NCBI RefSeq assembly: GCF_026011715.1
Contig: NZ_BRVM01000001.1
Location: 134,689 to 198,688, forward strand
Reading direction: 5' to 3'
From: Cytobacillus sp. NCCP-133
Lineage (GTDB): Bacteria; Bacillota; Bacilli; Bacillales; Cytobacillaceae
Length of the DNA stretch: 64,000 nucleotides
Below, in pieces: positions 1 through 64,000 of this stretch; position 1 is the stretch's first letter, and each line of letters opens with the position of its first letter. The notes under the pieces were generated by a model, which was not told where the DNA came from, did not search any database, and saw nothing but the letters and a program-made list of their open reading frames with translations. The position numbers were made by a program, and so were the translations under genes.

Positions 1-628
1 TTGTACCCGCAATATTGCTCACAATGACACGTTCCTCGCCAAGAATGGCGTTAACCATTGATGATTTTCCTACATTCGGACGGCCAATTAATGAAAACTT
101 AATGACATCTTCACCATACTCGGCCTGTCCATGTTTCGGGAAATGTTTAGCAGCTTCATCCAGCAAGTCCCCGAGACCCAGCCCATGCGACCCAGAAATA
201 GGAAACGGCTCCCCAAATCCGAGTGCGTAAAAGTCATAAATAAGATCTCTCATATCAGGGTTATCAATTTTGTTTACGCCCAGAACAACAGATTTTTTGG
301 CTTTATACAATATTTTTGCAACTTCTTCGTCTGCAGCAGTAACTCCCTCCCTGCCATTTACAAGGAAGATAATGACATCTGCTTCATCTATAGCAATCTC
401 AGCCTGAAGCCGGATTTGTTCCAAGAATGGTTCGTCGCCAATATCAATACCGCCAGTATCAATAATGTTAAAATCATGCGTCAGCCATTCCGCTGAGCTA
501 TAGATTCGATCCCTGGTTACTCCAGGAATATCTTCGACAATAGATATTCGTTCTCCTACAATTCTGTTAAATATCGTTGATTTTCCTACATTTGGACGCC
601 CGACAATGGCCACAACCGGTTTTGCCAT
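1..628 (-). CDS. der: ribosome biogenesis GTPase Der (EngA), N-terminal part
   Basis: Double-GTPase needed for maturation of the 50S ribosomal subunit. The 209 visible residues hold the whole first GTPase domain and the start of the second. The P-loop GRPNVGKS lies at residues 10-17, DTGG near 57 and NKID near 118, and a second GRPNVGKS follows near 184, which is diagnostic of Der. The gene runs off the left edge; the family is about 435 residues long. The start is ATG at 628, preceded by AAAGGG. In B. subtilis der (yphC) follows yphA-yphB, as here, but a terminator-like hairpin at 801-834 suggests der has its own promoter. Confidence 0.97.
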
Positions 629-800
629 GAACATCACCCTTTCAATTCTTTATTCATAAGCTCTGCTAATTTTAATTGCTGATTTCCGCTAAGTTCCCAG
701 GAGAGGCAAGTAAGCCATCCACGGCGCATGGTTTTTTGTTCAAAAGCGTTGCAGATGGCTGTCCACAAAAACCTTTAAGTTAAGCCATCCAAGCTTCCCT

Positions 801-834
801 TTATAAAATAAACCCTTCTTAAGATAGAAGGGTC
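801..834 (-). terminator. rho-independent terminator after the yphA/YIEGIA cluster
   Basis: An 8-bp stem, ACCCTTCT paired with AGAAGGGT, is followed on the minus strand by a T-rich run (TTATTTTAT). It lies between the 61-codon gene and der. A weaker CTTCC/GGAAG hairpin lies at 862-888, just after the stop codon. Confidence 0.6.
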
Positions 835-893
835 TAACTTAGATATTTTAACAAAGAGAAACCTTCCTAGCAATGAAAAACTTGGAAGCCTCT

Positions 894-1079
894 TCAATGC
901 TTTACAATCACATATAATTCTTCTGTTAAAGCATGGGCAATTCCATCGAGAATTGCTTCAAGATTAGTCGCTACGATTTCCATTTCTTTTTTATCTTCAC
1001 AATGGAAGACTGCTGCTCCTGAAGGTACTTTCGAAGGATTTGTGGTAATGACAGCAAGTATGTATTTCTCAAACACCAT
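894..1079 (-). CDS. small protein encoded with the YIEGIA protein
   Basis: A 61-residue protein with no membrane segment and an acidic-basic mixed C-terminal half. It starts 2 nt after the stop of the YIEGIA protein gene and has its own AAGGAAG ribosome site, so it is the last gene of a three-gene operon with yphA and the YIEGIA gene. It resembles the small proteins annotated in Bacillaceae as the capping-complex subunit for YIEGIA. That name is recalled from annotation practice and I cannot verify the biochemistry. The likely role is support of the YIEGIA membrane protein during sporulation, inferred from the operon only. Confidence 0.75.
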   Translation of the reverse strand: MVFEKYILAVITTNPSKVPSGAAVFHCEDKKEMEIVATNLEAILDGIAHALTEELYVIVKH

Positions 1080-1081
1080 TT

Positions 1082-1972
1082 TTACTGACTTCCTTTCCCA
1101 CTCGTTTGCCGTTCGGTAGGCATCCGAATTGCGTTTTCCAAGGTAGGCACCGCTTCGATAATTTTCAGAGCCTTTTCAACGTTTTTTTCTTGCGGCAATA
1201 CAAAAACACCTACCCGCCCATCATCCAGGTCTCTTTTCGCAAGCGGTACTAATGCAGGCGTGCCAGAATCACGGTAGACTCCCAAAGCTGTAGATACATC
1301 GTGCAATATAGCCTGCCTTTGTCCGAGGTTGGCGATCGTTGACCGAGCATTAAAATTCTTTGGTTTTAAAATGAATCCCATTCCATATCTCAGGACTTCC
1401 TCTTGCCTTTCTGGAAGACCAATATTCATTATATAAATATTATCCACATATAATCCTGCTCCATCAAAACGGGGCTCCATAAATTCCACATCTACTATAT
1501 CCTTCAGCTTTCCGCCTGCCATCAGTCCTTTTGAAATCACAATCGCTAACAGCGCTGCAGCAATTCCGCCCCAAATATTGAAAAGAAGGTATCCAAGCGT
1601 ACTAACAAAAGATGTAAAAATAACAAGGTAGTTTCTGCTCTCAAAAGCGATGGCAATCCCTTCAATATACGTTTTCCCTCTTGATACTAATTCATAACTG
1701 TCCAATTCGGTCAGCGTATTCCTTTCCATATTTCTAACCTCTCTAAACTGTGATGCAGCAAGTGTCAGGAAAGTAATGGCGGTAAATTCCTCTTCCATAA
1801 TTGAAGGAATGGCCACTGTTCCTAATCCTGCAGCAATAAATCCCAATGCAACATGAATAATCTTCCCATGCAGGTAGGTTGGATACTGCCGATAATCAGT
1901 CCTAAGCATATAAACTCTGGTTAATGTTCCTGCTGCCAATCCAAAAAGGATCGGGTATGTATATTCGCTCAT
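1082..1972 (-). CDS. yphB: YIEGIA family membrane protein (YphB/SeaA-like)
   Basis: A 296-residue protein. The family signature YIEGIA is at residues 102-107. Hydrophobic segments lie at about 5-20, 38-58, 62-75 and 115-145, followed by a soluble C-terminal half (about 165-296). This matches the family of B. subtilis YphB, which I recall as renamed SeaA for a role in spore envelope assembly. The ATG start overlaps the yphA stop by 4 nt (ATGA), so the two are translationally coupled. Function at the molecular level is unknown. Confidence 0.85.
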   Translation of the reverse strand: MSEYTYPILFGLAAGTLTRVYMLRTDYRQYPTYLHGKIIHVALGFIAAGLGTVAIPSIMEEEFTAITFLTLAASQFREVRNMERNTLTELDSYELVSRGKTYIEGIAIAFESRNYLVIFTSFVSTLGYLLFNIWGGIAAALLAIVISKGLMAGGKLKDIVDVEFMEPRFDGAGLYVDNIYIMNIGLPERQEEVLRYGMGFILKPKNFNARSTIANLGQRQAILHDVSTALGVYRDSGTPALVPLAKRDLDDGRVGVFVLPQEKNVEKALKIIEAVPTLENAIRMPTERQTSGKGSQ

Positions 1973-2577
1973 GATAATTTTTGTTTCTCCCTTTCGAATT
2001 GTTTGAAGTTTGTTTCAAAATAAGAAGCGCTCCATTGAATGGCACCCCAAACAGCAGAAATAGCAGCAGATAGGGACATAATATCCAAAAACGCCAAAGA
2101 GCCGATCACATAAGGGAAGGAATATTGCCTTAAGATCAGCGCATATAATACCTCTCCCTGAATAGCTCCAAGCATCATAATCACAAACCTGAGATGCCTT
2201 TTTTTATGCAGGATAACCGCCATGTAAAAGAGCAGAAAGGCCAGCATCCACTTCCGAGGAAAAATTACCCACACAGGATCAAAAAGTTCGAATAAATGAA
2301 AGCTAACATAGGACAGCATCATAATAAATGTACAAAAAAGAAAATAAACTTTTTGCCTTTTCTTGAGGCGGCCGGTAAAAGTATAAAGAGTTCCGAGCAG
2401 CAGAACTCCCGCTAAGCTAAGTTCCACACCATATATTGAAATGGTATAAGGCGATAAAATGATGACAACCAAAAGCCACGCAGAAAATTTGAACCTATTA
2501 TTACTTTCCCGTTCCATAAAAAAAGTTGCTGCAATCCAAGCCATCCAGGAGAACCAATAAAAAATTAAACCTTCCAT
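1969..2577 (-). CDS. yphA: YphA family membrane protein
   Basis: A 202-residue, very hydrophobic protein with about six transmembrane segments and short loops, ending in a charged tail. No catalytic motif is visible. Position directly upstream of the YIEGIA gene, with a 4-nt overlap, matches yphA of B. subtilis. Function unknown; a link to spore envelope formation is inferred from the partner gene. Confidence 0.8.
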   Translation of the reverse strand: MEGLIFYWFSWMAWIAATFFMERESNNRFKFSAWLLVVIILSPYTISIYGVELSLAGVLLLGTLYTFTGRLKKRQKVYFLFCTFIMMLSYVSFHLFELFDPVWVIFPRKWMLAFLLFYMAVILHKKRHLRFVIMMLGAIQGEVLYALILRQYSFPYVIGSLAFLDIMSLSAAISAVWGAIQWSASYFETNFKQFEREKQKLS

Positions 2578-2715
2578 CCTATTCCTCCTATCATTTCCAT
2601 TATGTCTTTTTGATATGTAATTTAATCCTTTCCATAAAAGGTTTTCATGGAATGAATATATAAGCTGTATAAATTCTTAGTGCTGATTCATCTTAAGTAG
2701 AGGAGGTGTTTAATA

Positions 2716-2859
2716 ATGGGCAAAGACAGACAGGAGAAGAAACTAAAGCAAAGCAGAAAAGTGGAATCCGATCGTGATCAAGCCCTTCATTATCCGGGAG
2801 CTTCAAAGCTTCAAAGCCCTGAAGAAGCCAGATCTTTAAACGACTCTAAATATAGTTAA
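2716..2859 (+). CDS. ypzI: YpzI family small protein
   Basis: A 47-residue, highly charged soluble peptide beginning MGKDRQEKK and ending NDSKYS. The start is set by AGGAGG at 2701-2706. It is one of the few plus-strand genes here and is divergent from yphA. Sequence style and location between yphA and fni match the conserved Bacillus protein YpzI, whose function is unknown. It ends at a bidirectional terminator shared with fni. Confidence 0.85.
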   Translation: MGKDRQEKKLKQSRKVESDRDQALHYPGASKLQSPEEARSLNDSKYS

Positions 2860-2885
2860 GGATAATTATAATACAATAACAAAAA

Positions 2886-2915
2886 AAGCTCCCGTCACTT
2901 TGGACGAGAGCTTTT

Positions 2916-2917
<2 letters not shown>
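2886..2917. terminator. bidirectional terminator between ypzI and fni
   Basis: GCTCCCGTC and GACGAGAGC form a 9-bp stem with one G-U-type position. It is flanked by seven A on the left and six T on the right, so it can stop both convergent transcripts. Confidence 0.85.
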
Positions 2918-3983
<1,066 letters not shown>

Positions 3984-3992
3984 TTATCACCA

Positions 3993-5132
3993 TTACTTTT
4001 TTAAATTCTTTAACTGATCGCCAATCATTTCGCCAAGCTGGAAGCCTTTTGTTTCCTCAGGAAGTTCATAATCAGTTACTTCTCCATTTTCTTTCTCCTG
4101 AAGTTCTTTAATGCTTAAAGACAAGCGTTGATCCTGCTCATTTACATCCAGCACTTTCACTTTAACTTCCTGTCCCTCACTCAGTACTTCATGAGGAGTG
4201 CCTATATGCTTATGAGCGATTTGAGAGATATGGACAAGGCCTTCTACTCCAGGGAACACTTCAACAAACGCACCGTATGATACAATTCTCTTAACAGTGC
4301 CATCAAAAGTGCTTCCTTTAGGTGCCTTTTCACTGATATTTTCCCAAGGTCCAGGCAATGTTTCCTTGATGGATAAAGAAATGCGTTCATTGTCTCGGTC
4401 AAGGCTCAGTACTTTTACTTTAACCTTTTGTCCTTCTTCTACAACATCTGATGGTTTTTCTACATGCTCATAGGATAGCTGGGAAATATGGACAAGGCCA
4501 TCTATTCCTCCAATATCTACGAAAGCTCCAAAGTCAGTAATTCTTTGGACAGTTCCATCCAGAACCTGCCCCGCCTGAAGAGATTCAAGAACCTGATGTT
4601 TTTGCTTGCCTTTTTCCTCTTCAATAACAGCTCGGTGGGAAAGAATCAGACGATTCTTCTCTTTATCAAGCTCCACAATTTTAAATGTCATTGTTTTCCC
4701 TTTGTATTCAGTAAAATCTTCAACAAAGTGAGCTTCGACAAGGGAAGCAGGAACAAAGCCGCGTACACCAAGGTCTACAACTAATCCGCCTTTTACCACA
4801 TCCTTGATTTCAGCTTCAAATACTTCACCCTCATTAAATTTCTTTTCTAGTGTTTCCCAAGATTTACCAGCATCAACTTTGCGCTTGGAAAGGATCAACG
4901 CTTCTTCTTCTACTTTTAAAACTTCAAGTTCAAGCTCTTCCCCTTCAGATACTGCATCACTTGCTTTTTCAATATGAAGGCTTGATAGCTCGCTGATCGG
5001 AATAATCCCATCCAGCTTGCTGTCTGCAATGTCAATAATGACCTGCTTCTCTTCTACCTTGGTCACTTGGCCTTTTACCTTGTCACCAACCTCAAAATTT
5101 TTCACTTCTACTTGGTTCATTTCCTCTGACAT
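3993..5132 (-). CDS. ypfD: S1 domain RNA-binding protein YpfD (RpsA homologue)
   Basis: A 379-residue protein with four S1 (OB-fold) repeats at roughly residues 15-85, 100-170, 187-255 and 272-342. The last two carry the best preserved FGAFV/YGAFV and GLVHISQ signatures. Low-GC Gram-positives have a four-domain version in place of the six-domain ribosomal protein S1 of Proteobacteria. The acidic C-terminal tail (about 350-379) is not an S1 fold. The start is ATG with a perfect AAGGAGG. Binding to mRNA or the ribosome is inferred from the family. Confidence 0.92.
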
Positions 5133-5409
5133 ATGTATTCCTCCTTAATCCAATGGCTGCTTTCAAATTTTAAATCTGTATTCAACTGCCTGCCATCCAG
5201 GCAAGAACCCTGTGTCAGCAACATAAATACTCGAATGGCGTTTTAATGCAGGCTCGTTTCCAACTGTGTTGAATGTCTCTTTCTGTCCAAGTTTGAAAAT
5301 TTAGTCAGCAAAGGACAGCCTTCTATATTTTTTCGAATATTTTCGCCTTTTTAAAAAATACCTTTTTACTAACTTCTTACAAAAGAAGTTTTTTGTCAAG
5401 CAAGAAGTT

Positions 5410-5991
5410 CTAGGAATTCTCCTCAATTAATTTACTGATTTCTGCCATGATCATTTCTGTCGTTTCTTCTGCGGAAGCTTTGCGATCCCGAAGCTCTTTC
5501 ATATCAATTGGCTTTCCATAAACAACTTTTAGCTTTGAGAAAACTTTATAAGGACCAATGACGGCACATGGCATGACATATGCATCAGATCTAAGGGCAA
5601 AAAAGCCGGCACCGGCAAGCCCCTCCCCTAATTCTCCCGTCTTGCTTCTAGTACCCTCCGGAAACAGCCCTAAAACCTTTCCTTCCTTTAAGATCCCAAG
5701 TCCCTTCCTTAATGCTTCCCTGTCACTCATTCCCCTTTTAACTGGAAATGCGTTTAGATGCGGAACAAGTTTACCGAGTACAGGTACATTAAACAGCTCT
5801 TCTTTGGCCATAAAGTGCACTGGCCGCGGTGCATTTATCCCTACAACTGGAGGATCCAGGTTATCAATGTGATTGGAACATAGAAGCACTCCGCCTTTAG
5901 AAGGAAAGTTCTCCCTTCCAATCACCTCAAATCTATAAATTGGCTTTAAAGCACAATAGACGGCTGCTTTAGCAAAAGGATAAAGATTCAC
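5410..5991 (-). CDS. plsC: 1-acyl-sn-glycerol-3-phosphate acyltransferase
   Basis: Transfers a second acyl chain to lysophosphatidic acid, giving phosphatidic acid, the membrane lipid precursor. 193 residues. The catalytic H-X4-D motif is at NHIDNLD (residues about 41-47), and FPEGTRS follows near 114. It starts with GTG inside the cmk stop (GTGA, 4-nt overlap), so it is translationally coupled to cmk. As I recall, B. subtilis 168 has its plsC (yhdO) elsewhere, whereas several other Bacillaceae keep this gene behind cmk. Confidence 0.92.
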
Positions 5992-6668
5992 TTAAATCCG
6001 ATCCTTTCATTGGCCAGGTCCATTATCTTTTCTACAACCTGTTCAATTGATAATGAGGTAGTATCAATCTCTACAGCATCTTCTGCTTTTTTCAATGGTG
6101 AAACTTCCCGCTCAGAATCCAGCTTATCCCTAAGAGAGATTTCATCCTTCAGCTTTTCAAGATCTGACTGAAAGCCTTTTTGAAGATTCTCCGTATGGCG
6201 TCGAATTGCCCTTTCATCCACAGAAGCAAGCAGGAATACCTTCACTTCCGCTCCCGGCAATACTTGCGTTCCGATATCCCGGCCATCCATTACTACACCG
6301 CCATTCTGGGCAAAGCTTTGCTGCCTTCTAACCATTTCCTTCCTTACAAGTTTGTGCATAGAAACGATCGATACGGTATTTGTAACTTCAGATGATCTGA
6401 TTTCATTGGTAACATTATGACCATCTACATAGATTAATTGCCCCTTCAAGCCCGGCTGCAAATCTATAGTAGTGTTGGTCAGTATTTCCATTAATGACGT
6501 TTCATCCTCCAGGCTAACCTGGTTTTGAATAGCTTTATATGTCAATGCACGATACATTGCGCCGGTGTCGATGTATATGTATGATAATTTCCCAGCGACA
6601 ATCTTGGCTACTGTACTTTTGCCAGCAGCAGCAGGACCATCTATTGCTATTGATATTTTTCTAGTCAT
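5988..6668 (-). CDS. cmk: cytidylate kinase
   Basis: Phosphorylates CMP and dCMP to the diphosphates for nucleotide salvage and phospholipid synthesis. 226 residues, typical for the family. The P-loop GPAAAGKST is at residues 11-19, MDGRDIGT near 104 and an Arg-rich lid (RAIRRH) near 133. The start has AGGAGG. It forms a two-gene operon with plsC. Confidence 0.96.
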
Positions 6669-6781
6669 ATTTCCTCCTGTACGCCAGCTTTTTCAGGCTA
6701 GGTTTCTTCAGCTCTATTTTAACATAATAACGTGTTTTGGTGCATATTTATGCTGGTTTTAACATTAAGAATTCCCTCAAA

Positions 6782-6812
6782 AATAAAAAACAAGCAGGCG
6801 CCAGCCTGCTAG
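6782..6812 (-). terminator. terminator after ypfB
   Basis: AGCAGGC and GCCTGCT form a stem with loop TGGC, followed on the minus strand by TTTTTTATTTTT. The first base pairs overlap the ypfB stop codon. Confidence 0.85.
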
Positions 6813-6994
6813 TAATTTTCACTGAATGTTTCGAGCAGCTCGGTAAAATTTTGATCTGTCACACCCTCATATTGTGTCAGCTGCTTCAGTTCGGGAAAAG
6901 CATTCAAATGATGAAAGAACAATTGAGTAAACAGCAAAAAAATAAACTGCACAATTATTAATTTTAGAATTATTCTCTCTACCGCTTTCATCAT
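6809..6994 (-). CDS. ypfB: YpfB family small membrane protein
   Basis: A 61-residue protein with one N-terminal membrane segment (about residues 8-24) and a short soluble tail rich in Glu and Thr. I chose the ATG at 6994 because AGGAG lies 6 nt before it, whereas the ATG at 7000 directly abuts the ribosome site. Position between ypfA and cmk matches ypfB (DUF5359). Function unknown. Confidence 0.8.
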   Translation of the reverse strand: MMKAVERIILKLIIVQFIFLLFTQLFFHHLNAFPELKQLTQYEGVTDQNFTELLETFSENY

Positions 6995-7071
6995 TGCCAT
7001 CTCCTCAAGATAAGGATTAGTCTCATAGACTTCATCTTCTATTATGAGAAATGTATTTAAGAAATATTCCT

Positions 7072-7731
7072 TTAGATTTCAAGTCCTTTTTTCTTCATGG
7101 CCAACTGTCTGTCAAAACAAAAGCGAAGCAGCATCTGTCTGTCTTGCGGACTGATATCCATAAACTGACTCGAGATAAGGGTTCTTCCATTTTGAAAATC
7201 CGCGATCCTTATAATCTTGCTTTTCAGCTTTAAATAGTAAGTCTCGCCATTCTGCATCGGCAATATAAAATAAGTGAAAATGTGCATCTTTTCTTTTAAA
7301 CGGCAGTTGTTCTCTCCAATGATCGCAGCCCCTCCAGCGCTGATGTCATCGGTCACAGACACAAATGGAGCAAACTCATTATTAGCGGAATAAACTGCTA
7401 CATCAACTGAAGTTTCAATCCGTACATACTGGCGCCGCTGCACCTTCATTAAATTTTCATTTCCAGGATAAGAGAGGATCATCATTGGAATCTTTAGCTT
7501 AACCCTACCAAGAACTTCACTTTCAAAAAGGTAGACAGATCCGTCACTCCCTACAAAAGTGGCCTTTATTTGGGTCCCGTCCAATAGGAAGGCAGATTTT
7601 TTTGTTTCCTGATTGATCGGATAATCAATATAAAGGTGATTGCCTTCCCTCTCAACAAGTCTGCATTTATATTTCTCGGATTTATCAGAGTATTTAAGTT
7701 CTAGCGTCAGTACATCTCCAATATTAAGCAT
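7072..7731 (-). CDS. motI: PilZ-domain c-di-GMP receptor, flagellar brake (MotI)
   Basis: A 219-residue protein with a YcgR-like N-terminal barrel (about 1-95) and a PilZ domain (about 98-210). Both c-di-GMP binding elements are present: the RxxxR motif in RRQYVR near residue 101, and DDISAGGAA near 133. In B. subtilis this protein (YpfA/DgrA/MotI) binds c-di-GMP and disengages the flagellar stator MotA. It lies upstream of ypfB on the same strand. The same function is inferred here. Confidence 0.9.
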   Translation of the reverse strand: MLNIGDVLTLELKYSDKSEKYKCRLVEREGNHLYIDYPINQETKKSAFLLDGTQIKATFVGSDGSVYLFESEVLGRVKLKIPMMILSYPGNENLMKVQRRQYVRIETSVDVAVYSANNEFAPFVSVTDDISAGGAAIIGENNCRLKEKMHIFTYFILPMQNGETYYLKLKSKIIRIADFQNGRTLISSQFMDISPQDRQMLLRFCFDRQLAMKKKGLEI

Positions 7732-7827
7732 GCTGGCTACACTTCCCTAATCAAAAGGATAATCTTGTCATTTAATTATGACACGCAATAAAACATTCGT
7801 GCAACAGCATTATCCAAGAAAAAGAAG

Positions 7828-7854
7828 CAAAAAGGAAAGCCTTGTCGGCTTTCC
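7828..7854 (-). terminator. terminator after sleB-ypeB
   Basis: GGAAAGCC and GGCTTTCC form an 8-bp stem with loop GACAA, followed on the minus strand by TTTTTG. It sits immediately after the ypeB stop. Confidence 0.85.
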
Positions 7855-9204
7855 CTATACAACATCTTCAAAAACAGGCTCTGCATTTTTAAGTTTTTCT
7901 ACTTTTTCTTCTTGTCCTGATTCTGCATTAATATAGATTCTGTAGGTATCTTCTCCCAATGTGCCGAGGAACTCATAGCAAGAAACCTCTTGATTGATAT
8001 CATTGATAATCACCGCACGCCGGTCTTCCATAACTTTTACCTGCGGGTTTATTTTACCCCTTGCTTCGTCCTTTGATATCGCAGGCCCAGGAATATCCCG
8101 CTGATGATGTGATTTTAAATAATCCTCTGCAGAAAAAGCAGTAATTTGGCCATCGTCAAGTGCTACCTTTACACGAATGGAATCCGGGTATATCCTAACA
8201 CCATCTTGGTTGGAAACAAATGTAAATACTCCGAGATTGTCATACTGTGCACTTTCAAATAAGTCAAGATCCTTGAATTCATTATCTTTTAGAAATTTAA
8301 TAGCATTGTTGCTTGCTTCGTTTAGACTAATTTTTTGCTGGGCAACTTCACGTTCCATTATAAACCATATTGGATAGCCGCCTTTTTTCGTTATATCCAT
8401 ATTCGCTTCTTCTTTAGATTTCTTGTTTTGTATGCTTACACTGAAAAATCCATAATCTGAACCTTTTCCATTTGCGGCAACTCTGACATTTACATCATTT
8501 CCAAGCTCTGCATATTTCTTGCCTATGCTGACTGCCTCTTTCTCTGTTATTTCTTCGCCCTCCAGGTACTTGTAGTTTTCATCTTTCTTCTGCATGTTTA
8601 CAAAAGCTGGCCCGAAGTCCGTCTCACCATAGCCTTCAACTGTTTTTTCCACAGTTTTAAATCCGTCTATGATGGTATTGTCAGCAGCTTCCTGATTGGA
8701 AGCCAGGGCCATTTCCACATCCATCCATCGTAAATTCTTTTCCAAAACCATATGCTGAACCTTCCGTAAATCCTGCTGAACATCAGCAGACTGTTTATAA
8801 AGCTCCTTAAGAGTTTGATATTCCTTATCCGTTAATGGCTCCTTTTCCAAATCCCTTACTGCCGTACGATAGCTAAAATCCCCAATATTGGACAGGAATT
8901 CTTCGGTCTTATTGAATGGAAGAAGAGCCAGCGGCAACTGGCCAACATCTGAGTGGGCTTCTGAAGTTAATCTCCAGACCTCAGCCAGCTCCGGTGATAA
9001 TGACGCTCTGGAGTTCATCGCCAAAGTTGTTCCGATTTTATCATGCAATAGGTCAATTTGGTAAGCTAAATCATGAAATGCCCTTTGATAATTATTTTCC
9101 GCATTAATAAGGATTGCATTTTTCTCCCGGTGCTCCTGATAGCCCCAAAAAGCTGTTCCGGCAACACCCAATGCAAGTACACCAATGAGAATACCTCTTA
9201 GCAT
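7855..9204 (-). CDS. ypeB: spore germination protein YpeB
   Basis: Needed for deposition and stability of the cortex lytic enzyme SleB in the spore. 449 residues with an N-terminal signal anchor (about 3-20), a helical region, and a C-terminal part with repeated PepSY-like segments (from about 215). The start has GAGGGG 9 nt upstream. It follows sleB with only 14 nt between, the conserved sleB-ypeB operon. Confidence 0.95.
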   Translation of the reverse strand: MLRGILIGVLALGVAGTAFWGYQEHREKNAILINAENNYQRAFHDLAYQIDLLHDKIGTTLAMNSRASLSPELAEVWRLTSEAHSDVGQLPLALLPFNKTEEFLSNIGDFSYRTAVRDLEKEPLTDKEYQTLKELYKQSADVQQDLRKVQHMVLEKNLRWMDVEMALASNQEAADNTIIDGFKTVEKTVEGYGETDFGPAFVNMQKKDENYKYLEGEEITEKEAVSIGKKYAELGNDVNVRVAANGKGSDYGFFSVSIQNKKSKEEANMDITKKGGYPIWFIMEREVAQQKISLNEASNNAIKFLKDNEFKDLDLFESAQYDNLGVFTFVSNQDGVRIYPDSIRVKVALDDGQITAFSAEDYLKSHHQRDIPGPAISKDEARGKINPQVKVMEDRRAVIINDINQEVSCYEFLGTLGEDTYRIYINAESGQEEKVEKLKNAEPVFEDVV

Positions 9205-9218
9205 AGTCGTTCACCCCT

Positions 9219-10052
9219 CTATTTACAGAATATATGCTTGCCAATACGCTTGATTTGAGGTCTTGTCCATATCCATCCGCTTGTGGCGGTATCTGGATTA
9301 AAATAATAAAGTGCTTCTCCGGTAGGATCCCACCCATTAATAGCATCCAAGACCGCATCCTTTGCCCTCTCATTTGGCGTAAGCCAAATCTGACCATCTG
9401 CAACTGCTGTAAAGGCTCGCGGCTCAAAGATTACACCCGAAACAGTATTAGGAAATGTTGCACTGTTTACGCGGTTTAATATAACTGCCGCAACCGCCAC
9501 TTGCCCTGTATAAGGCTCGCCTCTGGCTTCACCATAAACAGCATTAGCCATTAACTGAATATCATTCTCCGAAAATCCGTTGGGCATGTTTGTGGCAGTT
9601 GGCTTTTTCGGCGGCTGCTGCTGTTGCTGTTGAGGTGCTGCTCCTCCTTGGGGCTTTTTCTGCTGTTCAAGACTAACGCCGCCATAATGGGTAAATTTAT
9701 TGCCTTTATTAACTTGTTCTTTAACATATTGTTCATTATATTGGGATGCTTTTACCAGCTTGTTCTTTGTTTCCTGGCCTGCAAGACCGTCAATCGGAAG
9801 CCCGAATTCATACTGGAAATTCCTTAACGCCCAATAGGTTCCCCACCCAAAGACACCGTCGATTTTCCCATTGTAAAATCCCAGGTATTGCAGACGGGAT
9901 TGAAGTTCAATAACATCATCCCCTACCGCCCCGTGCTGGATTACCTGATTGGAAAATGCGCTTGCTCTATCCACGTTTCCACTCATCGGAATTGCCAGGA
10001 CACAAAGGGAGATTATGAGTAAAACCTTCGCTGCCAAAAAGTTCTTTTTCAT
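9219..10052 (-). CDS. sleB: spore cortex-lytic enzyme SleB
   Basis: Lytic transglycosylase that degrades muramic-lactam-containing spore cortex at germination. 277 residues: signal peptide (1-32), peptidoglycan-binding domain with QSRLQYLGFYNGKIDG near 50, a Gln/Pro-rich linker (about 134-150), then the catalytic SleB domain from about 160. The conserved YGEARGEPYTGQVAVA stretch contains the catalytic Glu. GGAGG precedes the ATG. Forespore (sigma-G) expression is known for B. subtilis sleB; a TGAATA at the right distance upstream is only a weak promoter match. Confidence 0.96.
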   Translation of the reverse strand: MKKNFLAAKVLLIISLCVLAIPMSGNVDRASAFSNQVIQHGAVGDDVIELQSRLQYLGFYNGKIDGVFGWGTYWALRNFQYEFGLPIDGLAGQETKNKLVKASQYNEQYVKEQVNKGNKFTHYGGVSLEQQKKPQGGAAPQQQQQQPPKKPTATNMPNGFSENDIQLMANAVYGEARGEPYTGQVAVAAVILNRVNSATFPNTVSGVIFEPRAFTAVADGQIWLTPNERAKDAVLDAINGWDPTGEALYYFNPDTATSGWIWTRPQIKRIGKHIFCK

Positions 10053-10358
10053 GGATTATAACCTCCAAAAGTCAATCTTTTATTATTGACCCTATTTTTT
10101 GTAGTCTTTGGTTTTTTATTCAATAACTTGCTGCTTTTTAACACCTTTACTTTACTGACGATCTTTCTATTAAATTCACCTGTTGATTTTCGCTGCAGTT
10201 ACATAGAGATTCGCAGGAATCTGACGCTCCTCGTTTCTTTCGCGATTACAGACATGCTGCGCCCGAAAGACATTGTATAAGCTCGTGATTTCACACCTTC
10301 CATTCCAATCAGCAGGTTGCAAAATCAGGATAAGTGTTAACACAGCCATAAAAATAAG
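10053..10358. other. intergenic region between prsW and sleB
   Basis: No gene is supported. The part next to sleB must hold its promoter; TGAATA on the minus strand near 10128 is a possible sigma-G -35 element, but no good -10 follows. The rest is AT-rich sequence without clear structure apart from the prsW terminator at its right edge. Confidence 0.4.
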
Positions 10359-10387
10359 AAAACTCCCCATTAGGAATGGAGAGTTTT
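10359..10387 (-). terminator. terminator overlapping the prsW stop codon
   Basis: AAAACTC and GAGTTTT with inner CCATT/AATGG form a long stem around the prsW stop codon. It is followed on the minus strand by CTTATTTTTAT. Confidence 0.75.
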
Positions 10388-11059
10388 CGGTATGTCCAAT
10401 TGATTCTCAATGTGATTAATGCTATGGGCTCTTGCTTTTTTAACTTTTCTAAGTCCAAGCCACCAAAGAAAGATCATAAAAGGAACCATAATATAAAACC
10501 AATGTTCGAGTGAAATTAGGATATAGTCATAAATCCCATGAAGCAGGAAAGGCACAAATAATGAAAGAATTATCCACTTCTTGGTGGATGTTGCTGAGAA
10601 TTTTCCTTTTCCTATATAATAACCCATGATGACGCCAAAAAGAGCGTGGCTAGATACAGGGAGCAGAGCTCTGCCTATTGCATGCTCGACTCCCAATGAG
10701 AGCAGATAAAAAATATTTTCAGCTGTAGCGAAACCAAGTGACACAGAAGCGCCATAAACAATACCGTCGTAGGGCTCATCAAACGTTATATGCTGATAAA
10801 TTGTATAGAACAATATAAACCACTTAAAAAATTCTTCAAGCAGACTTGAAGATAGGAAAGCGTCCAGCAAGCTTGATTGAAGCACACCCTCAGTTTCAAG
10901 AACATATTGGATAAACATGATAGGAAACACAAGCAAAGCACCGAATAAAAAAGTCTTAAATACCATTGAAATAGGCTCTGACTCATATTGATCTTTTAAA
11001 TAAAAATAGCTTAATAGCGCCAACCCAGGGGCGATGCCAGCAGATAATATACCCAGCAT
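10370..11059 (-). CDS. prsW: intramembrane metalloprotease PrsW
   Basis: Site-1 protease of the PrsW family; in B. subtilis it cleaves the anti-sigma factor RsiW, releasing sigma-W under envelope stress. 229 residues with about eight membrane segments. The family motifs are intact: EE at 75-76 (EEFFKW), E114 in ATAENIF, H138 in SSHALFG and H174 in HGIYD. The ATG at 11059 is chosen because GAGGA lies 6 nt before it; a TTG six codons upstream is not preceded by a ribosome site. The sigW-rsiW target is not in this window. Confidence 0.93.
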
Positions 11060-11212
11060 GAGCTGTCCTCTTTTCAATTTGTTTTCTTAATCGTATCATG
11101 ATAGAGAAGTAATTTAAATGATTATTCAAATTTTGGAAAAAGAATATCTTTCTATTGGCTGCCGTATTTTAGATTTTTAGAAAGCAAAATCACAATTTTT
11201 TGGGGGATTATT

Positions 11213-12181
11213 ATGGAAAAGAAAAAGATATTAGTTATTCATACCGGCGGAACCATTTCCATGAGCGAGGATGCTTCAACAGGGGCTGTCAAGCCAACAG
11301 ACTACAATCCTTTAACTGAAAAGACAAAGGAGCTTTTATCACTTGCAGAACTACTGATAGAAGAACCTTTTCATCTCCCTTCACCACACATTACTCCGAA
11401 GGAAATGCTAAAACTGAAAGAAATCATTGAAGGGTATATTGCAAAAGAAGATATTTGCGGGGTGGTGATAACGCATGGCACCGATACGCTGGAAGAAACA
11501 GCATATTTTCTAGATATAACTGTTAAAACACACCTGCCAATTGTCGTAACTGGCGCGATGAGGTCCAGCAATGAAATTGGCTCTGATGGTTTGTATAATC
11601 TGATCTCTTCCATCAGGGTGGCAGCATGTGATGAAGCGAAAGACAAAGGGGTCCTTGTAGTCTTGAATGATGAAATCCATACCGCTGAAAATGTTACCAA
11701 GACCCACACAAGCAATGTCTCAACATTCCAAAGCCCGCAATATGGCCCAATCGGTATCGTTACAAAACAAGGAGTCTTATTCCACCATGCACCGACTAAA
11801 AAAGAATATTATCCTATTCTTCATGTAACCAAACGAGTGATCCTTATAAAAGCACACGCCGGAATGGATTCATCGCTGCTCATAGCCATCAGGGATTTGG
11901 ATTTTGATGGAGTAGTCATTGAAGCACTGGGACAAGGCAACCTTCCACCCGCAACGATTCAAGGTATTAAAGCACTAACGGAGAAAAAAATCCCCGTCGT
12001 GCTCGTTTCTAGATGCTTTAATGGAATTGCGCAAGATGTGTATGGTTACGATGGAGGCGGGAAACATCTTAAAGAACTTGGCGTCATCTTTTCCAATGGT
12101 TTAAATGGCCAAAAGGCAAGAATCAAACTTCTTATTGGTCTTGAGAACCAGCAAAATATTGAAGGGATTTTTCAATTGTAA
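11213..12181 (+). CDS. ansA: type I (cytoplasmic) L-asparaginase
   Basis: Hydrolyses L-asparagine to aspartate and ammonia. 322 residues without a signal peptide, so cytoplasmic. Both catalytic threonine motifs are present: HTGGTISM at residues 10-17 and HGTDTLEET near 86. GGGGGA precedes the ATG. It is read divergently from prsW and convergently to ypdA. In B. subtilis ansA is in a different neighbourhood with ansB and ansR, so this is a local difference from that genome. Confidence 0.92.
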   Translation: MEKKKILVIHTGGTISMSEDASTGAVKPTDYNPLTEKTKELLSLAELLIEEPFHLPSPHITPKEMLKLKEIIEGYIAKEDICGVVITHGTDTLEETAYFLDITVKTHLPIVVTGAMRSSNEIGSDGLYNLISSIRVAACDEAKDKGVLVVLNDEIHTAENVTKTHTSNVSTFQSPQYGPIGIVTKQGVLFHHAPTKKEYYPILHVTKRVILIKAHAGMDSSLLIAIRDLDFDGVVIEALGQGNLPPATIQGIKALTEKKIPVVLVSRCFNGIAQDVYGYDGGGKHLKELGVIFSNGLNGQKARIKLLIGLENQQNIEGIFQL

Positions 12182-12201
12182 CCAGGGATATAGATTATGA
12201 A

Positions 12202-12234
12202 GAAAGGCTGAACTCATAGTTCAGCCTTTCTTCA
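12202..12234. terminator. bidirectional terminator between asparaginase and ypdA
   Basis: GAAAGGCTGAAC and GTTCAGCCTTTC form a perfect 12-bp stem with a 5-nt loop. It overlaps the last codons and stop of ypdA and lies 20 nt after the asparaginase stop. Confidence 0.85.
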
Positions 12235-13198
12235 TTTGACTTTCTTTTTCATCAATTGACCGGGCTATTAAACCTCCGTGAAAACGGCCATTCTCGATAA
12301 ATATTTCGTTGGCGTTATTGCCGGCCGCTATCACACCTGCGATAAAAATTCCCGGAATATTCGTTTCCATTGTCTCAGGATTAAAGCTAGGCCGCCCTGT
12401 ATCTCCCTCAATCTGTATTCCCATACTTCTTAAGAAGCCATGATCAGGATGATAGCCTGTCATTGCAAATACAAAATCATTTTTTATCTCTCGAATTTGA
12501 TTTTCTTTCGTGTAAATAAGCTGATCTTGTTTAATCTCCTTCACTTGGGCACCAAATTCCATTTTTATGGTGCCATTCCGGATCAATGCTTCAAACTCCG
12601 GCAATATCCATGGCTTAATGCTTGGAGAATAGTCTGTTCCTCTATATATAACAGTCACTCTCGCACCCGCTTTGACTAATTCTATCGCTGCATCCACACT
12701 GGAATTTTTACCGCCTATAACTGCTACATCTTTGTCAAAGTAAGGATGGGCCTCCTTAAAATAATGGTAAACCTTTGGCAAGTCTTCACCTGGGACATCC
12801 ATATAATTTGGATGATCATAATAACCAGTGGCAATTATGACATATTTCGCAGCATACTCCCCTTTGTCAGTTTGGACTTCGAAAAAATTATCTTGCTTTT
12901 TGCTGATTTTTAGTACTTTTTCAAAAGCATTAATATTAATATCTTTTCGTTTCGCAACTTCTCTGTAATAAGTTAAAGCCTGATTTCTTTTTGGCTTATA
13001 GTTTTCTGTAATAAAAGGCACTCCGCCTATTTCCAGCTTCTCACTGGTACTGAAAAATGTTTGATGTGTTGGATAGTGGTAAATCGCATTTACAATATTT
13101 CCTTTTTCGATTACTAGCGGATCTTTTCCTGTTTCTTGAATGGCAATGGCTGCCGCCAACCCACATGGACCCCCGCCGACGATAATAACGTCAATCAT
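12221..13198 (-). CDS. ypdA: bacillithiol disulfide reductase YpdA (Bdr)
   Basis: Flavoprotein that reduces oxidised bacillithiol with NADPH. 325 residues. The N-terminal FAD fold carries GGGPCGLAAA; its Cys is the residue proposed to be redox-active in this family. The NADPH site shows VIGGKNSSVDAA near 164, and the C-terminal FAD part GIFIAGV near 284. I favour the ATG at 13198. A TTG one codon upstream lies closer to AAGGAG and cannot be excluded. Confidence 0.92.
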   Translation of the reverse strand: MIDVIIVGGGPCGLAAAIAIQETGKDPLVIEKGNIVNAIYHYPTHQTFFSTSEKLEIGGVPFITENYKPKRNQALTYYREVAKRKDININAFEKVLKISKKQDNFFEVQTDKGEYAAKYVIIATGYYDHPNYMDVPGEDLPKVYHYFKEAHPYFDKDVAVIGGKNSSVDAAIELVKAGARVTVIYRGTDYSPSIKPWILPEFEALIRNGTIKMEFGAQVKEIKQDQLIYTKENQIREIKNDFVFAMTGYHPDHGFLRSMGIQIEGDTGRPSFNPETMETNIPGIFIAGVIAAGNNANEIFIENGRFHGGLIARSIDEKESQMKKG

Positions 13199-13242
13199 CA
13201 AGATATTCTCACTCCTTAGGTCAAAAACAAAAATGCACTGTA

Positions 13243-13279
13243 AAAAAATCTCCCATCATTCTATGATAGGAGATTTTTT
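13243..13279 (-). terminator. terminator after gudB
   Basis: AAAAATCTCC-ATCAT and ATGAT-GGAGATTTTT form a long A/T-flanked stem 50 nt after the gudB stop. Confidence 0.85.
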
Positions 13280-13330
13280 ATGATTATTCAAATGGATTAC
13301 TTTTCTGCTAATAGAATGTTTCTTATATTT

Positions 13331-14605
13331 TTAGATCCAGCCGCGGAATCTTGAAGCTTCTGCCATTTTGCGGACCCCGACCATGTAAGCGGACAATCGC
13401 ATATCCACTCTGCGTGTTTGGGCGGTCTGATATATATGATCAAATGATTTGACCATTACCTTTTCCAGCTTTTCTTCCACTTCTTCTTCTGTCCAATAAT
13501 AGCCTTGATTATTTTGAACCCATTCAAAGTAAGAAACTGTAACACCTCCAGCTGACGCCAATACGTCAGGAACAAGCAGGATCCCTCTCTCCGTCAGAAT
13601 TTGTGTCGCTTCAAGAGTAGTTGGTCCATTGGCAGCTTCAACAACAATGCTGGCTCTGATATTATGTGCGTTTTCTTCTGTAATCTGGTTTTCGATTGCT
13701 GCTGGGACAAGTATATCACAGTCAAGTTCAAGCAGCTCTTTATTCGTTATCGTATCATCAAATAGTTTTGTCACCGTGCCAAAGCTGTCGCGGCGATCCA
13801 GAAGGTAATCAATGTCCAGCCCGTTTGGATCATATAAACCGCCATATGCATCCGAAATGCCGACCACCTTGGCACCCGCATCATGCATGAACTTTGACAA
13901 AAAGCTGCCCGCATTTCCAAAACCTTGAACAACAACTCTTGCGCCCTTCAGATCAATGCCCTTTTTCTTGGCTGCTTCATGAATACAAATTGTAACGCCT
14001 CTAGCTGTTGCAGATTCCCTGCCATGGGAACCACCTAATACAAGAGGTTTACCTGTAATGAAGCCAGGAGAGTTAAATTCATCTATTCTGCTGTACTCAT
14101 CCATCATCCATGCCATAATTTGAGAGTTTGTAAAAACGTCCGGAGCGGGGATATCTTTAGTTGGTCCAACAATTTGGCTGATTGCACGTACATACCCTCG
14201 GCTTAACCGCTCTAATTCACCAAAGGACATATCCCTTGGATCACAAACAATCCCGCCTTTTCCCCCTCCATATGGAAGATCGACAATTCCGCATTTTAAA
14301 CTCATCCAAATTGACAGTGCCTTTACTTCCTTTTCCGATACATTCGGATGAAAACGAATACCGCCTTTAGTAGGGCCAACTGCATCATTATGCTGGGCCC
14401 GGTAGCCAGTAAAGATTTTTACAGTTCCGTCATCCATCCGAACAGGAATTTTGACCGTCATCATGCGAATTGGCTCTTTTAAGAGCTCATATACTTCATC
14501 AGGATATCCCAGCTTCTCCAACGCCTTATGTATGACAGTTTGCGTTGATTTCAAAACATCTAATTTTTCAGCTTTATTTGAATCAGTACCTTTCTCGGCT
14601 ACCAT
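13331..14605 (-). CDS. gudB: NAD-specific glutamate dehydrogenase
   Basis: Catabolic oxidative deamination of glutamate to 2-oxoglutarate and ammonia. 424 residues, family length. PYGGGKGGI near 96 carries the substrate-binding lysine, and GFGNAGS near 225 is the NAD-binding turn. The ATG at 14605 follows AGGAGG by 7 nt and matches the usual GudB N-terminus; a start 10 codons upstream would read through the ribosome site. The region around EKEVKALSIWMS is uninterrupted, so the 9-bp duplication that inactivates gudB in B. subtilis 168 is absent and the enzyme should be active. Confidence 0.95.
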   Translation of the reverse strand: MVAEKGTDSNKAEKLDVLKSTQTVIHKALEKLGYPDEVYELLKEPIRMMTVKIPVRMDDGTVKIFTGYRAQHNDAVGPTKGGIRFHPNVSEKEVKALSIWMSLKCGIVDLPYGGGKGGIVCDPRDMSFGELERLSRGYVRAISQIVGPTKDIPAPDVFTNSQIMAWMMDEYSRIDEFNSPGFITGKPLVLGGSHGRESATARGVTICIHEAAKKKGIDLKGARVVVQGFGNAGSFLSKFMHDAGAKVVGISDAYGGLYDPNGLDIDYLLDRRDSFGTVTKLFDDTITNKELLELDCDILVPAAIENQITEENAHNIRASIVVEAANGPTTLEATQILTERGILLVPDVLASAGGVTVSYFEWVQNNQGYYWTEEEVEEKLEKVMVKSFDHIYQTAQTRRVDMRLSAYMVGVRKMAEASRFRGWI

Positions 14606-14657
14606 TTGTAAACCTCCTAGAAAAATCACTTTCAATAGTTGTCCGCTTCCATGGAAT

Positions 14658-14685
14658 AGTATACACTTTTGCTTAATTAATGCAA
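14658..14685 (-). promoter_or_regulatory. candidate sigma-A promoter of gudB
   Basis: TTGCAT at 14680-14685 and TATACT at 14658-14663 are 16 nt apart on the minus strand, about 55 nt upstream of the gudB start. There is one mismatch in the -10 element. Confidence 0.55.
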
Positions 14686-14940
14686 GAATAATACTGCACT
14701 TTTCCGCACTTTTTGATATTTTATTGAAACCGTTGCCAATGTTGATTTTAAAGGGAATTTTCTGTTTATCCTATTCCCTTTTTTCCCTCTTGCACTCAAA
14801 GAAAACCTCCATTTTCAAGCCGGGATTCCCATGGAAAGGAAAGGCAGTTTCACAGATTTAAGAGTTCTTTTACTTATCCTTGTTTTACCCCAATTTCTCA
14901 TGTTTCATGAGTATTTAAAAGAAAAGCATTGTAATAAGAA
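14686..14940. other. gene-free stretch upstream of gudB
   Basis: AT-rich spacer between the gudB promoter and the dispersed repeat. Short open frames occur but lack ribosome sites and recognisable content. I see nothing functional. Confidence 0.4.
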
Positions 14941-14942
14941 AA

Positions 14943-15075
14943 ACGCAAGGCCTTGCCCACCCCCAAAAAGCACAAGACGGGCCTTACAGAAGGGCATTTT
15001 TTGCCTTTTTGGAAGTATCGGCTTGTGACCCGAGGGGGTAGGCTGCTTGCGCTGGACAGTTATCGGCTTTCAAAT
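14943..15075 (+). repeat. dispersed palindromic repeat, family 1, copy A
   Basis: Begins with CGCAAGGCCTTGCCCACC, continues with GCACAAGACGGGCC and GGCTTGTGACC-CGAGGGGGTAGG, and ends with TTGCGCTGGACAGTTATC. Head and tail arms pair (GCAAGGC with GCTTGCGC). It shares order and wording with the copies at 19971, 36865 and 51315. It lies between mecB and gudB and its end abuts the mecB stop. Confidence 0.7.
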
Positions 15076-15077
15076 TT

Positions 15078-15671
15078 TTATACTTTCTTACTCTGTGAAA
15101 AAAACTCAATAAGTTTTTTTACTGCTTCTCCTTTTATGATCAATTTGCCATATTCGTGTAAAAGGTGGGGACTTGTCAATGAAGGATTTCCAAACTCAGC
15201 TAATATTGCAATCGCCCGCTGAATATCCTCACCGGAAATATCATCAGCATGGTAATAATATCTTTCCTTATATGCATATAGACTCCCTGTGTCAATATGA
15301 ACAATGTGAAGCCTTTTAGCCATATCGATGACATCTTCAATGTCCTGAAATTCAAATAAGATATCCTCGGTGCCATCGACCGTTACTTGCATTTCAATAA
15401 ACCCATCCTCTAGGAGCTCTTCATCCAAATGCTCATCCATGGTTACAATCATGACCATACCTTGCGCCTGCATTGAAAAAATTTCTACCGCAACTGAACC
15501 TTGAATATCAACACCAAACTCCTCACTTGCTTCTTCAAGCATCTCATGGAACAGCTGATGCCATTTTAAAGAGTCTTTCCAGACATCTTCCTTTGTAAGT
15601 CCTCGCTCTGTTAAGTCATCTAATGTTAGAAAGATTTTTATCTTATTACTATTTAAACGTTCTAAGCGCAT
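15078..15671 (-). CDS. mecB: MecA-type adaptor protein MecB (YpbH)
   Basis: Adaptor that delivers substrates to the ClpCP protease; in B. subtilis the paralogue MecA targets ComK and YpbH/MecB has related activity. 197 residues beginning MRLERLNSNKIKIFLT, with an N-terminal substrate-binding part (1-80), an acidic linker and a C-terminal ClpC-binding part (from about 105). The ATG at 15671 is chosen because AGGGGG lies 7 nt upstream. It sits between gudB and ypbG as in B. subtilis ypbH. Confidence 0.88.
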   Translation of the reverse strand: MRLERLNSNKIKIFLTLDDLTERGLTKEDVWKDSLKWHQLFHEMLEEASEEFGVDIQGSVAVEIFSMQAQGMVMIVTMDEHLDEELLEDGFIEMQVTVDGTEDILFEFQDIEDVIDMAKRLHIVHIDTGSLYAYKERYYYHADDISGEDIQRAIAILAEFGNPSLTSPHLLHEYGKLIIKGEAVKKLIEFFSQSKKV

Positions 15672-15780
15672 AATAAGCCCCCTGCCCTGAACCAACTCTT
15701 TGATTTAGTGTATGATATTCACAAAAATTTGTGAGTCGTCTTCCTTTTAAATGCGGGCAAAAATACGGCTATTTGCACGG

Positions 15781-16686
15781 CTAAGGTAAGTGCCTTTTTA
15801 TCCATTTTTCCCAGTCTTCCTTTGACCTTCCAGGAATGAATTTCTTATATCTTTCTTTCTCTTCCCCAGGAATGCTCTGAATAGCGAAGCCTCCGACCCC
15901 CACATTTAGGGTCCCATACATTTCAGTCAGCTTCTCTGACAGTGCAAGAGTTTCGGGGACATTTGCCTTCATAGTACAAGAAAAGAATAAAAACTTTGGC
16001 TTTACGATATCGACTACAGTATAAATATCCCCGTCTGCAATGCTTGGCCCCAAATAGACCACTTCAAAGCCATTCCTTCTTAAGTATAAAGTAAAGATCA
16101 AAAGACCCAGTTCATGAGCCTCTTTCGGACCGCAAACCGCAACTGCTTTTGGCAATAGGGAATTATGGGGAAAAGAATGCAGAATCATCCCAATCCTGGA
16201 CCTTAAAATAGATGATGCAAAGTGTTCATGTGCACTTGTCATTTTGCCATCTTCCCAGAGATTTCCAATCTTTACAAGCAATGAGGCTAATATGTCAACT
16301 AACACCTTATCAATGGTAAATATGCTAAACGCCTGGTTAATTAAATCATGTGCCTTGGCCTCATCGAATTGCAGCAGTGATTCCAGCAGTTCAGTTACTA
16401 TGATGCTGCATCTGTCACCTTCCTTTTCAAACTGAAGAGGCTCTGTATTTAATTGATTGTTTTCAAACAGTGAAACTGCCTGGCTAATTGAAAAACCTTG
16501 GTTTACCTTATGCAGCAGCCACTTTAGAATTCTTACGTGCCCTTCTGTATAAAGCCTGTGGCCAGATTCATTTCTCTTAGGTGCAACAATTCGATAGCGC
16601 CTTTCCCATGCCCTTAAAGTGCCTGGCTGAATGCCGAGCATTTTTGATACAGCCTTGATATTATATTTTCCTTCTTCATGTGACAT
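15781..16686 (-). CDS. MerR-family regulator with cobalamin-binding domain (CarH/LitR type)
   Basis: 301 residues in three parts. A MerR helix-turn-helix occupies residues 8-75, with TLRAWERRY at 23-31. A helical cap follows (about 90-175) and then a Rossmann-type B12-binding domain (about 178-300). The cap carries W144-x9-E154-H155, the Wx9EH motif that contacts adenosylcobalamin in CarH photoreceptors. The B12 domain carries E189-x-H191-x-x-G194, with the His that ligates cobalt. Such proteins repress genes in the dark and release DNA on light-driven cobalamin photolysis. GGAGGG sits 6 nt before the ATG at 16686. The gene is an addition relative to B. subtilis between ypbH and ypbG. No carotenoid genes are nearby, so the target is unknown. 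Confidence 0.85.
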   Translation of the reverse strand: MSHEEGKYNIKAVSKMLGIQPGTLRAWERRYRIVAPKRNESGHRLYTEGHVRILKWLLHKVNQGFSISQAVSLFENNQLNTEPLQFEKEGDRCSIIVTELLESLLQFDEAKAHDLINQAFSIFTIDKVLVDILASLLVKIGNLWEDGKMTSAHEHFASSILRSRIGMILHSFPHNSLLPKAVAVCGPKEAHELGLLIFTLYLRRNGFEVVYLGPSIADGDIYTVVDIVKPKFLFFSCTMKANVPETLALSEKLTEMYGTLNVGVGGFAIQSIPGEEKERYKKFIPGRSKEDWEKWIKRHLP

Positions 16687-16769
16687 GCTCAGCCCTCCAT
16701 TCACTAATAATTATAGAAGTTAGCTATATATGTGCAAATTTTGACATGGTTTTGAATAGCCTTCATGAA

Positions 16770-17540
16770 TTAACCAAACTTTATTGTGATGAAATGGGTT
16801 TCAGCTTTAGCACCAAGCCGAAGTGGCACACCAGTTGTTCCGTAGCCATTGCTGATTAAGATGGTTGTTTGCGGCAAGACCTTAACCCGTCCCTTTTCAT
16901 AAGGGCTGTACCCTAATATATGGATTTGCCCGCCATGCGTGTGCCCGCTCAGCACCAGGTGAATATTATGTTCTTTTTCTATCTCATTTACGATTCTGGG
17001 ATCATGGCTTACCAGCACACGGAAGCCGCTTAAACCTGCATCTGAGAGGGCGAGATCCAGCCTATCCCTATCTTTGCTAAGATCATCTGTTCCCATTAGA
17101 ACAAACTTATCACCCACTGGTGACTCAAAGGATAAAGCTGTGTTATCCAGAATTTTTACACCACACTCCACAAGCAGTGCATCAAGCTCATGATAATCCA
17201 CTTCGTAATCATTATTTCCCCAAACAAAATATACCGGTGCTGCTTTCATTAGCAGCAAGACATTTTTCTTAACTTTTTCAAAAGAGACTCCCTTTTCCAG
17301 CAAATCTCCGCCGATAATGACCATATCAGGTTTTTTCTCTTTGACTTCATCAATCATCTTTTCGGAAATAAGCCGCCTATGAATATCCGAAATAAAAAAA
17401 AGCTTTACTTCTCCGAAGCTATCCGGGAATTCGGAGAAAGAAAGCTCTTTATATAAAACTCTGTCCGCGAAAGCCTCCATATACATGTATATCAATAATC
17501 CTGCACCGCCGATGAAAAATAAAGCAATTAAATAAACCAT
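16770..17540 (-). CDS. ypbG: calcineurin-like metallophosphoesterase YpbG
   Basis: 256 residues with an N-terminal membrane anchor (about 3-20) and a complete calcineurin-type metal centre: SDIHRR near 52, GGDLLEKG near 77, GNNDYE near 107, SHDPR near 175 and SGHTHGGQ near 195. The anchor suggests a membrane-tethered enzyme. The substrate is unknown. It follows a small membrane protein gene by 24 nt. Confidence 0.88.
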   Translation of the reverse strand: MVYLIALFFIGGAGLLIYMYMEAFADRVLYKELSFSEFPDSFGEVKLFFISDIHRRLISEKMIDEVKEKKPDMVIIGGDLLEKGVSFEKVKKNVLLLMKAAPVYFVWGNNDYEVDYHELDALLVECGVKILDNTALSFESPVGDKFVLMGTDDLSKDRDRLDLALSDAGLSGFRVLVSHDPRIVNEIEKEHNIHLVLSGHTHGGQIHILGYSPYEKGRVKVLPQTTILISNGYGTTGVPLRLGAKAETHFITIKFG

Positions 17541-17564
17541 AATTCCTCCTGCGTTAAATCTTCT

Positions 17565-17960
17565 TTATTTATAATCCTCAGCAAAATTCAATTTCTTGAA
17601 ATCTAAAGAAATAATACCATAGATTACCGAGAAAAAGAAAAGCCCAATCGTTTCCCATATTGAAATGGATGACAAAATAAAAAAGCTTATAATAATTGTT
17701 AAACTAATCAAAAGTTCAGGGAGCTGTGTTTTATTATTTTTTATTAGCGAGATTGTTAATTCAATACCCCTTCTGATCAGTTCAGCGTTTGCCAGAAAAG
17801 AAATAATAAAAAATACCATACCCAAGAAAAAACCGCCCGGTTCCAATACGAAGATGACAATCATATCTGATAAGCTCATCGGGACCGATAAAGGAAAAAC
17901 CTTTATAAATAAAAAACCGCTTATTAAGCCAGTCAATAGCTTCAACACCTGATAATACAC
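17565..17960 (-). CDS. unknown membrane protein
   Basis: A 131-residue protein with about four hydrophobic segments (roughly 3-20, 28-52, 82-98, 102-118) and a lysine-rich C-terminus. I do not recognise the family. I chose the GTG at 17960 because GGGAGGG lies 6 nt before it; an ATG five codons upstream overlaps that site and has none of its own. It lies between the CBS-ACT gene and ypbG on the same strand and may be cotranscribed with ypbG. Confidence 0.7.
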   Translation of the reverse strand: MYYQVLKLLTGLISGFLFIKVFPLSVPMSLSDMIVIFVLEPGGFFLGMVFFIISFLANAELIRRGIELTISLIKNNKTQLPELLISLTIIISFFILSSISIWETIGLFFFSVIYGIISLDFKKLNFAEDYK

Positions 17961-18019
17961 AAAAATCCCTCCCATACAAATTGTATGAGAAGGAACTGTA
18001 TTGTTGACTATATTCAGGA

Positions 18020-18652
18020 TTAATCTTCTGTAATATCCAAGACACGGAAGCCTGATTTCTCGAGTTTGCTGATAAATTTATTCAGGTTGTTGTTTTTCTC
18101 AACTTTCATTACAATTCTGCGGACCAGTTTATCGGTTTCATCAAATGTAACCAGGGATATAATATGCTCATGGAAATAATGGGCAATTTCTGCCAATCTA
18201 GCAATCCGGCCTTCTGATTCTACAGATGTAAAGGCAATTCTAACACCTGAACGATTTGTGCCAAAAGCAGACTGGAATTGGGCAAGTACATCGAAGCGAG
18301 TAACAATTCCCAGGAATTTCCGTTTTTCTCCAAGTACGGCAAGAAGTGGAAAATCCTTCAAAGCCATTAACGTTTTTTCGAAAATTTCATTCCCCTCAAG
18401 AAATTGCTCCTGATGAGCGGCAATTTCTTTCACTAATGTTGCACTCATAAAATCTTCCTTTATTTTTCCTGCTGAAAAGAAGTTCTCATATATAGCATAT
18501 CTGGTGATAATTCCTGCATATTGATCTCCTTCTACTACAGGAAGTCCATCAATTTGATGCTCATCGAGCTTTGCCAGCGCTTCTTTTAAAGTTTCATCCT
18601 GACCAATTGTATAACAAGCGTGATTGGGTATCATGATACTTTTCACAAACAT
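18020..18652 (-). CDS. CBS-pair and ACT-like domain protein
   Basis: 210 residues: two CBS motifs (about 1-65 and 70-128) followed by an ACT-like C-terminal region (about 134-210). The layout resembles AcuB of B. subtilis, though the neighbours are different. CBS pairs usually bind adenine nucleotides, and ACT domains bind amino acids or mediate dimerisation. The start at 18652 is set by GAGGTG 6 nt upstream. The gene is divergent from cotJA. Function unknown. Confidence 0.75.
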   Translation of the reverse strand: MFVKSIMIPNHACYTIGQDETLKEALAKLDEHQIDGLPVVEGDQYAGIITRYAIYENFFSAGKIKEDFMSATLVKEIAAHQEQFLEGNEIFEKTLMALKDFPLLAVLGEKRKFLGIVTRFDVLAQFQSAFGTNRSGVRIAFTSVESEGRIARLAEIAHYFHEHIISLVTFDETDKLVRRIVMKVEKNNNLNKFISKLEKSGFRVLDITED

Positions 18653-18797
18653 TGCCATCACCTCAAAGTAATTAATATGTCCCATTTATAATTACGCCAT
18701 CTTTTGTGATATCCCCTTTTTTTCTATTATAAAACAAACATGAATTCCTAATAACACTCATAAAATTGAATGACGCACAATTAAGGAGGGATTAAAT

Positions 18798-19028
18798 ATG
18801 AACACGCTCCGTAAAACCTGGCACCCTTACGTAAGCCCTTTTGATCCATGCAAACCAATAACTGTGAAAAGCTATTCAACTCCTCCAAATCTTTATATGG
18901 GCTTTCAGCCGCCAGGCCTTGAACAATTCACACCTATGCAAGCTTTACGGGCAGGCACCTTATGGAAAGCTTTTTACGATCCCTGGTACAGTCCTTATGA
19001 AAAGGCTAGAGAGGGGCAGCAGCCATGA
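18798..19028 (+). CDS. cotJA: spore coat protein CotJA
   Basis: First gene of the cotJ operon for inner spore coat polypeptides. 76 residues, rich in Pro, Tyr and Trp, with PYVSPFDPC near the start. AAGGAGG precedes the ATG. CATAAAAT at 18759-18766 resembles a sigma-E -10 element, which fits the known mother-cell expression, but I see no convincing -35. Confidence 0.9.
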   Translation: MNTLRKTWHPYVSPFDPCKPITVKSYSTPPNLYMGFQPPGLEQFTPMQALRAGTLWKAFYDPWYSPYEKAREGQQP

Positions 19029-19285
19029 AACAAATGCCAGCTGAGTACTACCAGCTTCTCGAGCAGCTTCAGGCAGTCGATTTTGTGTTAGTGGATTTGA
19101 CTCTATATCTTGACACCCACAATAACGATGCAGACGCCATAAAGCAATTCAACCACTTTGCAAAAGAACGGAAAAAGCTGAGAAATACAATTGAAAGCAA
19201 ATATGGGCCTTTAATGCAATTCGGCCACAGCTATTCAGGCCAGCCTTGGAATTGGGACGATGCTCCATGGCCATGGCAAGTTTAA
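19025..19285 (+). CDS. cotJB: spore coat protein CotJB
   Basis: 86-residue coat protein ending in a Trp/Pro-rich tail (PWNWDDAPWPW). Its ATG overlaps the cotJA stop by 4 nt, so the two are coupled. Needed with CotJA for CotJC assembly into the coat in B. subtilis. Confidence 0.92.
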   Translation: MKQMPAEYYQLLEQLQAVDFVLVDLTLYLDTHNNDADAIKQFNHFAKERKKLRNTIESKYGPLMQFGHSYSGQPWNWDDAPWPWQV

Positions 19286-19295
19286 TAATTGACCA

Positions 19296-19317
19296 AGCGC
19301 CTTCAAATGAAGGCGCT
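19296..19317 (+). other. perfect hairpin between cotJB and cotJC
   Basis: AGCGCCTTC and GAAGGCGCT form a 9-bp GC-rich stem with a 4-nt loop, 10 nt after the cotJB stop. No T-run follows, so it is not a classical terminator. It may stabilise or process the cotJ mRNA, or mark a repeat insertion. Confidence 0.55.
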
Positions 19318-19384
19318 GATAACTGATTACGTATTAAAAAGGGTAATAAAGTAAAGCAAAAGTTCAGGGAGGGGTTGAAAAAAG

Positions 19385-19954
19385 ATGTGGGTATATGAAA
19401 AGAAATTGCAATATCCAGTCCGGGTTAGTACATGCAACCCGATGCTGGCCAAGTTTTTGATAGAGCAATATGGAGGCGCTGATGGGGAACTTGCCGCCGC
19501 TCTCAGGTACTTAAATCAGCGCTATACAATACCAGACAAGGTTATTGGCCTATTAACAGACATAGGCACTGAAGAATTTGCTCACTTGGAAATGATAGCT
19601 ACCATGGTTTATAAGCTAACCAAGGATGCCACCCCGGAACAAATGAAAGCAGCAGGGCTCGACGCTCATTATGCTAACCATGATAACGCCTTGTTCTATC
19701 ATAATGCTGCAGGTGTGCCTTGGACTGCTTCGTATATTCAGGCCAAGGGAGATCCTATTGCAGATCTTTATGAAGATATTGCGGCAGAAGAAAAGGCCAG
19801 AGCAACTTATCAGTGGATAATCAACATGAGCGATGACCCAGACTTGAATGATGGACTGCGCTTTCTAAGGGAAAGGGAAATTATTCATTCACAGCGATTC
19901 AGGGAAGCGGTAGAAATCCTTAAAGAAGAGCGGGATAAGAAAAAGTTCTTTTAA
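19385..19954 (+). CDS. cotJC: manganese catalase-like coat protein CotJC
   Basis: 189 residues of the di-manganese catalase family, incorporated into the spore coat. The four-helix bundle carries metal-ligand Glu/His groups in GTEEFAHLEM near 60, AAEEKARATY near 136 and REIIHSQRF near 167. It lies 99 nt after cotJB, with its own GGGAGGGG site, further upstream than usual from the ATG. Confidence 0.93.
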   Translation: MWVYEKKLQYPVRVSTCNPMLAKFLIEQYGGADGELAAALRYLNQRYTIPDKVIGLLTDIGTEEFAHLEMIATMVYKLTKDATPEQMKAAGLDAHYANHDNALFYHNAAGVPWTASYIQAKGDPIADLYEDIAAEEKARATYQWIINMSDDPDLNDGLRFLREREIIHSQRFREAVEILKEERDKKKFF

Positions 19955-19970
19955 CATACTTATATAAAAA

Positions 19971-20110
19971 AAAAGCGGAAGGCCTTGCCACCCCCAACTT
20001 GTGACCTTGACGGGGCAGGCGCTCCTCCAAAAAGCTTCCGCTTTTAATTTTGCGATGATGAAGCTGTCGAAGTGTTCCTTGTGGAGCTAAACAGTTATCT
20101 GAGTTCAAAA
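19971..20110 (+). repeat. dispersed palindromic repeat, family 1, copy B
   Basis: Starts AAGCGGAAGGCCTTGCC and contains CTTGTGACCTTGACGGGG, then AAGCTTCCGCTT, and ends GGAGCTAAACAGTTATCTGAGTTCAAAA, which is the family tail. The arms AAGCGGAAG and CTTCCGCTT pair over about 60 nt with T-rich sequence after, so this copy can act as a terminator for cotJC. It looks like a head-tail fusion followed by a second tail. Confidence 0.7.
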
Positions 20111-20123
20111 CGTCTTACTTTGC

Positions 20124-20155
20124 AAAAAAGAAGCAGTTGTGGCTGCTTCTTTTTT
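20124..20155. terminator. terminator between cotJC and ypbF
   Basis: AGAAGCAG and CTGCTTCT form an 8-bp stem. Six A precede it and six or more T follow, so it can serve both convergent transcripts. Confidence 0.8.
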
Positions 20156-20167
20156 GATGATTCCCAG

Positions 20168-20629
20168 CTATTTATTTTCATGATAAAGATTAATATCATA
20201 ATTTTTCTTCATCATTTCAAAAACGGTATGCCGATTTTTCCATTCATCTTCTTTTTTCCACAGATCTTTGCTCTTATCGATAATTTCACATCTTAAAGCA
20301 TGAAATTCTTTTTCAGCCTTCTCCCTTTTTTCTCTCAGCAAATTCATCAGCCCGTAAAAGCCAACCGTAAAAACAAGCAAATAGAAATTTGCAGAATGGT
20401 TGACAAAAGCTGAGAACATGGAGGCGAAAGAATAGGAAAAAGGCTCCATTACTGTTTTGTATATATACAGAAAGAATAAAAATAAAATAAAAACAGTTGC
20501 CCACATGGAAATCAAATGCCAGGATTTGAACTTATCAAACTTTTGCTTTCTCTCCACAACTTTTTCAAGCATTTTTCGTGTAGCCTGATCGGTTCGGTCA
20601 TCAAGCATTCTAATCGGCGACTCCAACAT
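20168..20629 (-). CDS. ypbF: YpbF family protein (DUF2663)
   Basis: 153 residues with two membrane segments (about 42-62 and 82-98) and a charged helical C-terminal half that looks coiled-coil forming. The GGAGGG site is only a few bases from the ATG. Sequence type and position between ypbE and the coat operon match ypbF. Function unknown. Confidence 0.82.
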   Translation of the reverse strand: MLESPIRMLDDRTDQATRKMLEKVVERKQKFDKFKSWHLISMWATVFILFLFFLYIYKTVMEPFSYSFASMFSAFVNHSANFYLLVFTVGFYGLMNLLREKREKAEKEFHALRCEIIDKSKDLWKKEDEWKNRHTVFEMMKKNYDINLYHENK

Positions 20630-20743
20630 TCTCCCTCCTCTTTCATAATAATGTATGAGCTTGTACTACATTATATGACTGGATAGGCAAAACCATTTCA
20701 ATCTGCAGGAGTGCTTTCAACCTAGGAATTTTTGAAGATGAAC

Positions 20744-21481
20744 CTATTGATTCAGCGGTACTTTTAAAACTTGGCCTGTCTGAATTTCGTTCGATTGCAA
20801 GTTATTAGCTTGCTTGATAATGTCAATGCCTGCCTGTGATTTATAGTAATTCATGGCTATTCGAAAGATGGTTTCCTGTGGCTTAACCGTGTGATATATG
20901 ATTTTCCCTTCTGTCTTTGGCTCTTCCTGACCCTTTATTTTCTCTGAGTTTTCTGCAGCAGCTTTTTCTTTTTCAACCTCTTTTTGCTGTTCTTCCTGCT
21001 TTAGCTGAACTGCAGAACCCTTATCTTCAGAATCATCGATCTGTGAAGAAGTTTGAGTCTCAAGATGCTTTTTTTCTTCCACATATTCTTCGGAGAAAGC
21101 CTCCTGCCCAGGGGAGCCCAGCTCTCCACTTTCTTCTCTTACTTCTATGGTTGTCCCTTTGTCAGCATCTCTTGGCGCATACCCAACCGTTTCAAAACCT
21201 GTTTCAACTGAAGCAGCCTCTTCCGCAACTCCCATGCCCTTCTCTTTGCTTAGATAACTATAGATACTGAAAATGGTAATGGGAAGAAGGATATAAAACA
21301 GAGAGAGCAATCGGATTACAGGGTATTTAACTTTCCATTTATTCTTGTTCCTCTTTTCCTGGTGAATCCTGCTTCTAGGAGGCAAGGCAGCTTTTTGTCC
21401 ACTGCTATCCGACTCTAGCTTTCTATCAATCTTCCTGCGAAGCCGTTCAGCTTGATCCCTGTACGGGCCTTCTTTATTCAT
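20744..21481 (-). CDS. ypbE: LysM-domain membrane protein YpbE
   Basis: 245 residues: a basic cytoplasmic N-terminus (1-50), one membrane segment (about 52-74), a long Glu/Lys/Gln-rich linker (about 85-190) and a C-terminal LysM domain (about 194-243, HTVKPQETIFRIAMNYY). This fits a membrane-anchored protein that reaches into peptidoglycan. The gap to ypbD (21482-21737) holds nothing I recognise. Confidence 0.85.
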   Translation of the reverse strand: MNKEGPYRDQAERLRRKIDRKLESDSSGQKAALPPRSRIHQEKRNKNKWKVKYPVIRLLSLFYILLPITIFSIYSYLSKEKGMGVAEEAASVETGFETVGYAPRDADKGTTIEVREESGELGSPGQEAFSEEYVEEKKHLETQTSSQIDDSEDKGSAVQLKQEEQQKEVEKEKAAAENSEKIKGQEEPKTEGKIIYHTVKPQETIFRIAMNYYKSQAGIDIIKQANNLQSNEIQTGQVLKVPLNQ

Positions 21482-21737
21482 GTAACATCCCTTCCTGTAA
21501 AAATATTCATAAGAAGCAATTTTAATTTTGTGGCTTTAGTGTTGGTCGGCTACTGTCCTGTGTATTCTAGAACTTTTCAGCGCGTGTTCCGGAAGCCAGC
21601 TCCCCAAAACATACTTTTCCCGCTGGACTTGTATTATGCCTTCCATGAGTCAACATCGTTCGCATGAGACTCGCTCCGATTCAATAAAGCTGATGCCAAA
21701 TCAAAATGGCTTTTACAAGCCTCTAAATGGTCCTTTG

Positions 21738-22355
21738 TTAATTGATTCCACTCTTATCACTAACACTCTCGTCAATGGTTCTAGAATGGCTTATTCGTAT
21801 CATGACTCCCAACAAAAAGTCAATAAGGAAGTGCATTATTATCGTAACAAGCAAATTTTCTGTTACAAGATAAATATAACCTATAAAAAAGCTTAATGTA
21901 ATGATATTTATAAACAAAAACCAATTAAATAAGTATCTATAATGAACAAGTGCAAAGATAAGGCTTGAAATAGCCAGGCCGAAGTGTGTCTGAATAATAC
22001 CTCTGAACAATAATTCTTCGCAGAAAGCAACCACTGCAGCTATTATTGCAATATGAAGCAGGCTGCGTTTTTTGAAAATACGTTCATTCAATCCACCATC
22101 ATCATACAGGGATTCCGGGAGCAGCTTCATCATGATTAGATCAAATGCAACAACTCCCACTCCCGCCGTTCCCCCCACCAGGAGGATGTTTAAGTCATTC
22201 CACCTAAACAGGTCTAAAAAATCTGAGAGACTATCGAATAATAAAATACCTAGAATAAAAGAAATGATTAATAACAAAATTTGCGTAATATAAAGATGAA
22301 ACAATAGCTCTTTATCAGTCAAATCCCTTATAATGTCTGTATAATTTTTCTTCAT
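21738..22355 (-). CDS. ypbD: CPBP-family intramembrane protease YpbD
   Basis: About 205 residues with six or so membrane segments. The CPBP (Rce1-like) motifs are present: EELLFRG near 123, then FALVHY and HFLIDF carrying the other metal ligands. I chose the ATG at 22355, just after the recS stop, because the longer frame would overlap recS by 43 nt without a ribosome site. The site before 22355 is weak. The substrate is unknown. Confidence 0.8.
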   Translation of the reverse strand: MKKNYTDIIRDLTDKELLFHLYITQILLLIISFILGILLFDSLSDFLDLFRWNDLNILLVGGTAGVGVVAFDLIMMKLLPESLYDDGGLNERIFKKRSLLHIAIIAAVVAFCEELLFRGIIQTHFGLAISSLIFALVHYRYLFNWFLFINIITLSFFIGYIYLVTENLLVTIIMHFLIDFLLGVMIRISHSRTIDESVSDKSGIN

Positions 22356-22360
22356 TTTAT

Positions 22361-23860
22361 TCACTCGCCAGGAATTAGGAGCGCCTGTAAATGATTCTTC
22401 CAATCATATAGGAGATTTTCCTGATTTTCTTTATTATTTTTTTGTGTAAAAAAGTTAAATTCTAAGCCACAAATATCACAGCAATTTTCAATAACTTCTG
22501 TCTTTTTCTCATTGAAATGAGAGAGAATATGTTGTCGGCGACATTTATTGATGCTGATCCATCTATAAACTTCTTCAATACTTTGCCTCTTTGACTCCAG
22601 CCTAATCTGATTATAAGTCTTCATTTCATCAAAGATTCGTTCAATTTCGAGTCCCATTTTGTATTTTCGGTGAAATGAATCCTCAAAAACTCTCCACTGG
22701 GTTTCTGTTAAACCGGAAAGAAGCCTGATTTGTTCTTCATATTGAGAAAGATTGGCCAATACCCCTTTATTCTCTTTTAGCCACCCCTTGATCCAATCTA
22801 GCTGGATTCCATCAGGCACTTCACTTTCAGCGAGCTGATAAGGAAGCTGTTCATCACCTGGGGCATAGAGGAAAATGGCAATACTATTATCTCCGTCTCT
22901 TCCAGCCCGGCCAATTTCCTGCAGATAAGATTCCATCTGAAGGGGCATATGAAAATGAATGACATAACGAATATTTTCTTTATTGATCCCCATCCCAAAT
23001 GCGCTTGTGGCACATATCAAATCAAGCTGTCCATGGATAAACTGCTGCTGAACCAGGATTCTATTTTCCTGACTCATTCCTCCATGATATGACATCACTC
23101 TGCCAATTCCATGTTTTTTCAGGTGTTCAGCAGTCTGTTCTGCCATCTTTTTGCTGGAAAAATAAATAATTCCCGGACCTTGAAGGCGTTTAGTCAGTTC
23201 GACCAGCCTTTCGTTTTTTTCACGATAGCTGCTTAAATGTTCTACTTTTAGTGAAATATTGGGGCGGTCAACAGAAAAAATAAATTCATTACTGCTTGTT
23301 ATATATAGCGATTTTTTAATATCTTCTTTTACCTCGGGCGTGGCTGTAGCAGTCAAAGCCATTGTAAGCGGTCTTCCAAGCTGCTTTCTTATCTCGCCAA
23401 GCTTAAGATAATCCGGCCTGAAATCGTATCCCCATTGCGAAATACAGTGGGCTTCATCAACCACAAACAAAGCAATTTTCAATTTTTTCAACCGATTGAG
23501 GACTGCTTCAAAATGGAGCATTTCGGGTGAGATAAAGATAAATTTATATTTGCTTAAATTCATAAGGGACTGCTTCTTTTCCTCATGGGTTAAAAAAGAA
23601 TTGAAAGCAATCACTTTTTTTTCCCCATTCAGCATTAACTGCTCAGCTTGGTCCTGCATTAAGGAGAGCAAAGGTGATATGATAATCACCTGGCCCTCAA
23701 GCAAATAACCAGGAAGCTGGTAGCAAAGAGATTTTCCTGTACCTGTCGGAAGCATAGCAACAGTACTTTTTCCGGAAAGCACGGACGTAATAACTTCTTT
23801 CTGGCCAGGCCTAAAAGATGCATAGCCAAATCTTTGCTTTAATATCGTTTCTAATTTCAT
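22361..23860 (-). CDS. recS: RecQ-family DNA helicase RecS
   Basis: ATP-dependent 3'-5' DNA helicase of the short RecQ type. 499 residues: helicase motif I LPTGTGKS near 38, motif II VDEAHCISQWG near 135, motif VI QEIGRAGRDG near 312, and a zinc-binding RQC-type end with cysteines in KCRRQHIL and NCCDICG near 460-475. There is no HRDC domain, which separates it from the longer RecQ. It overlaps ypbB by 4 nt, as in the B. subtilis ypbB-recS pair. Confidence 0.92.
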   Translation of the reverse strand: MKLETILKQRFGYASFRPGQKEVITSVLSGKSTVAMLPTGTGKSLCYQLPGYLLEGQVIIISPLLSLMQDQAEQLMLNGEKKVIAFNSFLTHEEKKQSLMNLSKYKFIFISPEMLHFEAVLNRLKKLKIALFVVDEAHCISQWGYDFRPDYLKLGEIRKQLGRPLTMALTATATPEVKEDIKKSLYITSSNEFIFSVDRPNISLKVEHLSSYREKNERLVELTKRLQGPGIIYFSSKKMAEQTAEHLKKHGIGRVMSYHGGMSQENRILVQQQFIHGQLDLICATSAFGMGINKENIRYVIHFHMPLQMESYLQEIGRAGRDGDNSIAIFLYAPGDEQLPYQLAESEVPDGIQLDWIKGWLKENKGVLANLSQYEEQIRLLSGLTETQWRVFEDSFHRKYKMGLEIERIFDEMKTYNQIRLESKRQSIEEVYRWISINKCRRQHILSHFNEKKTEVIENCCDICGLEFNFFTQKNNKENQENLLYDWKNHLQALLIPGE

Positions 23861-24915
23861 TTTCCTTCTCCAAACCTTGCCAATACTAATCTTATCTCAA
23901 AATATTCCGCTTGAGGAATTAATTGGCGAATATGTTTTAACTGCCTTGAATTAGAACGGTGTGCTGCATGCAGGATAGATTCCTGTATGTTATTCGAAAC
24001 GTATGGTGTAATATCAAAACCGCTTACATTTAATGCTAATTCAACCACATGGTCTTCAATTGTGCTTCTCTTAAGCCTTCTAATCTTGGCTATTTCATCT
24101 ATGCTTAGACCCTGGTTTAAAAGATTATAGGTTTTCTCCGTTGACAGTGTTAAAGGGATTGACTCATCTAGTCCCGACAATACTTTATCCATTAAAGGAA
24201 AACTGCCCGGGTTCCTTCCAACGCATTCCATCAAGTAATGAAGTGCTGCGAGAAACTGAATACGATAATAAGCCAGACCTAGCCCCAGCTGTTCTGCAGC
24301 CTGTTCAGCTGTAAGGCCAATCCGATTATGGCCGGTAAGCCTTAATGTAAGAACCGCAGGACTTATATCGCAAAGACCCTCAAAACATTTCAGAAGTTCT
24401 TTATATAAAATAATGCCAACTTCATTCCTTGCAGATCCTGAAGTTAAGAGAAAACTTTTTAACCATTTATGTATTGATGTTTTTTTCTGAACCGGAAGAT
24501 ATTTAGTATGATGATTATTCAAATGTGATATTACCTGAACGAGAAGAGAAAGCCTGCCCCAAAATACATCTGTGGATTTATGATGTTTCCAGCCGTTCAG
24601 GGAAGTAGGAAGAGGGCATTTTAAAAGAACATCCTGCAAAATTCTTTCCCCTTCTGGTGTTATCGTATAATGGCCAATTTCATTGTTACTGATCCAGCTT
24701 TGTCTTTCCATGTCTTCAGTATAACGATCCAGTTCATCCCGGGATAATTGCTCAAATGTCTTAAATAAACGGGTTAACTGAAACAAATGGGCATCCTGGA
24801 TCGTTTGCGAAGATTTCTTGCCATTTAGTAAATGCAAAATGGAATAAATCGTCCTTTGGCCCTGCAATTTTTTCAGACAATATAATATGATGATTTGTAA
24901 GTATGCTCTTTTCAT
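23857..24915 (-). CDS. ypbB: YpbB family protein with C-terminal helix-turn-helix
   Basis: 352 residues, mainly helical. A helix-turn-helix near residues 260-295 contains LSIDEIAKIRRLKRSTIEDHVVELAL, of the type found at the C-terminus of RecQ-associated proteins. The start is ATG at 24915 with AAGGTGG 5 nt before; a GTG three codons upstream lies within the ribosome site. Coupling to recS (ATGA) suggests a partner role with the helicase, which is inference. Confidence 0.82.
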   Translation of the reverse strand: MKRAYLQIIILYCLKKLQGQRTIYSILHLLNGKKSSQTIQDAHLFQLTRLFKTFEQLSRDELDRYTEDMERQSWISNNEIGHYTITPEGERILQDVLLKCPLPTSLNGWKHHKSTDVFWGRLSLLVQVISHLNNHHTKYLPVQKKTSIHKWLKSFLLTSGSARNEVGIILYKELLKCFEGLCDISPAVLTLRLTGHNRIGLTAEQAAEQLGLGLAYYRIQFLAALHYLMECVGRNPGSFPLMDKVLSGLDESIPLTLSTEKTYNLLNQGLSIDEIAKIRRLKRSTIEDHVVELALNVSGFDITPYVSNNIQESILHAAHRSNSRQLKHIRQLIPQAEYFEIRLVLARFGEGK

Positions 24916-25477
<562 letters not shown>

Positions 25478-25512
25478 AATTTTTGTTATATTTTAAAAAT
25501 GTTAAGCTACTG

Positions 25513-25543
25513 CTCCCTTTCACGGTTGAAGGGGAGTTTTTTT
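25513..25543 (+). terminator. fer terminator
   Basis: CTCCCTTTCA and TTGAAGGGGAG form a stem with loop CGG, followed by seven T. Confidence 0.85.
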
Positions 25544-25544
25544 A

Positions 25545-25592
25545 AATTTATATCGTTTTATTTAAGTTCAAAAGGATATAAATTACGATATC
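25545..25592 (+). repeat. tail fragment of dispersed repeat family 1, copy E
   Basis: TTTAAGTTCAAAAGGATATAAATT followed by ACGATATCAT repeats the 3' tail seen at 36990 and 51350 almost base for base, without the GC-rich body. An upstream AATTTATATC pairs with GATATAAATT, so the fragment is itself a hairpin. Confidence 0.6.
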
Positions 25593-25595
25593 ATA

Positions 25596-25626
25596 AAAAA
25601 GGATGGCAAAAGCCATCCTTCTTTTA
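25596..25626. terminator. terminator between fer and the PHP phosphatase gene
   Basis: GGATGGC and GCCATCC form a 7-bp stem with loop AAAA. A-run on the left and TTCTTTT on the right make it usable in both directions. Confidence 0.8.
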
Positions 25627-26436
25627 TCCCAGCGGGTATTCTTTTCTTTCTCCTTTGGAGAATGTCATAATTGTTTTGTATCCGATATCTTTTGCAAGTG
25701 AAAGCGCCTGGTTAAAGTCAGCTCCCACATGCTCCGGAAAATGCGCATCGGAGGAAAGGACAATTGGTATATTTTTTTCATAGCATTTTTGCAGCAATCT
25801 TTTATCCGGGTATAGTTCACCTACTGGTTTCCGTATACCTGCGGTACTTATTTCAACACAGGTCTTTGACTCTGCCAGGGCATTTGCCGCACGGTCATAT
25901 TGTTCAAGCAAAAATTCTTCATCAGCAGGAACATATTTGAAAATCTTTACGAGGTCAAGATGACCCACAATATCAAATAGATTTGACTGTGCCAAGGTAA
26001 CGACCTGGTCAAAATACTTTCTGTAAACATCATAAAGATCTCTTTTATCCCATTCTTTTCTGAACTCCGCGAGGTCAATACCAAAATCCCCTACCCAGTG
26101 AATCGATCCAATTACGTAATCAAATGAGTAGCTATTAATAAATTTCTCCATTTCATCGTGCTTTCCTGGTGTATAATCCATTTCAATTGACATTTTTACA
26201 TCTATTTCGTTTCTCCATGCTTCATGAAATACATTTACATAGTCTTTCATATCGTAATAGCGTCTTTCGTTTACCCATGGATTCTGCAAAATGTCTGCTG
26301 TCTGATAGAAATGATAGGCATGCTCTGAAATACCGAAGCTCCCTATTCCTTTTTGGGCTGCTGCATCTGTAAATTTCTTTAAATATTCAAGGCTCAATGT
26401 CCCTTTTTCAAGATGATTATGATAATCCGTCAGCAT
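25624..26436 (-). CDS. PHP-domain histidinol-phosphatase-like protein
   Basis: 270 residues of the PHP metallophosphoesterase fold: DYHNHLE near the N-terminus, EHAYHF near 40, GSIHWVG near 107, HLDLVK near 158 and SSDAHFPEH near 225. Metal ligands are present. The family includes HisK histidinol phosphatases, but the his operon is not here, so the substrate is uncertain. The ATG at 26436 gives the family N-terminus (MLTDYHNH); a GAGGGAG stretch lies upstream. Confidence 0.78.
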   Translation of the reverse strand: MLTDYHNHLEKGTLSLEYLKKFTDAAAQKGIGSFGISEHAYHFYQTADILQNPWVNERRYYDMKDYVNVFHEAWRNEIDVKMSIEMDYTPGKHDEMEKFINSYSFDYVIGSIHWVGDFGIDLAEFRKEWDKRDLYDVYRKYFDQVVTLAQSNLFDIVGHLDLVKIFKYVPADEEFLLEQYDRAANALAESKTCVEISTAGIRKPVGELYPDKRLLQKCYEKNIPIVLSSDAHFPEHVGADFNQALSLAKDIGYKTIMTFSKGERKEYPLG

Positions 26437-26501
26437 CTCTCCAACTCCCTCAAGTTTTTTACCCATTATACTTTAAGAGAGTAAAGCGATGCAATCATAT
26501 T

Positions 26502-27446
26502 CTATTTATTTTTACGAATAATTAGCAATTGTCCAACTTGAATGGTATCAGAATGAAGATTATTTAATTCTTTTATCTCTTGAACGGTTGTTTGATTACT
26601 TGTAGCAATCAGTGTGAGGCTATCGCCATTACGCACCATATACTGCTTAAGATTTTCCGAATTTAATTTCAGTTTTTGTCCCTCCAGAATTTTATTTTCT
26701 TTAATATTATTAAAGTTTGCAATTGTATCTACCGATAAATTATATTGCTCAGCAATCTCCCATAGTGTTTCACCAGGCTTAACAACGTGGATAGCCTGTT
26801 CTCCAGGATTTTCCTTAGCTCTATCATCATTAATATTTTCATTTTCCTGTGTTATATTTTGTACAGGTTCCATCTTGGATATTTGAGCAGAAACCTCATG
26901 TGCTTTTTTATCATTTAGCGCAGCGTACACAGGATGTCCAATTTTTTCGCTCCCAAAAGCTAAAAAAGGGTCTACTGCATTTACTTTATCAACTGTCCAT
27001 TCTCGCTTATGTATTTCAAAGTGAAGATGCACTCCAGAAGAATCCCCCGTGCTCCCCATCGTGCCTATTTTCTGTCCCTGTGCAACCTTTTCATCATTGG
27101 CGGCCAAGCGCTCGTTCATATGGGCATAGACGGTTTCTGTTTGATTTCTGTGTTTAATAAAAACTACATGTCCGTAGGTTTCTGAGAAATAAGATTTGGA
27201 TACCACTCCGGAATCGACAGCATATACCGGAGATCCGGATTCAGCAGCAATATCGATTCCCTTGTGATGGCCACGCCTTGTCCCAAACGTATCTGTAATG
27301 ACACCATCTGCAGGCCACATCCAGTGCTCTGTGAGTTTCTTGACATTATACTCTGCAGCCTTGGTCTGTTTCCCTCCCAGAAATAATAGGCCAACACATA
27401 ATGCCATTATCCCTGCAATAAAGAAACGCCTAATGTAATCCCTCAT
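26502..27446 (-). CDS. secreted M23 peptidase with two LysM domains
   Basis: 314 residues: signal peptide (1-30), M23 metallopeptidase domain (about 45-165) and two LysM repeats (about 220-263 and 268-312). Zinc-site motifs are visible: RRGHHKGIDIA near 60 and VHLHFEIH near 142. Such enzymes cut peptidoglycan cross-links; in spore formers related proteins act during engulfment or outgrowth. AGGAGG lies before the ATG. It stands alone between rsiX and the PHP gene. Confidence 0.85.
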   Translation of the reverse strand: MRDYIRRFFIAGIMALCVGLLFLGGKQTKAAEYNVKKLTEHWMWPADGVITDTFGTRRGHHKGIDIAAESGSPVYAVDSGVVSKSYFSETYGHVVFIKHRNQTETVYAHMNERLAANDEKVAQGQKIGTMGSTGDSSGVHLHFEIHKREWTVDKVNAVDPFLAFGSEKIGHPVYAALNDKKAHEVSAQISKMEPVQNITQENENINDDRAKENPGEQAIHVVKPGETLWEIAEQYNLSVDTIANFNNIKENKILEGQKLKLNSENLKQYMVRNGDSLTLIATSNQTTVQEIKELNNLHSDTIQVGQLLIIRKNK

Positions 27447-27643
27447 CCTTTTCCTCCTATAATGTTAGCTTGAAACACTAGCTGAGATTGAGTACCTGAT
27501 TTTGTTTCTGCCGCTCTCCAATTCAACTTATGATCGCTTGTACTTTTTTAGAACTGACATTTTTGATTATTGGTTCCAAAGGCACATTTGTTAGTATACT
27601 TCAAGTCTCGGGTTTTTTATGCAAAAGGGGGATTTTTCCGCAT

Positions 27644-27680
27644 ACAAATTAAATAGGCAGCCTTATTGGCTGCCTATTTA
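27644..27680 (-). terminator. terminator at the end of sigX-rsiX
   Basis: AAATAGGCAGCC and GGCTGCCTATTT form a perfect 12-bp stem with loop AATAA around the last rsiX codons. The tail on the minus strand is AT-rich rather than a pure T-run. Confidence 0.75.
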
Positions 27681-28942
27681 ATTGGCAATTCGCGCTTATT
27701 TGCCGCTACCGGCACTTTTAATTCCGCTGTTAGATCAAACTTTCCAATCTTATCAACATCAGCATTCTCCAGCTTTACAGTGTTGAAGTCAAATTCCTTC
27801 GCAGTCAGCAAAATGGCCTCAATTGCATGAAGGGTTGATTCGTTATCAACAATTTCTGATTCACTCTCAAAGCGGATCATCAGCTTCCCTTTCTGTAATT
27901 CCTCTGCCTCAAAATTAAGATCCTCAGGTATGGATGCCTGCAGATTATCATTAATACGATTCTCCTTCATAGCTCTTAAAGCATCTTTGATAGAATTCAG
28001 CTTTTCCCTTAAAGGAACCATAAAGGGTTTAGAATATTCTCCCTTTGGATACAGAAAATAGTATATTAAGTTCCCATTGCCTGTTTCCGGGACAAACTCT
28101 TCCCTATAGCCAAAATGACTAAATTCAATGCCCTTCTGCCCCTCTGTGGCCAGGTTAATCTTTTCAATATCAAGACTGCCCATAACATTTGCCAATACTC
28201 TTTCAAGCTGCAGTTCTGTAGTAGAAGATATACTGTAAGGGTGATCCTTAGGTACATCCACAGTCAAAGATCTATTTTCCTGGTTATAGCTAAATTTTGC
28301 TTTCAAAGGATAATAATCAAGTAATCCCCATTTCTCTTCCGTAAGCCTGCTCATGTTTTCATCAAATAATTGAAATTTGGACTTAGCAGAATCCTCTTCA
28401 ACCAGAACGCTTACGGGAACAATATTTTGAGCACTCTGGTCAGGAATAGCATAAGTTAATAGTTCCTTCCCAGCCAAATCCTCTTCATAAACGGCCGTTG
28501 CACTAGTATCAGCACCCGCAGACCTCAAGCTGATTTGATCTTTTGACTTTATATCTGCCTCATTTTGAGATGCCTCATCCAATTGTCCTGTAGTATTCTC
28601 GTCAATCTCTTCCTTTAATCCTAACTCAGCCTGATTATCATTTGCTTCAAACATTTTATTTTCACTTGCAATTTCAGCAGAGGATGATGACTGATCCGCT
28701 TGAATTTCAACTGACTTATCGGCAGAGTCCTGCCAATTCATAAGGCTTGGGGCAATTATGAAAAATAAGAGCAAGGCAGCGGCTGCGGCTGCAGTTGGCA
28801 GGATCCACGTTCTTTGCTTCCGTTTTTCGAGCTTCAATTCAATATTTTGGTAAATCTCCCTCGAATTGCGCCTATCTTTTATTTTTGGCATCTGGCTTAG
28901 TAATTGCTCAATCTGCTCATCGCTCAACTCCGACTTCCTCAT
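27674..28942 (-). CDS. rsiX: anti-sigma-X factor RsiX
   Basis: 422 residues: cytoplasmic N-terminal sigma-binding part (about 1-42), one membrane segment (about 44-66) with an Ala-rich core, and a large extracellular domain. It overlaps the sigX stop by 26 nt, so the two are made together. Somewhat longer than B. subtilis RsiX, mainly in the acidic stretch after the membrane segment. Identification rests on the sigX partner and neighbourhood as well as topology. Confidence 0.85.
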   Translation of the reverse strand: MRKSELSDEQIEQLLSQMPKIKDRRNSREIYQNIELKLEKRKQRTWILPTAAAAAALLLFFIIAPSLMNWQDSADKSVEIQADQSSSSAEIASENKMFEANDNQAELGLKEEIDENTTGQLDEASQNEADIKSKDQISLRSAGADTSATAVYEEDLAGKELLTYAIPDQSAQNIVPVSVLVEEDSAKSKFQLFDENMSRLTEEKWGLLDYYPLKAKFSYNQENRSLTVDVPKDHPYSISSTTELQLERVLANVMGSLDIEKINLATEGQKGIEFSHFGYREEFVPETGNGNLIYYFLYPKGEYSKPFMVPLREKLNSIKDALRAMKENRINDNLQASIPEDLNFEAEELQKGKLMIRFESESEIVDNESTLHAIEAILLTAKEFDFNTVKLENADVDKIGKFDLTAELKVPVAANKRELPIK

Positions 28943-29468
28943 TATCCTTCCCCTCCTTTGCCAAAATGTCTTCCATATGCTTCTTCAAAACCTTTAACGC
29001 CCGATGCTGAGTAGTCTTTACTTTGCTTTCAGTCCAGCCTAGTGCATCGGCTGCCTCAGCAATGGTAAGTTCATGGATATATCTCATAATAATCACGAGC
29101 CGCTGGTCAACTGTGCAAAGATCCAGACAGCGATAGATTAGCTGAATCTCTTCCCTTTGCATAGCCATCTCTTCAGGCAAGGGGAACTCATCCTTTACTT
29201 GCTGGGTCGACCAGTCAAATTTCTCCAAAATCCTTTGCTTCCATCCCTTTTGTTTCCGGAAGGAATCAATAGCTACATTGCGTGCAATTGAAAAAAGCCA
29301 TGTCTTTTCACTGCTTTTCCCTTCAAACCGTTCGTAAGATTTTAATACTCTTATATAAACCTCTTGGACTAAATCCTCAGCAAGTTCCTTGTTTTTGACC
29401 ATATAAAAAAGAAATTGAAAAACGTCATGGTGGTATTTTTTATAAAGTTCATCAAAAACGGAGTCCAT
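28917..29468 (-). CDS. sigX: ECF sigma factor SigX
   Basis: 183 residues with ECF sigma region 2 (ELAEDLVQEVYIRVLKSY near 28) and region 4 (LTIAEAADALGWTESKVKTTQHRAL near 134). In B. subtilis sigma-X controls cell-envelope genes such as dlt and pssA and is read from an autoregulated promoter between resE and sigX, the same location as here. GGGGAGGGG precedes the ATG. Confidence 0.93.
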   Translation of the reverse strand: MDSVFDELYKKYHHDVFQFLFYMVKNKELAEDLVQEVYIRVLKSYERFEGKSSEKTWLFSIARNVAIDSFRKQKGWKQRILEKFDWSTQQVKDEFPLPEEMAMQREEIQLIYRCLDLCTVDQRLVIIMRYIHELTIAEAADALGWTESKVKTTQHRALKVLKKHMEDILAKEGKDNEEVGVER

Positions 29469-29496
29469 GGATTTCCCCTCCCCGTTTAATAAAATA

Positions 29497-29523
29497 GTCG
29501 TTTTCTCTCTAAAAAAAGTTACA
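29497..29523 (-). promoter_or_regulatory. sigma-X autoregulatory promoter of sigX-rsiX
   Basis: TGTAAC at 29518-29523 and CGAC at 29497-29500 are separated by 17 nt on the minus strand, matching the ECF sigma-X consensus. It lies about 30-55 nt upstream of the sigX start. Confidence 0.72.
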
Positions 29524-29806
29524 GCTTAACTATATTATTATTTTGCAGAATAGTGCAAGAGTCTTAAAACAAGCTATGCTTGTTTCTGTGAAGAAAATTC
29601 TTGAAAGCCTTCCCTTAGTAAAAGGATTATCTTCAGCTTCTGAAGTGTTTTCTTTTGCCTCAATCACCCTAGCTCAAGGAATATACATCATAAAAAAAGA
29701 AAGGATATGCAGGGCATTTCCTTCCCAATCTGCTGTATACATTACAGTCCTATTTAATTTCGAAATGTTTCCCATGTATCAAGAACAATCGTCATATTTC
29801 TCGATA
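29524..29806. other. spacer between resE and sigX
   Basis: Holds the resE terminator at 29692-29723 and the upstream edge of the sigX promoter. A plus-strand open frame across it lacks a ribosome site and recognisable content. I see no gene. Confidence 0.45.
29692..29723 (-). terminator. terminator after resDE
   Basis: AAGGA-A-ATGC and GCAT-A-TCCTT form a 9-bp stem with one A-A mismatch, followed on the minus strand by TCTTTTTTTAT. It lies about 85 nt after the resE stop. Confidence 0.65.
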
Positions 29807-31588
29807 TTATCCTTCATTTCGAGGAATAAAAAATGAAAATGTCGTACCTTGTCCAAGCTTGCTCTGCACGGTGATATGGCCTTTATGCGCTTCAATAATA
29901 TTTTTCGCAATAGCGAGCCCTAGCCCGGTTCCCGAACGGCCTCTGGTCCTTGCTTTATCGGCTTTATAAAAGCGTTCAAACACAAATGGAAGATCTTCAT
30001 CCGGTATGCCCGAACCAGAATCTTTGACTTCAATATATAAGCCTCGGTCTTCATTAAATACTGTTACTTTTACTATTCCATTCTCAGGAGTGTGGCGAAT
30101 TGCATTATCAATCAGGTTAGTCATTACTTGTTCAATTCGGTCAGGATCAAAAGATAAGCGTATTCCAGTGCATTTCGAGTCATATTCCAGAACGATATCT
30201 TTATCTTTCGCCAAGCCTTGAAACTTCCTGACAATCCTCTGGAGATAAGAATCCAATTCTATTTCTTCCCTTGTCAGCTGAATATGACCAGCTTCCATTC
30301 TGGCAAGATCCAGCAGTTCATTTACAAGCCTTCCCATCCTTAAGGATTCGTCGTATATGACACTTGCCATTTCTTTTTTCTCTTCATCCGTTCCAGCGAT
30401 ATCATCCACAATGGCCTCACTATAGCCCTGCATCATAGAAATAGGCGTCCTTAGTTCGTGTGAAACATTTGCTATGAAATCATTTCGCAGCTTATCTAGC
30501 TTGCGCTCTTCTGTCATATCCCTTATGACAGCCACAGCGCCACGAATGAACTTATTATTATAAAGAGGACTTACAATGATTACCCAAGAACGTCCTTGAA
30601 TCGAAATTTCTCCTACCTGTTCATTTTCCGTGTTGACTGCCAGCTGGAAAAGTTCCATTACTTGAGATGGGACAGCCTCTGTATTATTTAACTCACCCTG
30701 TTCATAGAACCAGCTTTGCAAAAAACGTTCTGCAGGCGGGTTTGTGATGAGGATGGTTCCATCTCTGTTAAAAGTAATAACACCGTCTGCCATGCCGCTT
30801 AAAATACTGGCAAGCTGCTCTTTTTCCTGGCTAAGCGCATTCATATTAAATTTCAGCTGCCTGCCCATTTGGTTAAATGCAGTTGCCAATTCACCAATTT
30901 CATCATTTGTCAGAATTGGTACTTTAGTATCAAACTTCCCTCTGGCGACCTCAAAAGCAGCCTCTTTCATCTTTCGAAGCGGGGCGTTAATCCTTGTAGA
31001 TAAAAAGAATGCAAAAATTGTCGTTAAGATAATCGCCACTCCGGCAGCAAGCAAAATAAATTTTGTAGTAGACCTGGTCGTTTCCTGCATAACTTCAATT
31101 GACTGATAGATAAATACTGCTCCATTGCTGTCATCCATTTCAAAAGGAACACCAATAATCAATAATCTGCTTTCATTTTCGGATGATGCACCAGCATAAT
31201 CCGGGTGGACGGAAGATTCTTTTTTAACTGTTTTATTTTCAGTGAAGACCTCACTTAAATCTTCTTCTTCAGTCAAATAAGATATCGGCAGCTTCACTGA
31301 ATCGGTATGATTGGGAGAGTAATAATACTCTGTCGGTGAATTAATAATTACGACTTTTGTTACGTCATCAACCAGTTCCCAGGAAATTTCAAGCCCGACA
31401 TCTCGATCATGTTCTTTCAGGATTCTGGTGATTTTATGGGCTGTATTGGTCAGTCCTTTTTCAGTTTCATTAATGTGATAGTTCTCGAAAAATTCCAAAA
31501 GCATAATCGTTAAAATAAGTAAAACAAAGGATACTAATAAGAGGATGGTCCCCCAAAGCTTACCTACTACACTCTTCCATAGCATCAT
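29807..31588 (-). CDS. resE: sensor histidine kinase ResE
   Basis: Membrane kinase that senses oxygen limitation and nitric oxide and phosphorylates ResD. 593 residues: membrane segment (about 8-30), extracytoplasmic domain to about 165, second segment (about 172-195), HAMP (about 195-248), PAS (about 255-365), then a HisKA domain with [12 protein letters not shown] and an ATPase domain with [18 protein letters not shown] and GTGLGLAI. The ATG overlaps the resD stop by 4 nt. Confidence 0.96.
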
Positions 31589-32301
31589 TCATTAATGACC
31601 TCAAACTTATATCCAACGCCCCATACAGTAACAATCATTCTGGCGGCTTGCTCGGAAACTTTGTTTAGTTTTTCGCGCAGGCGTTTAACATGGGTATCGA
31701 CTGTTCTTAAATCACCAAAAAATTCATAATGCCATACTTCTTTCAGCAACTGCTCACGGTCAAAAACCTTATCCGGTGCTTTTGCCAGGAAGTACAGCAA
31801 TTCATACTCCTTTGGAGTAAGACCTACTTCTTTTCCATCTGCCAACACCCTATGTGCATCGTTATCAATTGTCAGATACGGAAATACAATAATGTCCTTG
31901 GCGGAAGTTTCTGTTTGAAGATAAGTCGTTTTTGACGATCTCCTAAGCAAGGCCTTAACACGCAAAACAACTTCTCTTGGGCTGAATGGTTTGACAATAT
32001 AATCATCCGTACCCACTTCAAATCCTTGTACCCGGTTAACTTCTTCACCTTTGGCTGTTAGCATAATGACAGGAGTAGCTTTCTTCTCTCTTAAATCCCT
32101 GCATACTTCAATCCCATCTTTCCCAGGCATCATCAAGTCAAGAAGTATAAGATCATATTCATTAGCCAAAGCCTTCGACAAAGCCTGATTTCCATCTTCT
32201 GCCTCATCAATCGTATAATTTTCCCGCTCAAGATACATTTTTAATAATCGGCGAATTCTTTCTTCATCATCGACGACTAAAATCTTCACTTCGTTTTCCA
32301 T
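31585..32301 (-). CDS. resD: response regulator ResD
   Basis: OmpR-type regulator, 238 residues. The receiver has acidic residues DDEE near 11 and the phospho-acceptor Asp in [10 protein letters not shown] near 55; the winged-helix DNA-binding domain starts near 135. It activates genes for aerobic and anaerobic respiration, including resABC and ctaA in B. subtilis. A terminator-like hairpin separates it from resC, so resDE can be expressed apart from resABC. Confidence 0.96.
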
Positions 32302-32344
32302 TTTTCACAAATCCCCCTAATATTTAATAAAGAAATAAATGAGT

Positions 32345-32380
32345 TTAAAATAAAGCCTTCACTATTGTGAAGTGAAGGCT
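32345..32380 (-). terminator. hairpin between resC and resD
   Basis: GCCTTCAC and GTGAAGGC form a perfect 8-bp stem followed on the minus strand by TTTATTTT. It would attenuate read-through from resABC into resDE. Confidence 0.72.
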
Positions 32381-32388
32381 CCTATTAT

Positions 32389-33570
32389 TTATGATCCGGC
32401 ATAGGAATGCAAACCTGCAATAACGAGGTTAACTGCAACAAGATTGAACATGATGATAATAAATCCTATTACAGCCAGCCAAGCTGACTTTTCACCATGC
32501 CAGCCTTTGGATAAGCGAAGATGCAGGTATGCAGCATAGAATAAGAACGTAATAAGCGCCCATACTTCTTTTGGATCCCAGCCCCAAAAACGTGTCCAGG
32601 CAATTTGCGCCCAAATCATTGCAAAAATTAAAGCTCCGAGCGTAAATACCGGAAAGCCGATTAGTACTGAACGATAGCCAATCTCATCAACTAAATCAAG
32701 ATTAATATTTTTCGTTAAGGGCTGAAGCGCTTCCCCAATCCTTCTTCGGAGCACTGCTCTTAAAACCAAATAAAGGATTATCCCTGAAGCTAATGACCAT
32801 ATAACTGTATTTAATTTTTTCGCATTTATTATTGGGGGCATTTCAGCTAATGGTTTAAACTTACCATCTGTCACTAACTGTCCCTCATTTGGTCCTGTTA
32901 AAGCAGGCATATGATATTCAAGGACAGCCTCCTGCCCATTTTTATCAATCCAATTAAATTCTGCCTTGTAACCCATAGCAGAAAACGTTGAACTAATAAT
33001 GATAAAGCCAAGTGTACAAACCAATCCAAACATCACTGCTTCAAGCCAGAATCTCTGTTTGCTTTGCTTTCTCTGATCAACAGATTTTACCAGATAAATA
33101 ATTCCCGCAGCGAAGCTTACTGCCAAAATAGCTTGACCTACCGCGGCAGTAGTAACGTGAATATGAAGCCAATCACTTTGCAATGCCGGGATAAGCGGTG
33201 AAACCTCTCTTGGAAACATGCTTGCATATGCGATCAAAATCAATGCTACCGGAAGTGTGAAAACTCCCAAAATAGGTGTTTTATATATTAGATAAAGAAT
33301 AATAAATGCACCTACAAGCGACATGCCGAAGAACGTAGTAAATTCAAATAAGTTGCTGACTGGCGCATGCCCGGCTGCGATCCACCTCGTAATAAAATAG
33401 CCCAGCTGAGCAATAAACCCTATAATGGAAATCCATAACCCAATAGATGCCCATCTGTTTGGCCCTCTATTTGTTCTATTCTTATCTTTAATGGAGCCTG
33501 CAAAAAAGACAGTAGCAATTAAATAGAGGATAAAAGCTGTGTATAATAAATTGCTGCTTAAACTAACCAC
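32389..33570 (-). CDS. resC: cytochrome c biogenesis protein ResC (CcsB/CcsA type)
   Basis: Haem-handling part of the system II cytochrome c synthase. 393 residues, multispanning. The Trp-rich haem-binding motif [12 protein letters not shown] is near 317, with conserved His residues around it. GTG start at 33570 set by AAGGAGG 7 nt upstream, directly after resB. Works with ResB and ResA on the outer face of the membrane. Confidence 0.95.
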
Positions 33571-33582
33571 TCCGATTCCTCC

Positions 33583-35214
33583 TTAGCCTTTCTTTTCACT
33601 TTGCTTCTGCAGCTGGTCTTCAGGCATCTCGATACTAGTTCCATCCAACGCTGCATCTATTTCCCGTTTAAGTCCATGCCAGTTTTTATTTGTGTGGCCG
33701 GCTACCCACACCTCGCCATCAACACGGCGAAGCCAGATTCGGCGATGATTCCAGTAGGACCCCTGAGCAACACCGATCATAAATATGGCACCGCCCAATG
33801 CGATGATCCATAAAGTCAAATCTTTCCGTACTGTCAAAGCTGAGACATTTTTAGTATCTACACCTTTGAATGCCATCTTGTATTCATTATCTCCAAACGG
33901 TTCGATTGTCTGCCTGATTGCAACAAAGCTTATCTCGCCATCCGGATTATCAGGTGTAAACATCTTAAAAACAAAGGCAGGATTATTCGGAATTCTTGAC
34001 TTCGTTACCGGCTCCCCGTTTTCATCGAATTCAAAATCAGGGAAAAAGCTGACGATTTCTGCTTTATAGCCATTGCCCAAATCATAGGCATCTTGTGGAT
34101 CATTTAAATCTACAGTCAAATCTCCATATTCTTCACCTGTTTTTTTGTTAGTCAGGGCAAAAGACATTTTATTCAATTCATTAAGTTTATAATCAACTTG
34201 GTATAATGCAAAGTTTTCAAATTTCAGCGGCTCGTTTACTCTAATTTCAAAGTCCTTAACTTTCTCAAGGTTCGCTTCTTCCCCTGCAACTGCATCTCCA
34301 CTCTTTTTATAAAGAGTGACATTTGATTGATAGTTTTTTGCTACCATTCCCGCTTTATCAATCGCTTCATCAAATACTTCATTATCCTTCTCTTTATCAT
34401 AGACTTCAAGTATAAACTTTTCATTCTTTAAGTAATATTCACCATTGGTTTCAGGAATAACCTTTGTTTCACCTTCCCGAATCCATAAAATTTTATCTAC
34501 ATACATCCCTGGAACAAAGCGCAGCATGCCGCCAATTAAGAAAATGATCAGTCCCACATGGTTGACGTACGGACCCCATCTTGAAAATCGCCCTTTTTCT
34601 GCCAGGAGGTTTCCATTTTCTTCTCTAATGTTATATTTCTTTTCTTTTAATTTTTCTTTTGCCATCGTAAATGCTTGATCCGTTTCAACTATCTTTGAAA
34701 CTCCAAACACCCTTTGGCGCTGAAGGTAACTTTCATGCCGGCTTACCCTCTGCTTTTTTAAAGCTCTGTATAAAGGAATAACCCTATCAAGGCTGCAGAT
34801 CACCAGGGAAATTCCGATGGAAGCTATCAAAATTAGGTACCACCATGAGCTGTATAGGTTATGGAAACCTAGATCATAATAGACTTTGCCTATCCATCCA
34901 TACTGATCTTCATAGTATTCTGCAGCAGGCATGACCGGAGGGATATACATTTCCTGCGGCAGTATTGTTCCAAGCGCAGAAGCAATCAGCGTAATAACAA
35001 TTAGCCAGACTCCAACCTTAACAGATGAGAAAAAATTCCAAATCTTATCAATCATTGTTTTATTATAAGTTTGCGAACGGCGGGCACTTCCCTCATACCT
35101 CATATCCAGAAGCTTCTTTTCTTTTTCTTTTTCTTCCAATACCTTTCCGCATGACTCACAGAGAACAGTACCATGCGGATTTACATGACCGCATTCGCAT
35201 TTTACTTCATTCAT
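33583..35214 (-). CDS. resB: cytochrome c biogenesis protein ResB
   Basis: Partner of ResC in haem export and attachment to apocytochrome c. 543 residues. An N-terminal zinc-ribbon-like segment (CECGHVNPHGTVLCESCG, residues 5-22) precedes three or more membrane segments (about 68-90, 130-150, 218-238) and a large extracytoplasmic domain, with a last segment near 475. The Cys pairs are a shared feature of Bacillus ResB proteins as I recall them. GGGAG precedes the ATG. Confidence 0.95.
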   Translation of the reverse strand: MNEVKCECGHVNPHGTVLCESCGKVLEEKEKEKKLLDMRYEGSARRSQTYNKTMIDKIWNFFSSVKVGVWLIVITLIASALGTILPQEMYIPPVMPAAEYYEDQYGWIGKVYYDLGFHNLYSSWWYLILIASIGISLVICSLDRVIPLYRALKKQRVSRHESYLQRQRVFGVSKIVETDQAFTMAKEKLKEKKYNIREENGNLLAEKGRFSRWGPYVNHVGLIIFLIGGMLRFVPGMYVDKILWIREGETKVIPETNGEYYLKNEKFILEVYDKEKDNEVFDEAIDKAGMVAKNYQSNVTLYKKSGDAVAGEEANLEKVKDFEIRVNEPLKFENFALYQVDYKLNELNKMSFALTNKKTGEEYGDLTVDLNDPQDAYDLGNGYKAEIVSFFPDFEFDENGEPVTKSRIPNNPAFVFKMFTPDNPDGEISFVAIRQTIEPFGDNEYKMAFKGVDTKNVSALTVRKDLTLWIIALGGAIFMIGVAQGSYWNHRRIWLRRVDGEVWVAGHTNKNWHGLKREIDAALDGTSIEMPEDQLQKQSEKKG

Positions 35215-35234
35215 ATATTAAAACTCCCCGTAAC

Positions 35235-35759
35235 TTATGGTTTAATCTGTTCCATATAGTCCTTAATCGTTGCTTCATTCATCTCTCCCGTAATATACTT
35301 GACAACCTTTCCATCTTTATCAATCAGGAAGGTGGCAGGCAGCGGGTTAATTCCGTAAGCCGATTGAACAGGGCCATCCTTATCAATTACAATTGGAAAA
35401 GATAAATTGTAGCGATCAGAAAATTTATTCACTGCCAGGTCTGTTTCTCCAACATTAACTGCAAGGACCTGAACACCCTGGTCTTTAAATTCTTTGTATT
35501 GATTGTTCATATATGGCATTTCTTTTTCGCAGGGTTTGCACCAGGTTCCCCAAAAGTTCAGGAAAACGCCTTGACCTTCGTAATCAGAAAGCCGATGCTT
35601 ATTCCCTTCCAAATCTGTCAGTACAAAATCCGGCGCTTTTTCCCCGACAGCAACCTTTTGCACCTGATCTTTCGTAAAGTTTGCGTATAGTGTATATGCC
35701 ACGGCAGCACCAAGGACAAGCAAAATGACTGTTCTTATTACCAGTCGCTGCTTTTTCAT
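35235..35759 (-). CDS. resA: thiol-disulfide oxidoreductase ResA
   Basis: Extracytoplasmic, membrane-anchored thioredoxin-like protein that reduces the haem-binding cysteines of apocytochrome c. 174 residues: signal anchor (about 8-27) and thioredoxin fold with C74-K-P-C77 and E80, the active-site set known for ResA. First gene of resABC. A hairpin (GGCTCCT/AGGAGCC) lies in its upstream region at 35779-35814. Confidence 0.96.
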   Translation of the reverse strand: MKKQRLVIRTVILLVLGAAVAYTLYANFTKDQVQKVAVGEKAPDFVLTDLEGNKHRLSDYEGQGVFLNFWGTWCKPCEKEMPYMNNQYKEFKDQGVQVLAVNVGETDLAVNKFSDRYNLSFPIVIDKDGPVQSAYGINPLPATFLIDKDGKVVKYITGEMNEATIKDYMEQIKP

Positions 35760-35778
35760 CTATAATTACCTCCCTAAG

Positions 35779-35814
35779 CGCGGCTCCTTAATCATAAATC
35801 ACTCGCAAGGAGCC
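35779..35814 (-). other. inverted repeat upstream of resA
   Basis: GGCTCCTT and AAGGAGCC are 8-nt arms about 20 nt apart, ending shortly before the resA ribosome site. No T-run follows. The arms may fold in the resA leader; part of the sequence is also the end of the rluB-resA spacer. Confidence 0.45.
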
Positions 35815-35992
35815 AAAAGTCAGATTCAACTTTGTTAACAATTTTATCAGATTACCTATGTAGCAACTTAGGATCATGAATAGCCTGAACAGCTGTTTCC
35901 TATTATATCATTTTTCAACATGCCCACATTATTAACAAATCAGCGCAACTGTGACACTTCTATGAATTTTTCAGAAGAAAGTCAGCCAAATA

Positions 35993-36718
35993 TCACTTCT
36001 TCTTCATCGCGAGAGTACGCAGCTGCTTTACCTCATGGGCTGTTAGCTCCCTCGCATCACCAGCTGACAATCCCTGCAGAGTCAGGAACCCGTATCTTTC
36101 TCTTTTAAGTTTCAAAACTGGGTGGCCGATCGCCTCAAACATTCTTCTTACCTGCCGATTACGCCCTTCATGAATGCTCATCTCAATAATGGCTGTTTGC
36201 TTTTTCTTATCCATTGATAAAAGCTTTGCTTTAGCAGAGGCTGTCTTTCCGTCCTCTAGCACGATGCCTCTTTGAAGGTTTTTTACGCTTTCCCTTGATG
36301 GTATCCCTTTTACCTTAGCAACATAGACCTTTTCAATCTCATTACTTGGGTGCATTAACAAATTTGCAAATTCGCCGTCATTGGTAAGAACCAACAGGCC
36401 TGAAGTATCATAGTCCAGCCTGCCTACAGGATAAATTCTTTGTTTAATACCTTCAAAGTAATCTGTTACAACCTTCCTGCCCTTATCATCGGTTACCGCT
36501 GAAATTACACCTCTTGGCTTATAAAGGAGAAAATAAACAGGCTCTTCTCTTTCAACAGGAATGCCATCAACTTCTATTCGATCAGATTGTGACACTTTTA
36601 TGCCCAATTCCCTGACTGTTTTTCCATTAACCTTTACACGTCCCTGAGCCATAAGCTCTTCAGCTTTTCTTCGGGAAGCAAACCCTGCGTGGGCAATGAC
36701 TTTTTGCAATCTTTCCAT
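35993..36718 (-). CDS. rluB: 23S rRNA pseudouridine synthase RluB
   Basis: 241 residues: S4 RNA-binding domain (about 1-60) and a RsuA-type catalytic domain. The catalytic Asp is in GRLDYDTSGLLVLTNDG near 100, with GRNRQVRRM near 200. It modifies 23S rRNA in the peptidyl-transferase region by family knowledge. Located between spmB and resA as in B. subtilis. Confidence 0.94.
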   Translation of the reverse strand: MERLQKVIAHAGFASRRKAEELMAQGRVKVNGKTVRELGIKVSQSDRIEVDGIPVEREEPVYFLLYKPRGVISAVTDDKGRKVVTDYFEGIKQRIYPVGRLDYDTSGLLVLTNDGEFANLLMHPSNEIEKVYVAKVKGIPSRESVKNLQRGIVLEDGKTASAKAKLLSMDKKKQTAIIEMSIHEGRNRQVRRMFEAIGHPVLKLKRERYGFLTLQGLSAGDARELTAHEVKQLRTLAMKKK

Positions 36719-36864
36719 TTATGTCACCTCATAGATTTAATAACTGATTTTCATACTTTTTTCACTCCTAATGAATTATGACACAATTGATCAAGTTTTC
36801 AAAGCAAACCATAATCAAATCAAGCAGTTTGAATTCAGGATCTTTTAGTTGGAAGATTATATAA
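36719..36864. other. spacer between rluB and the repeat before spmB
   Basis: AT-rich sequence. The minus-strand open frame across 36768-37001 runs through a dispersed repeat and has no ribosome site, so I do not call it. Confidence 0.4.
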
Positions 36865-37019
36865 GAAAAGCGCAGGGCGACTTGCCCAGGGACGACAGGC
36901 ATAAGACAAGCCCTGCAAGAAGGTGTTCTTCCTTCTGGAAGGGCTTGGCTTACGACCTCGAGGGAGTAGGCGCCTGGAGCTAGACAGTTATCTAAGTTCA
37001 AAAGGATATAAATTCTGAA
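36865..37019 (+). repeat. dispersed palindromic repeat, family 1, copy C (longest)
   Basis: The most complete copy. Head AAGCGCAGGGCGACTTGCCC; body GGCATAAGACAAGCCC, then TTCTTCCTTCTGGAAGGGCTTGGCTTA and GACCTCGAGGGAGTAGG; tail GCGCCTGGAGCTAGACAG, TTATCTAAGTTC and AAAAGGATATAAATT. GACAAGCCC pairs with GGGCTTGGC and the two ends pair around it, so a branched cruciform or RNA fold is likely. Confidence 0.8.
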
Positions 37020-37024
37020 ATTAT

Positions 37025-37055
37025 AAAAAAGATACCTCTTGCTGGTATCTTTTTT
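37025..37055. terminator. terminator after the dacB-spmA-spmB operon
   Basis: AAAAAAGATACC and GGTATCTTTTTT form a 12-bp stem with a 7-nt loop. It sits between the spmB stop and repeat copy C. Confidence 0.8.
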
Positions 37056-37112
37056 ATAAATCTTTATTATTAAATGTATATGAATTATTGAAACAATTTC
37101 TGGGACAATACC

Positions 37113-37649
37113 TTATACACTGCCAAATACAAGGGTTACAACAACAATTGCAGCAATGATTCCTGCCAGGTCAGCCAGCAGGCCAACCTTTAAAGCATCC
37201 CCCATTTTCTTGATTCCAACAGCACCAAAGTAAACAGTTAATACATAAAACGTAGTATCTGTACTCCCCTGCAGAACAGAAGCCAGCCTTCCAATAAAAG
37301 AGTCAGGCCCATGGACAGCGATCAGGTCACTGGTCATTCCAAGAGCTGCTGTTCCTGAAATTGGGCGAATAATTGCCAAAGGAATGATATCAGGAGGTAT
37401 CCCTGCCGCTATAAGGCCCGGCCTGATAGAATCCATAAAGTATTCCAATGCGCCAGATGCTCTGAAAACTGAGATTGCCACAAGCATGCCAACAAGAAAG
37501 GGGATAATTGAAACGGCGATTTTAATTCCTTCCTTGCCCCCTTCAACGAAACTTTCATATGTAGGCACGCGTTTAAAGGTGCCATATACTAATATGAATC
37601 CTATTAAAACTGGAATAAACCAGAGTGAGATAACCGTTATGATCTCCAT
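37113..37649 (-). CDS. spmB: spore maturation protein B
   Basis: 178-residue membrane protein of the nucleoside-recognition (Gate) family. In B. subtilis SpmA and SpmB are needed for full dehydration of the spore core and heat resistance. About five membrane segments, with the family motif IIRPISGTAALGMT near 92. It follows spmA by 7 nt. Confidence 0.94.
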   Translation of the reverse strand: MEIITVISLWFIPVLIGFILVYGTFKRVPTYESFVEGGKEGIKIAVSIIPFLVGMLVAISVFRASGALEYFMDSIRPGLIAAGIPPDIIPLAIIRPISGTAALGMTSDLIAVHGPDSFIGRLASVLQGSTDTTFYVLTVYFGAVGIKKMGDALKVGLLADLAGIIAAIVVVTLVFGSV

Positions 37650-37656
37650 TTATACC

Positions 37657-38244
37657 TCATCCTTTACGGGTTCTTCGATAATAAAAATACCGATCTATCA
37701 TTATAGCCGCCAATGTAGAGCAAAAGGTGGCCACTAAAGTAGGTCCCACGATTTCAGTTGGAGAGGCTGAGCTATAATTCATGCGGATCGCGATGACGGT
37801 TGTTGGGATTAACGTGAGGCTGGAGGTGTTGATAGCCAAAAAAGTAATCATTGATCGGCTTGCTTCATTTTTTCCCCCATTTAACACTTTAAGTTCCTCC
37901 ATAGCCTTAATGCCAAGCGGTGTTGCTGCATTCCCTAGGCCAAACATATTGGCCATCATGTTGGACAGAATATACCCCATCGCCGGATGATCATTTGGAA
38001 CTTCTGGAAAAAGCTTTTTTACAATGGGCCGGAAAAGTAAAGCCAATTTTTTCAAGAGGCCCGCATCCTCTGCAATTCTCATCATGCCAAGCCAAAAAAC
38101 AAGGATACTGATTAACCCGATACAAAGTGTAACCGCCTCTTTCGCACCTTTAAATATCGCTTCATTTACTTCATTCATGGTCCCATTCATCATGGCAAAA
38201 AGAATCCCAATTGCCGTCAGCATGACCCAAATAATATTAACCAT
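37657..38244 (-). CDS. spmA: spore maturation protein A
   Basis: 195-residue multispanning membrane protein, partner of SpmB. Motifs NMMANMFGLGNAATPLG near 91 and NTSSLTLIPTT near 133 are typical of the family. It overlaps the dacB end by 8 nt, so dacB-spmA-spmB form one mother-cell operon in B. subtilis style. Confidence 0.94.
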   Translation of the reverse strand: MVNIIWVMLTAIGILFAMMNGTMNEVNEAIFKGAKEAVTLCIGLISILVFWLGMMRIAEDAGLLKKLALLFRPIVKKLFPEVPNDHPAMGYILSNMMANMFGLGNAATPLGIKAMEELKVLNGGKNEASRSMITFLAINTSSLTLIPTTVIAIRMNYSSASPTEIVGPTLVATFCSTLAAIMIDRYFYYRRTRKG

Positions 38245-39388
38245 CTTTCTTCACTCCGGCGATTGAAGTAAATAAACTCCTAAAATAGTCCATGAAGGAT
38301 TTATCTTCTTTTCCCTTTTCCTGCTTATAATATATAGGAAGTTTCTTAACTGGCTGATTATCAAAGTATACAGTTGCATGACCGACAACTTCTGGGATCT
38401 TACGGATTTCCCTCCACTCTTCTTTTGGTTTGAGCAGTTTGAAATCAATTTTGAAATCATTTTTTTCCTCATTTGTCACAGGGTAGCTGTATGGGTGTTT
38501 AAAATATATTTTATTTTTATAGAAGTTATCTTCCACATCCTTAATTGTTCCCTGCGGGAGAACCTCAACAACATCGTAATTCTTAAATGCTGTCTCATAC
38601 ATATTGATATGATCGTTCCAATCATCGGGCCCATTCAAGGTTACAGCAATCAGGTTTAGATTTCCTTTTGATGCAGTTGTGACAAGGGTTCTTTTTGCCC
38701 GTTTTGTGTACCCTGTTTTCCCCCCAGTGCAATGCTCATACATCTCTGTAAACAATCTGTTTTTGTTTTTCCACACTCGGTCCCAGCTTTCATTCGGATT
38801 TGGAGCTCTATGCACTTTGGTACTTGTAATTTCCTGGTACTTTTCATTTTCCATGGCATACCTTGTTAATAAAGCCATATCATAGGCAGTTGAAAAATGG
38901 TCTTCATGGTCATCCAATCCATGCGGGTTGGCAAAGTGAGAATTTTTCATCCCGATTTCTTCAGCTTTTTGATTCATTAGAAAACTGAAACCATCCAGGC
39001 TGCCTCCAACATGCTCAGCAATGGCAACTGCAGCATCGTTTCCTGAACGCAGCATCAGTCCGTAAACCAAATCTTCAAGCTTTATTTTTTCTCCAGGTTT
39101 TAGATAAATGGACGACCCTTCAGTTCTGACAGCCTGTTCACTTACTTTAACCATATCGTTCAATTTTCCAGATTCAATCGCGAGGATGGCGGTCATGATT
39201 TTCGTAATGCTTGCAATTCTTCTGGTTTTAGTTGCTTCCTTCCCAAAGAGGACACGCCCAGTATCCTGATCCATTAAAATTGCGCTTCGAGCACTAACAG
39301 AAACAGAAGCTTCTGCCTTCTGCGGAATATTCGTCATCACTAAAGCTGCAACTAACAATACGGCCATTAGCCTGTTTAAGATTTTCAT
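38237..39388 (-). CDS. dacB: sporulation D-alanyl-D-alanine carboxypeptidase DacB (PBP5*)
   Basis: Lowers cortex cross-linking during sporulation. 383 residues: signal peptide (1-27), class A serine carboxypeptidase with S60-x-x-K63 (ASITKI), S114-G-N116 and K223-T-G, and a C-terminal beta domain. First gene of the operon with spmA and spmB. The start lacks a strong AGGAGG but is the family position. Confidence 0.95.
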   Translation of the reverse strand: MKILNRLMAVLLVAALVMTNIPQKAEASVSVSARSAILMDQDTGRVLFGKEATKTRRIASITKIMTAILAIESGKLNDMVKVSEQAVRTEGSSIYLKPGEKIKLEDLVYGLMLRSGNDAAVAIAEHVGGSLDGFSFLMNQKAEEIGMKNSHFANPHGLDDHEDHFSTAYDMALLTRYAMENEKYQEITSTKVHRAPNPNESWDRVWKNKNRLFTEMYEHCTGGKTGYTKRAKRTLVTTASKGNLNLIAVTLNGPDDWNDHINMYETAFKNYDVVEVLPQGTIKDVEDNFYKNKIYFKHPYSYPVTNEEKNDFKIDFKLLKPKEEWREIRKIPEVVGHATVYFDNQPVKKLPIYYKQEKGKEDKSFMDYFRSLFTSIAGVKKDG

Positions 39389-39567
39389 TGCAAAAACCCC
39401 GTCTCCTTTTATGGATGTTTTTTAATTGTAAGCAGTGAACGCTCCTTAGCTATGCAAAATGGGCGCCAAAAGGCTTTTCTTTGTTTGTACAAGTTTATGC
39501 CGGACAAGTAGTGATATGACTAATTAGTAAAACTTGTCTTGCTGTTCGCAGATAGATCTTGTCCTCT

Positions 39568-39597
39568 AAAAAAAAGAAAACAGCATATACTGTTTCC
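39568..39597 (-). terminator. terminator after sodF
   Basis: GGAAACAG and CTGTTTTC pair with a 6-nt loop, followed on the minus strand by eight T. It lies just after the sodF stop. Confidence 0.8.
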
Positions 39598-39608
39598 CTC
39601 AACCTGAA

Positions 39609-40499
39609 TCAATATGGCTTCCATTTTAGCTGTGAGGCTTTAAGATACCGATCCTCAACATCCTTCCAGTTGACTACATTCCACCATTTTTTCACATAAT
39701 CGCCGCGATTGTTTTTATACTGCAGATAATAAGCATGTTCCCAAACATCCAAAACCAGAAGCGGAACGGTATCCCATTGTGTCAGAAGCATATGCCTTTC
39801 TGACTGCAGAACTTCAAGCCTTCGCGCCCTTGGCGACCATACCAGCAATGCCCATCCAACACCTTCAACCTGCTGAGCGGCTTCAGAAAAATGCGCTTTG
39901 AAGCGATCAAAGCGTCCAAAATACTTATTGATTTCTTTTAATAATGCGCCTGATGGTTTTCCGCCGCCTTTTGGACTCATATTATTCCAGAAAATCGTAT
40001 GCAGGTAGTGCCCTGAACCATGGAAAGCCAGTTCGCGGGACCAATGTTTGACAAGGCTGTAATCCCCCTTATCTCTTGCCATTTGCAGCATATTTTCAGC
40101 TTTATTTAATCCATCCACATAGGATTGATGATGCTTGTCATGATGAAGCTGCATAATTTCACCAGATATATAGGGTTCAAGCGCTTTATAATCATATGGG
40201 AGCGGCGGAAGGGTATGCTTTCCGGCAGCGATATAAGGTTCATTCGCATTGATATTTCCAACTTGCTGACGATTAGTAAAGTAATTTTCCATATTAGAGT
40301 GCAATTCATCTACCTGTTCCTGAATTCTTTCCAGCTCATGTATATCAAGCTGACCATTGATTCCTTCCATGATGTCAGTAAGACTATCCAGCCGATGCCA
40401 AAGTTCATTATTTTTTTCCACATCCTCTGATTCTAAGAATCCCCGCAGCTCTTTATTCCATTTTGAAACTTCCTTAATGTAATCTTCCAATTTTCCCAT
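39609..40499 (-). CDS. sodF: iron/manganese superoxide dismutase with N-terminal helical extension
   Basis: 296 residues. A helical, acidic extension fills residues 1-92; the SOD fold follows from about 95. Metal ligands are H119, H167, D251 and H255 (DVWEH). Position 163 is Gly, and position 236, where Mn-SODs carry the second-sphere Gln, is His. The residue two before the Asp ligand is Val. This pattern is unlike classic Mn- or Fe-SOD. No signal peptide, so cytoplasmic. The ATG at 40499 is preceded by GAGG; a longer frame upstream has no ribosome site. B. subtilis SodF has similar length and location. Confidence 0.88.
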   Translation of the reverse strand: MGKLEDYIKEVSKWNKELRGFLESEDVEKNNELWHRLDSLTDIMEGINGQLDIHELERIQEQVDELHSNMENYFTNRQQVGNINANEPYIAAGKHTLPPLPYDYKALEPYISGEIMQLHHDKHHQSYVDGLNKAENMLQMARDKGDYSLVKHWSRELAFHGSGHYLHTIFWNNMSPKGGGKPSGALLKEINKYFGRFDRFKAHFSEAAQQVEGVGWALLVWSPRARRLEVLQSERHMLLTQWDTVPLLVLDVWEHAYYLQYKNNRGDYVKKWWNVVNWKDVEDRYLKASQLKWKPY

Positions 40500-40742
40500 A
40501 TTAACCTCACTCACTTCCTCATTAGGCTCACTTTCTATTCTTATGAGGGATGGTTTGTACGTTTGCCTAAATATATGTGAGGAACCAGTAAGTTTTTGTA
40601 TATTTGTCACCCGTTCGGCCGGGGTAGGTTAGGAAAGCTTCCGTGAACACTTTTTATATGTCATTCAAATGCGCCGACAAACTTAAAACCCAGTTTGTAT
40701 TATTTTCTTTGGAATTTTGCGTCTCTATATAAATATAGGTTC

Positions 40743-40770
40743 AAAAAAAAGAACAGCTGAACACTGTTCT
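40743..40770 (-). terminator. terminator after ypuI
   Basis: GAACAG and CTGTTC pair with loop TGTTCAG, followed on the minus strand by eight T. Confidence 0.7.
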
Positions 40771-40837
40771 CGTTTAAACTTTTGGCTCTTTTCTCATAGA
40801 TTGTTGTTTTTGCTAATGAATTTAGCCTATTGATTTC

Positions 40838-40925
40838 AGCACAAGGCACTTGCTTTCCGCGGGGAGGAACAGAGCTTCTCGATGCTCTGCATCTGTGGGG
40901 TCTCCCTCTCCTCCCGCAGGACATT
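40838..40925. repeat. structured dispersed repeat, family 2
   Basis: CCGCGGGGAGGA and TCCTCCCGCAGG form long GC-rich outer arms. Inside, AGAGC and GCTCT make a second hairpin, followed by CATCTGTGGGGTCTCC. The GC-rich block stands out in an AT-rich gap. Elements opening with GCACTTGCTTTCCGCGGG are common between genes in Bacillaceae as I recall; this is a single copy in the window with a possible diverged relative at 51190. Confidence 0.6.
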
Positions 40926-41057
40926 AAATAATCTTTCTCAAATCAACACCGCACGAAGAAAATGCGGATGCATTTTCGAGGATCAAGTCCCCTCCGCTCC
41001 AATCAACTCAGCAAATTTAACGGAAAAGCAACATACTTTACGAAAACAGCCAAACTT

Positions 41058-41546
41058 TTATTTTGATTGAATCATTTTTGTACGATAATCTGTTTCATAA
41101 TATTCTAGCTCTTCCCTTATTCTTTGGAATTCCCCTTCCAGCTGCCGGAACATAGCTTTCAGGCTCTCAGGAACTTCCTCATGGAATTGAATGCTGTTTT
41201 TGCCTGTATAAGCAGAACGGCTATTCTCAAACCACGCATCATTTTTTGGCGAGAAAAACTCTTCAATACATTGATGATAGATTCGGTATAAAGTCTTTTC
41301 GGCAGCACCCTTTTGAAAAGGCTCGCTTTTTGAAATGATATTGCAGGTATCGAGACCTTCTTCACAAAAGACAAGGAGCTTTCTTACATGGGAAAGGATA
41401 CTCTTATAATAATCCTCATTTCCCTGTTTCTCTGCCTTCAGATTCTTAATGGTCGTATTATTTAAAAAGTCTTCAAAAACTTTAACGCTATTACCGAGGA
41501 AATTTTTTACATCTTCCATCTGTGATTTAACGATTGAATTTCCCAT
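41058..41546 (-). CDS. ypuI: YpuI family protein (DUF3907)
   Basis: 162-residue soluble, helical protein with conserved acidic and aromatic residues (YRIYHQCIEEFFSPKNDAW near 88). The ATG at 41546 is set by GGGGTG 5 nt upstream. Its place between sodF/dacB and scpB matches ypuI. Function unknown. Confidence 0.82.
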   Translation of the reverse strand: MGNSIVKSQMEDVKNFLGNSVKVFEDFLNNTTIKNLKAEKQGNEDYYKSILSHVRKLLVFCEEGLDTCNIISKSEPFQKGAAEKTLYRIYHQCIEEFFSPKNDAWFENSRSAYTGKNSIQFHEEVPESLKAMFRQLEGEFQRIREELEYYETDYRTKMIQSK

Positions 41547-41577
41547 TATCACACCCCCATATTTGTACAACTGGCGA

Positions 41578-41997
41578 TTATTGCGGTTGAATAATAAATT
41601 CTAAAGGAGATCGCAGGTCATAGGATTTTTTATTCTCCAGCGCTTCAAAAATAGAGGGAAGCTTGGAAAAGTCCAGTTCCTGAAAGTAGGATGCAAAATC
41701 AGCCTTTGAATTGATATAAATCCTTTTACGATACCTGAAACCCGGATTTTTTAATAAACATGAAAGTGCAACCATATCCTTGAATTCCACTTCCCTGGAA
41801 CCCGCAGCAAATACCGGATCACTCACATAAGGTGTAAACTCGTCCATGGCTTCATCAAAGTAGCGGACATATAAAACATGAAACGTCTTTTCCTGTCCAT
41901 CCTCTTCAAAGACAACTTCACTTCTATTAAAGAAATCCTCAGATGTGTTAGGCTTTTCTTTCTCAAGTTCATATCCACTGCAGCGTTTAATCAGCAA
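41578..41997 (-). CDS. conserved hypothetical protein upstream of ypuI
   Basis: 139 residues, soluble, with no motif that I recognise. A TTG start is chosen because AGGAGG lies exactly 7 nt before it and no ATG with a site occurs nearby. It is read together with ypuI (31 nt gap). Many aromatic residues (YVRYFDEAMDEF, NPGFRYRKRIYI) suggest a compact fold. Confidence 0.65.
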   Translation of the reverse strand: MLIKRCSGYELEKEKPNTSEDFFNRSEVVFEEDGQEKTFHVLYVRYFDEAMDEFTPYVSDPVFAAGSREVEFKDMVALSCLLKNPGFRYRKRIYINSKADFASYFQELDFSKLPSIFEALENKKSYDLRSPLEFIIQPQ

Positions 41998-42116
41998 GTA
42001 AAACCCTCCTAATCCCCTCGGTGGTTATCACAATATATGTATGATGCTATTAAGAAAAGAAAAGGGAAAAATATAAGTTTATTTTACCATATATTAATTG
42101 CAATGTGTCAGAAATC

Positions 42117-42707
42117 TCAAGAATCAATCTCCTGAAACTTTCCAAAGAATAGATCTGCTTCTTCTTGGAAAGAATCTTCTTCTTCACTCACTTTATCTGG
42201 AAGCGGTGGAAGCTCTTTGATGCTTTTAAGGCCAAAATAATCCAGGAATTCTTTCGTTGTACCATACAAGTATGCGCGACCAGTACCTTCTGCCCGTCCA
42301 ACTTCTTTGATCAGTGCTTTTGCAGCCAGTGTCTGCAGGGGCCTTTCTGTCTTAACTCCCCGAATCTCTTCTATTTCAGTTCTTGTAATGGGCTGCCTAT
42401 AGGCAATGATCGCTAACGTTTCAAGCGCAGCCTGTGACAAAGCTGCACTTGAAGGGGATTCCACAAGCTTCTTTAAGTATGAAGAGAATTCCTTTTTGGT
42501 AACAAGCTGAAAAGTGCCCGCAAGTTCTACCGCCATTATGCCGCGAGAACTATTCTTATTGTAATCATCTATCAGATCATCCATGATTTGACGGGCTAGC
42601 AGCTCATCAACTTCCAGAACATGGGCTATTTGCTTTAAGGATAACCCTTCATCTCCAGCAGCAAACAGGAGGCTTTCAGCTATCCCTTTCCAATTTACAA
42701 TCTCCAA
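42117..42707 (-). CDS. scpB: segregation and condensation protein B
   Basis: Subunit of the SMC-ScpA-ScpB condensin that organises and segregates the chromosome. 196 residues with two winged-helix domains (about 1-85 and 90-160) and an acidic C-terminal tail. I chose a TTG start at 42707, one base after the scpA stop, because AAGGAG lies 10-15 nt before it and the resulting N-terminus (LEIVNWKG) matches the family. The longer frame would extend 58 nt into scpA. Confidence 0.92.
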
Positions 42708-42708
42708 C

Positions 42709-43470
42709 CTAACTTTCTCCTTCCATGGATGCCACATATATTTCCGAGAAATTTTTATCCTGTTCAACGGATATTTCTCTGCGTTTAATTAACTCAAGTA
42801 AAGCCAGGAACGTTATAACGATGTGGTCTCTCTCAGGTACTGGAAAAAGATCATTAAAGCTTTTTTTGCCATTAAAGTTCCTTAGCTGTTCGACAATCTC
42901 AGACATCCGCTTTTCAATCGGTATCTCCTGACGGGCAACTTTCGCAGATAGCGGCCTTTGCAGTTTCTTCCTTCTCAATAATTTTTGCAGGGCCCCTAAC
43001 ATATCATATAAGCTTACGTTAAGCTCTGTCTTTTCCGGCTGAATATCCTTCATATAATCCGAAAGATCAGCTGGGGGTTTTGTAAACATCAAGCTTCTTT
43101 CCTGTTCACGTTCTTTTAATTCATCTGCCGCTTCCTTATATTTTCGATACTCAATCAGCCGTTCCACCAGCTCCTCCCTTGGGTCTTCTTCCACCTCCAT
43201 GCCAAATTCGTCCTCAAGCTCTTCCTCTTCATGCTTGGGCAGCAGCATTTTGCTTTTAATAGCCAGAAGTGTAGCAGCCATCACAAGGTATTCACTTGCT
43301 ACATCAAGCTGAAGTTCCTTCATTGTATGTATATATAAAAGATATTGCTCAGTGATTTTTGAAACCGGAATATCATAAATATCTATTTCCAATCGATTAA
43401 TAAGGTGAAGGAGTAAATCGAGCGGCCCTTCGAAAGCATCTATCTTAACGTTATATTGATTATATTGCAT
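42709..43470 (-). CDS. scpA: segregation and condensation protein A
   Basis: Kleisin subunit of the SMC complex. 253 residues, starting with the family N-terminus [18 protein letters not shown] that binds the SMC neck, an acidic middle ([16 protein letters not shown]) and a C-terminal winged helix (about 175-245). GGTGGG precedes the ATG. Its final codons carry the ribosome site of scpB. Confidence 0.95.
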
Positions 43471-43703
43471 AAATTCCCACCAATTTTTTCTATTATGAAA
43501 TTTTGCTTGTATTCGGTTCTCTGTACATACGGGTATAGACTATATCTAGTATAGATTATTCATTTGTGTTATCCAATAGCAAAATAACCCTACGTCCCAG
43601 TTTATCAGCCGCCTTCAGCCCCAAAATAATGGATCCGCCCAAACACTCAGGCAATTGCCTACATAGTATGTATGGATTATAGAAAAAACAGGAGGTATTG
43701 ATT

Positions 43704-43805
43704 ATGTCTGAAACAGGTTTTGGCAACTGCTGCGGCACTGGGTTTGCTTTGATCGTTGTTTTGTTTATTCTTTTGATTATTGTGGGAGCATCCTGGTGCT
43801 TCTAA
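43704..43805 (+). CDS. YjcZ family sporulation peptide
   Basis: A 33-residue peptide: Gly/Cys-rich start (GFGNCCGTGF) followed by one membrane span (ALIVVLFILLIIVGASW) and ending CF. This is the layout of the YjcZ/YrzQ-type peptides of spore formers. GGAGG precedes the ATG. Own terminator downstream. Expression during sporulation is inferred from the family. Confidence 0.85.
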   Translation: MSETGFGNCCGTGFALIVVLFILLIIVGASWCF

Positions 43806-43835
43806 GAAATATATAATTTTCTTTGATGAACATTG

Positions 43836-43868
43836 CTAAAACCCGGTTAATGCCGGTTTTTTTTTTTT
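43836..43868 (+). terminator. terminator of the yjcZ-type gene
   Basis: AAACCCGG and CCGGTTT pair (one bulged C) with loop TTAATG, followed by twelve T. Confidence 0.8.
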
Positions 43869-43928
43869 ATCATAACTACTTTCGGACAATATGTTAAAAT
43901 ATAGCTAGAAAATTCAGGGAGTGACATT

Positions 43929-44459
43929 ATGTATCCGGATGAATATATACAATTTTTAATCCACTTTCATGGTGACCGTGATTATTTTGAATGCCATGAA
44001 ATACTCGAAGAATACTGGAAAAATACAGATAAAAATAATAAACACTCTTTATGGGTCGGGCTAATCCTCATGGCAGTATCGCAGTATCACCATCGCCGCA
44101 AAAATTTCAAGGGTGCAAAACGCACGCTGGGAAAAGGATTGTCCATCCTCGAAGACCATGAGGCAAAGCTGGAAAAATTAGGTCTTGATGCTGCCCGGTT
44201 GATCACAGATTTAAAGGAACGATTGCATCTAATTCACAAAGGCGGAAACTACACGAGCTATTATTTACCCATTAGAGATCCGCTTCTTCAAGAAATATGC
44301 TTAAAATTATGTACTGAACATGGATTCTCCTGGAGTAATGGCAGCAATTTAATGGATGAAGATTTGGTGCACCGCCACAAAACCAGGGATCGAAGTATGG
44401 TGATCAAAGAGCGGCTGGAAGCACTAGAAAAAACGAAAATACGAAAAAGGCAGGAATAG
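43929..44459 (+). CDS. ypuF: DUF309 protein YpuF
   Basis: 176 residues. The family motif FECHEILEEYW (residues about 18-28), with conserved His and Glu, points to a possible metal or active site of unknown function. The C-terminal 20 residues are basic. GGGAG precedes the ATG. It converges on ribT with a shared terminator. Confidence 0.85.
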   Translation: MYPDEYIQFLIHFHGDRDYFECHEILEEYWKNTDKNNKHSLWVGLILMAVSQYHHRRKNFKGAKRTLGKGLSILEDHEAKLEKLGLDAARLITDLKERLHLIHKGGNYTSYYLPIRDPLLQEICLKLCTEHGFSWSNGSNLMDEDLVHRHKTRDRSMVIKERLEALEKTKIRKRQE

Positions 44460-44480
44460 TTGCTATTCACTGCCTTTTTC
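44444..44480. terminator. bidirectional terminator between ypuF and ribT
   Basis: AAAAAGGCAG and CTGCCTTTTT, with inner ATAG/CTAT, form a long stem around the ypuF stop. A- and T-runs flank both sides. Confidence 0.8.
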
Positions 44481-44484
44481 TTTA

Positions 44485-44992
<508 letters not shown>

Positions 44993-45079
44993 TTATACAA
45001 TAAAAAGCCAATAAACCAGTCCCCATCCAAGGCTTAATACCAGCAAAATAATAAAAAGAAGCCAATTGCTTTTTTTCAT
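44993..45079 (-). CDS. possible 28-residue membrane peptide
   Basis: ATG-started frame beginning MKKSNWLLF and ending WLFIV: two or three basic residues, then one continuous hydrophobic span with Trp at both ends and an early stop. The composition is typical of real small membrane peptides. GGAGG lies upstream but at about 12 nt, which is long. Unknown function; could be chance. Confidence 0.4.
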   Translation of the reverse strand: MKKSNWLLFIILLVLSLGWGLVYWLFIV

Positions 45080-45480
45080 AACTTTTTACTGCCTCCACTT
45101 CCTAATTCAACCCTCAGGCTTATAAACTATCATTCATTTTACACTATTCTCTTTTATAATTCCATTCCGCTTGCTAAATTAGGATTTTTCAGCTAATCTT
45201 TCGTAAAAGCGGTTTTGCAACTTTGCTGCTTTTATCCCTTGAAACCTTTTAAATTTTATTATCGTCTATTAATAGGTAAAGCTGATTAGCTCTTTCTTGA
45301 AGGCTGTTTTCGCAAAATTTATTGTTTTAGGAATAACCATGGGACCGTTCCTATATTTTAAAAGGCAAAAATCTTTTAGAAAACAGCCTTCTTGAAAACA
45401 GTACTGAATTGAAACAAAGTATTTATTTCTTCTAGCATCTCAAAACGGCCTTAATAATTACTCCGGGGGGAAACAAAAAA
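45080..45480. other. upstream region of ypuA
   Basis: AT-rich sequence with a 93-bp element bounded by 13-bp inverted repeats (45299-45391) and the strong ypuA ribosome site (GGGGGG at 45465-45470). No further gene is supported. Confidence 0.45.
45299..45391. repeat. 93-bp element with perfect 13-bp terminal inverted repeats
   Basis: GAAGGCTGTTTTC at 45299-45311 and GAAAACAGCCTTC at 45379-45391 are exact inverse complements. Between them, AGGAA and TTCCT form an inner hairpin. The size and ends resemble a miniature transposable element. A similar half (CGAAAACAGCC) occurs near 41040. Confidence 0.6.
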
Positions 45481-46347
45481 ATGAAATGGAATAAATTGCT
45501 TGCCATTTTAATGGTTTCGCTGCTCGCTTTGCCTATACAGGCATTTGCTGACATGGCTGAAGGAGACATGATCATTACACTGGGAGAAAACTTATCAGAA
45601 GAACAAAAAAATATGCTTCTTGCCGAGATGGAAGCTCCAAAAGATGCAACTATTATTACTGTCTCAAATGAAGAAGAACATAAATACCTGGGAAACTATA
45701 TTTCAAAGGCACTGATTGGAACAAGGGCAATCTCCTCTTCAGCCCTTACAATTGCCAAGCCTGGTTCCGGGCTTGAAGTAGAAACAAGAAATATTAATTG
45801 GGTTACGGATGAAATGTATATCAATGCCCTCATTACCGCTGGAGTTAAAGATGCAAAGATTTATATTACAGCCCCTGCCTCAGTTTCAGGCACAGCTGCC
45901 TTAACTGGTATTATTAAAGCTTATGAAATATCTGCCAAAAAAACTATCCCGGAAGATGTAAAACAAGCTGCCAATGAGGAGATGGTTGAAACAGCCAAGC
46001 TTGGAGATTCGGTCGGCAATGAAAATGCCTCGGCTTTAATCGCAAAAATAAAAGAAGAAATAGCAAGAAATGCACCTGAAACTGATGCGGAATTAAGAAC
46101 TATTATTAAAGATGCTGCAAAGGAACTTGGCATTACTATAACTGAACAAGAGACTTTGAGTTTAATAGACTTATTTAACAAGCTGAAAGAATTAAATATT
46201 GACTGGAATCAAGTAGGAGAGCAGCTTAATCAGACAAAAGACAAGATCTCCAAGTACCTTGAGAGTGAAGAAGGGCAAGGTTTCCTGGAGAATCTAAAGC
46301 GCTTTTTCTCAAGTGCAGTTGACGCTATTAAAGCTTTTTTCTCTTAA
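45481..46347 (+). CDS. ypuA: secreted DUF1002 protein YpuA
   Basis: 288 residues with a clear signal peptide (1-23, cleavage after AFA). The rest is soluble, with a beta-rich N-terminal domain and a helical C-terminal half. It matches YpuA of B. subtilis in length and location. I recall ypuA as part of the envelope-stress (sigma-M) regulon, but no such promoter is clear here. Function unknown. Confidence 0.88.
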   Translation: MKWNKLLAILMVSLLALPIQAFADMAEGDMIITLGENLSEEQKNMLLAEMEAPKDATIITVSNEEEHKYLGNYISKALIGTRAISSSALTIAKPGSGLEVETRNINWVTDEMYINALITAGVKDAKIYITAPASVSGTAALTGIIKAYEISAKKTIPEDVKQAANEEMVETAKLGDSVGNENASALIAKIKEEIARNAPETDAELRTIIKDAAKELGITITEQETLSLIDLFNKLKELNIDWNQVGEQLNQTKDKISKYLESEEGQGFLENLKRFFSSAVDAIKAFFS

Positions 46348-46360
46348 TTCTCTCTTCATA

Positions 46361-46397
46361 AAAAATTAAGCTGCCTTGTCAGGCAGCTTAATTTTTT
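46361..46397. terminator. bidirectional terminator between ypuA and lysA
   Basis: AATTAAGCTGCCT and AGGCAGCTTAATT form a perfect stem of 13 bp or more with loop TGTC. A- and T-runs on both sides. Confidence 0.88.
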
Positions 46398-47707
46398 ATC
46401 TTTTCATTTATTGGCAAATCCAATCGCAATAAATCCTCGTAAGTCTCTCTCTTAACTACCAGATTGGCTTCTCCATTCTCAACAAAAATCACAGGCGGCC
46501 TTGGAATCCTGTTATAGTTGTTGGCCATTGAATATCCATAGGCTCCGGTACAAAAGACAGCTAAAATATCTTTATTTTCGGCTTTCGGAAGCCGCAAATC
46601 CCAAATTAGCATATCGCCGGATTCACAGCATTTACCCGCAATTGAAACAGTCTCTTCCAGTTTTTCCAAAACTTTGTTTGCAAGAACGGCTTCATATTTT
46701 GCCTGATAAAGAGCAGGCCTGATATTATCGCTCATGCCGCCGTCCACAGCCAAATAACTTCGTACATTCGGAACCTCTTTCCGGGATCCAGTCTGGTATA
46801 AAGTTATTCCCGCATCCCCAACAAGGGACCGGCCAGGCTCAATCCAAATCTCCGGCATTTTCATTGAAAAATGGTCAGCCTGATTTTTAACTTCTTTAAT
46901 AATCTCTTCCACATATTGAGAAGCAGGAATTGGATCGTCCTCCCCCGTATAGCGGATTCCAAATCCTCCCCCCAAATTCAGAACCTCGGGTTCGTATGAA
47001 TAAGCTTCCTTCCACTCGTTCATCTTTTCAAAAATTTTCTTAGCTGCAAGAATAAAGCCTGTTGTATCGAAAATTTGAGAACCAATATGGCAATGAAGCC
47101 CAAGCATTTCTATCCACTTTGAATCCAAAGCCTTTTTCAATGCCTCTTCAGCCTGGCCGTTTTGCAGATCAAATCCGAATTTTGAATCCTCTTGCCCTGT
47201 TAAAATATAGTCATGAGTATGGGCTTCAATTCCTGGTGTAACCCTGAGAAGAATCTTCGTTTGGACAGAGAGTTCTTCACATATCTCCTCGAGAAGCTCT
47301 AATTCATAAAAATTATCTGCCACAATGCAGCCCACATTATGCTTTAAAGCCATCTCCAATTCTTCTCTGCCCTTATTGTTCCCATGAAAATGGATTCTTT
47401 CAGGAGGAAAGTCTGCAGCAAAGGCTGTGTATAATTCCCCGCCTGAAACCACATCAAGGGATAAGCCTTCCTCATCAACCAGCTGTACCATTGCCACTGT
47501 GGAAAAAGCTTTGCTTGCATATGCCACTTGTGCTGTAATTCCAAGTTTTTCAAAAGTTTGTTTAAATCCTTTTGCTCTTTCTCTTATTAAAGCCACATCA
47601 TAAACATATAATGGTGTCCCAAATTGGCTAACTAGCTCTACAGTGTCCATCCCGCCAATTTCAAGATGCCCTTTATCGTTAACTTTCATGGTACCGTGAA
47701 AATACAT
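46388..47707 (-). CDS. lysA: diaminopimelate decarboxylase
   Basis: PLP enzyme that makes L-lysine from meso-diaminopimelate. 439 residues. The PLP-binding lysine is K66 (AYASKAFS), with the HCHIGSQ motif near 201, GGGFGIRY near 246 and CESGDML near 359. GAGGGGG precedes the ATG. No lysine riboswitch is visible in the short upstream gap. It is followed in sporulating bacilli by spoVAF upstream, as here. Confidence 0.96.
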   Translation of the reverse strand: MYFHGTMKVNDKGHLEIGGMDTVELVSQFGTPLYVYDVALIRERAKGFKQTFEKLGITAQVAYASKAFSTVAMVQLVDEEGLSLDVVSGGELYTAFAADFPPERIHFHGNNKGREELEMALKHNVGCIVADNFYELELLEEICEELSVQTKILLRVTPGIEAHTHDYILTGQEDSKFGFDLQNGQAEEALKKALDSKWIEMLGLHCHIGSQIFDTTGFILAAKKIFEKMNEWKEAYSYEPEVLNLGGGFGIRYTGEDDPIPASQYVEEIIKEVKNQADHFSMKMPEIWIEPGRSLVGDAGITLYQTGSRKEVPNVRSYLAVDGGMSDNIRPALYQAKYEAVLANKVLEKLEETVSIAGKCCESGDMLIWDLRLPKAENKDILAVFCTGAYGYSMANNYNRIPRPPVIFVENGEANLVVKRETYEDLLRLDLPINEKIKN

Positions 47708-47779
47708 GTTTCCCCCTCTTCCCTTTTAGCAAAGCACAGGACTCGTCAAAAAATCCATTTTGCCACAGCCAATTATGGT

Positions 47780-47816
47780 TAAAGAAATAGACAGTATCTG
47801 AAAGAGACTGTCTATT
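47780..47816 (-). terminator. terminator after spoVAF
   Basis: AATAGACAGT and ACTGTCTATT form a perfect 10-bp stem with an 11-nt loop, followed on the minus strand by TCTTT. The weak T-run lowers confidence. Confidence 0.6.
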
Positions 47817-47895
47817 CTGTTATCCTTTATTACTTTATTTAATTAAAAAAACTTTACCATATTTCGTGTATTTTCGCAATCGGCATTCCGCGCAA

Positions 47896-49377
47896 TTATT
47901 TCACCGGCTGCTTGTAGCGGTTCTTCGTTTGGACAATGCTTGGACGAATTTTTGAACCAGGCATTGAACGCCGAATTAATATTTGTGTAAAAGCAACTGG
48001 ACTAAACGGAATAAATGGCCATAAATATGGAGTATTCAAAGACTTAATGCCTGCAAGAACCAAGATAACCAAGGTCAGTCCAACTACAAGGCCAGGTGTA
48101 TGGAAAATCGCTACAGCTACAAGTAATCCCAGCCTTACTATTTTATTGGCAATACTCAGCTCATAGCTAGGTGTCGCAAATGTGCCAATTGCTGCCAAAG
48201 CTACATATAATATGACTTCTGGTACGAACAAACCAACATCTATGGCAATTTGCCCTATGAGCACGGCTGCAATTAAACCCATAGCGGTCGAGAGCGGTGT
48301 CGGCGTATGAATAGCGGCAATCCTTAGAAACTCGATCCCGACATCAGCAAGGAACAACTGCACGATAACCGGCACATTTGTTTCTTCATTCGGACCGACA
48401 AACGCAATTCTTTCAGGCAATAGAGAAGGTTCTAAAACAAATAAAAACCAAAGCGGCAAAAGCACGATTGAAGCCATTAAACCTAAAAAACGAATCCAGC
48501 GCACAAAAGTCCCGACTGCCGGTGATTGCCTGTATTCTTCGGCGTGCTGCAAATGATGAAAATAAGTAGTAGGTGTAATAATGACACTTGGCGATGTATC
48601 AACAAAAACGATAACATGTCCTTCCAGCAAGTGGGCAGCTGCTACGTCAGCCCTTTCTGTGTATCGGACTAGCGGGAAGGGGTTATAGCCTTGTTTCAAT
48701 ATAAATTCCTCAACCGTTTTATCAGCCATTGTGATTCCATCTATTTCAATGGCTTTAATTTCTTTTCTTATTAAATCAATTAAATCTTTATTGGCAACAT
48801 CCTTAATATAACCTATGGCAACATCTGTCTTGCCTCGCTCACCAACCCGCATTATTTCAAAGCGAAGTCTTTCATCCCTTATCCTTCTTCTAGTTAATGC
48901 TGTATTTACGATAATATTTTCAACATATCCATCTCGTGAACCGCGTACAACTTTTTCGGTATCCGGTTCCTGCGGTGTCCTTCCCGGATAACTTCGGACA
49001 TCTACAACAAGGGCTACACCTTCTCCCTCTACTACAATAACAATAAGTCCGGAAAGGACCTGGTCAACCAGTTCATCCATTGTTTTTATCTTTTCAACCG
49101 ATTGGTGCATGATTCTGTTTTCTACTATCTCAAACAGTTTCGTTGAAAGTTTTTCATTATCGTTAATTTCAACTAACCCTTCAACGATTTCAATAATAAA
49201 CTGGGTATCGGTCAAGCCATTTATATAATAAAAATGGACATCTTTTCTTAAAACCTTCAGCTTGCGGACCCCTAAATCAAAACTATCACCCAGCCCAACT
49301 CTTTCTTTCATATATCTTTCTATTTCGTGCACGGATTCTGAAATGGGTATTTTATCTTTCTTTTTGCTGTCTGCCAT
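47896..49377 (-). CDS. spoVAF: stage V sporulation protein AF
   Basis: 493 residues, the same length as in B. subtilis. A GerA-type architecture: soluble N-terminal domain (1-280), then five or so membrane segments, with [20 protein letters not shown] near 257. SpoVAF helps germination signalling rather than forming the DPA channel itself. Its ATG lies 26 nt inside the spoVAEa end; AAGGAG precedes it. Confidence 0.95.
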
Positions 49378-49939
49378 AAAAGCCGCTCCTTTCCAATACG
49401 AGTTCTACTGCCTGTCTGGTAATGGGTGAACCTTTGTCATAATGATCTTTCTTTGACATTTTGCCGATATCCCCGATTCCGACTATAATCGGAACATCTA
49501 ATTGATCGAGACAATATACGGTATCCCCATTGATGCGACCAATTTCCATCTCAGGCACGCCAAACTTATCAACTCCATAGGGTGTCAATTCTCCATTTTG
49601 GTCAATGCATACATCTACTTTTGTCCATTCAGCCTGCCTCGTTTTTGAGGCTACTGCAATGATGCCCAAAACCTCGATGTCTTTATGGCACGCCACATAT
49701 TTTAAGGCATTCTCCCCGGCACCCTCCCCAATAAATCCGCTGTCATCAAACATGACCAAAACTGGATCATGAGAAACCTTTTTAATTAGCTTAATGATCT
49801 GCTGGCCGGTTAGAACAGAGGGATTCCCGTGCGACAAGGATAAGCACCTGCCCCCAACTTCCTTGGCAACAGATTCAACTGTTTTCCTTGCATAGTCGTC
49901 TCCATCAGTTATAAGAATGACGTGCCTCCGATCATCCAT
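49352..49939 (-). CDS. spoVAEA: stage V sporulation protein AEa
   Basis: 195-residue soluble protein with a Rossmann-like start ([16 protein letters not shown]) and conserved [20 protein letters not shown]. It is encoded in spoVA operons next to spoVAF. Here it follows spoVAB directly with a 59-nt gap and GGAAAGG before its ATG; the usual spoVAC, spoVAD and spoVAEb are missing between them. Confidence 0.93.
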
Positions 49940-49998
49940 AGTCGTTTTTCCTTTCCGAATCCATCTTGTTTTAGCAAAATCTTTTTCCAGTCATTCCG

Positions 49999-50421
49999 TT
50001 ATCTATTTACAAAATAAATCCATTGAAATAGAGAACCGATCACTTTTCCGAAAACAAATGCCATCAGCAAAATGGCAATCTTTCCATCAACCCCTATTCT
50101 TTTTGCCAGAATGGGGAACACATTCAGAACCTCTGTTAAGGCAGCGGCAAGCATACCTACAAATATGCCCGCTGCAAGTCCAAGCGGGATTAACAGGAAT
50201 GGGGTAAAAAATAAAACAGGATTCCAGAGTGTTGCGATTGCGCCTGCTAATGCACCCAAAATCACCGCAGCTTCATAATAGTGAATCATTTTCATTGTTT
50301 TAGTCAGCTGGGTCAGTCTTGGAATAATGCCCAGAACAGCTAAAAAAGCAACAAATCCTGACCCAACAGCCACTCCCCCTGCAAATCCAATTATCATTAC
50401 CAATACAACATTAATGGTCAT
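49999..50421 (-). CDS. spoVAB: stage V sporulation protein AB
   Basis: 140-residue membrane protein with about four spans. Family motifs GFVAFLAVLGIIPRLTQLTKTM near 24 and GMLAAALTEVLNVFPILAKRIG near 88 are intact. It overlaps the spoVAA end. I prefer the ATG at 50421; a TTG one codon upstream is possible. Needed for uptake of dipicolinic acid into the forespore in B. subtilis. Confidence 0.94.
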   Translation of the reverse strand: MTINVVLVMIIGFAGGVAVGSGFVAFLAVLGIIPRLTQLTKTMKMIHYYEAAVILGALAGAIATLWNPVLFFTPFLLIPLGLAAGIFVGMLAAALTEVLNVFPILAKRIGVDGKIAILLMAFVFGKVIGSLFQWIYFVNR

Positions 50422-51031
50422 CAATGCGCTTCATACTCTCCTTGTTCTCATGCAAAGCAACGTAATTATCTAAATCAAGCTGATAATTAAACATTTCCAC
50501 TTCCAAAGGGCTTGGCTCTTCATTAAGCCGTTTTTTAAATACATGATTAAAAAAAATAATCATTCCTAGGCCAAGACCTATTGAATATGGAATCTGAAAA
50601 ATAAGCGGCTTGCTATCCACCTCTCCGGTAATGATTGTGTATATCCTCAGCTGAACAGCCTGCATGCTGACATCTTCATGAAAGTTCATAATGGCTAAGG
50701 CAGCCCCGATAAATAGAAGCAGCCATACCAGCAGAAAAAGCGGAAAGGAAACTTTACGCTTCTTTGCGACGATTTCAACAATCCCTTGTGCCGGCCCTAT
50801 CGATTGGACTTCCATATTCGGAAATAAATTGGTTATGGCACGTATCACTTTCATAACATCAATAACAACTATATTTCGGTCATTAACAGTTACCTGATAC
50901 AATGCCAGTTTGCAAAGCGGTTCATAGATTTCCTCATCCGCGATAACTTGAGCAATGTCCTTGAGAAATATGACTTCATCTGGCCTGACCTGCAGCCGAT
51001 GCCGCAAGCGAATGTAAACCGTTTTTTCCAT
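50411..51031 (-). CDS. spoVAA: stage V sporulation protein AA
   Basis: 206 residues, identical in length to B. subtilis SpoVAA. N-terminal soluble domain (about 1-90) and two membrane segments (about 98-118 and 150-172), ending in an acidic tail with SPLEVEMFNYQ. The ATG at 51031 gives the family N-terminus; a GTG three codons upstream sits on the ribosome site. First gene of the spoVA operon, downstream of sigF. Confidence 0.94.
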   Translation of the reverse strand: MEKTVYIRLRHRLQVRPDEVIFLKDIAQVIADEEIYEPLCKLALYQVTVNDRNIVVIDVMKVIRAITNLFPNMEVQSIGPAQGIVEIVAKKRKVSFPLFLLVWLLLFIGAALAIMNFHEDVSMQAVQLRIYTIITGEVDSKPLIFQIPYSIGLGLGMIIFFNHVFKKRLNEEPSPLEVEMFNYQLDLDNYVALHENKESMKRIDDH

Positions 51032-51197
51032 TACACTCACTTCCCAAACATTGATTTCCTATTCATCCCAGCTCCAACACCTATTTAAGGCGCTTACGCT
51101 TTTGTGTTTATATTTAGTATGAGTTACATATATTTGCTTCATGAAGACCAATAATTGGCTGTTTAAAATTCCACTTTTCATTCGGTCTGTTTATTTC

Positions 51198-51265
51198 CGC
51201 GGCAGGCACTCAGCGAACAGCGCATCTGTCCCCCCTCGCACAGATCATTGTCCGGTCCACTGCCA
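51198..51265. repeat. nested GC-rich inverted repeat, possibly family 2 relative
   Basis: GGCAG and CTGCC form outer arms; ATCTGT and ACAGAT form inner arms around a C-rich loop. It starts with TTTCCGCGG and contains GCATCTGT, both also present in the element at 40838. Confidence 0.45.
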
Positions 51266-51267
51266 AA

Positions 51268-51310
51268 GCTAGACAGTTCTCAGCGCTCAAATGAATATAA
51301 TTTCTGATAT
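51268..51310 (+). repeat. tail of dispersed repeat family 1, copy D1
   Basis: AGCTAGACAGTTCTC, AGCGCTCAAATGAATATAATT and CTGATATCA follow the order of the family tail with several substitutions. It lies head-to-tail in front of copy D2. Confidence 0.55.
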
Positions 51311-51314
51311 CACT

Positions 51315-51380
51315 AAGAAAAGCGCAAGGCGCCTTGCGCTAGACAGTTATCTAAGTTCAAAAGGATATAAATTTGATATC
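51315..51380 (+). repeat. minimal dispersed repeat family 1, copy D2
   Basis: The two arms are fused into a perfect 20-bp palindrome at 51321-51340 (AGCGCAAGGC and its complement), followed by the tail TAGACAGTTATCTAAGTTC and AAAAGGATATAAATT. The long internal body of copy C is missing. Confidence 0.75.
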
Positions 51381-51420
51381 AAAAAAAAGACCGGAATGGA
51401 TTTTACAAATCCATCCGATC
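51381..51420 (-). terminator. terminator of the spoIIA operon, overlapping the sigF 3' end
   Basis: GATCGGATGGATTT and AAATCCATTCCGGTC form a long stem, followed on the minus strand by nine T. The left arm encodes the last codons of sigF. Confidence 0.85.
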
Positions 51421-52161
51421 TTTCATTTCCTGCAGTATCTTTTTTTCGAGACGCGAAACCTGGACCTGTGATATCCCTAGCCTAGCTGCCACTTCAGATT
51501 GTGTTTGATCTTTATAGTAGCGAAGGTAGACAATCAATCTCTCCCTCTCGTCCAATTCACGTATCGCTTCTTTTAGAGCAATTTTATCAAACCATTTGCC
51601 TTCATTTCCATCATCTATCTGATCAAGCAGAGTGATCGGGTCACCATCATTTTCATACACCGTTTCATGTATGGATGAAGGGATGCGGCTTGCCTCCTGC
51701 GCTAGGATAATATCCTCTGGAGAGATTTCAAGATGCTCGGAAAGCTCCTTTACAGTTGGGATGCGGCCCAAAGTTTTGGACAGTTCATCCTTGGCCTTCC
51801 TGATCTTATTCCCCATTTCCTTTAAAGAACGGCTAACCTTAACAGTTCCGTCATCCCGGATAAATCTTTGGATTTCTCCGATAATCATTGGTACTGCATA
51901 TGTTGAAAACTTCACATCATAACTAAGGTCAAATTTATCAACCGATTTCAATAGACCAATACAGCCGATTTGGAAAAGGTCATCCGGCTCATAGCCTCTA
52001 TTTAAGAATCGCTGGACAACAGACCAGACAAGGCGCATATTTTTCTGGACAATCCGATCCCTTGCACCCTGATCTCCACTTTGGCTTTGCTTTATAAGCT
52101 CCTTGACTTCATGGTCCTTTAAATAGGTTTGGCTCTTATCTGTTTTAACGTCCACATCCAT
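51403..52161 (-). CDS. sigF: forespore RNA polymerase sigma factor SigF
   Basis: First compartment-specific sigma factor of sporulation. 252 residues: region 2 (GYEPDDLFQIGCIGLLKSVDKFD near 59), region 3, and region 4 helix-turn-helix (SEVAARLGISQVQVSRLEKKI near 222). Last gene of spoIIAA-spoIIAB-sigF with 12 nt from spoIIAB and AAGGGAG before the ATG. Held inactive by SpoIIAB until septation. Confidence 0.97.
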   Translation of the reverse strand: MDVDVKTDKSQTYLKDHEVKELIKQSQSGDQGARDRIVQKNMRLVWSVVQRFLNRGYEPDDLFQIGCIGLLKSVDKFDLSYDVKFSTYAVPMIIGEIQRFIRDDGTVKVSRSLKEMGNKIRKAKDELSKTLGRIPTVKELSEHLEISPEDIILAQEASRIPSSIHETVYENDGDPITLLDQIDDGNEGKWFDKIALKEAIRELDERERLIVYLRYYKDQTQSEVAARLGISQVQVSRLEKKILQEMKDRMDL

Positions 52162-52173
52162 AGCAAGACTCCC

Positions 52174-52614
52174 TTAATTGCATAGCATTTTACTATTTGA
52201 TAAATGCTTCCTTAATCGGATCTCTGTGCCTATTCCCGGTTGCGATTTGATTTCAATTTCATCCATGAAATTTTCCATAATGGTAAAGCCCATGCCTGAC
52301 CTTTCCAATTCAGGCTTTGTCGTAAACAGGGGCTGACGTGCTTCTTCTACATCCATAATCCCAAGTCCCTTATCTTTGATTGTCATATCAATAAACCCAT
52401 CTTCGATTAAGACCGAAATATAAACGACTCCTTTGGAATCATTTTCATATCCATGGATGATAGAATTTGTTACTGCTTCAGAAACGACCGTTTTGATTTC
52501 TGTTAATTCGTCCATAGTTGGATCCAGCTGAGCAATAAATGCTGCAACAGTGACGCGTGCAAAAGATTCATTTTGGCTTAATGCGCTAAATTCAATGTTC
52601 ATAACATTTTTCAT
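52174..52614 (-). CDS. spoIIAB: anti-sigma-F factor and kinase SpoIIAB
   Basis: 146 residues of the GHKL ATPase fold: N box [12 protein letters not shown] near 45, G1 box DKGLGI near 82 and [10 protein letters not shown] near 107. It binds SigF and phosphorylates SpoIIAA. It starts 3 nt after the spoIIAA stop, so it is tightly coupled. Confidence 0.97.
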
Positions 52615-52617
52615 TGG

Positions 52618-52968
52618 TCAGGCGACCCCCAATCTTTGCAATGCATTTTCTTCAGTCGGTTCGAGCCGGATGATTTTAAATAATCCCGACATATCGAATA
52701 GTCTATGCACCACAGGGGAAATTGCGCAAACAACCATTTCTCCATGTTTTTGCTTGATTTGTTTGTATCTGCCCAAAATCACACCCAATCCTGAACTATC
52801 CATAAAGGATAGATGCTCAAGATTTAAAATAATATGATGGATATCATGATCTTCAATTGCTCTCGTCGCTTGTTCACGCAGCTCATCTGCCGAATGATGG
52901 TCCAATTCTCCGCTTAGACGAATACACAAAACATCATGCTTTACTTCCAAATTAATGTTAAGACTCAC
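52618..52968 (-). CDS. spoIIAA: anti-anti-sigma factor SpoIIAA
   Basis: 116-residue STAS protein. The serine phosphorylated by SpoIIAB is S58 in [10 protein letters not shown] chose the GTG at 52968: AAGGAGG lies 8 nt before it, while the ATG two codons upstream is only 2 nt from that site. The length matches B. subtilis (117). First gene of the spoIIA operon proper. Confidence 0.95.
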
Positions 52969-53056
52969 TACCATAGCCTCCTTATCTGGTATCCGACACG
53001 AAAAAAGCAAATTTAATATAAATATTTTACTGCTCTTTCCTGCTGGATTGGCCTAG

Positions 53057-53078
53057 CCGGAAATTATAAAATTTCCGG
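53057..53078. other. perfect hairpin in the spoIIAA leader
   Basis: CCGGAAATT and AATTTCCGG form a 9-bp stem with loop ATAA. It lies between dacF and spoIIAA. Without a T-run it is a poor terminator; it would be in the 5' leader of spoIIA mRNA if the promoter below is right. Confidence 0.6.
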
Positions 53079-53101
53079 ACTCCGCCATTATAGTGAGTCA
53101 C

Positions 53102-53129
53102 TTTCTATAAAGAAGGTTTCATTTCCTTC
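53102..53129 (-). promoter_or_regulatory. candidate sigma-H promoter of spoIIA
   Basis: GAAGGAAAT at 53121-53129 on the minus strand fits the sigma-H -35 pattern RWAGGAxxT. The -10 (AGAAA at 53102-53106) is weak. The position, about 150 nt upstream of spoIIAA and inside the dacF-spoIIAA gap, is where the Spo0A- and sigma-H-dependent promoter lies in B. subtilis. Confidence 0.45.
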
Positions 53130-53182
53130 CTGAAGACAAAACTAGTGCATTTTCGCTAAAAATAGTTGTCATACAGTTCCTT

Positions 53183-53189
53183 TTCGACA
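53183..53189 (-). promoter_or_regulatory. candidate Spo0A box upstream of spoIIA
   Basis: TGTCGAA on the minus strand is an exact Spo0A box core. It lies about 55-60 nt upstream of the candidate sigma-H -35 element and next to the dacF stop, where Spo0A sites occur in B. subtilis spoIIA. Confidence 0.5.
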
Positions 53190-53193
53190 TCAA

Positions 53194-54357
53194 TTATTCC
53201 GATTTCGTAAACATGCCCATTGAGCGTTTGAATAACGTCCACCATGTGGCTTCTTTGCTGTCTTCCTTAGCAACCAACGGGCTTTCCACCAATGTTTTTC
53301 CATTCCTTTTCAATGTCAAAGTTCCAATTTTATCACCTTTTTGTACTGGTGCTTTGATGTTTTTATCCAAAGTTACTTTTTTCTCGATATCGTCGACTCC
53401 TTCTCCTTTTTTCGTTAATAAGGATATCGGCTCGCTTGTTAGTGCTTCAATTTGCTTCTTTTCTCCCTTGCTTACAGCAACCTTGCCAAGTGCATGATTT
53501 CTTTCATACATTGGGTGTGTCTTATATTGGCTAAAAGCATAGTCCAGCATCTTTGTAACCTGGGCATTGCGTTCCTTTGAAGTTGGAGCTCCGAACACCA
53601 CTGCAATAACCCTCATTCCGTCTTTCTGGGCTGTTGCTGTCAAGCAATATTTTGCCTCAGAAGTAAAACCTGTCTTCAGTCCGTCAACACCAGGATAAAA
53701 ACGGACAAGGCGATTTGTATTGACAAGCCAGAACTTTTTATCCGTATCTTCCCGAAGATAAGCTTCATATGTGCCAGTAAACTCCGTAATATCTTCGTAC
53801 TTAAGCAGTTCCTTTGCCATCATAGCCATATCATGCGCTGTACTGTAATGATCTCCGGCTGGAAGTCCTGTAGGGTTCTGGAACTTCGTATCCTTCAAAC
53901 CTAATTCCTTTGCTTTTTTATTCATCATTTCAACAAAGGCCTCTTCTGAACCCGCAATCCTCTCAGCCATTGCCACTGATGCATCATTTCCTGATCCAAT
54001 TGCAATTCCCTGTAGCATTTGCTTTGTGGTCATTTCTTCTCCGGGTTCGAGGAATATTTGCGAACCGCCCATTGATGCAGCATACTCGCTAGTGCGGATT
54101 TTCTCATTCCATGACAGTTTTCCTTCATCAATGGCTTCCATAATCAGCAGCATGGTCATTACTTTTGTCATGCTTGCAGGCGGAAGCTGCTCAGCGCTAT
54201 TTTTTTCATATAATATTGATCCGGTGTCGCGTTCGATAAGGATAGCGGATTTAACATTCTCCGTTAGATCTGCACCACTTTCCCTTGCAAATCCTGAAGG
54301 AACAAATATTGTTGCCAATAAAAATGTTATTAACATTAATGAGCCGATTCGTTTCAT
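53194..54357 (-). CDS. dacF: sporulation D-alanyl-D-alanine carboxypeptidase DacF
   Basis: Forespore penicillin-binding protein that, with DacB, sets cortex cross-linking. 387 residues: signal peptide (1-25), S62-x-x-K65 (ASMTK), SGN in GSGNDAS near 120, KTG in GLKTGFT near 223, then a C-terminal beta domain. The ATG at 54357 has GGAGG 9 nt upstream; the longer frame lacks a site. It precedes spoIIAA as in B. subtilis. Confidence 0.95.
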   Translation of the reverse strand: MKRIGSLMLITFLLATIFVPSGFARESGADLTENVKSAILIERDTGSILYEKNSAEQLPPASMTKVMTMLLIMEAIDEGKLSWNEKIRTSEYAASMGGSQIFLEPGEEMTTKQMLQGIAIGSGNDASVAMAERIAGSEEAFVEMMNKKAKELGLKDTKFQNPTGLPAGDHYSTAHDMAMMAKELLKYEDITEFTGTYEAYLREDTDKKFWLVNTNRLVRFYPGVDGLKTGFTSEAKYCLTATAQKDGMRVIAVVFGAPTSKERNAQVTKMLDYAFSQYKTHPMYERNHALGKVAVSKGEKKQIEALTSEPISLLTKKGEGVDDIEKKVTLDKNIKAPVQKGDKIGTLTLKRNGKTLVESPLVAKEDSKEATWWTLFKRSMGMFTKSE

Positions 54358-54486
54358 CACATAAAACCTCCATTCTTTATAGCATCCATTTTTTCCAGTT
54401 AAAGAAAATTTATACAAAATAGGAATTCTAAAAAGAAATAAGGCAAAAAGGCTTATTATAGTTTGGCTGAATAAATTTTTCCCTTT

Positions 54487-54638
54487 TTAATGTTGTCCGC
54501 TGATTTCCACTTTGGCAATATGCGCATCCAGGTATGCCGGGAAAGTGCGTTTGAAGTGGATAGGATACTGCAAGTAGCACTGATCCAGGGGAATGCCTTT
54601 GAAGGGGATACGGAAGCGCGAATGGCCTACATCTGAGG
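54487..54638 (-). other. possible gene remnant with in-frame 48-bp repeat
   Basis: On the minus strand this segment reads as about 50 codons ending in TAA. It contains two related units exactly 48 nt apart (TATCCCCTTCAAAGGCA and TATCCACTTCAAACGCA), translated FRIPFKGIPLDQCYLQ and YPIHFKRTFPAYLDAH. It is richer in GC than its surroundings. No start codon with a ribosome site exists; the only in-frame ATG lies within the pdp terminator. A decayed gene or a repeat is more likely than a live gene. Confidence 0.3.
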
Positions 54639-54656
54639 TTTTTTCTTTTCCACAGC

Positions 54657-54693
54657 TTAAAGCCGCCAGGCATACAGTTCCTGGCGGCTTTTT
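54657..54693. terminator. terminator of the deoB-pupG-pdp operon
   Basis: AGCCGCCAGG and CCTGGCGGCT form a perfect 10-bp stem with a 9-nt loop. Flanking A and T are short but present on both sides. It lies 10 nt after the pdp stop. Confidence 0.75.
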
Positions 54694-54702
54694 CATTCTA
54701 TA

Positions 54703-56007
54703 TTATTCTGTTATTTCTTCATGAACCAGTACTGGAGCTGGCACCTTTTCACTTGAAATGGTTATGTTATCATAGAGCATGTTTCTAACTTCTTCGATAT
54801 TTTCGAAGTTGCTGTAGATGGTAACAAGAGATTCTCCCTTACTAACCTGGCCGCCGATTTTTTTTCTTAACACAAGACCGACAGCTAAATCGATTTCAGA
54901 TTCTTTTGTAGCTCTTCCTGCTCCTAACAGCATTGCTGCAGTGCCAATTTCATCTGCTACTATTTCAGAAACATATCCATCTTGTTTGGCCTCTAATTCA
55001 AAAGTATATTTTGCCTGAGGCAACTTTTGCGGATCATCAACAACGGAAGGATCTCCGCCCTGTGAGCTAAGGAAGACTTTGAATTTTTCTAATGCAGAGC
55101 CGTCTTTGATTACATTTTCAAGCTTTTCACGCGCTTCCTTCAGAGAGTCTGCCTTTTTCGCCAAGTAAACCATATGGCTGCCCAAAGTCAGGCAAAGTTC
55201 GGTAAGATCCTCAGGACCCTCGCCTTTTAGAGTATCAATAGCTTCTTTTACTTCAAGAGCATTTCCAATTGCAAAGCCTAGAGGCTGACTCATATCGGAG
55301 ATTACTGCCATTGTATTTCTGCCAACATTATTTCCAATCCGCACCATGGCTTTTGCCAATTCGCGGGAGTCATCGAGAGTCTTCATGAAAGCCCCTGCAC
55401 CAGTTTTAACATCAAGTACAATTGCATCAGCACCGGCAGCAATTTTTTTGCTCATAATGGAGCTGGCAATCAGTGGAATGCTGTCAACTGTCGCTGTAAC
55501 ATCACGCAAAGCATATAGCTTTTTATCGGCAGGTGTTAAGTTCCCGCTCTGTCCAATGACTGCGATTTTATTTTGGTTAACGAGCTTTATAAATTCTTCA
55601 TTTTTAATTTCAACATGGAAACCGTCAACAGATTCAAGCTTGTCAATTGTCCCGCCTGTATGGCCCAGTCCACGGCCGGACATTTTCGCCATCGGAACGC
55701 CAACTGCAGCAACGAGCGGTCCAAGCACTAATGTAGTTGTATCGCCAACACCGCCAGTCGAGTGCTTATCTACTTTAATTCCATCAATTTCAGATAAATC
55801 AATTTGATCTCCCGATTCTACCATTGCCATCGTCAAATCGGCTCTTTCATTCTCAGTCATTCCCTGAAAGAATATCGCCATTGTCAATGCACTTACCTGG
55901 TAATCCGGAATTGAACCGTCTGTGTATCCTTTTATCACAAATTGAACTTCATCCGCTGTTAATTCTTGTCCGTCCCTTTTCTTTTCAATAAGATCAACCA
56001 TTCTCAT
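54703..56007 (-). CDS. pdp: pyrimidine-nucleoside phosphorylase
   Basis: Phosphorolysis of uridine, thymidine and deoxyuridine in nucleoside salvage. 434 residues. The family signature [17 protein letters not shown] near 109 and the phosphate/substrate segment [11 protein letters not shown] near 80 are intact. The start is ATG at 56007; an ATG directly before it is equally usable. Third gene after deoB and pupG. Confidence 0.95.
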
Positions 56008-56042
56008 CATTAAAACACCACAGCTTTCATTTTATTCTGTAC

Positions 56043-56864
56043 TTAGGCATCCATTTCTTTTACAATAGCTTTTACATAACGAAGAAAATCTGCTTTGACT
56101 TTCTCGGTTGTTTCAATAACCTCTTCATGGTTCAATGGCTGGTCAAGAATCCCTGCAGCCATGTTTGAAATACAGGAAATTCCCAGCACTTCCATTCCGG
56201 AATGGCGCGCTACAATAACTTCCGGAACAGTGGACATCCCAACCGCATCACAGCCCATCGTTCTAAGCATCCGAACTTCAGCAGGAGTTTCATATGTTGG
56301 ACCCGTATTGCCAATATAAACTCCCTCTTGTATGTTCAGATTTAGACTATCTGCAATATCACTTGCAAGCTTTCTTAGCCTTTTCGAATAGGCTTCGGAC
56401 ATATCCGGGAAACGCGGTCCCACACGTGAATCATTAGGGCCAATCAGCGGATTGCTTCCCATATTATTGATATGGTCGGAAATCAGCATTAGATCACCAG
56501 GCGAAAAACTTTCATTTACACCCCCTGCGGCATTTGTGACGATAAGATTGCTTACTCCCATTTCGTTCATAACACGGACAGGGAACGTAACTTTTTCAAA
56601 TGTGTACCCTTCATAAAAATGGAATCGTCCTTGCATAGCAACAACCTCAATGCCGTTCAAACGGCCAAACACTAGCTGGCCCGCATGGCCTTCAACTGTA
56701 GAAACAGGAAAATTCGGAATTTCGTTGTATGGGATTTTAACTCGATCTTCAATTTCGTCAGCCAATACTCCAAGCCCTGATCCTAAAATCAGCCCAATCT
56801 TTGGCTGCTCTGTATACTTATTTTTAAGAAATTCAGCTGCGTTTTGAATTTTGCTATAATCCAT
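56043..56864 (-). CDS. pupG: purine-nucleoside phosphorylase (trimeric type)
   Basis: 273 residues. The PNP family 2 motifs are visible: GSGLGVLADE near 28, EGHAGQLVFGRLNG near 58, VTNAAGGVN near 109, and ETPAEVRMLRTMGCDAVGMSTVPE near 191. Cleaves guanosine and inosine type nucleosides. In an operon with deoB (32 nt gap) and pdp. Confidence 0.95.
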   Translation of the reverse strand: MDYSKIQNAAEFLKNKYTEQPKIGLILGSGLGVLADEIEDRVKIPYNEIPNFPVSTVEGHAGQLVFGRLNGIEVVAMQGRFHFYEGYTFEKVTFPVRVMNEMGVSNLIVTNAAGGVNESFSPGDLMLISDHINNMGSNPLIGPNDSRVGPRFPDMSEAYSKRLRKLASDIADSLNLNIQEGVYIGNTGPTYETPAEVRMLRTMGCDAVGMSTVPEVIVARHSGMEVLGISCISNMAAGILDQPLNHEEVIETTEKVKADFLRYVKAIVKEMDA

Positions 56865-56896
56865 CTTTCATTCTCCTCTTCTGCTTTAATATTGCC

Positions 56897-58081
56897 TTAC
56901 TTCAATTGGTTCAAAAAGCTATTGCCATAGGCAGGCATCTTCACATTAAAGTTATCTGCAATTGTTGCTCCGATGTCAGCAAATGTTTCGCTAATTGGAA
57001 GCTCTCTGCCTTCCGCCATATCTTTTGCGTATACTAAGAGAGGTACATATTCCCTTGTGTGGTCTGTGCCATGATGAACCGGGTCATTGCCATGGTCTGC
57101 CGTAATCATCAGCAAGTCGCCTTCCTGCATCTTTGCCACAACCTCAGGGAGACGTGAATCAAACTCTTCAAGCGCTTTCCCATATCCTTCCGGATCACGT
57201 CTATGCCCAAATAAAGCATCAAAGTCAACCAGATTTAAAAAGCTTAAGCCTGTAAAGTCTTTATCAAATGTTTGGATCAGCTTATCCATGCCGTCCATAT
57301 TTGAAGTTGTACGCGTAGCTTCAGTTACACCTTCGCCATCATAAATATCAGATATTTTTCCGATCGCCAATACATCAAATCCGCCATCTGCCATTTCATT
57401 CATAACCGTACGGTCAAACGGCTTTAACGCATAATCATGACGGTTGGAGGTTCTCTGGAAATTTCCTGGTTCACCAACAAATGGCCTTGCAATTACACGC
57501 CCGATCATATACTTTTCGTCCAATGTCAATTCACGGGCAGTTTTGCAAATATTATACTGCTCTTCAATTGGAATAATATCTTCATGCGCAGCAATTTGCA
57601 GAACTGAATCAGCAGATGTATACACAATTAGAGCACCCGTTTTCAAGTGTTCTTCCCCTAGTTCAACGAGGATTTCTGTTCCGCTTGCAGGTTTGTTGCC
57701 AATTACTTTTCTGCCTGTACGGGACTCAAGTTCAGAAATCAACTCAGACGGAAATCCATCAGCAAAGACCCTAAATGGGGTTTGAATATTCAAGCCCATG
57801 ATCTCCCAGTGACCTGTCATCGTGTCTTTACCATTTGAAGCTTCCTGCATCTTTGTATAAAAAGCCAATGGTTTTTCTGCTTTTTGAATACCTTTAATTT
57901 CACGGATATTGCTGAGGCCGAGCTTGCCCAAATTTGGCATATTTAAGCCATTCATTCTTTCTGCAATGTGGCCAAGTGTATCGGCACCCTTATCTCCAAA
58001 TTTTTCAGCATCAGGCGCTTCCCCGATCCCAACTGAATCCATAACAATTAAAAATACGCGCTTATATGTATATGCGGACAT
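56897..58081 (-). CDS. deoB: phosphopentomutase
   Basis: Interconverts (deoxy)ribose 1- and 5-phosphate, linking the two phosphorylases to central metabolism; called drm in B. subtilis. 394 residues of the alkaline phosphatase superfamily. Metal ligands lie in [12 protein letters not shown] near 14 and [21 protein letters not shown] near 331. AGGAGG precedes the ATG. First gene of the operon. Confidence 0.96.
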
Positions 58082-58285
58082 ATGATAACCTCCTAATAAT
58101 TTGAATACGGTTACAAAAAATCATATTCGTATAGTACCCCTTTTAGGTTTATTTAACACTGATCCTCATACAGTAATATTAGAAATGCCGGCAGTCTCCT
58201 TTTACAAGAAAAGGATCAGAAAGCCATTTCATTTGTCGGAAGTCTGACATCTATATTCTACCTAATAACCGGGTAAAAAAACAAG

Positions 58286-58316
58286 AAAAAGCTGCCCATT
58301 TCCATGGCAGCTTTTT
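58286..58316 (-). terminator. terminator after xerD
   Basis: AAAAAGCTGCC and GGCAGCTTTTT form an 11-bp stem with loop ATGGAAATG. It separates xerD from deoB. Confidence 0.85.
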
Positions 58317-58347
58317 GATATTTTCACATCAAGATTTAAAGACCGCT

Positions 58348-59241
58348 TTAAGCACGCGGATGAAATTGGCTGTAAACATCCTTAAGTCTTGTTTTCGTAA
58401 CATGTGTGTAGATTTGAGTCGTCGAAATATCTGCATGTCCAAGCATCTCCTGTACTGCACGCAAATCTGCGCCATTTTCGAGAAGATGTGTTGCAAATGA
58501 ATGCCTAAGCGTATGCGGGGTCAATTCCTTTTCAATACCCGCCTCCATTGCAAGCCGCTTTAGTATTTTCCAGAAGCCCTGCCTTGTTAGCCGCTTCCCA
58601 TGATGATTCAAGAACAACGCGTCATCCCTGTACTTCTTGGAAATGAACTTTCCTCTTCCCTCATTTAAATACTTTTCAAGAGCAGCTGCAGCCGTTTTGC
58701 CGATTGGCACAATCCTTTCCTTGTTTCCTTTTCCAATGCATCTGACAAACCCCATTGTTAAATGGACATCGCCTAGATCAAGCCCAATCAGCTCACTTAC
58801 ACGGATACCGGTGGCATATAAAAGCTCAAGCATTGCTTTATCCCGCAAGCCGAAATGATCCTTTACTTCAGGAACATCAAGTAAAGTTTCAACTTCTGCC
58901 ATATTCAGCACTTTAGGAAGTGAACGTTCCATTTGCGGAGTTTCTATATGTACAGAAGGATCGTGGCCAACTGCTTTTTCACGGAGAAGAAATTGATGGA
59001 AGGCTCTTACTGAGGCAATATGCCGTGCCAATGTCTTTGAGGATTTGCCCTGTTTTTTTAAGAAGCCCAGGAATTGAACAATCTGTATTCGCTGCACATT
59101 TTCGAGACTAGTTATGTTCTCTTCAGATTTAAGGTATTTCAAATAGCTCTTTAAATCTCTTTCATATGAAACAATTGTATTTTTCGCAAGCCCTTTTTCA
59201 ACGAGTAAATAATGAATAAAATCTTTTAAGCGGTCCTCCAT
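58348..59241 (-). CDS. xerD: site-specific tyrosine recombinase XerD
   Basis: Resolves chromosome dimers at dif with XerC (CodV). 297 residues: N-terminal core-binding SAM-like domain (1-85) and a catalytic domain with R147, K171, H243-x-x-R246, H269 and the nucleophile Y278, all present. Known as ripX in B. subtilis. Located between yqzK and deoB as in that genome. Confidence 0.96.
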
Positions 59242-59250
59242 ATGAATACA

Positions 59251-59478
59251 TTACTCCCCATTTAAGTAGAAAAGAATTAACCGGTCCAGCCAGCTTGCAT
59301 CTTGATTCGTTCCGCTGGCCGAAACTTTAACAGCCGCTCCGTTTGGTTCTTCATAGCGATGATAATCCTGGTATTCTTCATTTAACCACATAATACCATA
59401 ATAAAAAAGGATTGTGCATCCAGTAAAAAGGACAAACACTTTAATTGTTTGAAAAGCCATGCTCAGCCAGGATTTCAT
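59251..59478 (-). CDS. yqzK: YqzK family small membrane protein (DUF4227)
   Basis: 75 residues with one membrane span (about 9-27) and a short soluble tail beginning NEEYQDYHRYEEP. GGGGG lies 8 nt before the ATG at 59478. It sits 9 nt before xerD and is probably cotranscribed. Function unknown. Confidence 0.82.
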   Translation of the reverse strand: MKSWLSMAFQTIKVFVLFTGCTILFYYGIMWLNEEYQDYHRYEEPNGAAVKVSASGTNQDASWLDRLILFYLNGE

Positions 59479-59641
59479 TCTTATTTCCCCCAAAATGCTT
59501 AATAGTAAGAAAACAAACCGCTTTCTTATCTTTTAATAAAAGGTATGCCATTTTGGACAAGAATTATACCTATTTCTGCATAATTGACACGATTCCTGGG
59601 CACTTGGCTTCCAAACAGGGAAGTAATTTAAACAAAAAAAC

Positions 59642-59671
59642 AAAAAAACCTTCACAAAAAAGAAGGCTTTT
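59642..59671 (-). terminator. terminator after fur
   Basis: GCCTTC and GAAGGT pair around an 8-nt T-rich loop, followed on the minus strand by seven T. Confidence 0.7.
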
Positions 59672-59681
59672 ACCGTCGCAA

Positions 59682-60149
59682 TTAGTTTTCATCTGCTTCA
59701 TTATCTGTCTTTTGATCATGGCATCGATAACAGATGCCATGAAATGTGAGGCGATGATCCTTTATTTTAAAGTTCCAGCGGCGCTCAACCACTTCTTCTA
59801 CATCCTCCAGCAAGTCCTCCTGAATCTCATCAACAGCTCCGCATTCAATACATACTAAATGATGATGGAAGTGGGCTGCCCCTTCCTGGCGTAGGTCATA
59901 GCGGGAAACCCCATCACCAAAGTTAATTTTATCGACAATTTTTAATTCTGTTAGTAATTCAAGTGTTCTATATACAGTTGCCAAGCCTATCTCAGGCGAT
60001 TTCTCTTTTACTAGGAGGTAGACATCTTCCGCACTTAAATGATCCTCTTCGTGTTCTAACAAGACGCGAACCGTTGCCTCTCGCTGTGGTGTTAGTTTAT
60101 AGCTGGATGAATGCAACTGTTTTTTTATTCTCTCAATTCTGCTTTCCAT
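59682..60149 (-). CDS. fur: Fur-family metal-responsive repressor
   Basis: 155 residues: winged-helix DNA-binding domain (about 10-85) and metal/dimerisation domain with HFHHHLVCIECG near 93 and a second Cys pair (CYRCH) near 141 for structural zinc. Between yqzK and spoIIM, the place of fur in B. subtilis, rather than perR or zur. Represses iron uptake genes by family knowledge. Confidence 0.93.
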   Translation of the reverse strand: MESRIERIKKQLHSSSYKLTPQREATVRVLLEHEEDHLSAEDVYLLVKEKSPEIGLATVYRTLELLTELKIVDKINFGDGVSRYDLRQEGAAHFHHHLVCIECGAVDEIQEDLLEDVEEVVERRWNFKIKDHRLTFHGICYRCHDQKTDNEADEN

Positions 60150-60182
60150 ACCGAAAGTCCCTCCCTCGCCACTAACATTCTC

Positions 60183-60210
60183 ATTATAACAGAAATGCCT
60201 ATTGTTTCAA
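60183..60210 (-). promoter_or_regulatory. candidate sigma-A promoter of fur
   Basis: TTGAAA at 60205-60210 and TATAAT at 60183-60188 with 16 nt between, plus TG one base before the -10 (extended -10). Transcription would start near 60175, about 25 nt before the fur ATG. Confidence 0.75.
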
Positions 60211-60211
60211 A

Positions 60212-60226
60212 ATAAAATAATTATAA
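60212..60226 (-). promoter_or_regulatory. candidate PerR/Fur-type operator at fur
   Basis: Read on the plus strand, ATAAAAT-A-ATTATAA agrees with the 7-1-7 PerR box (TTATAAT-N-ATTATAA) at 12 of 14 defined positions and abuts the fur -35 element. A second similar site, TAATAAC-T-ATTATAA, is at 60255-60269. The region is very AT-rich, so chance matches are possible. B. subtilis fur is known to be under PerR. Confidence 0.45.
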
Positions 60227-60340
60227 ATAACTATACATAAATAATATTATTTAATAATAACTATTATAAACACTTTATGAATAAAACCTTTATGTATTTA
60301 CCCCCCACTGGGCATTTGTTATCCGTCTTTTATAGAAAGC

Positions 60341-60371
60341 AAAAAAAGGCAGGGTTCTTTTCCCAGCCTTT
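60341..60371 (-). terminator. terminator after spoIIM
   Basis: AAAGGC-GG and CC-GCCTTT form an interrupted stem with loop AAAAGAA, followed on the minus strand by seven T. Confidence 0.78.
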
Positions 60372-60388
60372 CTCATTCTATTCAATAA

Positions 60389-61033
60389 TTAGGATTGTAT
60401 CGAGTTCACTACAGATTTCATTAGCACTGGTGAAATAAAAGCCTCTACGCCTGCTGCAGCGGTCAGAAATAGAATGGCTACGGCAAAAGCAATCATATAC
60501 CGGCCAAATATCGGCATGATGGGCTCCCCTGCTTTTTTCATAAATTGTCTTCTGATCATTTTTAAAGAAAAAGAAACAGAGAGAGTAGCGGCTAAAATAA
60601 AAATGGGTATGATAATCAGATTCTGAGGAAGAACAGATACAAATGAAAGCAAGAACCCTTCCCAGCCCATTTTATTAACCAAAAAACCGACAGTAAAACC
60701 GACCACCATTCCTTTCATAAATAGAAGGATCAGAATGACAGGAAGGCCAATAATAGAAATTCCCAAAATCCCCATTAATCCAATAAATTTTGTGTTATGG
60801 AAAAAACTTTGTTTAAATAAATCATTAGCGGCTGCTACTTGCCCATCGGATACTTGTCCAAAAAACTGTGACAGATAATAAAATAAATCTTCTTTTTGTG
60901 TAAAACTTAAGCTATTAACGACAATTGCCCCGAAAATTACACCCATCAGAAATAATACGACGACAAATAAGTAGATTGAGGAATGTTCGCGAAAATGGGC
61001 TGCTGCAACGTTCTGGTACATTTTTTTCTTCAT
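60389..61033 (-). CDS. spoIIM: stage II sporulation protein M
   Basis: Scaffold of the DMP complex (with SpoIID and SpoIIP) that drives engulfment. 214 residues with five membrane spans (about 22-42, 88-108, 110-130, 140-160, 185-205). Family motif GVIFGAIVVNSL near 30. Located next to fur as in B. subtilis. Confidence 0.94.
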   Translation of the reverse strand: MKKKMYQNVAAAHFREHSSIYLFVVVLFLMGVIFGAIVVNSLSFTQKEDLFYYLSQFFGQVSDGQVAAANDLFKQSFFHNTKFIGLMGILGISIIGLPVILILLFMKGMVVGFTVGFLVNKMGWEGFLLSFVSVLPQNLIIIPIFILAATLSVSFSLKMIRRQFMKKAGEPIMPIFGRYMIAFAVAILFLTAAAGVEAFISPVLMKSVVNSIQS

Positions 61034-61191
61034 TCCATTTCCTCCTAAACCAAAACAAATTAGATATTAAATTGTATGCTTGTCCCCGGCTTGTATGACA
61101 AAGATATGGTTAAAAAAATTCTTGAACAATCCAATTAATTTCGGTATAATTTTCAAAATTATTTAAATTATCTACAGGGAGTGCTGATGGA

Positions 61192-61755
61192 ATGAAGTCC
61201 GTATTAACCGATTTTCCAGAGAAGATCGAAACTGCAAGGCTTTACATGAGGCCAGCTATGCCAGGGGATGGAAAAATAGTGCATGAAGCCATCAAAGCTT
61301 CAATTATTGAACTCAAGAAATGGCTGCCTTTTGCGCAAATAGAGCAGTCAGCGGAAGATGTGGAGGCTGGAATCCGCAGGTCATATGCTCAATTTATTCT
61401 CCGGGAAGATTTTCGCATTCATATTTACCGAAAAGAGGATGACGTATTTGTGGGATCCACAGGTCTGCATAGAATTGATTGGGATGTACGCAAATTTGAA
61501 ATAGGCTACTGGGGAGATTCACGACAGCAAAAAAAGGGCTACATAACTGAGGCAGTAGAGGGCTTAACGAAATTTGCTTTCAAGTGCTTTCATGCAAACC
61601 GAGTAGAAATCAGATGTGACCCTAGAAATGTCAACAGCAGCAAAATTGCCGAAAAGCTGGGCTTTAACCTTGAAGGTATACTGGTTAATGATAGCCTTAG
61701 TGCAGATGGCAAAAAGCTTCGTGATACATGCGTTTATGCTAAAACCAACAATTAG
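61192..61755 (+). CDS. GNAT N-acetyltransferase, RimJ/RimL type
   Basis: 187 residues of the ribosomal-protein acetyltransferase subgroup: ETARLYMRPAM near the start, GYWGDSRQQKKGYITEAVEGL near 103 (acetyl-CoA loop) and DPRNVNSSKIAEKLGF near 142. GGGAG precedes the ATG. Substrate unknown. It is read opposite to the neighbouring genes. Confidence 0.85.
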   Translation: MKSVLTDFPEKIETARLYMRPAMPGDGKIVHEAIKASIIELKKWLPFAQIEQSAEDVEAGIRRSYAQFILREDFRIHIYRKEDDVFVGSTGLHRIDWDVRKFEIGYWGDSRQQKKGYITEAVEGLTKFAFKCFHANRVEIRCDPRNVNSSKIAEKLGFNLEGILVNDSLSADGKKLRDTCVYAKTNN

Positions 61756-61770
61756 GATACATGCAAATAA

Positions 61771-61808
61771 AAAAACAGAGCCCGTTTAGATTAATGGGCT
61801 CTGTTTTT
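61771..61808. terminator. bidirectional terminator between the GNAT and EndoQ-like genes
   Basis: AAAAACAGAGCCC and GGGCTCTGTTTTT form a perfect 13-bp stem with a 12-nt loop, ending next to the stop of the EndoQ-like gene. Confidence 0.85.
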
Positions 61809-62973
61809 AGGAACCTGCAATTTTACCGTATTTTCCTCCGCCGCCAGCTTTCAGGTTCAGCTTCCCTTCACGCGCTTTTCCAATCAAAGCAGCTGTTTTC
61901 AAAGGAACTACACGTTCTAATTCCGATATCGGAACATGATGCAGAATGTCCATCTCTGTCCCAAAATGATTCAGCAGCTTCTCAAGCATTTTCGGACCCA
62001 GTCCTGGTATAAATTCCAAAGGAACCTGATAAATGTATGGAGGCCGATTAATCTGTTTTTTTTCGGCAGAACTTAACTCTAGAATTCTGTCAGCCACACC
62101 TTTAATAAACTTATGGTGATGACAATGAAGGCACTCACCCTTATCTTCGTCAAACGGGCTATAGCACTCGGAGCAAACGGTTTGATGATATTTTCCAAGC
62201 AGCGGATCAAGTCCATAATTCGCCTTAACCTTGCGATTTTCTTTTCCTGCCAAAGCCATTCTAATTTCTTTAAAAGCCGGTTCCTCTATTTCAAGGATTT
62301 GATATTCCCTCGCAATTTTTTTAAGAGAATGAGCATCTGAATTAGTTAAAAAGGTATACTTGTTAAGCTCTGCAATTTGATCTGCCATGCTTGTATCAGC
62401 ACTTAAACCAAGCTCTATAGCATCAATAAGGTCAGGATCAAAAACTTCAGCAAGAGTCCGCTTCACACCTTTTCCAAATAAACTCTTAAATGGAGTAAAA
62501 ACATGGGCAGGAATGAAGAGACCACCAAGTTCTTTAACCTTCTTCTGAAGCACTTTGCCAGAAGCATAAATTCGCTGGGAACTTAATGTAATATTCTTCA
62601 GATATCCAGAAAGCCATCCAGAGAACTCTCTCATAACAGGAATAGAGGGAAAGAAACAAAGAACATGAATGGGTCCTTTGCAATTCTCATCATAGATTTC
62701 CAGCTCAGAACCAGGAATGATGGTCAAATCGCCATATTGCAGTCCTCCATCTATGTGCTCGACTATAGAACCCTCTTCCATTAGCGCCTCCATTTCGAGG
62801 ATGACTTCAGGTGAATGACAATCAATAATGCCGATGATATCCAGCCCTTTTTCATTGCGGGCATGCCTGATAATATTTGTAAAGGTAAGCGATTTAGCAC
62901 CCGTTATTTTAACCGGCTTCCCTGTAAAAGTTCGTCCAACATGGATATGAAAATCTGCAAAATACTGTTTCAT
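61807..62973 (-). CDS. endonuclease Q-like protein (TIGR00375 type)
   Basis: 388 residues: PHP catalytic domain (about 1-230; DFHIHVGR at 7-14, IDCHSPE near 50, PAHVFTPF near 156, NSDAHS near 212), zinc ribbon (CSECYSPFDEDKGECLHC, about 264-281) and a C-terminal helix-hairpin-helix (FIPGLGPKMLEKLLNHFG near 325). This is the layout of EndoQ, which nicks DNA 5' of deaminated bases; EndoQ has been described in archaea and a few bacteria including Bacillus. It starts 1 nt after the nudF stop, so they are coupled. Confidence 0.82.
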   Translation of the reverse strand: MKQYFADFHIHVGRTFTGKPVKITGAKSLTFTNIIRHARNEKGLDIIGIIDCHSPEVILEMEALMEEGSIVEHIDGGLQYGDLTIIPGSELEIYDENCKGPIHVLCFFPSIPVMREFSGWLSGYLKNITLSSQRIYASGKVLQKKVKELGGLFIPAHVFTPFKSLFGKGVKRTLAEVFDPDLIDAIELGLSADTSMADQIAELNKYTFLTNSDAHSLKKIAREYQILEIEEPAFKEIRMALAGKENRKVKANYGLDPLLGKYHQTVCSECYSPFDEDKGECLHCHHHKFIKGVADRILELSSAEKKQINRPPYIYQVPLEFIPGLGPKMLEKLLNHFGTEMDILHHVPISELERVVPLKTAALIGKAREGKLNLKAGGGGKYGKIAGS

Positions 62974-62974
62974 T

Positions 62975-63526
62975 TTATTTTTTCAGCGCCTCTTGTAGCT
63001 GCAAATATTGAATAGCATAAGCTGTTTTTGCATCATAAATCTTTTGCTCCTTTAGTAAATTCAGCGCCTCTCCCAGATTGACTTCTAAAAGGTTTACGAA
63101 CTCATCTTCATCAGGTGAAGCAGCATCCTCTTTTTTTTCTAATCCCTTTGCAATGTAGAGATGAACTAGTTCATCTGCAAAACCAGGAGATGTATAGAAA
63201 GAAATCAGCCATTCCATTTCCTTGCATCCGTATCCTGTTTCTTCTTCAAGTTCCCTTTCTGCACAAACCTGGGAATCCTCCCCTGGCTCGAGCTTTCCAG
63301 CCGGTATTTCAGCAATGATTTTATCCAATGCTTTTCTATATTGTTCAACCATGACAATTTTATTATCATCTGTTACCGCCAAAACGGCTACCGCTCCAGG
63401 ATGCTTAATAATCTCCCGTTTGGAGGTTTTCCCATTGGGGAGCTCAACATCCTCCACCTGCAGGCTAATCACTTTGCCAGTAAAGATTTTCTCTGTTTTC
63501 AGTGTCTTTTCTTCTAGGCGGTTCAT
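62975..63526 (-). CDS. nudF: ADP-ribose pyrophosphatase (Nudix)
   Basis: Hydrolyses ADP-ribose to AMP and ribose 5-phosphate. 183 residues. The Nudix box is complete: G-x5-E-x7-REL-x-EE-x-G in the segment from GKLEPGE to EEETGYG, near 76-98. Forms an operon with the EndoQ-like gene and is divergent from mciZ. Matches B. subtilis NudF (YqkG). Confidence 0.93.
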   Translation of the reverse strand: MNRLEEKTLKTEKIFTGKVISLQVEDVELPNGKTSKREIIKHPGAVAVLAVTDDNKIVMVEQYRKALDKIIAEIPAGKLEPGEDSQVCAERELEEETGYGCKEMEWLISFYTSPGFADELVHLYIAKGLEKKEDAASPDEDEFVNLLEVNLGEALNLLKEQKIYDAKTAYAIQYLQLQEALKK

Positions 63527-63604
63527 TGTTTTACAGTCACTCCTATTCTATTCCGATAATGCTTGCTCATACATTTTATCATACTTGATAAGGGGGAGTA
63601 TGGG

Positions 63605-63739
63605 TTGAAGGTGTATGTCCACACCAAAGGAATTATATTGACCGGAAGAGCCTGGGAGGTAAGGGAAAAACTAAAGCAATATAGCAAACAGTTTGTTTAT
63701 GTGAAAGACTGGGTTGATTCTAATAAAACAAGAAATTGA
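63605..63739 (+). CDS. mciZ: Z-ring formation inhibitor MciZ
   Basis: Mother-cell peptide that binds FtsZ and blocks Z-ring assembly during sporulation. 44 residues beginning (M)KVYVHTKG; the conserved core is GRAWEVREKLKQYSKQFVYV then KDW, and it ends NKTRN. B. subtilis MciZ has 40 residues with the same GKAWEI...YVKDW pattern. TTG start with AGGGGGAG 6 nt upstream. Located between nudF and yqkF as in B. subtilis. Confidence 0.88.
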   Translation: MKVYVHTKGIILTGRAWEVREKLKQYSKQFVYVKDWVDSNKTRN

Positions 63740-63832
63740 AACTTTAATAACCTAATGGCTAATCCTCTTATTTGAGTATGCCTCATTTCTTTCTGTACAA
63801 TAATAGAAAACATTGAAAATGAGGTGGGCGCT

Positions 63833-64000
63833 TTGAAAAAGAGGCAGTTAGGAAAGTCAGATTTATATGTCAGCGAACTCGGGCTTGGATGCATGTCCAT
63901 TGGAACAGACCCTGTCAACGCGCAGGAAATTATTGAGGCCGCACTTGAAGAAGGCATTAATTATTTTGACACAGCCGATTTATACGACTATGGAGAAAAT
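63833..64000 (+). CDS. yqkF: aldo/keto reductase YqkF, N-terminal part
   Basis: The first 56 codons of an NADPH-dependent aldo/keto reductase, cut by the right edge. The start of the barrel (KRQLGKSDLYVSELGLGCM) and the catalytic Asp and Tyr region (YFDTADLYDYGEN) are visible. TTG start with GAGGTG upstream. Position after mciZ matches yqkF. The substrate is unknown. Confidence 0.9.
   Translation, partial: MKKRQLGKSDLYVSELGLGCMSIGTDPVNAQEIIEAALEEGINYFDTADLYDYGEN

Follow-up and report, generated by a model that had tools for sequence, protein, structure and literature searches.

Cytobacillus sp. NCCP-133 carries a spoVA operon without spoVAC, spoVAD and spoVAEb and has its only set of these genes in a SpoVA2-type cluster beside spoVIF

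The analysed stretch, called the window here, comprises 64,000 nucleotides of the genome of Cytobacillus sp. NCCP-133 (G000; 4.31 Mb in 62 contigs, 99.96% complete). On its minus strand lies a spoVA operon of four intact ORFs in the order SpoVAA-SpoVAB-SpoVAEa-SpoVAF, flanked by sigF and lysA (Table 1). A sequence-only reading had described this order, lacking spoVAC, spoVAD and spoVAEb, and the description was borne out by the Pfam, NCBIfam and TIGR matches and by reading of the junction. Among the features of a canonical type 1 operon, SpoVAA, SpoVAB, SpoVAEa and SpoVAF in order behind sigF were present, and SpoVAC, SpoVAD and SpoVAEb, which form the core of the dipicolinic-acid (DPA) channel, were absent from their place between SpoVAB and SpoVAEa in the window operon. 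The type 1 operon of B. subtilis, with seven genes, has the same order of the four genes behind sigF and a sigma-G-like promoter, but it holds spoVAC-spoVAD-spoVAEb inside the operon (PMC11841064), where the window operon has 59 nt. This spacing and the intact ribosome site of spoVAEa had been read correctly; a Shine-Dalgarno-like GGAAAGG precedes the ATG of SpoVAEa inside the gap.

Table 1. Features of the spoVA operon in the window, its neighbours and the FigP gene of the same genome.
Feature	Position	Strand	Evidence or remark
sigF	51403..52161	-	TIGR02885 above cut-off; upstream neighbour, as in relatives
putative sigma-G-like promoter 5' of spoVAA	51115..51144	-	TCATG-N18-CATACTA
spoVAA	50411..51040	-	PF12164, E 2e-23; ATG start probably 51031
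spoVAB	49999..50424	-	PF13782, E 4e-36
junction, site of spoVAC-spoVAD-spoVAEb in core-keeping operons	49940..49998	-	59 nt including the spoVAEa ribosome site
spoVAEa	49352..49939	-	PF14097, E 4e-83; NCBIfam NF052647 above cut-off
spoVAF	47896..49377	-	GerA family PF03323, E 2e-155; name given by position
lysA	46388..47707	-	TIGR01048 above cut-off; downstream neighbour, as in relatives
FigP (SpoVAF partner, PF11085)	G000:C1:278908-279396		beyond the window, same genome

The promoter pattern is conserved. The strict sigma-G-like pattern was found 5' of spoVAA in 72 of 111 stretches of up to 300 nt from the window and its relatives, versus a mean of 3.1 in shuffled sequences.

The junction was then compared among relatives. 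Its length was 26-367 nt (median 54) in 27 congeners, 15-316 nt (median 35) in 80 named loci, which are the best 80 of at least 380, and 17-217 nt in five other genomes; a Shine-Dalgarno-like motif, defined by a generous pattern, was present in 104 of 113 junctions. The distance from SpoVAA to SpoVAEa was 841 nt in the window and 812-857 nt in eight congeners, versus 2629-2644 nt in three core-holding operons. The window genome is a draft of 62 contigs, a state that favours an assembly or annotation artefact at 49940-49998, and an assembly error there had been named as a possible refutation. However, like junctions were read in the 27 congeners and in all of the best 80 named loci, and all 35 sampled congeners have the gap, among them the single-contig genomes G001, G003, G019 and G029, each with a single SpoVAD, located in the second cluster described below. 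An assembly error was thereby excluded, and the probability of an artefact of either kind is essentially nil. The suggestion that the 59 nt might be a conserved scar did not hold, since the lengths vary from 15 to 367 nt among relatives, and a conserved deletion scar was ruled out by this variation. When remnants of the three genes were sought in the 24 junctions of at least 60 nt, only chance-level similarity was found among the matches listed (best E 0.60).

The sequence-only reading had expected the missing genes elsewhere in the genome, and one set was indeed found on contig 2. The only two PF03862 (SpoVAC/SpoVAEb) matches of the genome and its only PF07451 (SpoVAD) match lie within 1.8 kb of each other at G000:C2:301327-303077. 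Of the separate expression of accessory and channel genes that the sequence-only reading had proposed, the separation in location was borne out. At this second locus (L003) the order is fabI, cotO, cotY/Z, yjcA-like genes, NJ (a small lipoprotein), SpoVAC, SpoVAD, SpoVAEb, a gene for a DUF421 protein that also matches DUF1657 weakly, SpoVIF, named by its Pfam match, and a helicase gene on the opposite strand. The names fabI, cotO, cotY/Z, yjcA and yjcD are those of B. subtilis, which we presume to apply to the neighbours here, with yjcA taken to be DUF1360. The NJ gene lies immediately 5' of the SpoVAC gene, and its lipobox cysteine is nearly invariant in 24 rows; with the gene in place and this cysteine present, it scored 20.4 bits against PF09580 (YhcN/YlaJ family), for which the cut-off is 26.3. 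In second loci a loose sigma-G pattern within 1,100 nt 5' of SpoVAC was not enriched (9 of 38 stretches, one of which, L100, is a type 1 operon, versus 11.9 in shuffles), and a different element 5' of NJ is conserved in many congeners.

To place the second set, trees of the three proteins were calculated. With the careful method, the 60 rows of SpoVAD were split by one branch into 17 type 1 and 43 type 2 sequences (support 100/100). The very long type 1 SpoVAD of G040 was excluded from this tree; it sat on the operon side in a quick tree of 53 rows, in which the type 2 clade of 36 rows had an SH-aLRT of 100 and the longest inner branch separated the types. SpoVAC and SpoVAEb separated likewise, with SH-aLRT values of 100 and 98, in quick trees that include some very long rows. 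SpoVAC, SpoVAD and SpoVAEb of L003 fall on the SpoVA2 branch, the type names being taken from gene context and published descriptions. Against the solved SpoVAD structure 3lm6, which we take to be that of B. subtilis, a type 1 SpoVAD (G046) scored 567 bits and the SpoVAD of the window genome 342 bits. Pairs of type 1 and type 2 SpoVAD analysed here were 41-54% identical. A mean identity of 53% for the two types is given in PMC13059800.

The sequence-only reading had proposed a split operon, in which the same three genes were moved elsewhere. The part that stood is that the accessory genes are apart from the channel genes, and the genes do occur elsewhere, in the order C-D-Eb, as would be expected after such a move. 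However, the trees place the distant genes in the long-diverged SpoVA2 family, across the longest inner branch of SpoVAD, and therefore they are not displaced operon genes; moreover, an NJ gene precedes them, and both families coexist in 8 of 25 other genomes. A relocation of the operon genes is extremely unlikely. On the evidence of the trees, the type 1 spoVAC, spoVAD and spoVAEb appear to be gone from the genome rather than relocated, with loss and replacement by the paralogous SpoVA2 genes. As a side observation, near-identical SpoVAD proteins of the SpoVA2 type occur in different families (L117 in G028, L095 in G044 and L245 in Heyndrickxia sporothermodurans), which fits recent transfer.

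The short order is widespread. None of the 36 sampled members of the genus has the core in the operon (the window genome and 27 others by reading of the junction, eight by the distance from SpoVAA to SpoVAEa). Two PF03862 matches were found in 30 of these genomes and four or six in the other six; the extra sets that were typed, in G012 and G028, were SpoVA2 as well and are near-identical, mobile-like copies. Named genomes were scanned by SpoVAEa alignment, and the following counts concern the best 80 of at least 380 confirmed loci, a sample biased toward near relatives. SpoVAB lay directly 5' of SpoVAEa in 80 of these 80, and the plain order sigF-SpoVAA-SpoVAB-SpoVAEa-SpoVAF-lysA was found in 72; three of the other eight were without SpoVAF, three without an outer gene, and two had a doubled match. 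The nearest among the best 80 were Cytobacillus oceanisediminis, C. firmus and 'Sporosarcina globispora' (SpoVAEa identity 90-93%), and the genera represented were Cytobacillus, Neobacillus, Mesobacillus, Rossellomorea, Robertmurraya, Niallia, Heyndrickxia, Peribacillus and species still called Bacillus.

Beyond these, 25 further genomes were analysed, one per genus, of which one belongs to the same family and 24 to other families of the order. The operon contained the three-gene core in 16, none of the core in eight and SpoVAD alone in one. In all nine genomes whose operon lacks SpoVAC and SpoVAEb, type 2 SpoVAC and SpoVAEb were present; both cores were found in eight of the 25, and type 1 only in eight. 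On an unrooted rpoBC tree of 34 genomes (G036 was left out, having no rpoB match), the state with only type 2 required three changes, of which well-supported branches force two, or four with SpoVAD alone counted as a third state. In other families of the order the operon retains its core, so that the short order is most probably derived. The alternative is that the operon originally had none of the three genes and that they entered it afterwards in the lineage of B. subtilis and in others, and the absence of the core from every sampled member of the genus and from the best 80 named loci agrees with it. On the other hand, the 16 core-holding operons are scattered over the rpoBC tree, and in 15 of them the core stands directly behind SpoVAB; the B. 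subtilis operon also holds it (PMC11841064). A small number of losses is a simpler account than numerous insertions at the same site, but on an unrooted tree the counts of changes are blind to gain versus loss. We consider an ancestral short order highly unlikely. The core-less order is not peculiar to this genome, as 35 of 35 congeners and the best 80 named loci share it. In two other genomes, spoVAEa and spoVAD were each found in two overlapping pieces (G035:C1:209820-210355 and G069:C1:3691960-3692959), a frameshift or sequencing error.

Two described systems resemble the second locus. The spoVA2 locus of B. anthracis and B. cereus (NJ2-C2-D2-Eb2), as presented in PMC13059800, likewise has SpoVAC, SpoVAD and SpoVAEb of its own type, immediately preceded by a lipoprotein gene, a match by gene order and text; but in those species a complete spoVA1 operon is present as well, whereas in the window genome SpoVA2 is the only core. 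The spoVA2mob of Tn1546 (PMC5133452) shares the order of a YhcN/YlaJ-like gene followed by C, D and Eb with a DUF421/DUF1657 gene behind, but the copy in the window genome is flanked by yjcA and spoVIF, and the SpoVAD of this copy belongs to another clade. By analogy, the core at L003 is the putative DPA importer of the window genome.

The two sets do not always stay complete. In G045 (L073 and L096) the operon reads SpoVAA-SpoVAB-SpoVAD-SpoVAF, and a separate NJ-C-Eb cluster lacks SpoVAD; the genome has no other SpoVAD match. The same two arrangements were found in G065, of the same family (L250 and L256), that is, in both genomes examined of that family. SpoVAD of G045 and G065 is type 1, and SpoVAC and SpoVAEb of G045 are type 2; judging from the sequences, these genomes probably have a hybrid channel of a type 1 SpoVAD with type 2 SpoVAC and SpoVAEb. 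In G047 (L098, L158) and G066 (L257, L243), two of two genomes, NJ-C-Eb near spoVIF is without SpoVAD, and the sole SpoVAD is elsewhere and of the mobile type, with the context DUF1657-D-DUF1657-2Duf in G047. A further arrangement was seen in G055 (L255, L103), where NJ-Eb lies between yjcA and spoVIF, C-D is on another contig and the type 1 core is complete; a rule that SpoVAC and SpoVAEb never part was ruled out by this genome. Reciprocal losses are expected if two sets once coexisted and were partly interchangeable. There may be about an even chance that the DPA machinery is built of exchangeable modules, in which SpoVAA, SpoVAB, SpoVAEa and SpoVAF-FigP would serve either core and SpoVAD of one family would plug into SpoVAC and SpoVAEb of another, type 1 with type 2 in G045 and G065 and mobile-type with resident in G047 and G066. 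Separately, very long branches were observed for operon-type SpoVAC and SpoVAEb at L068 (G040), L076 (G048) and L079 (G052), all in genomes that also have SpoVA2, perhaps a decay toward loss; a faster evolution of type 1 SpoVAC in dual-core genomes was not detected in 16 genomes (the longest three branches in 3 of 8 versus 0 of 8, Fisher p 0.2; Mann-Whitney p 0.40).

SpoVAA and SpoVAB are kept without the core, and SpoVAEa and SpoVAF mostly too. SpoVAA was found in 60 of 61 genomes, with either core, and SpoVAB beside it in 24 of the 25 order-level genomes and in all of the best 80 named loci; SpoVAEa was absent in 8 of the 25, with either core. The exception is G050, in which no SpoVAA or SpoVAEa match was found in the genome and no SpoVAB beside the operon; its operon (L100) reads sigF-C-D-Eb-AF. 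Of the 35 genomes in which SpoVAF and FigP were both read, 31 have the two together and 4 have neither; four further genomes scanned for FigP lie outside this count. The FigP match of G038 has an internal stop, and three of the four absences are Peribacillus, so that perhaps two independent events are involved. FigP (PF11085) was missing in the three Peribacillus genomes and in G051, which is also without SpoVAF. At L234, L236 and L241, in Peribacillus deserti and P. kribbensis, the order is sigF-SpoVAA-SpoVAB-SpoVAEa-lysA, without the core and without SpoVAF. Retention of SpoVAA, SpoVAB and SpoVAEa therefore needs neither the type 1 core nor SpoVAF.

Mutants described in PMC13059800 bear on the retained genes. 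In B. anthracis, DPA content and sporulation were of wild-type level after deletion of the whole spoVA1 operon and were not after deletion of spoVA2. Release of DPA was poor in spores that had only spoVA2, a defect traced to SpoVAF and FigP: mutants of F1 and figP germinated like the spoVA1 deletion, and mutants of D1 and Eb1 like the wild type. The same source states that SpoVA2 suffices for DPA import and that the B. cereus spoVA2 locus substitutes for the whole native operon of B. subtilis. B. subtilis spores that lack SpoVAA or SpoVAB germinate prematurely, an effect abolished by deletion of gerA (PMC11841064). The window genome matches a mutant state of B. anthracis, having a SpoVA2 core and lacking D1 and Eb1 with SpoVAF and FigP kept, and by this analogy SpoVAF with FigP may explain part of the retention of the operon. 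Import by spoVA2 without any spoVA1 or native spoVA gene counts against an action of SpoVAA and SpoVAB on the SpoVA2 core in import. A role of SpoVAA, SpoVAB and SpoVAEa in germination, not in import, is compatible with their retention and with the mutant data.

From these data we propose, as the probable history, a two-core ancestor, loss of type 1, SpoVA2 as the sole core and the rest of the operon kept for work that does not depend on the core. The ancestor would have held two DPA-channel cores, type 1 in the spoVA operon and type 2 (NJ, C, D, Eb) beside spoVIF, and the type 1 core would then have been deleted from the operon. The SpoVA2 complex would have become the sole DPA importer in sporulation and the DPA exit channel in germination, and the remaining operon genes would have been kept for work independent of the type 1 core. 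SpoVAF and FigP together would act as an ion channel and so amplify the germinant signal. The tuning of germination is the probable role of SpoVAA, SpoVAB and SpoVAEa, and as to their target we would guess at either the SpoVA2 channel or something upstream of the channel.

The component parts of this picture are already known; a clade-wide replacement of the core was not found in print in the open-access literature, a search of which gave no statement of whole genera with SpoVA2 as their only core. The annotation 'spoVAC, spoVAD, spoVAEb present' conflates two families. The channel model comes mostly from B. subtilis, in which a single operon holds all seven genes. The lineages in which SpoVAD and SpoVAC/SpoVAEb part company suggest which contacts of the complex tolerate exchange, and the core-less genera are a natural experiment on accessory genes that have been retained without the operon's own core.
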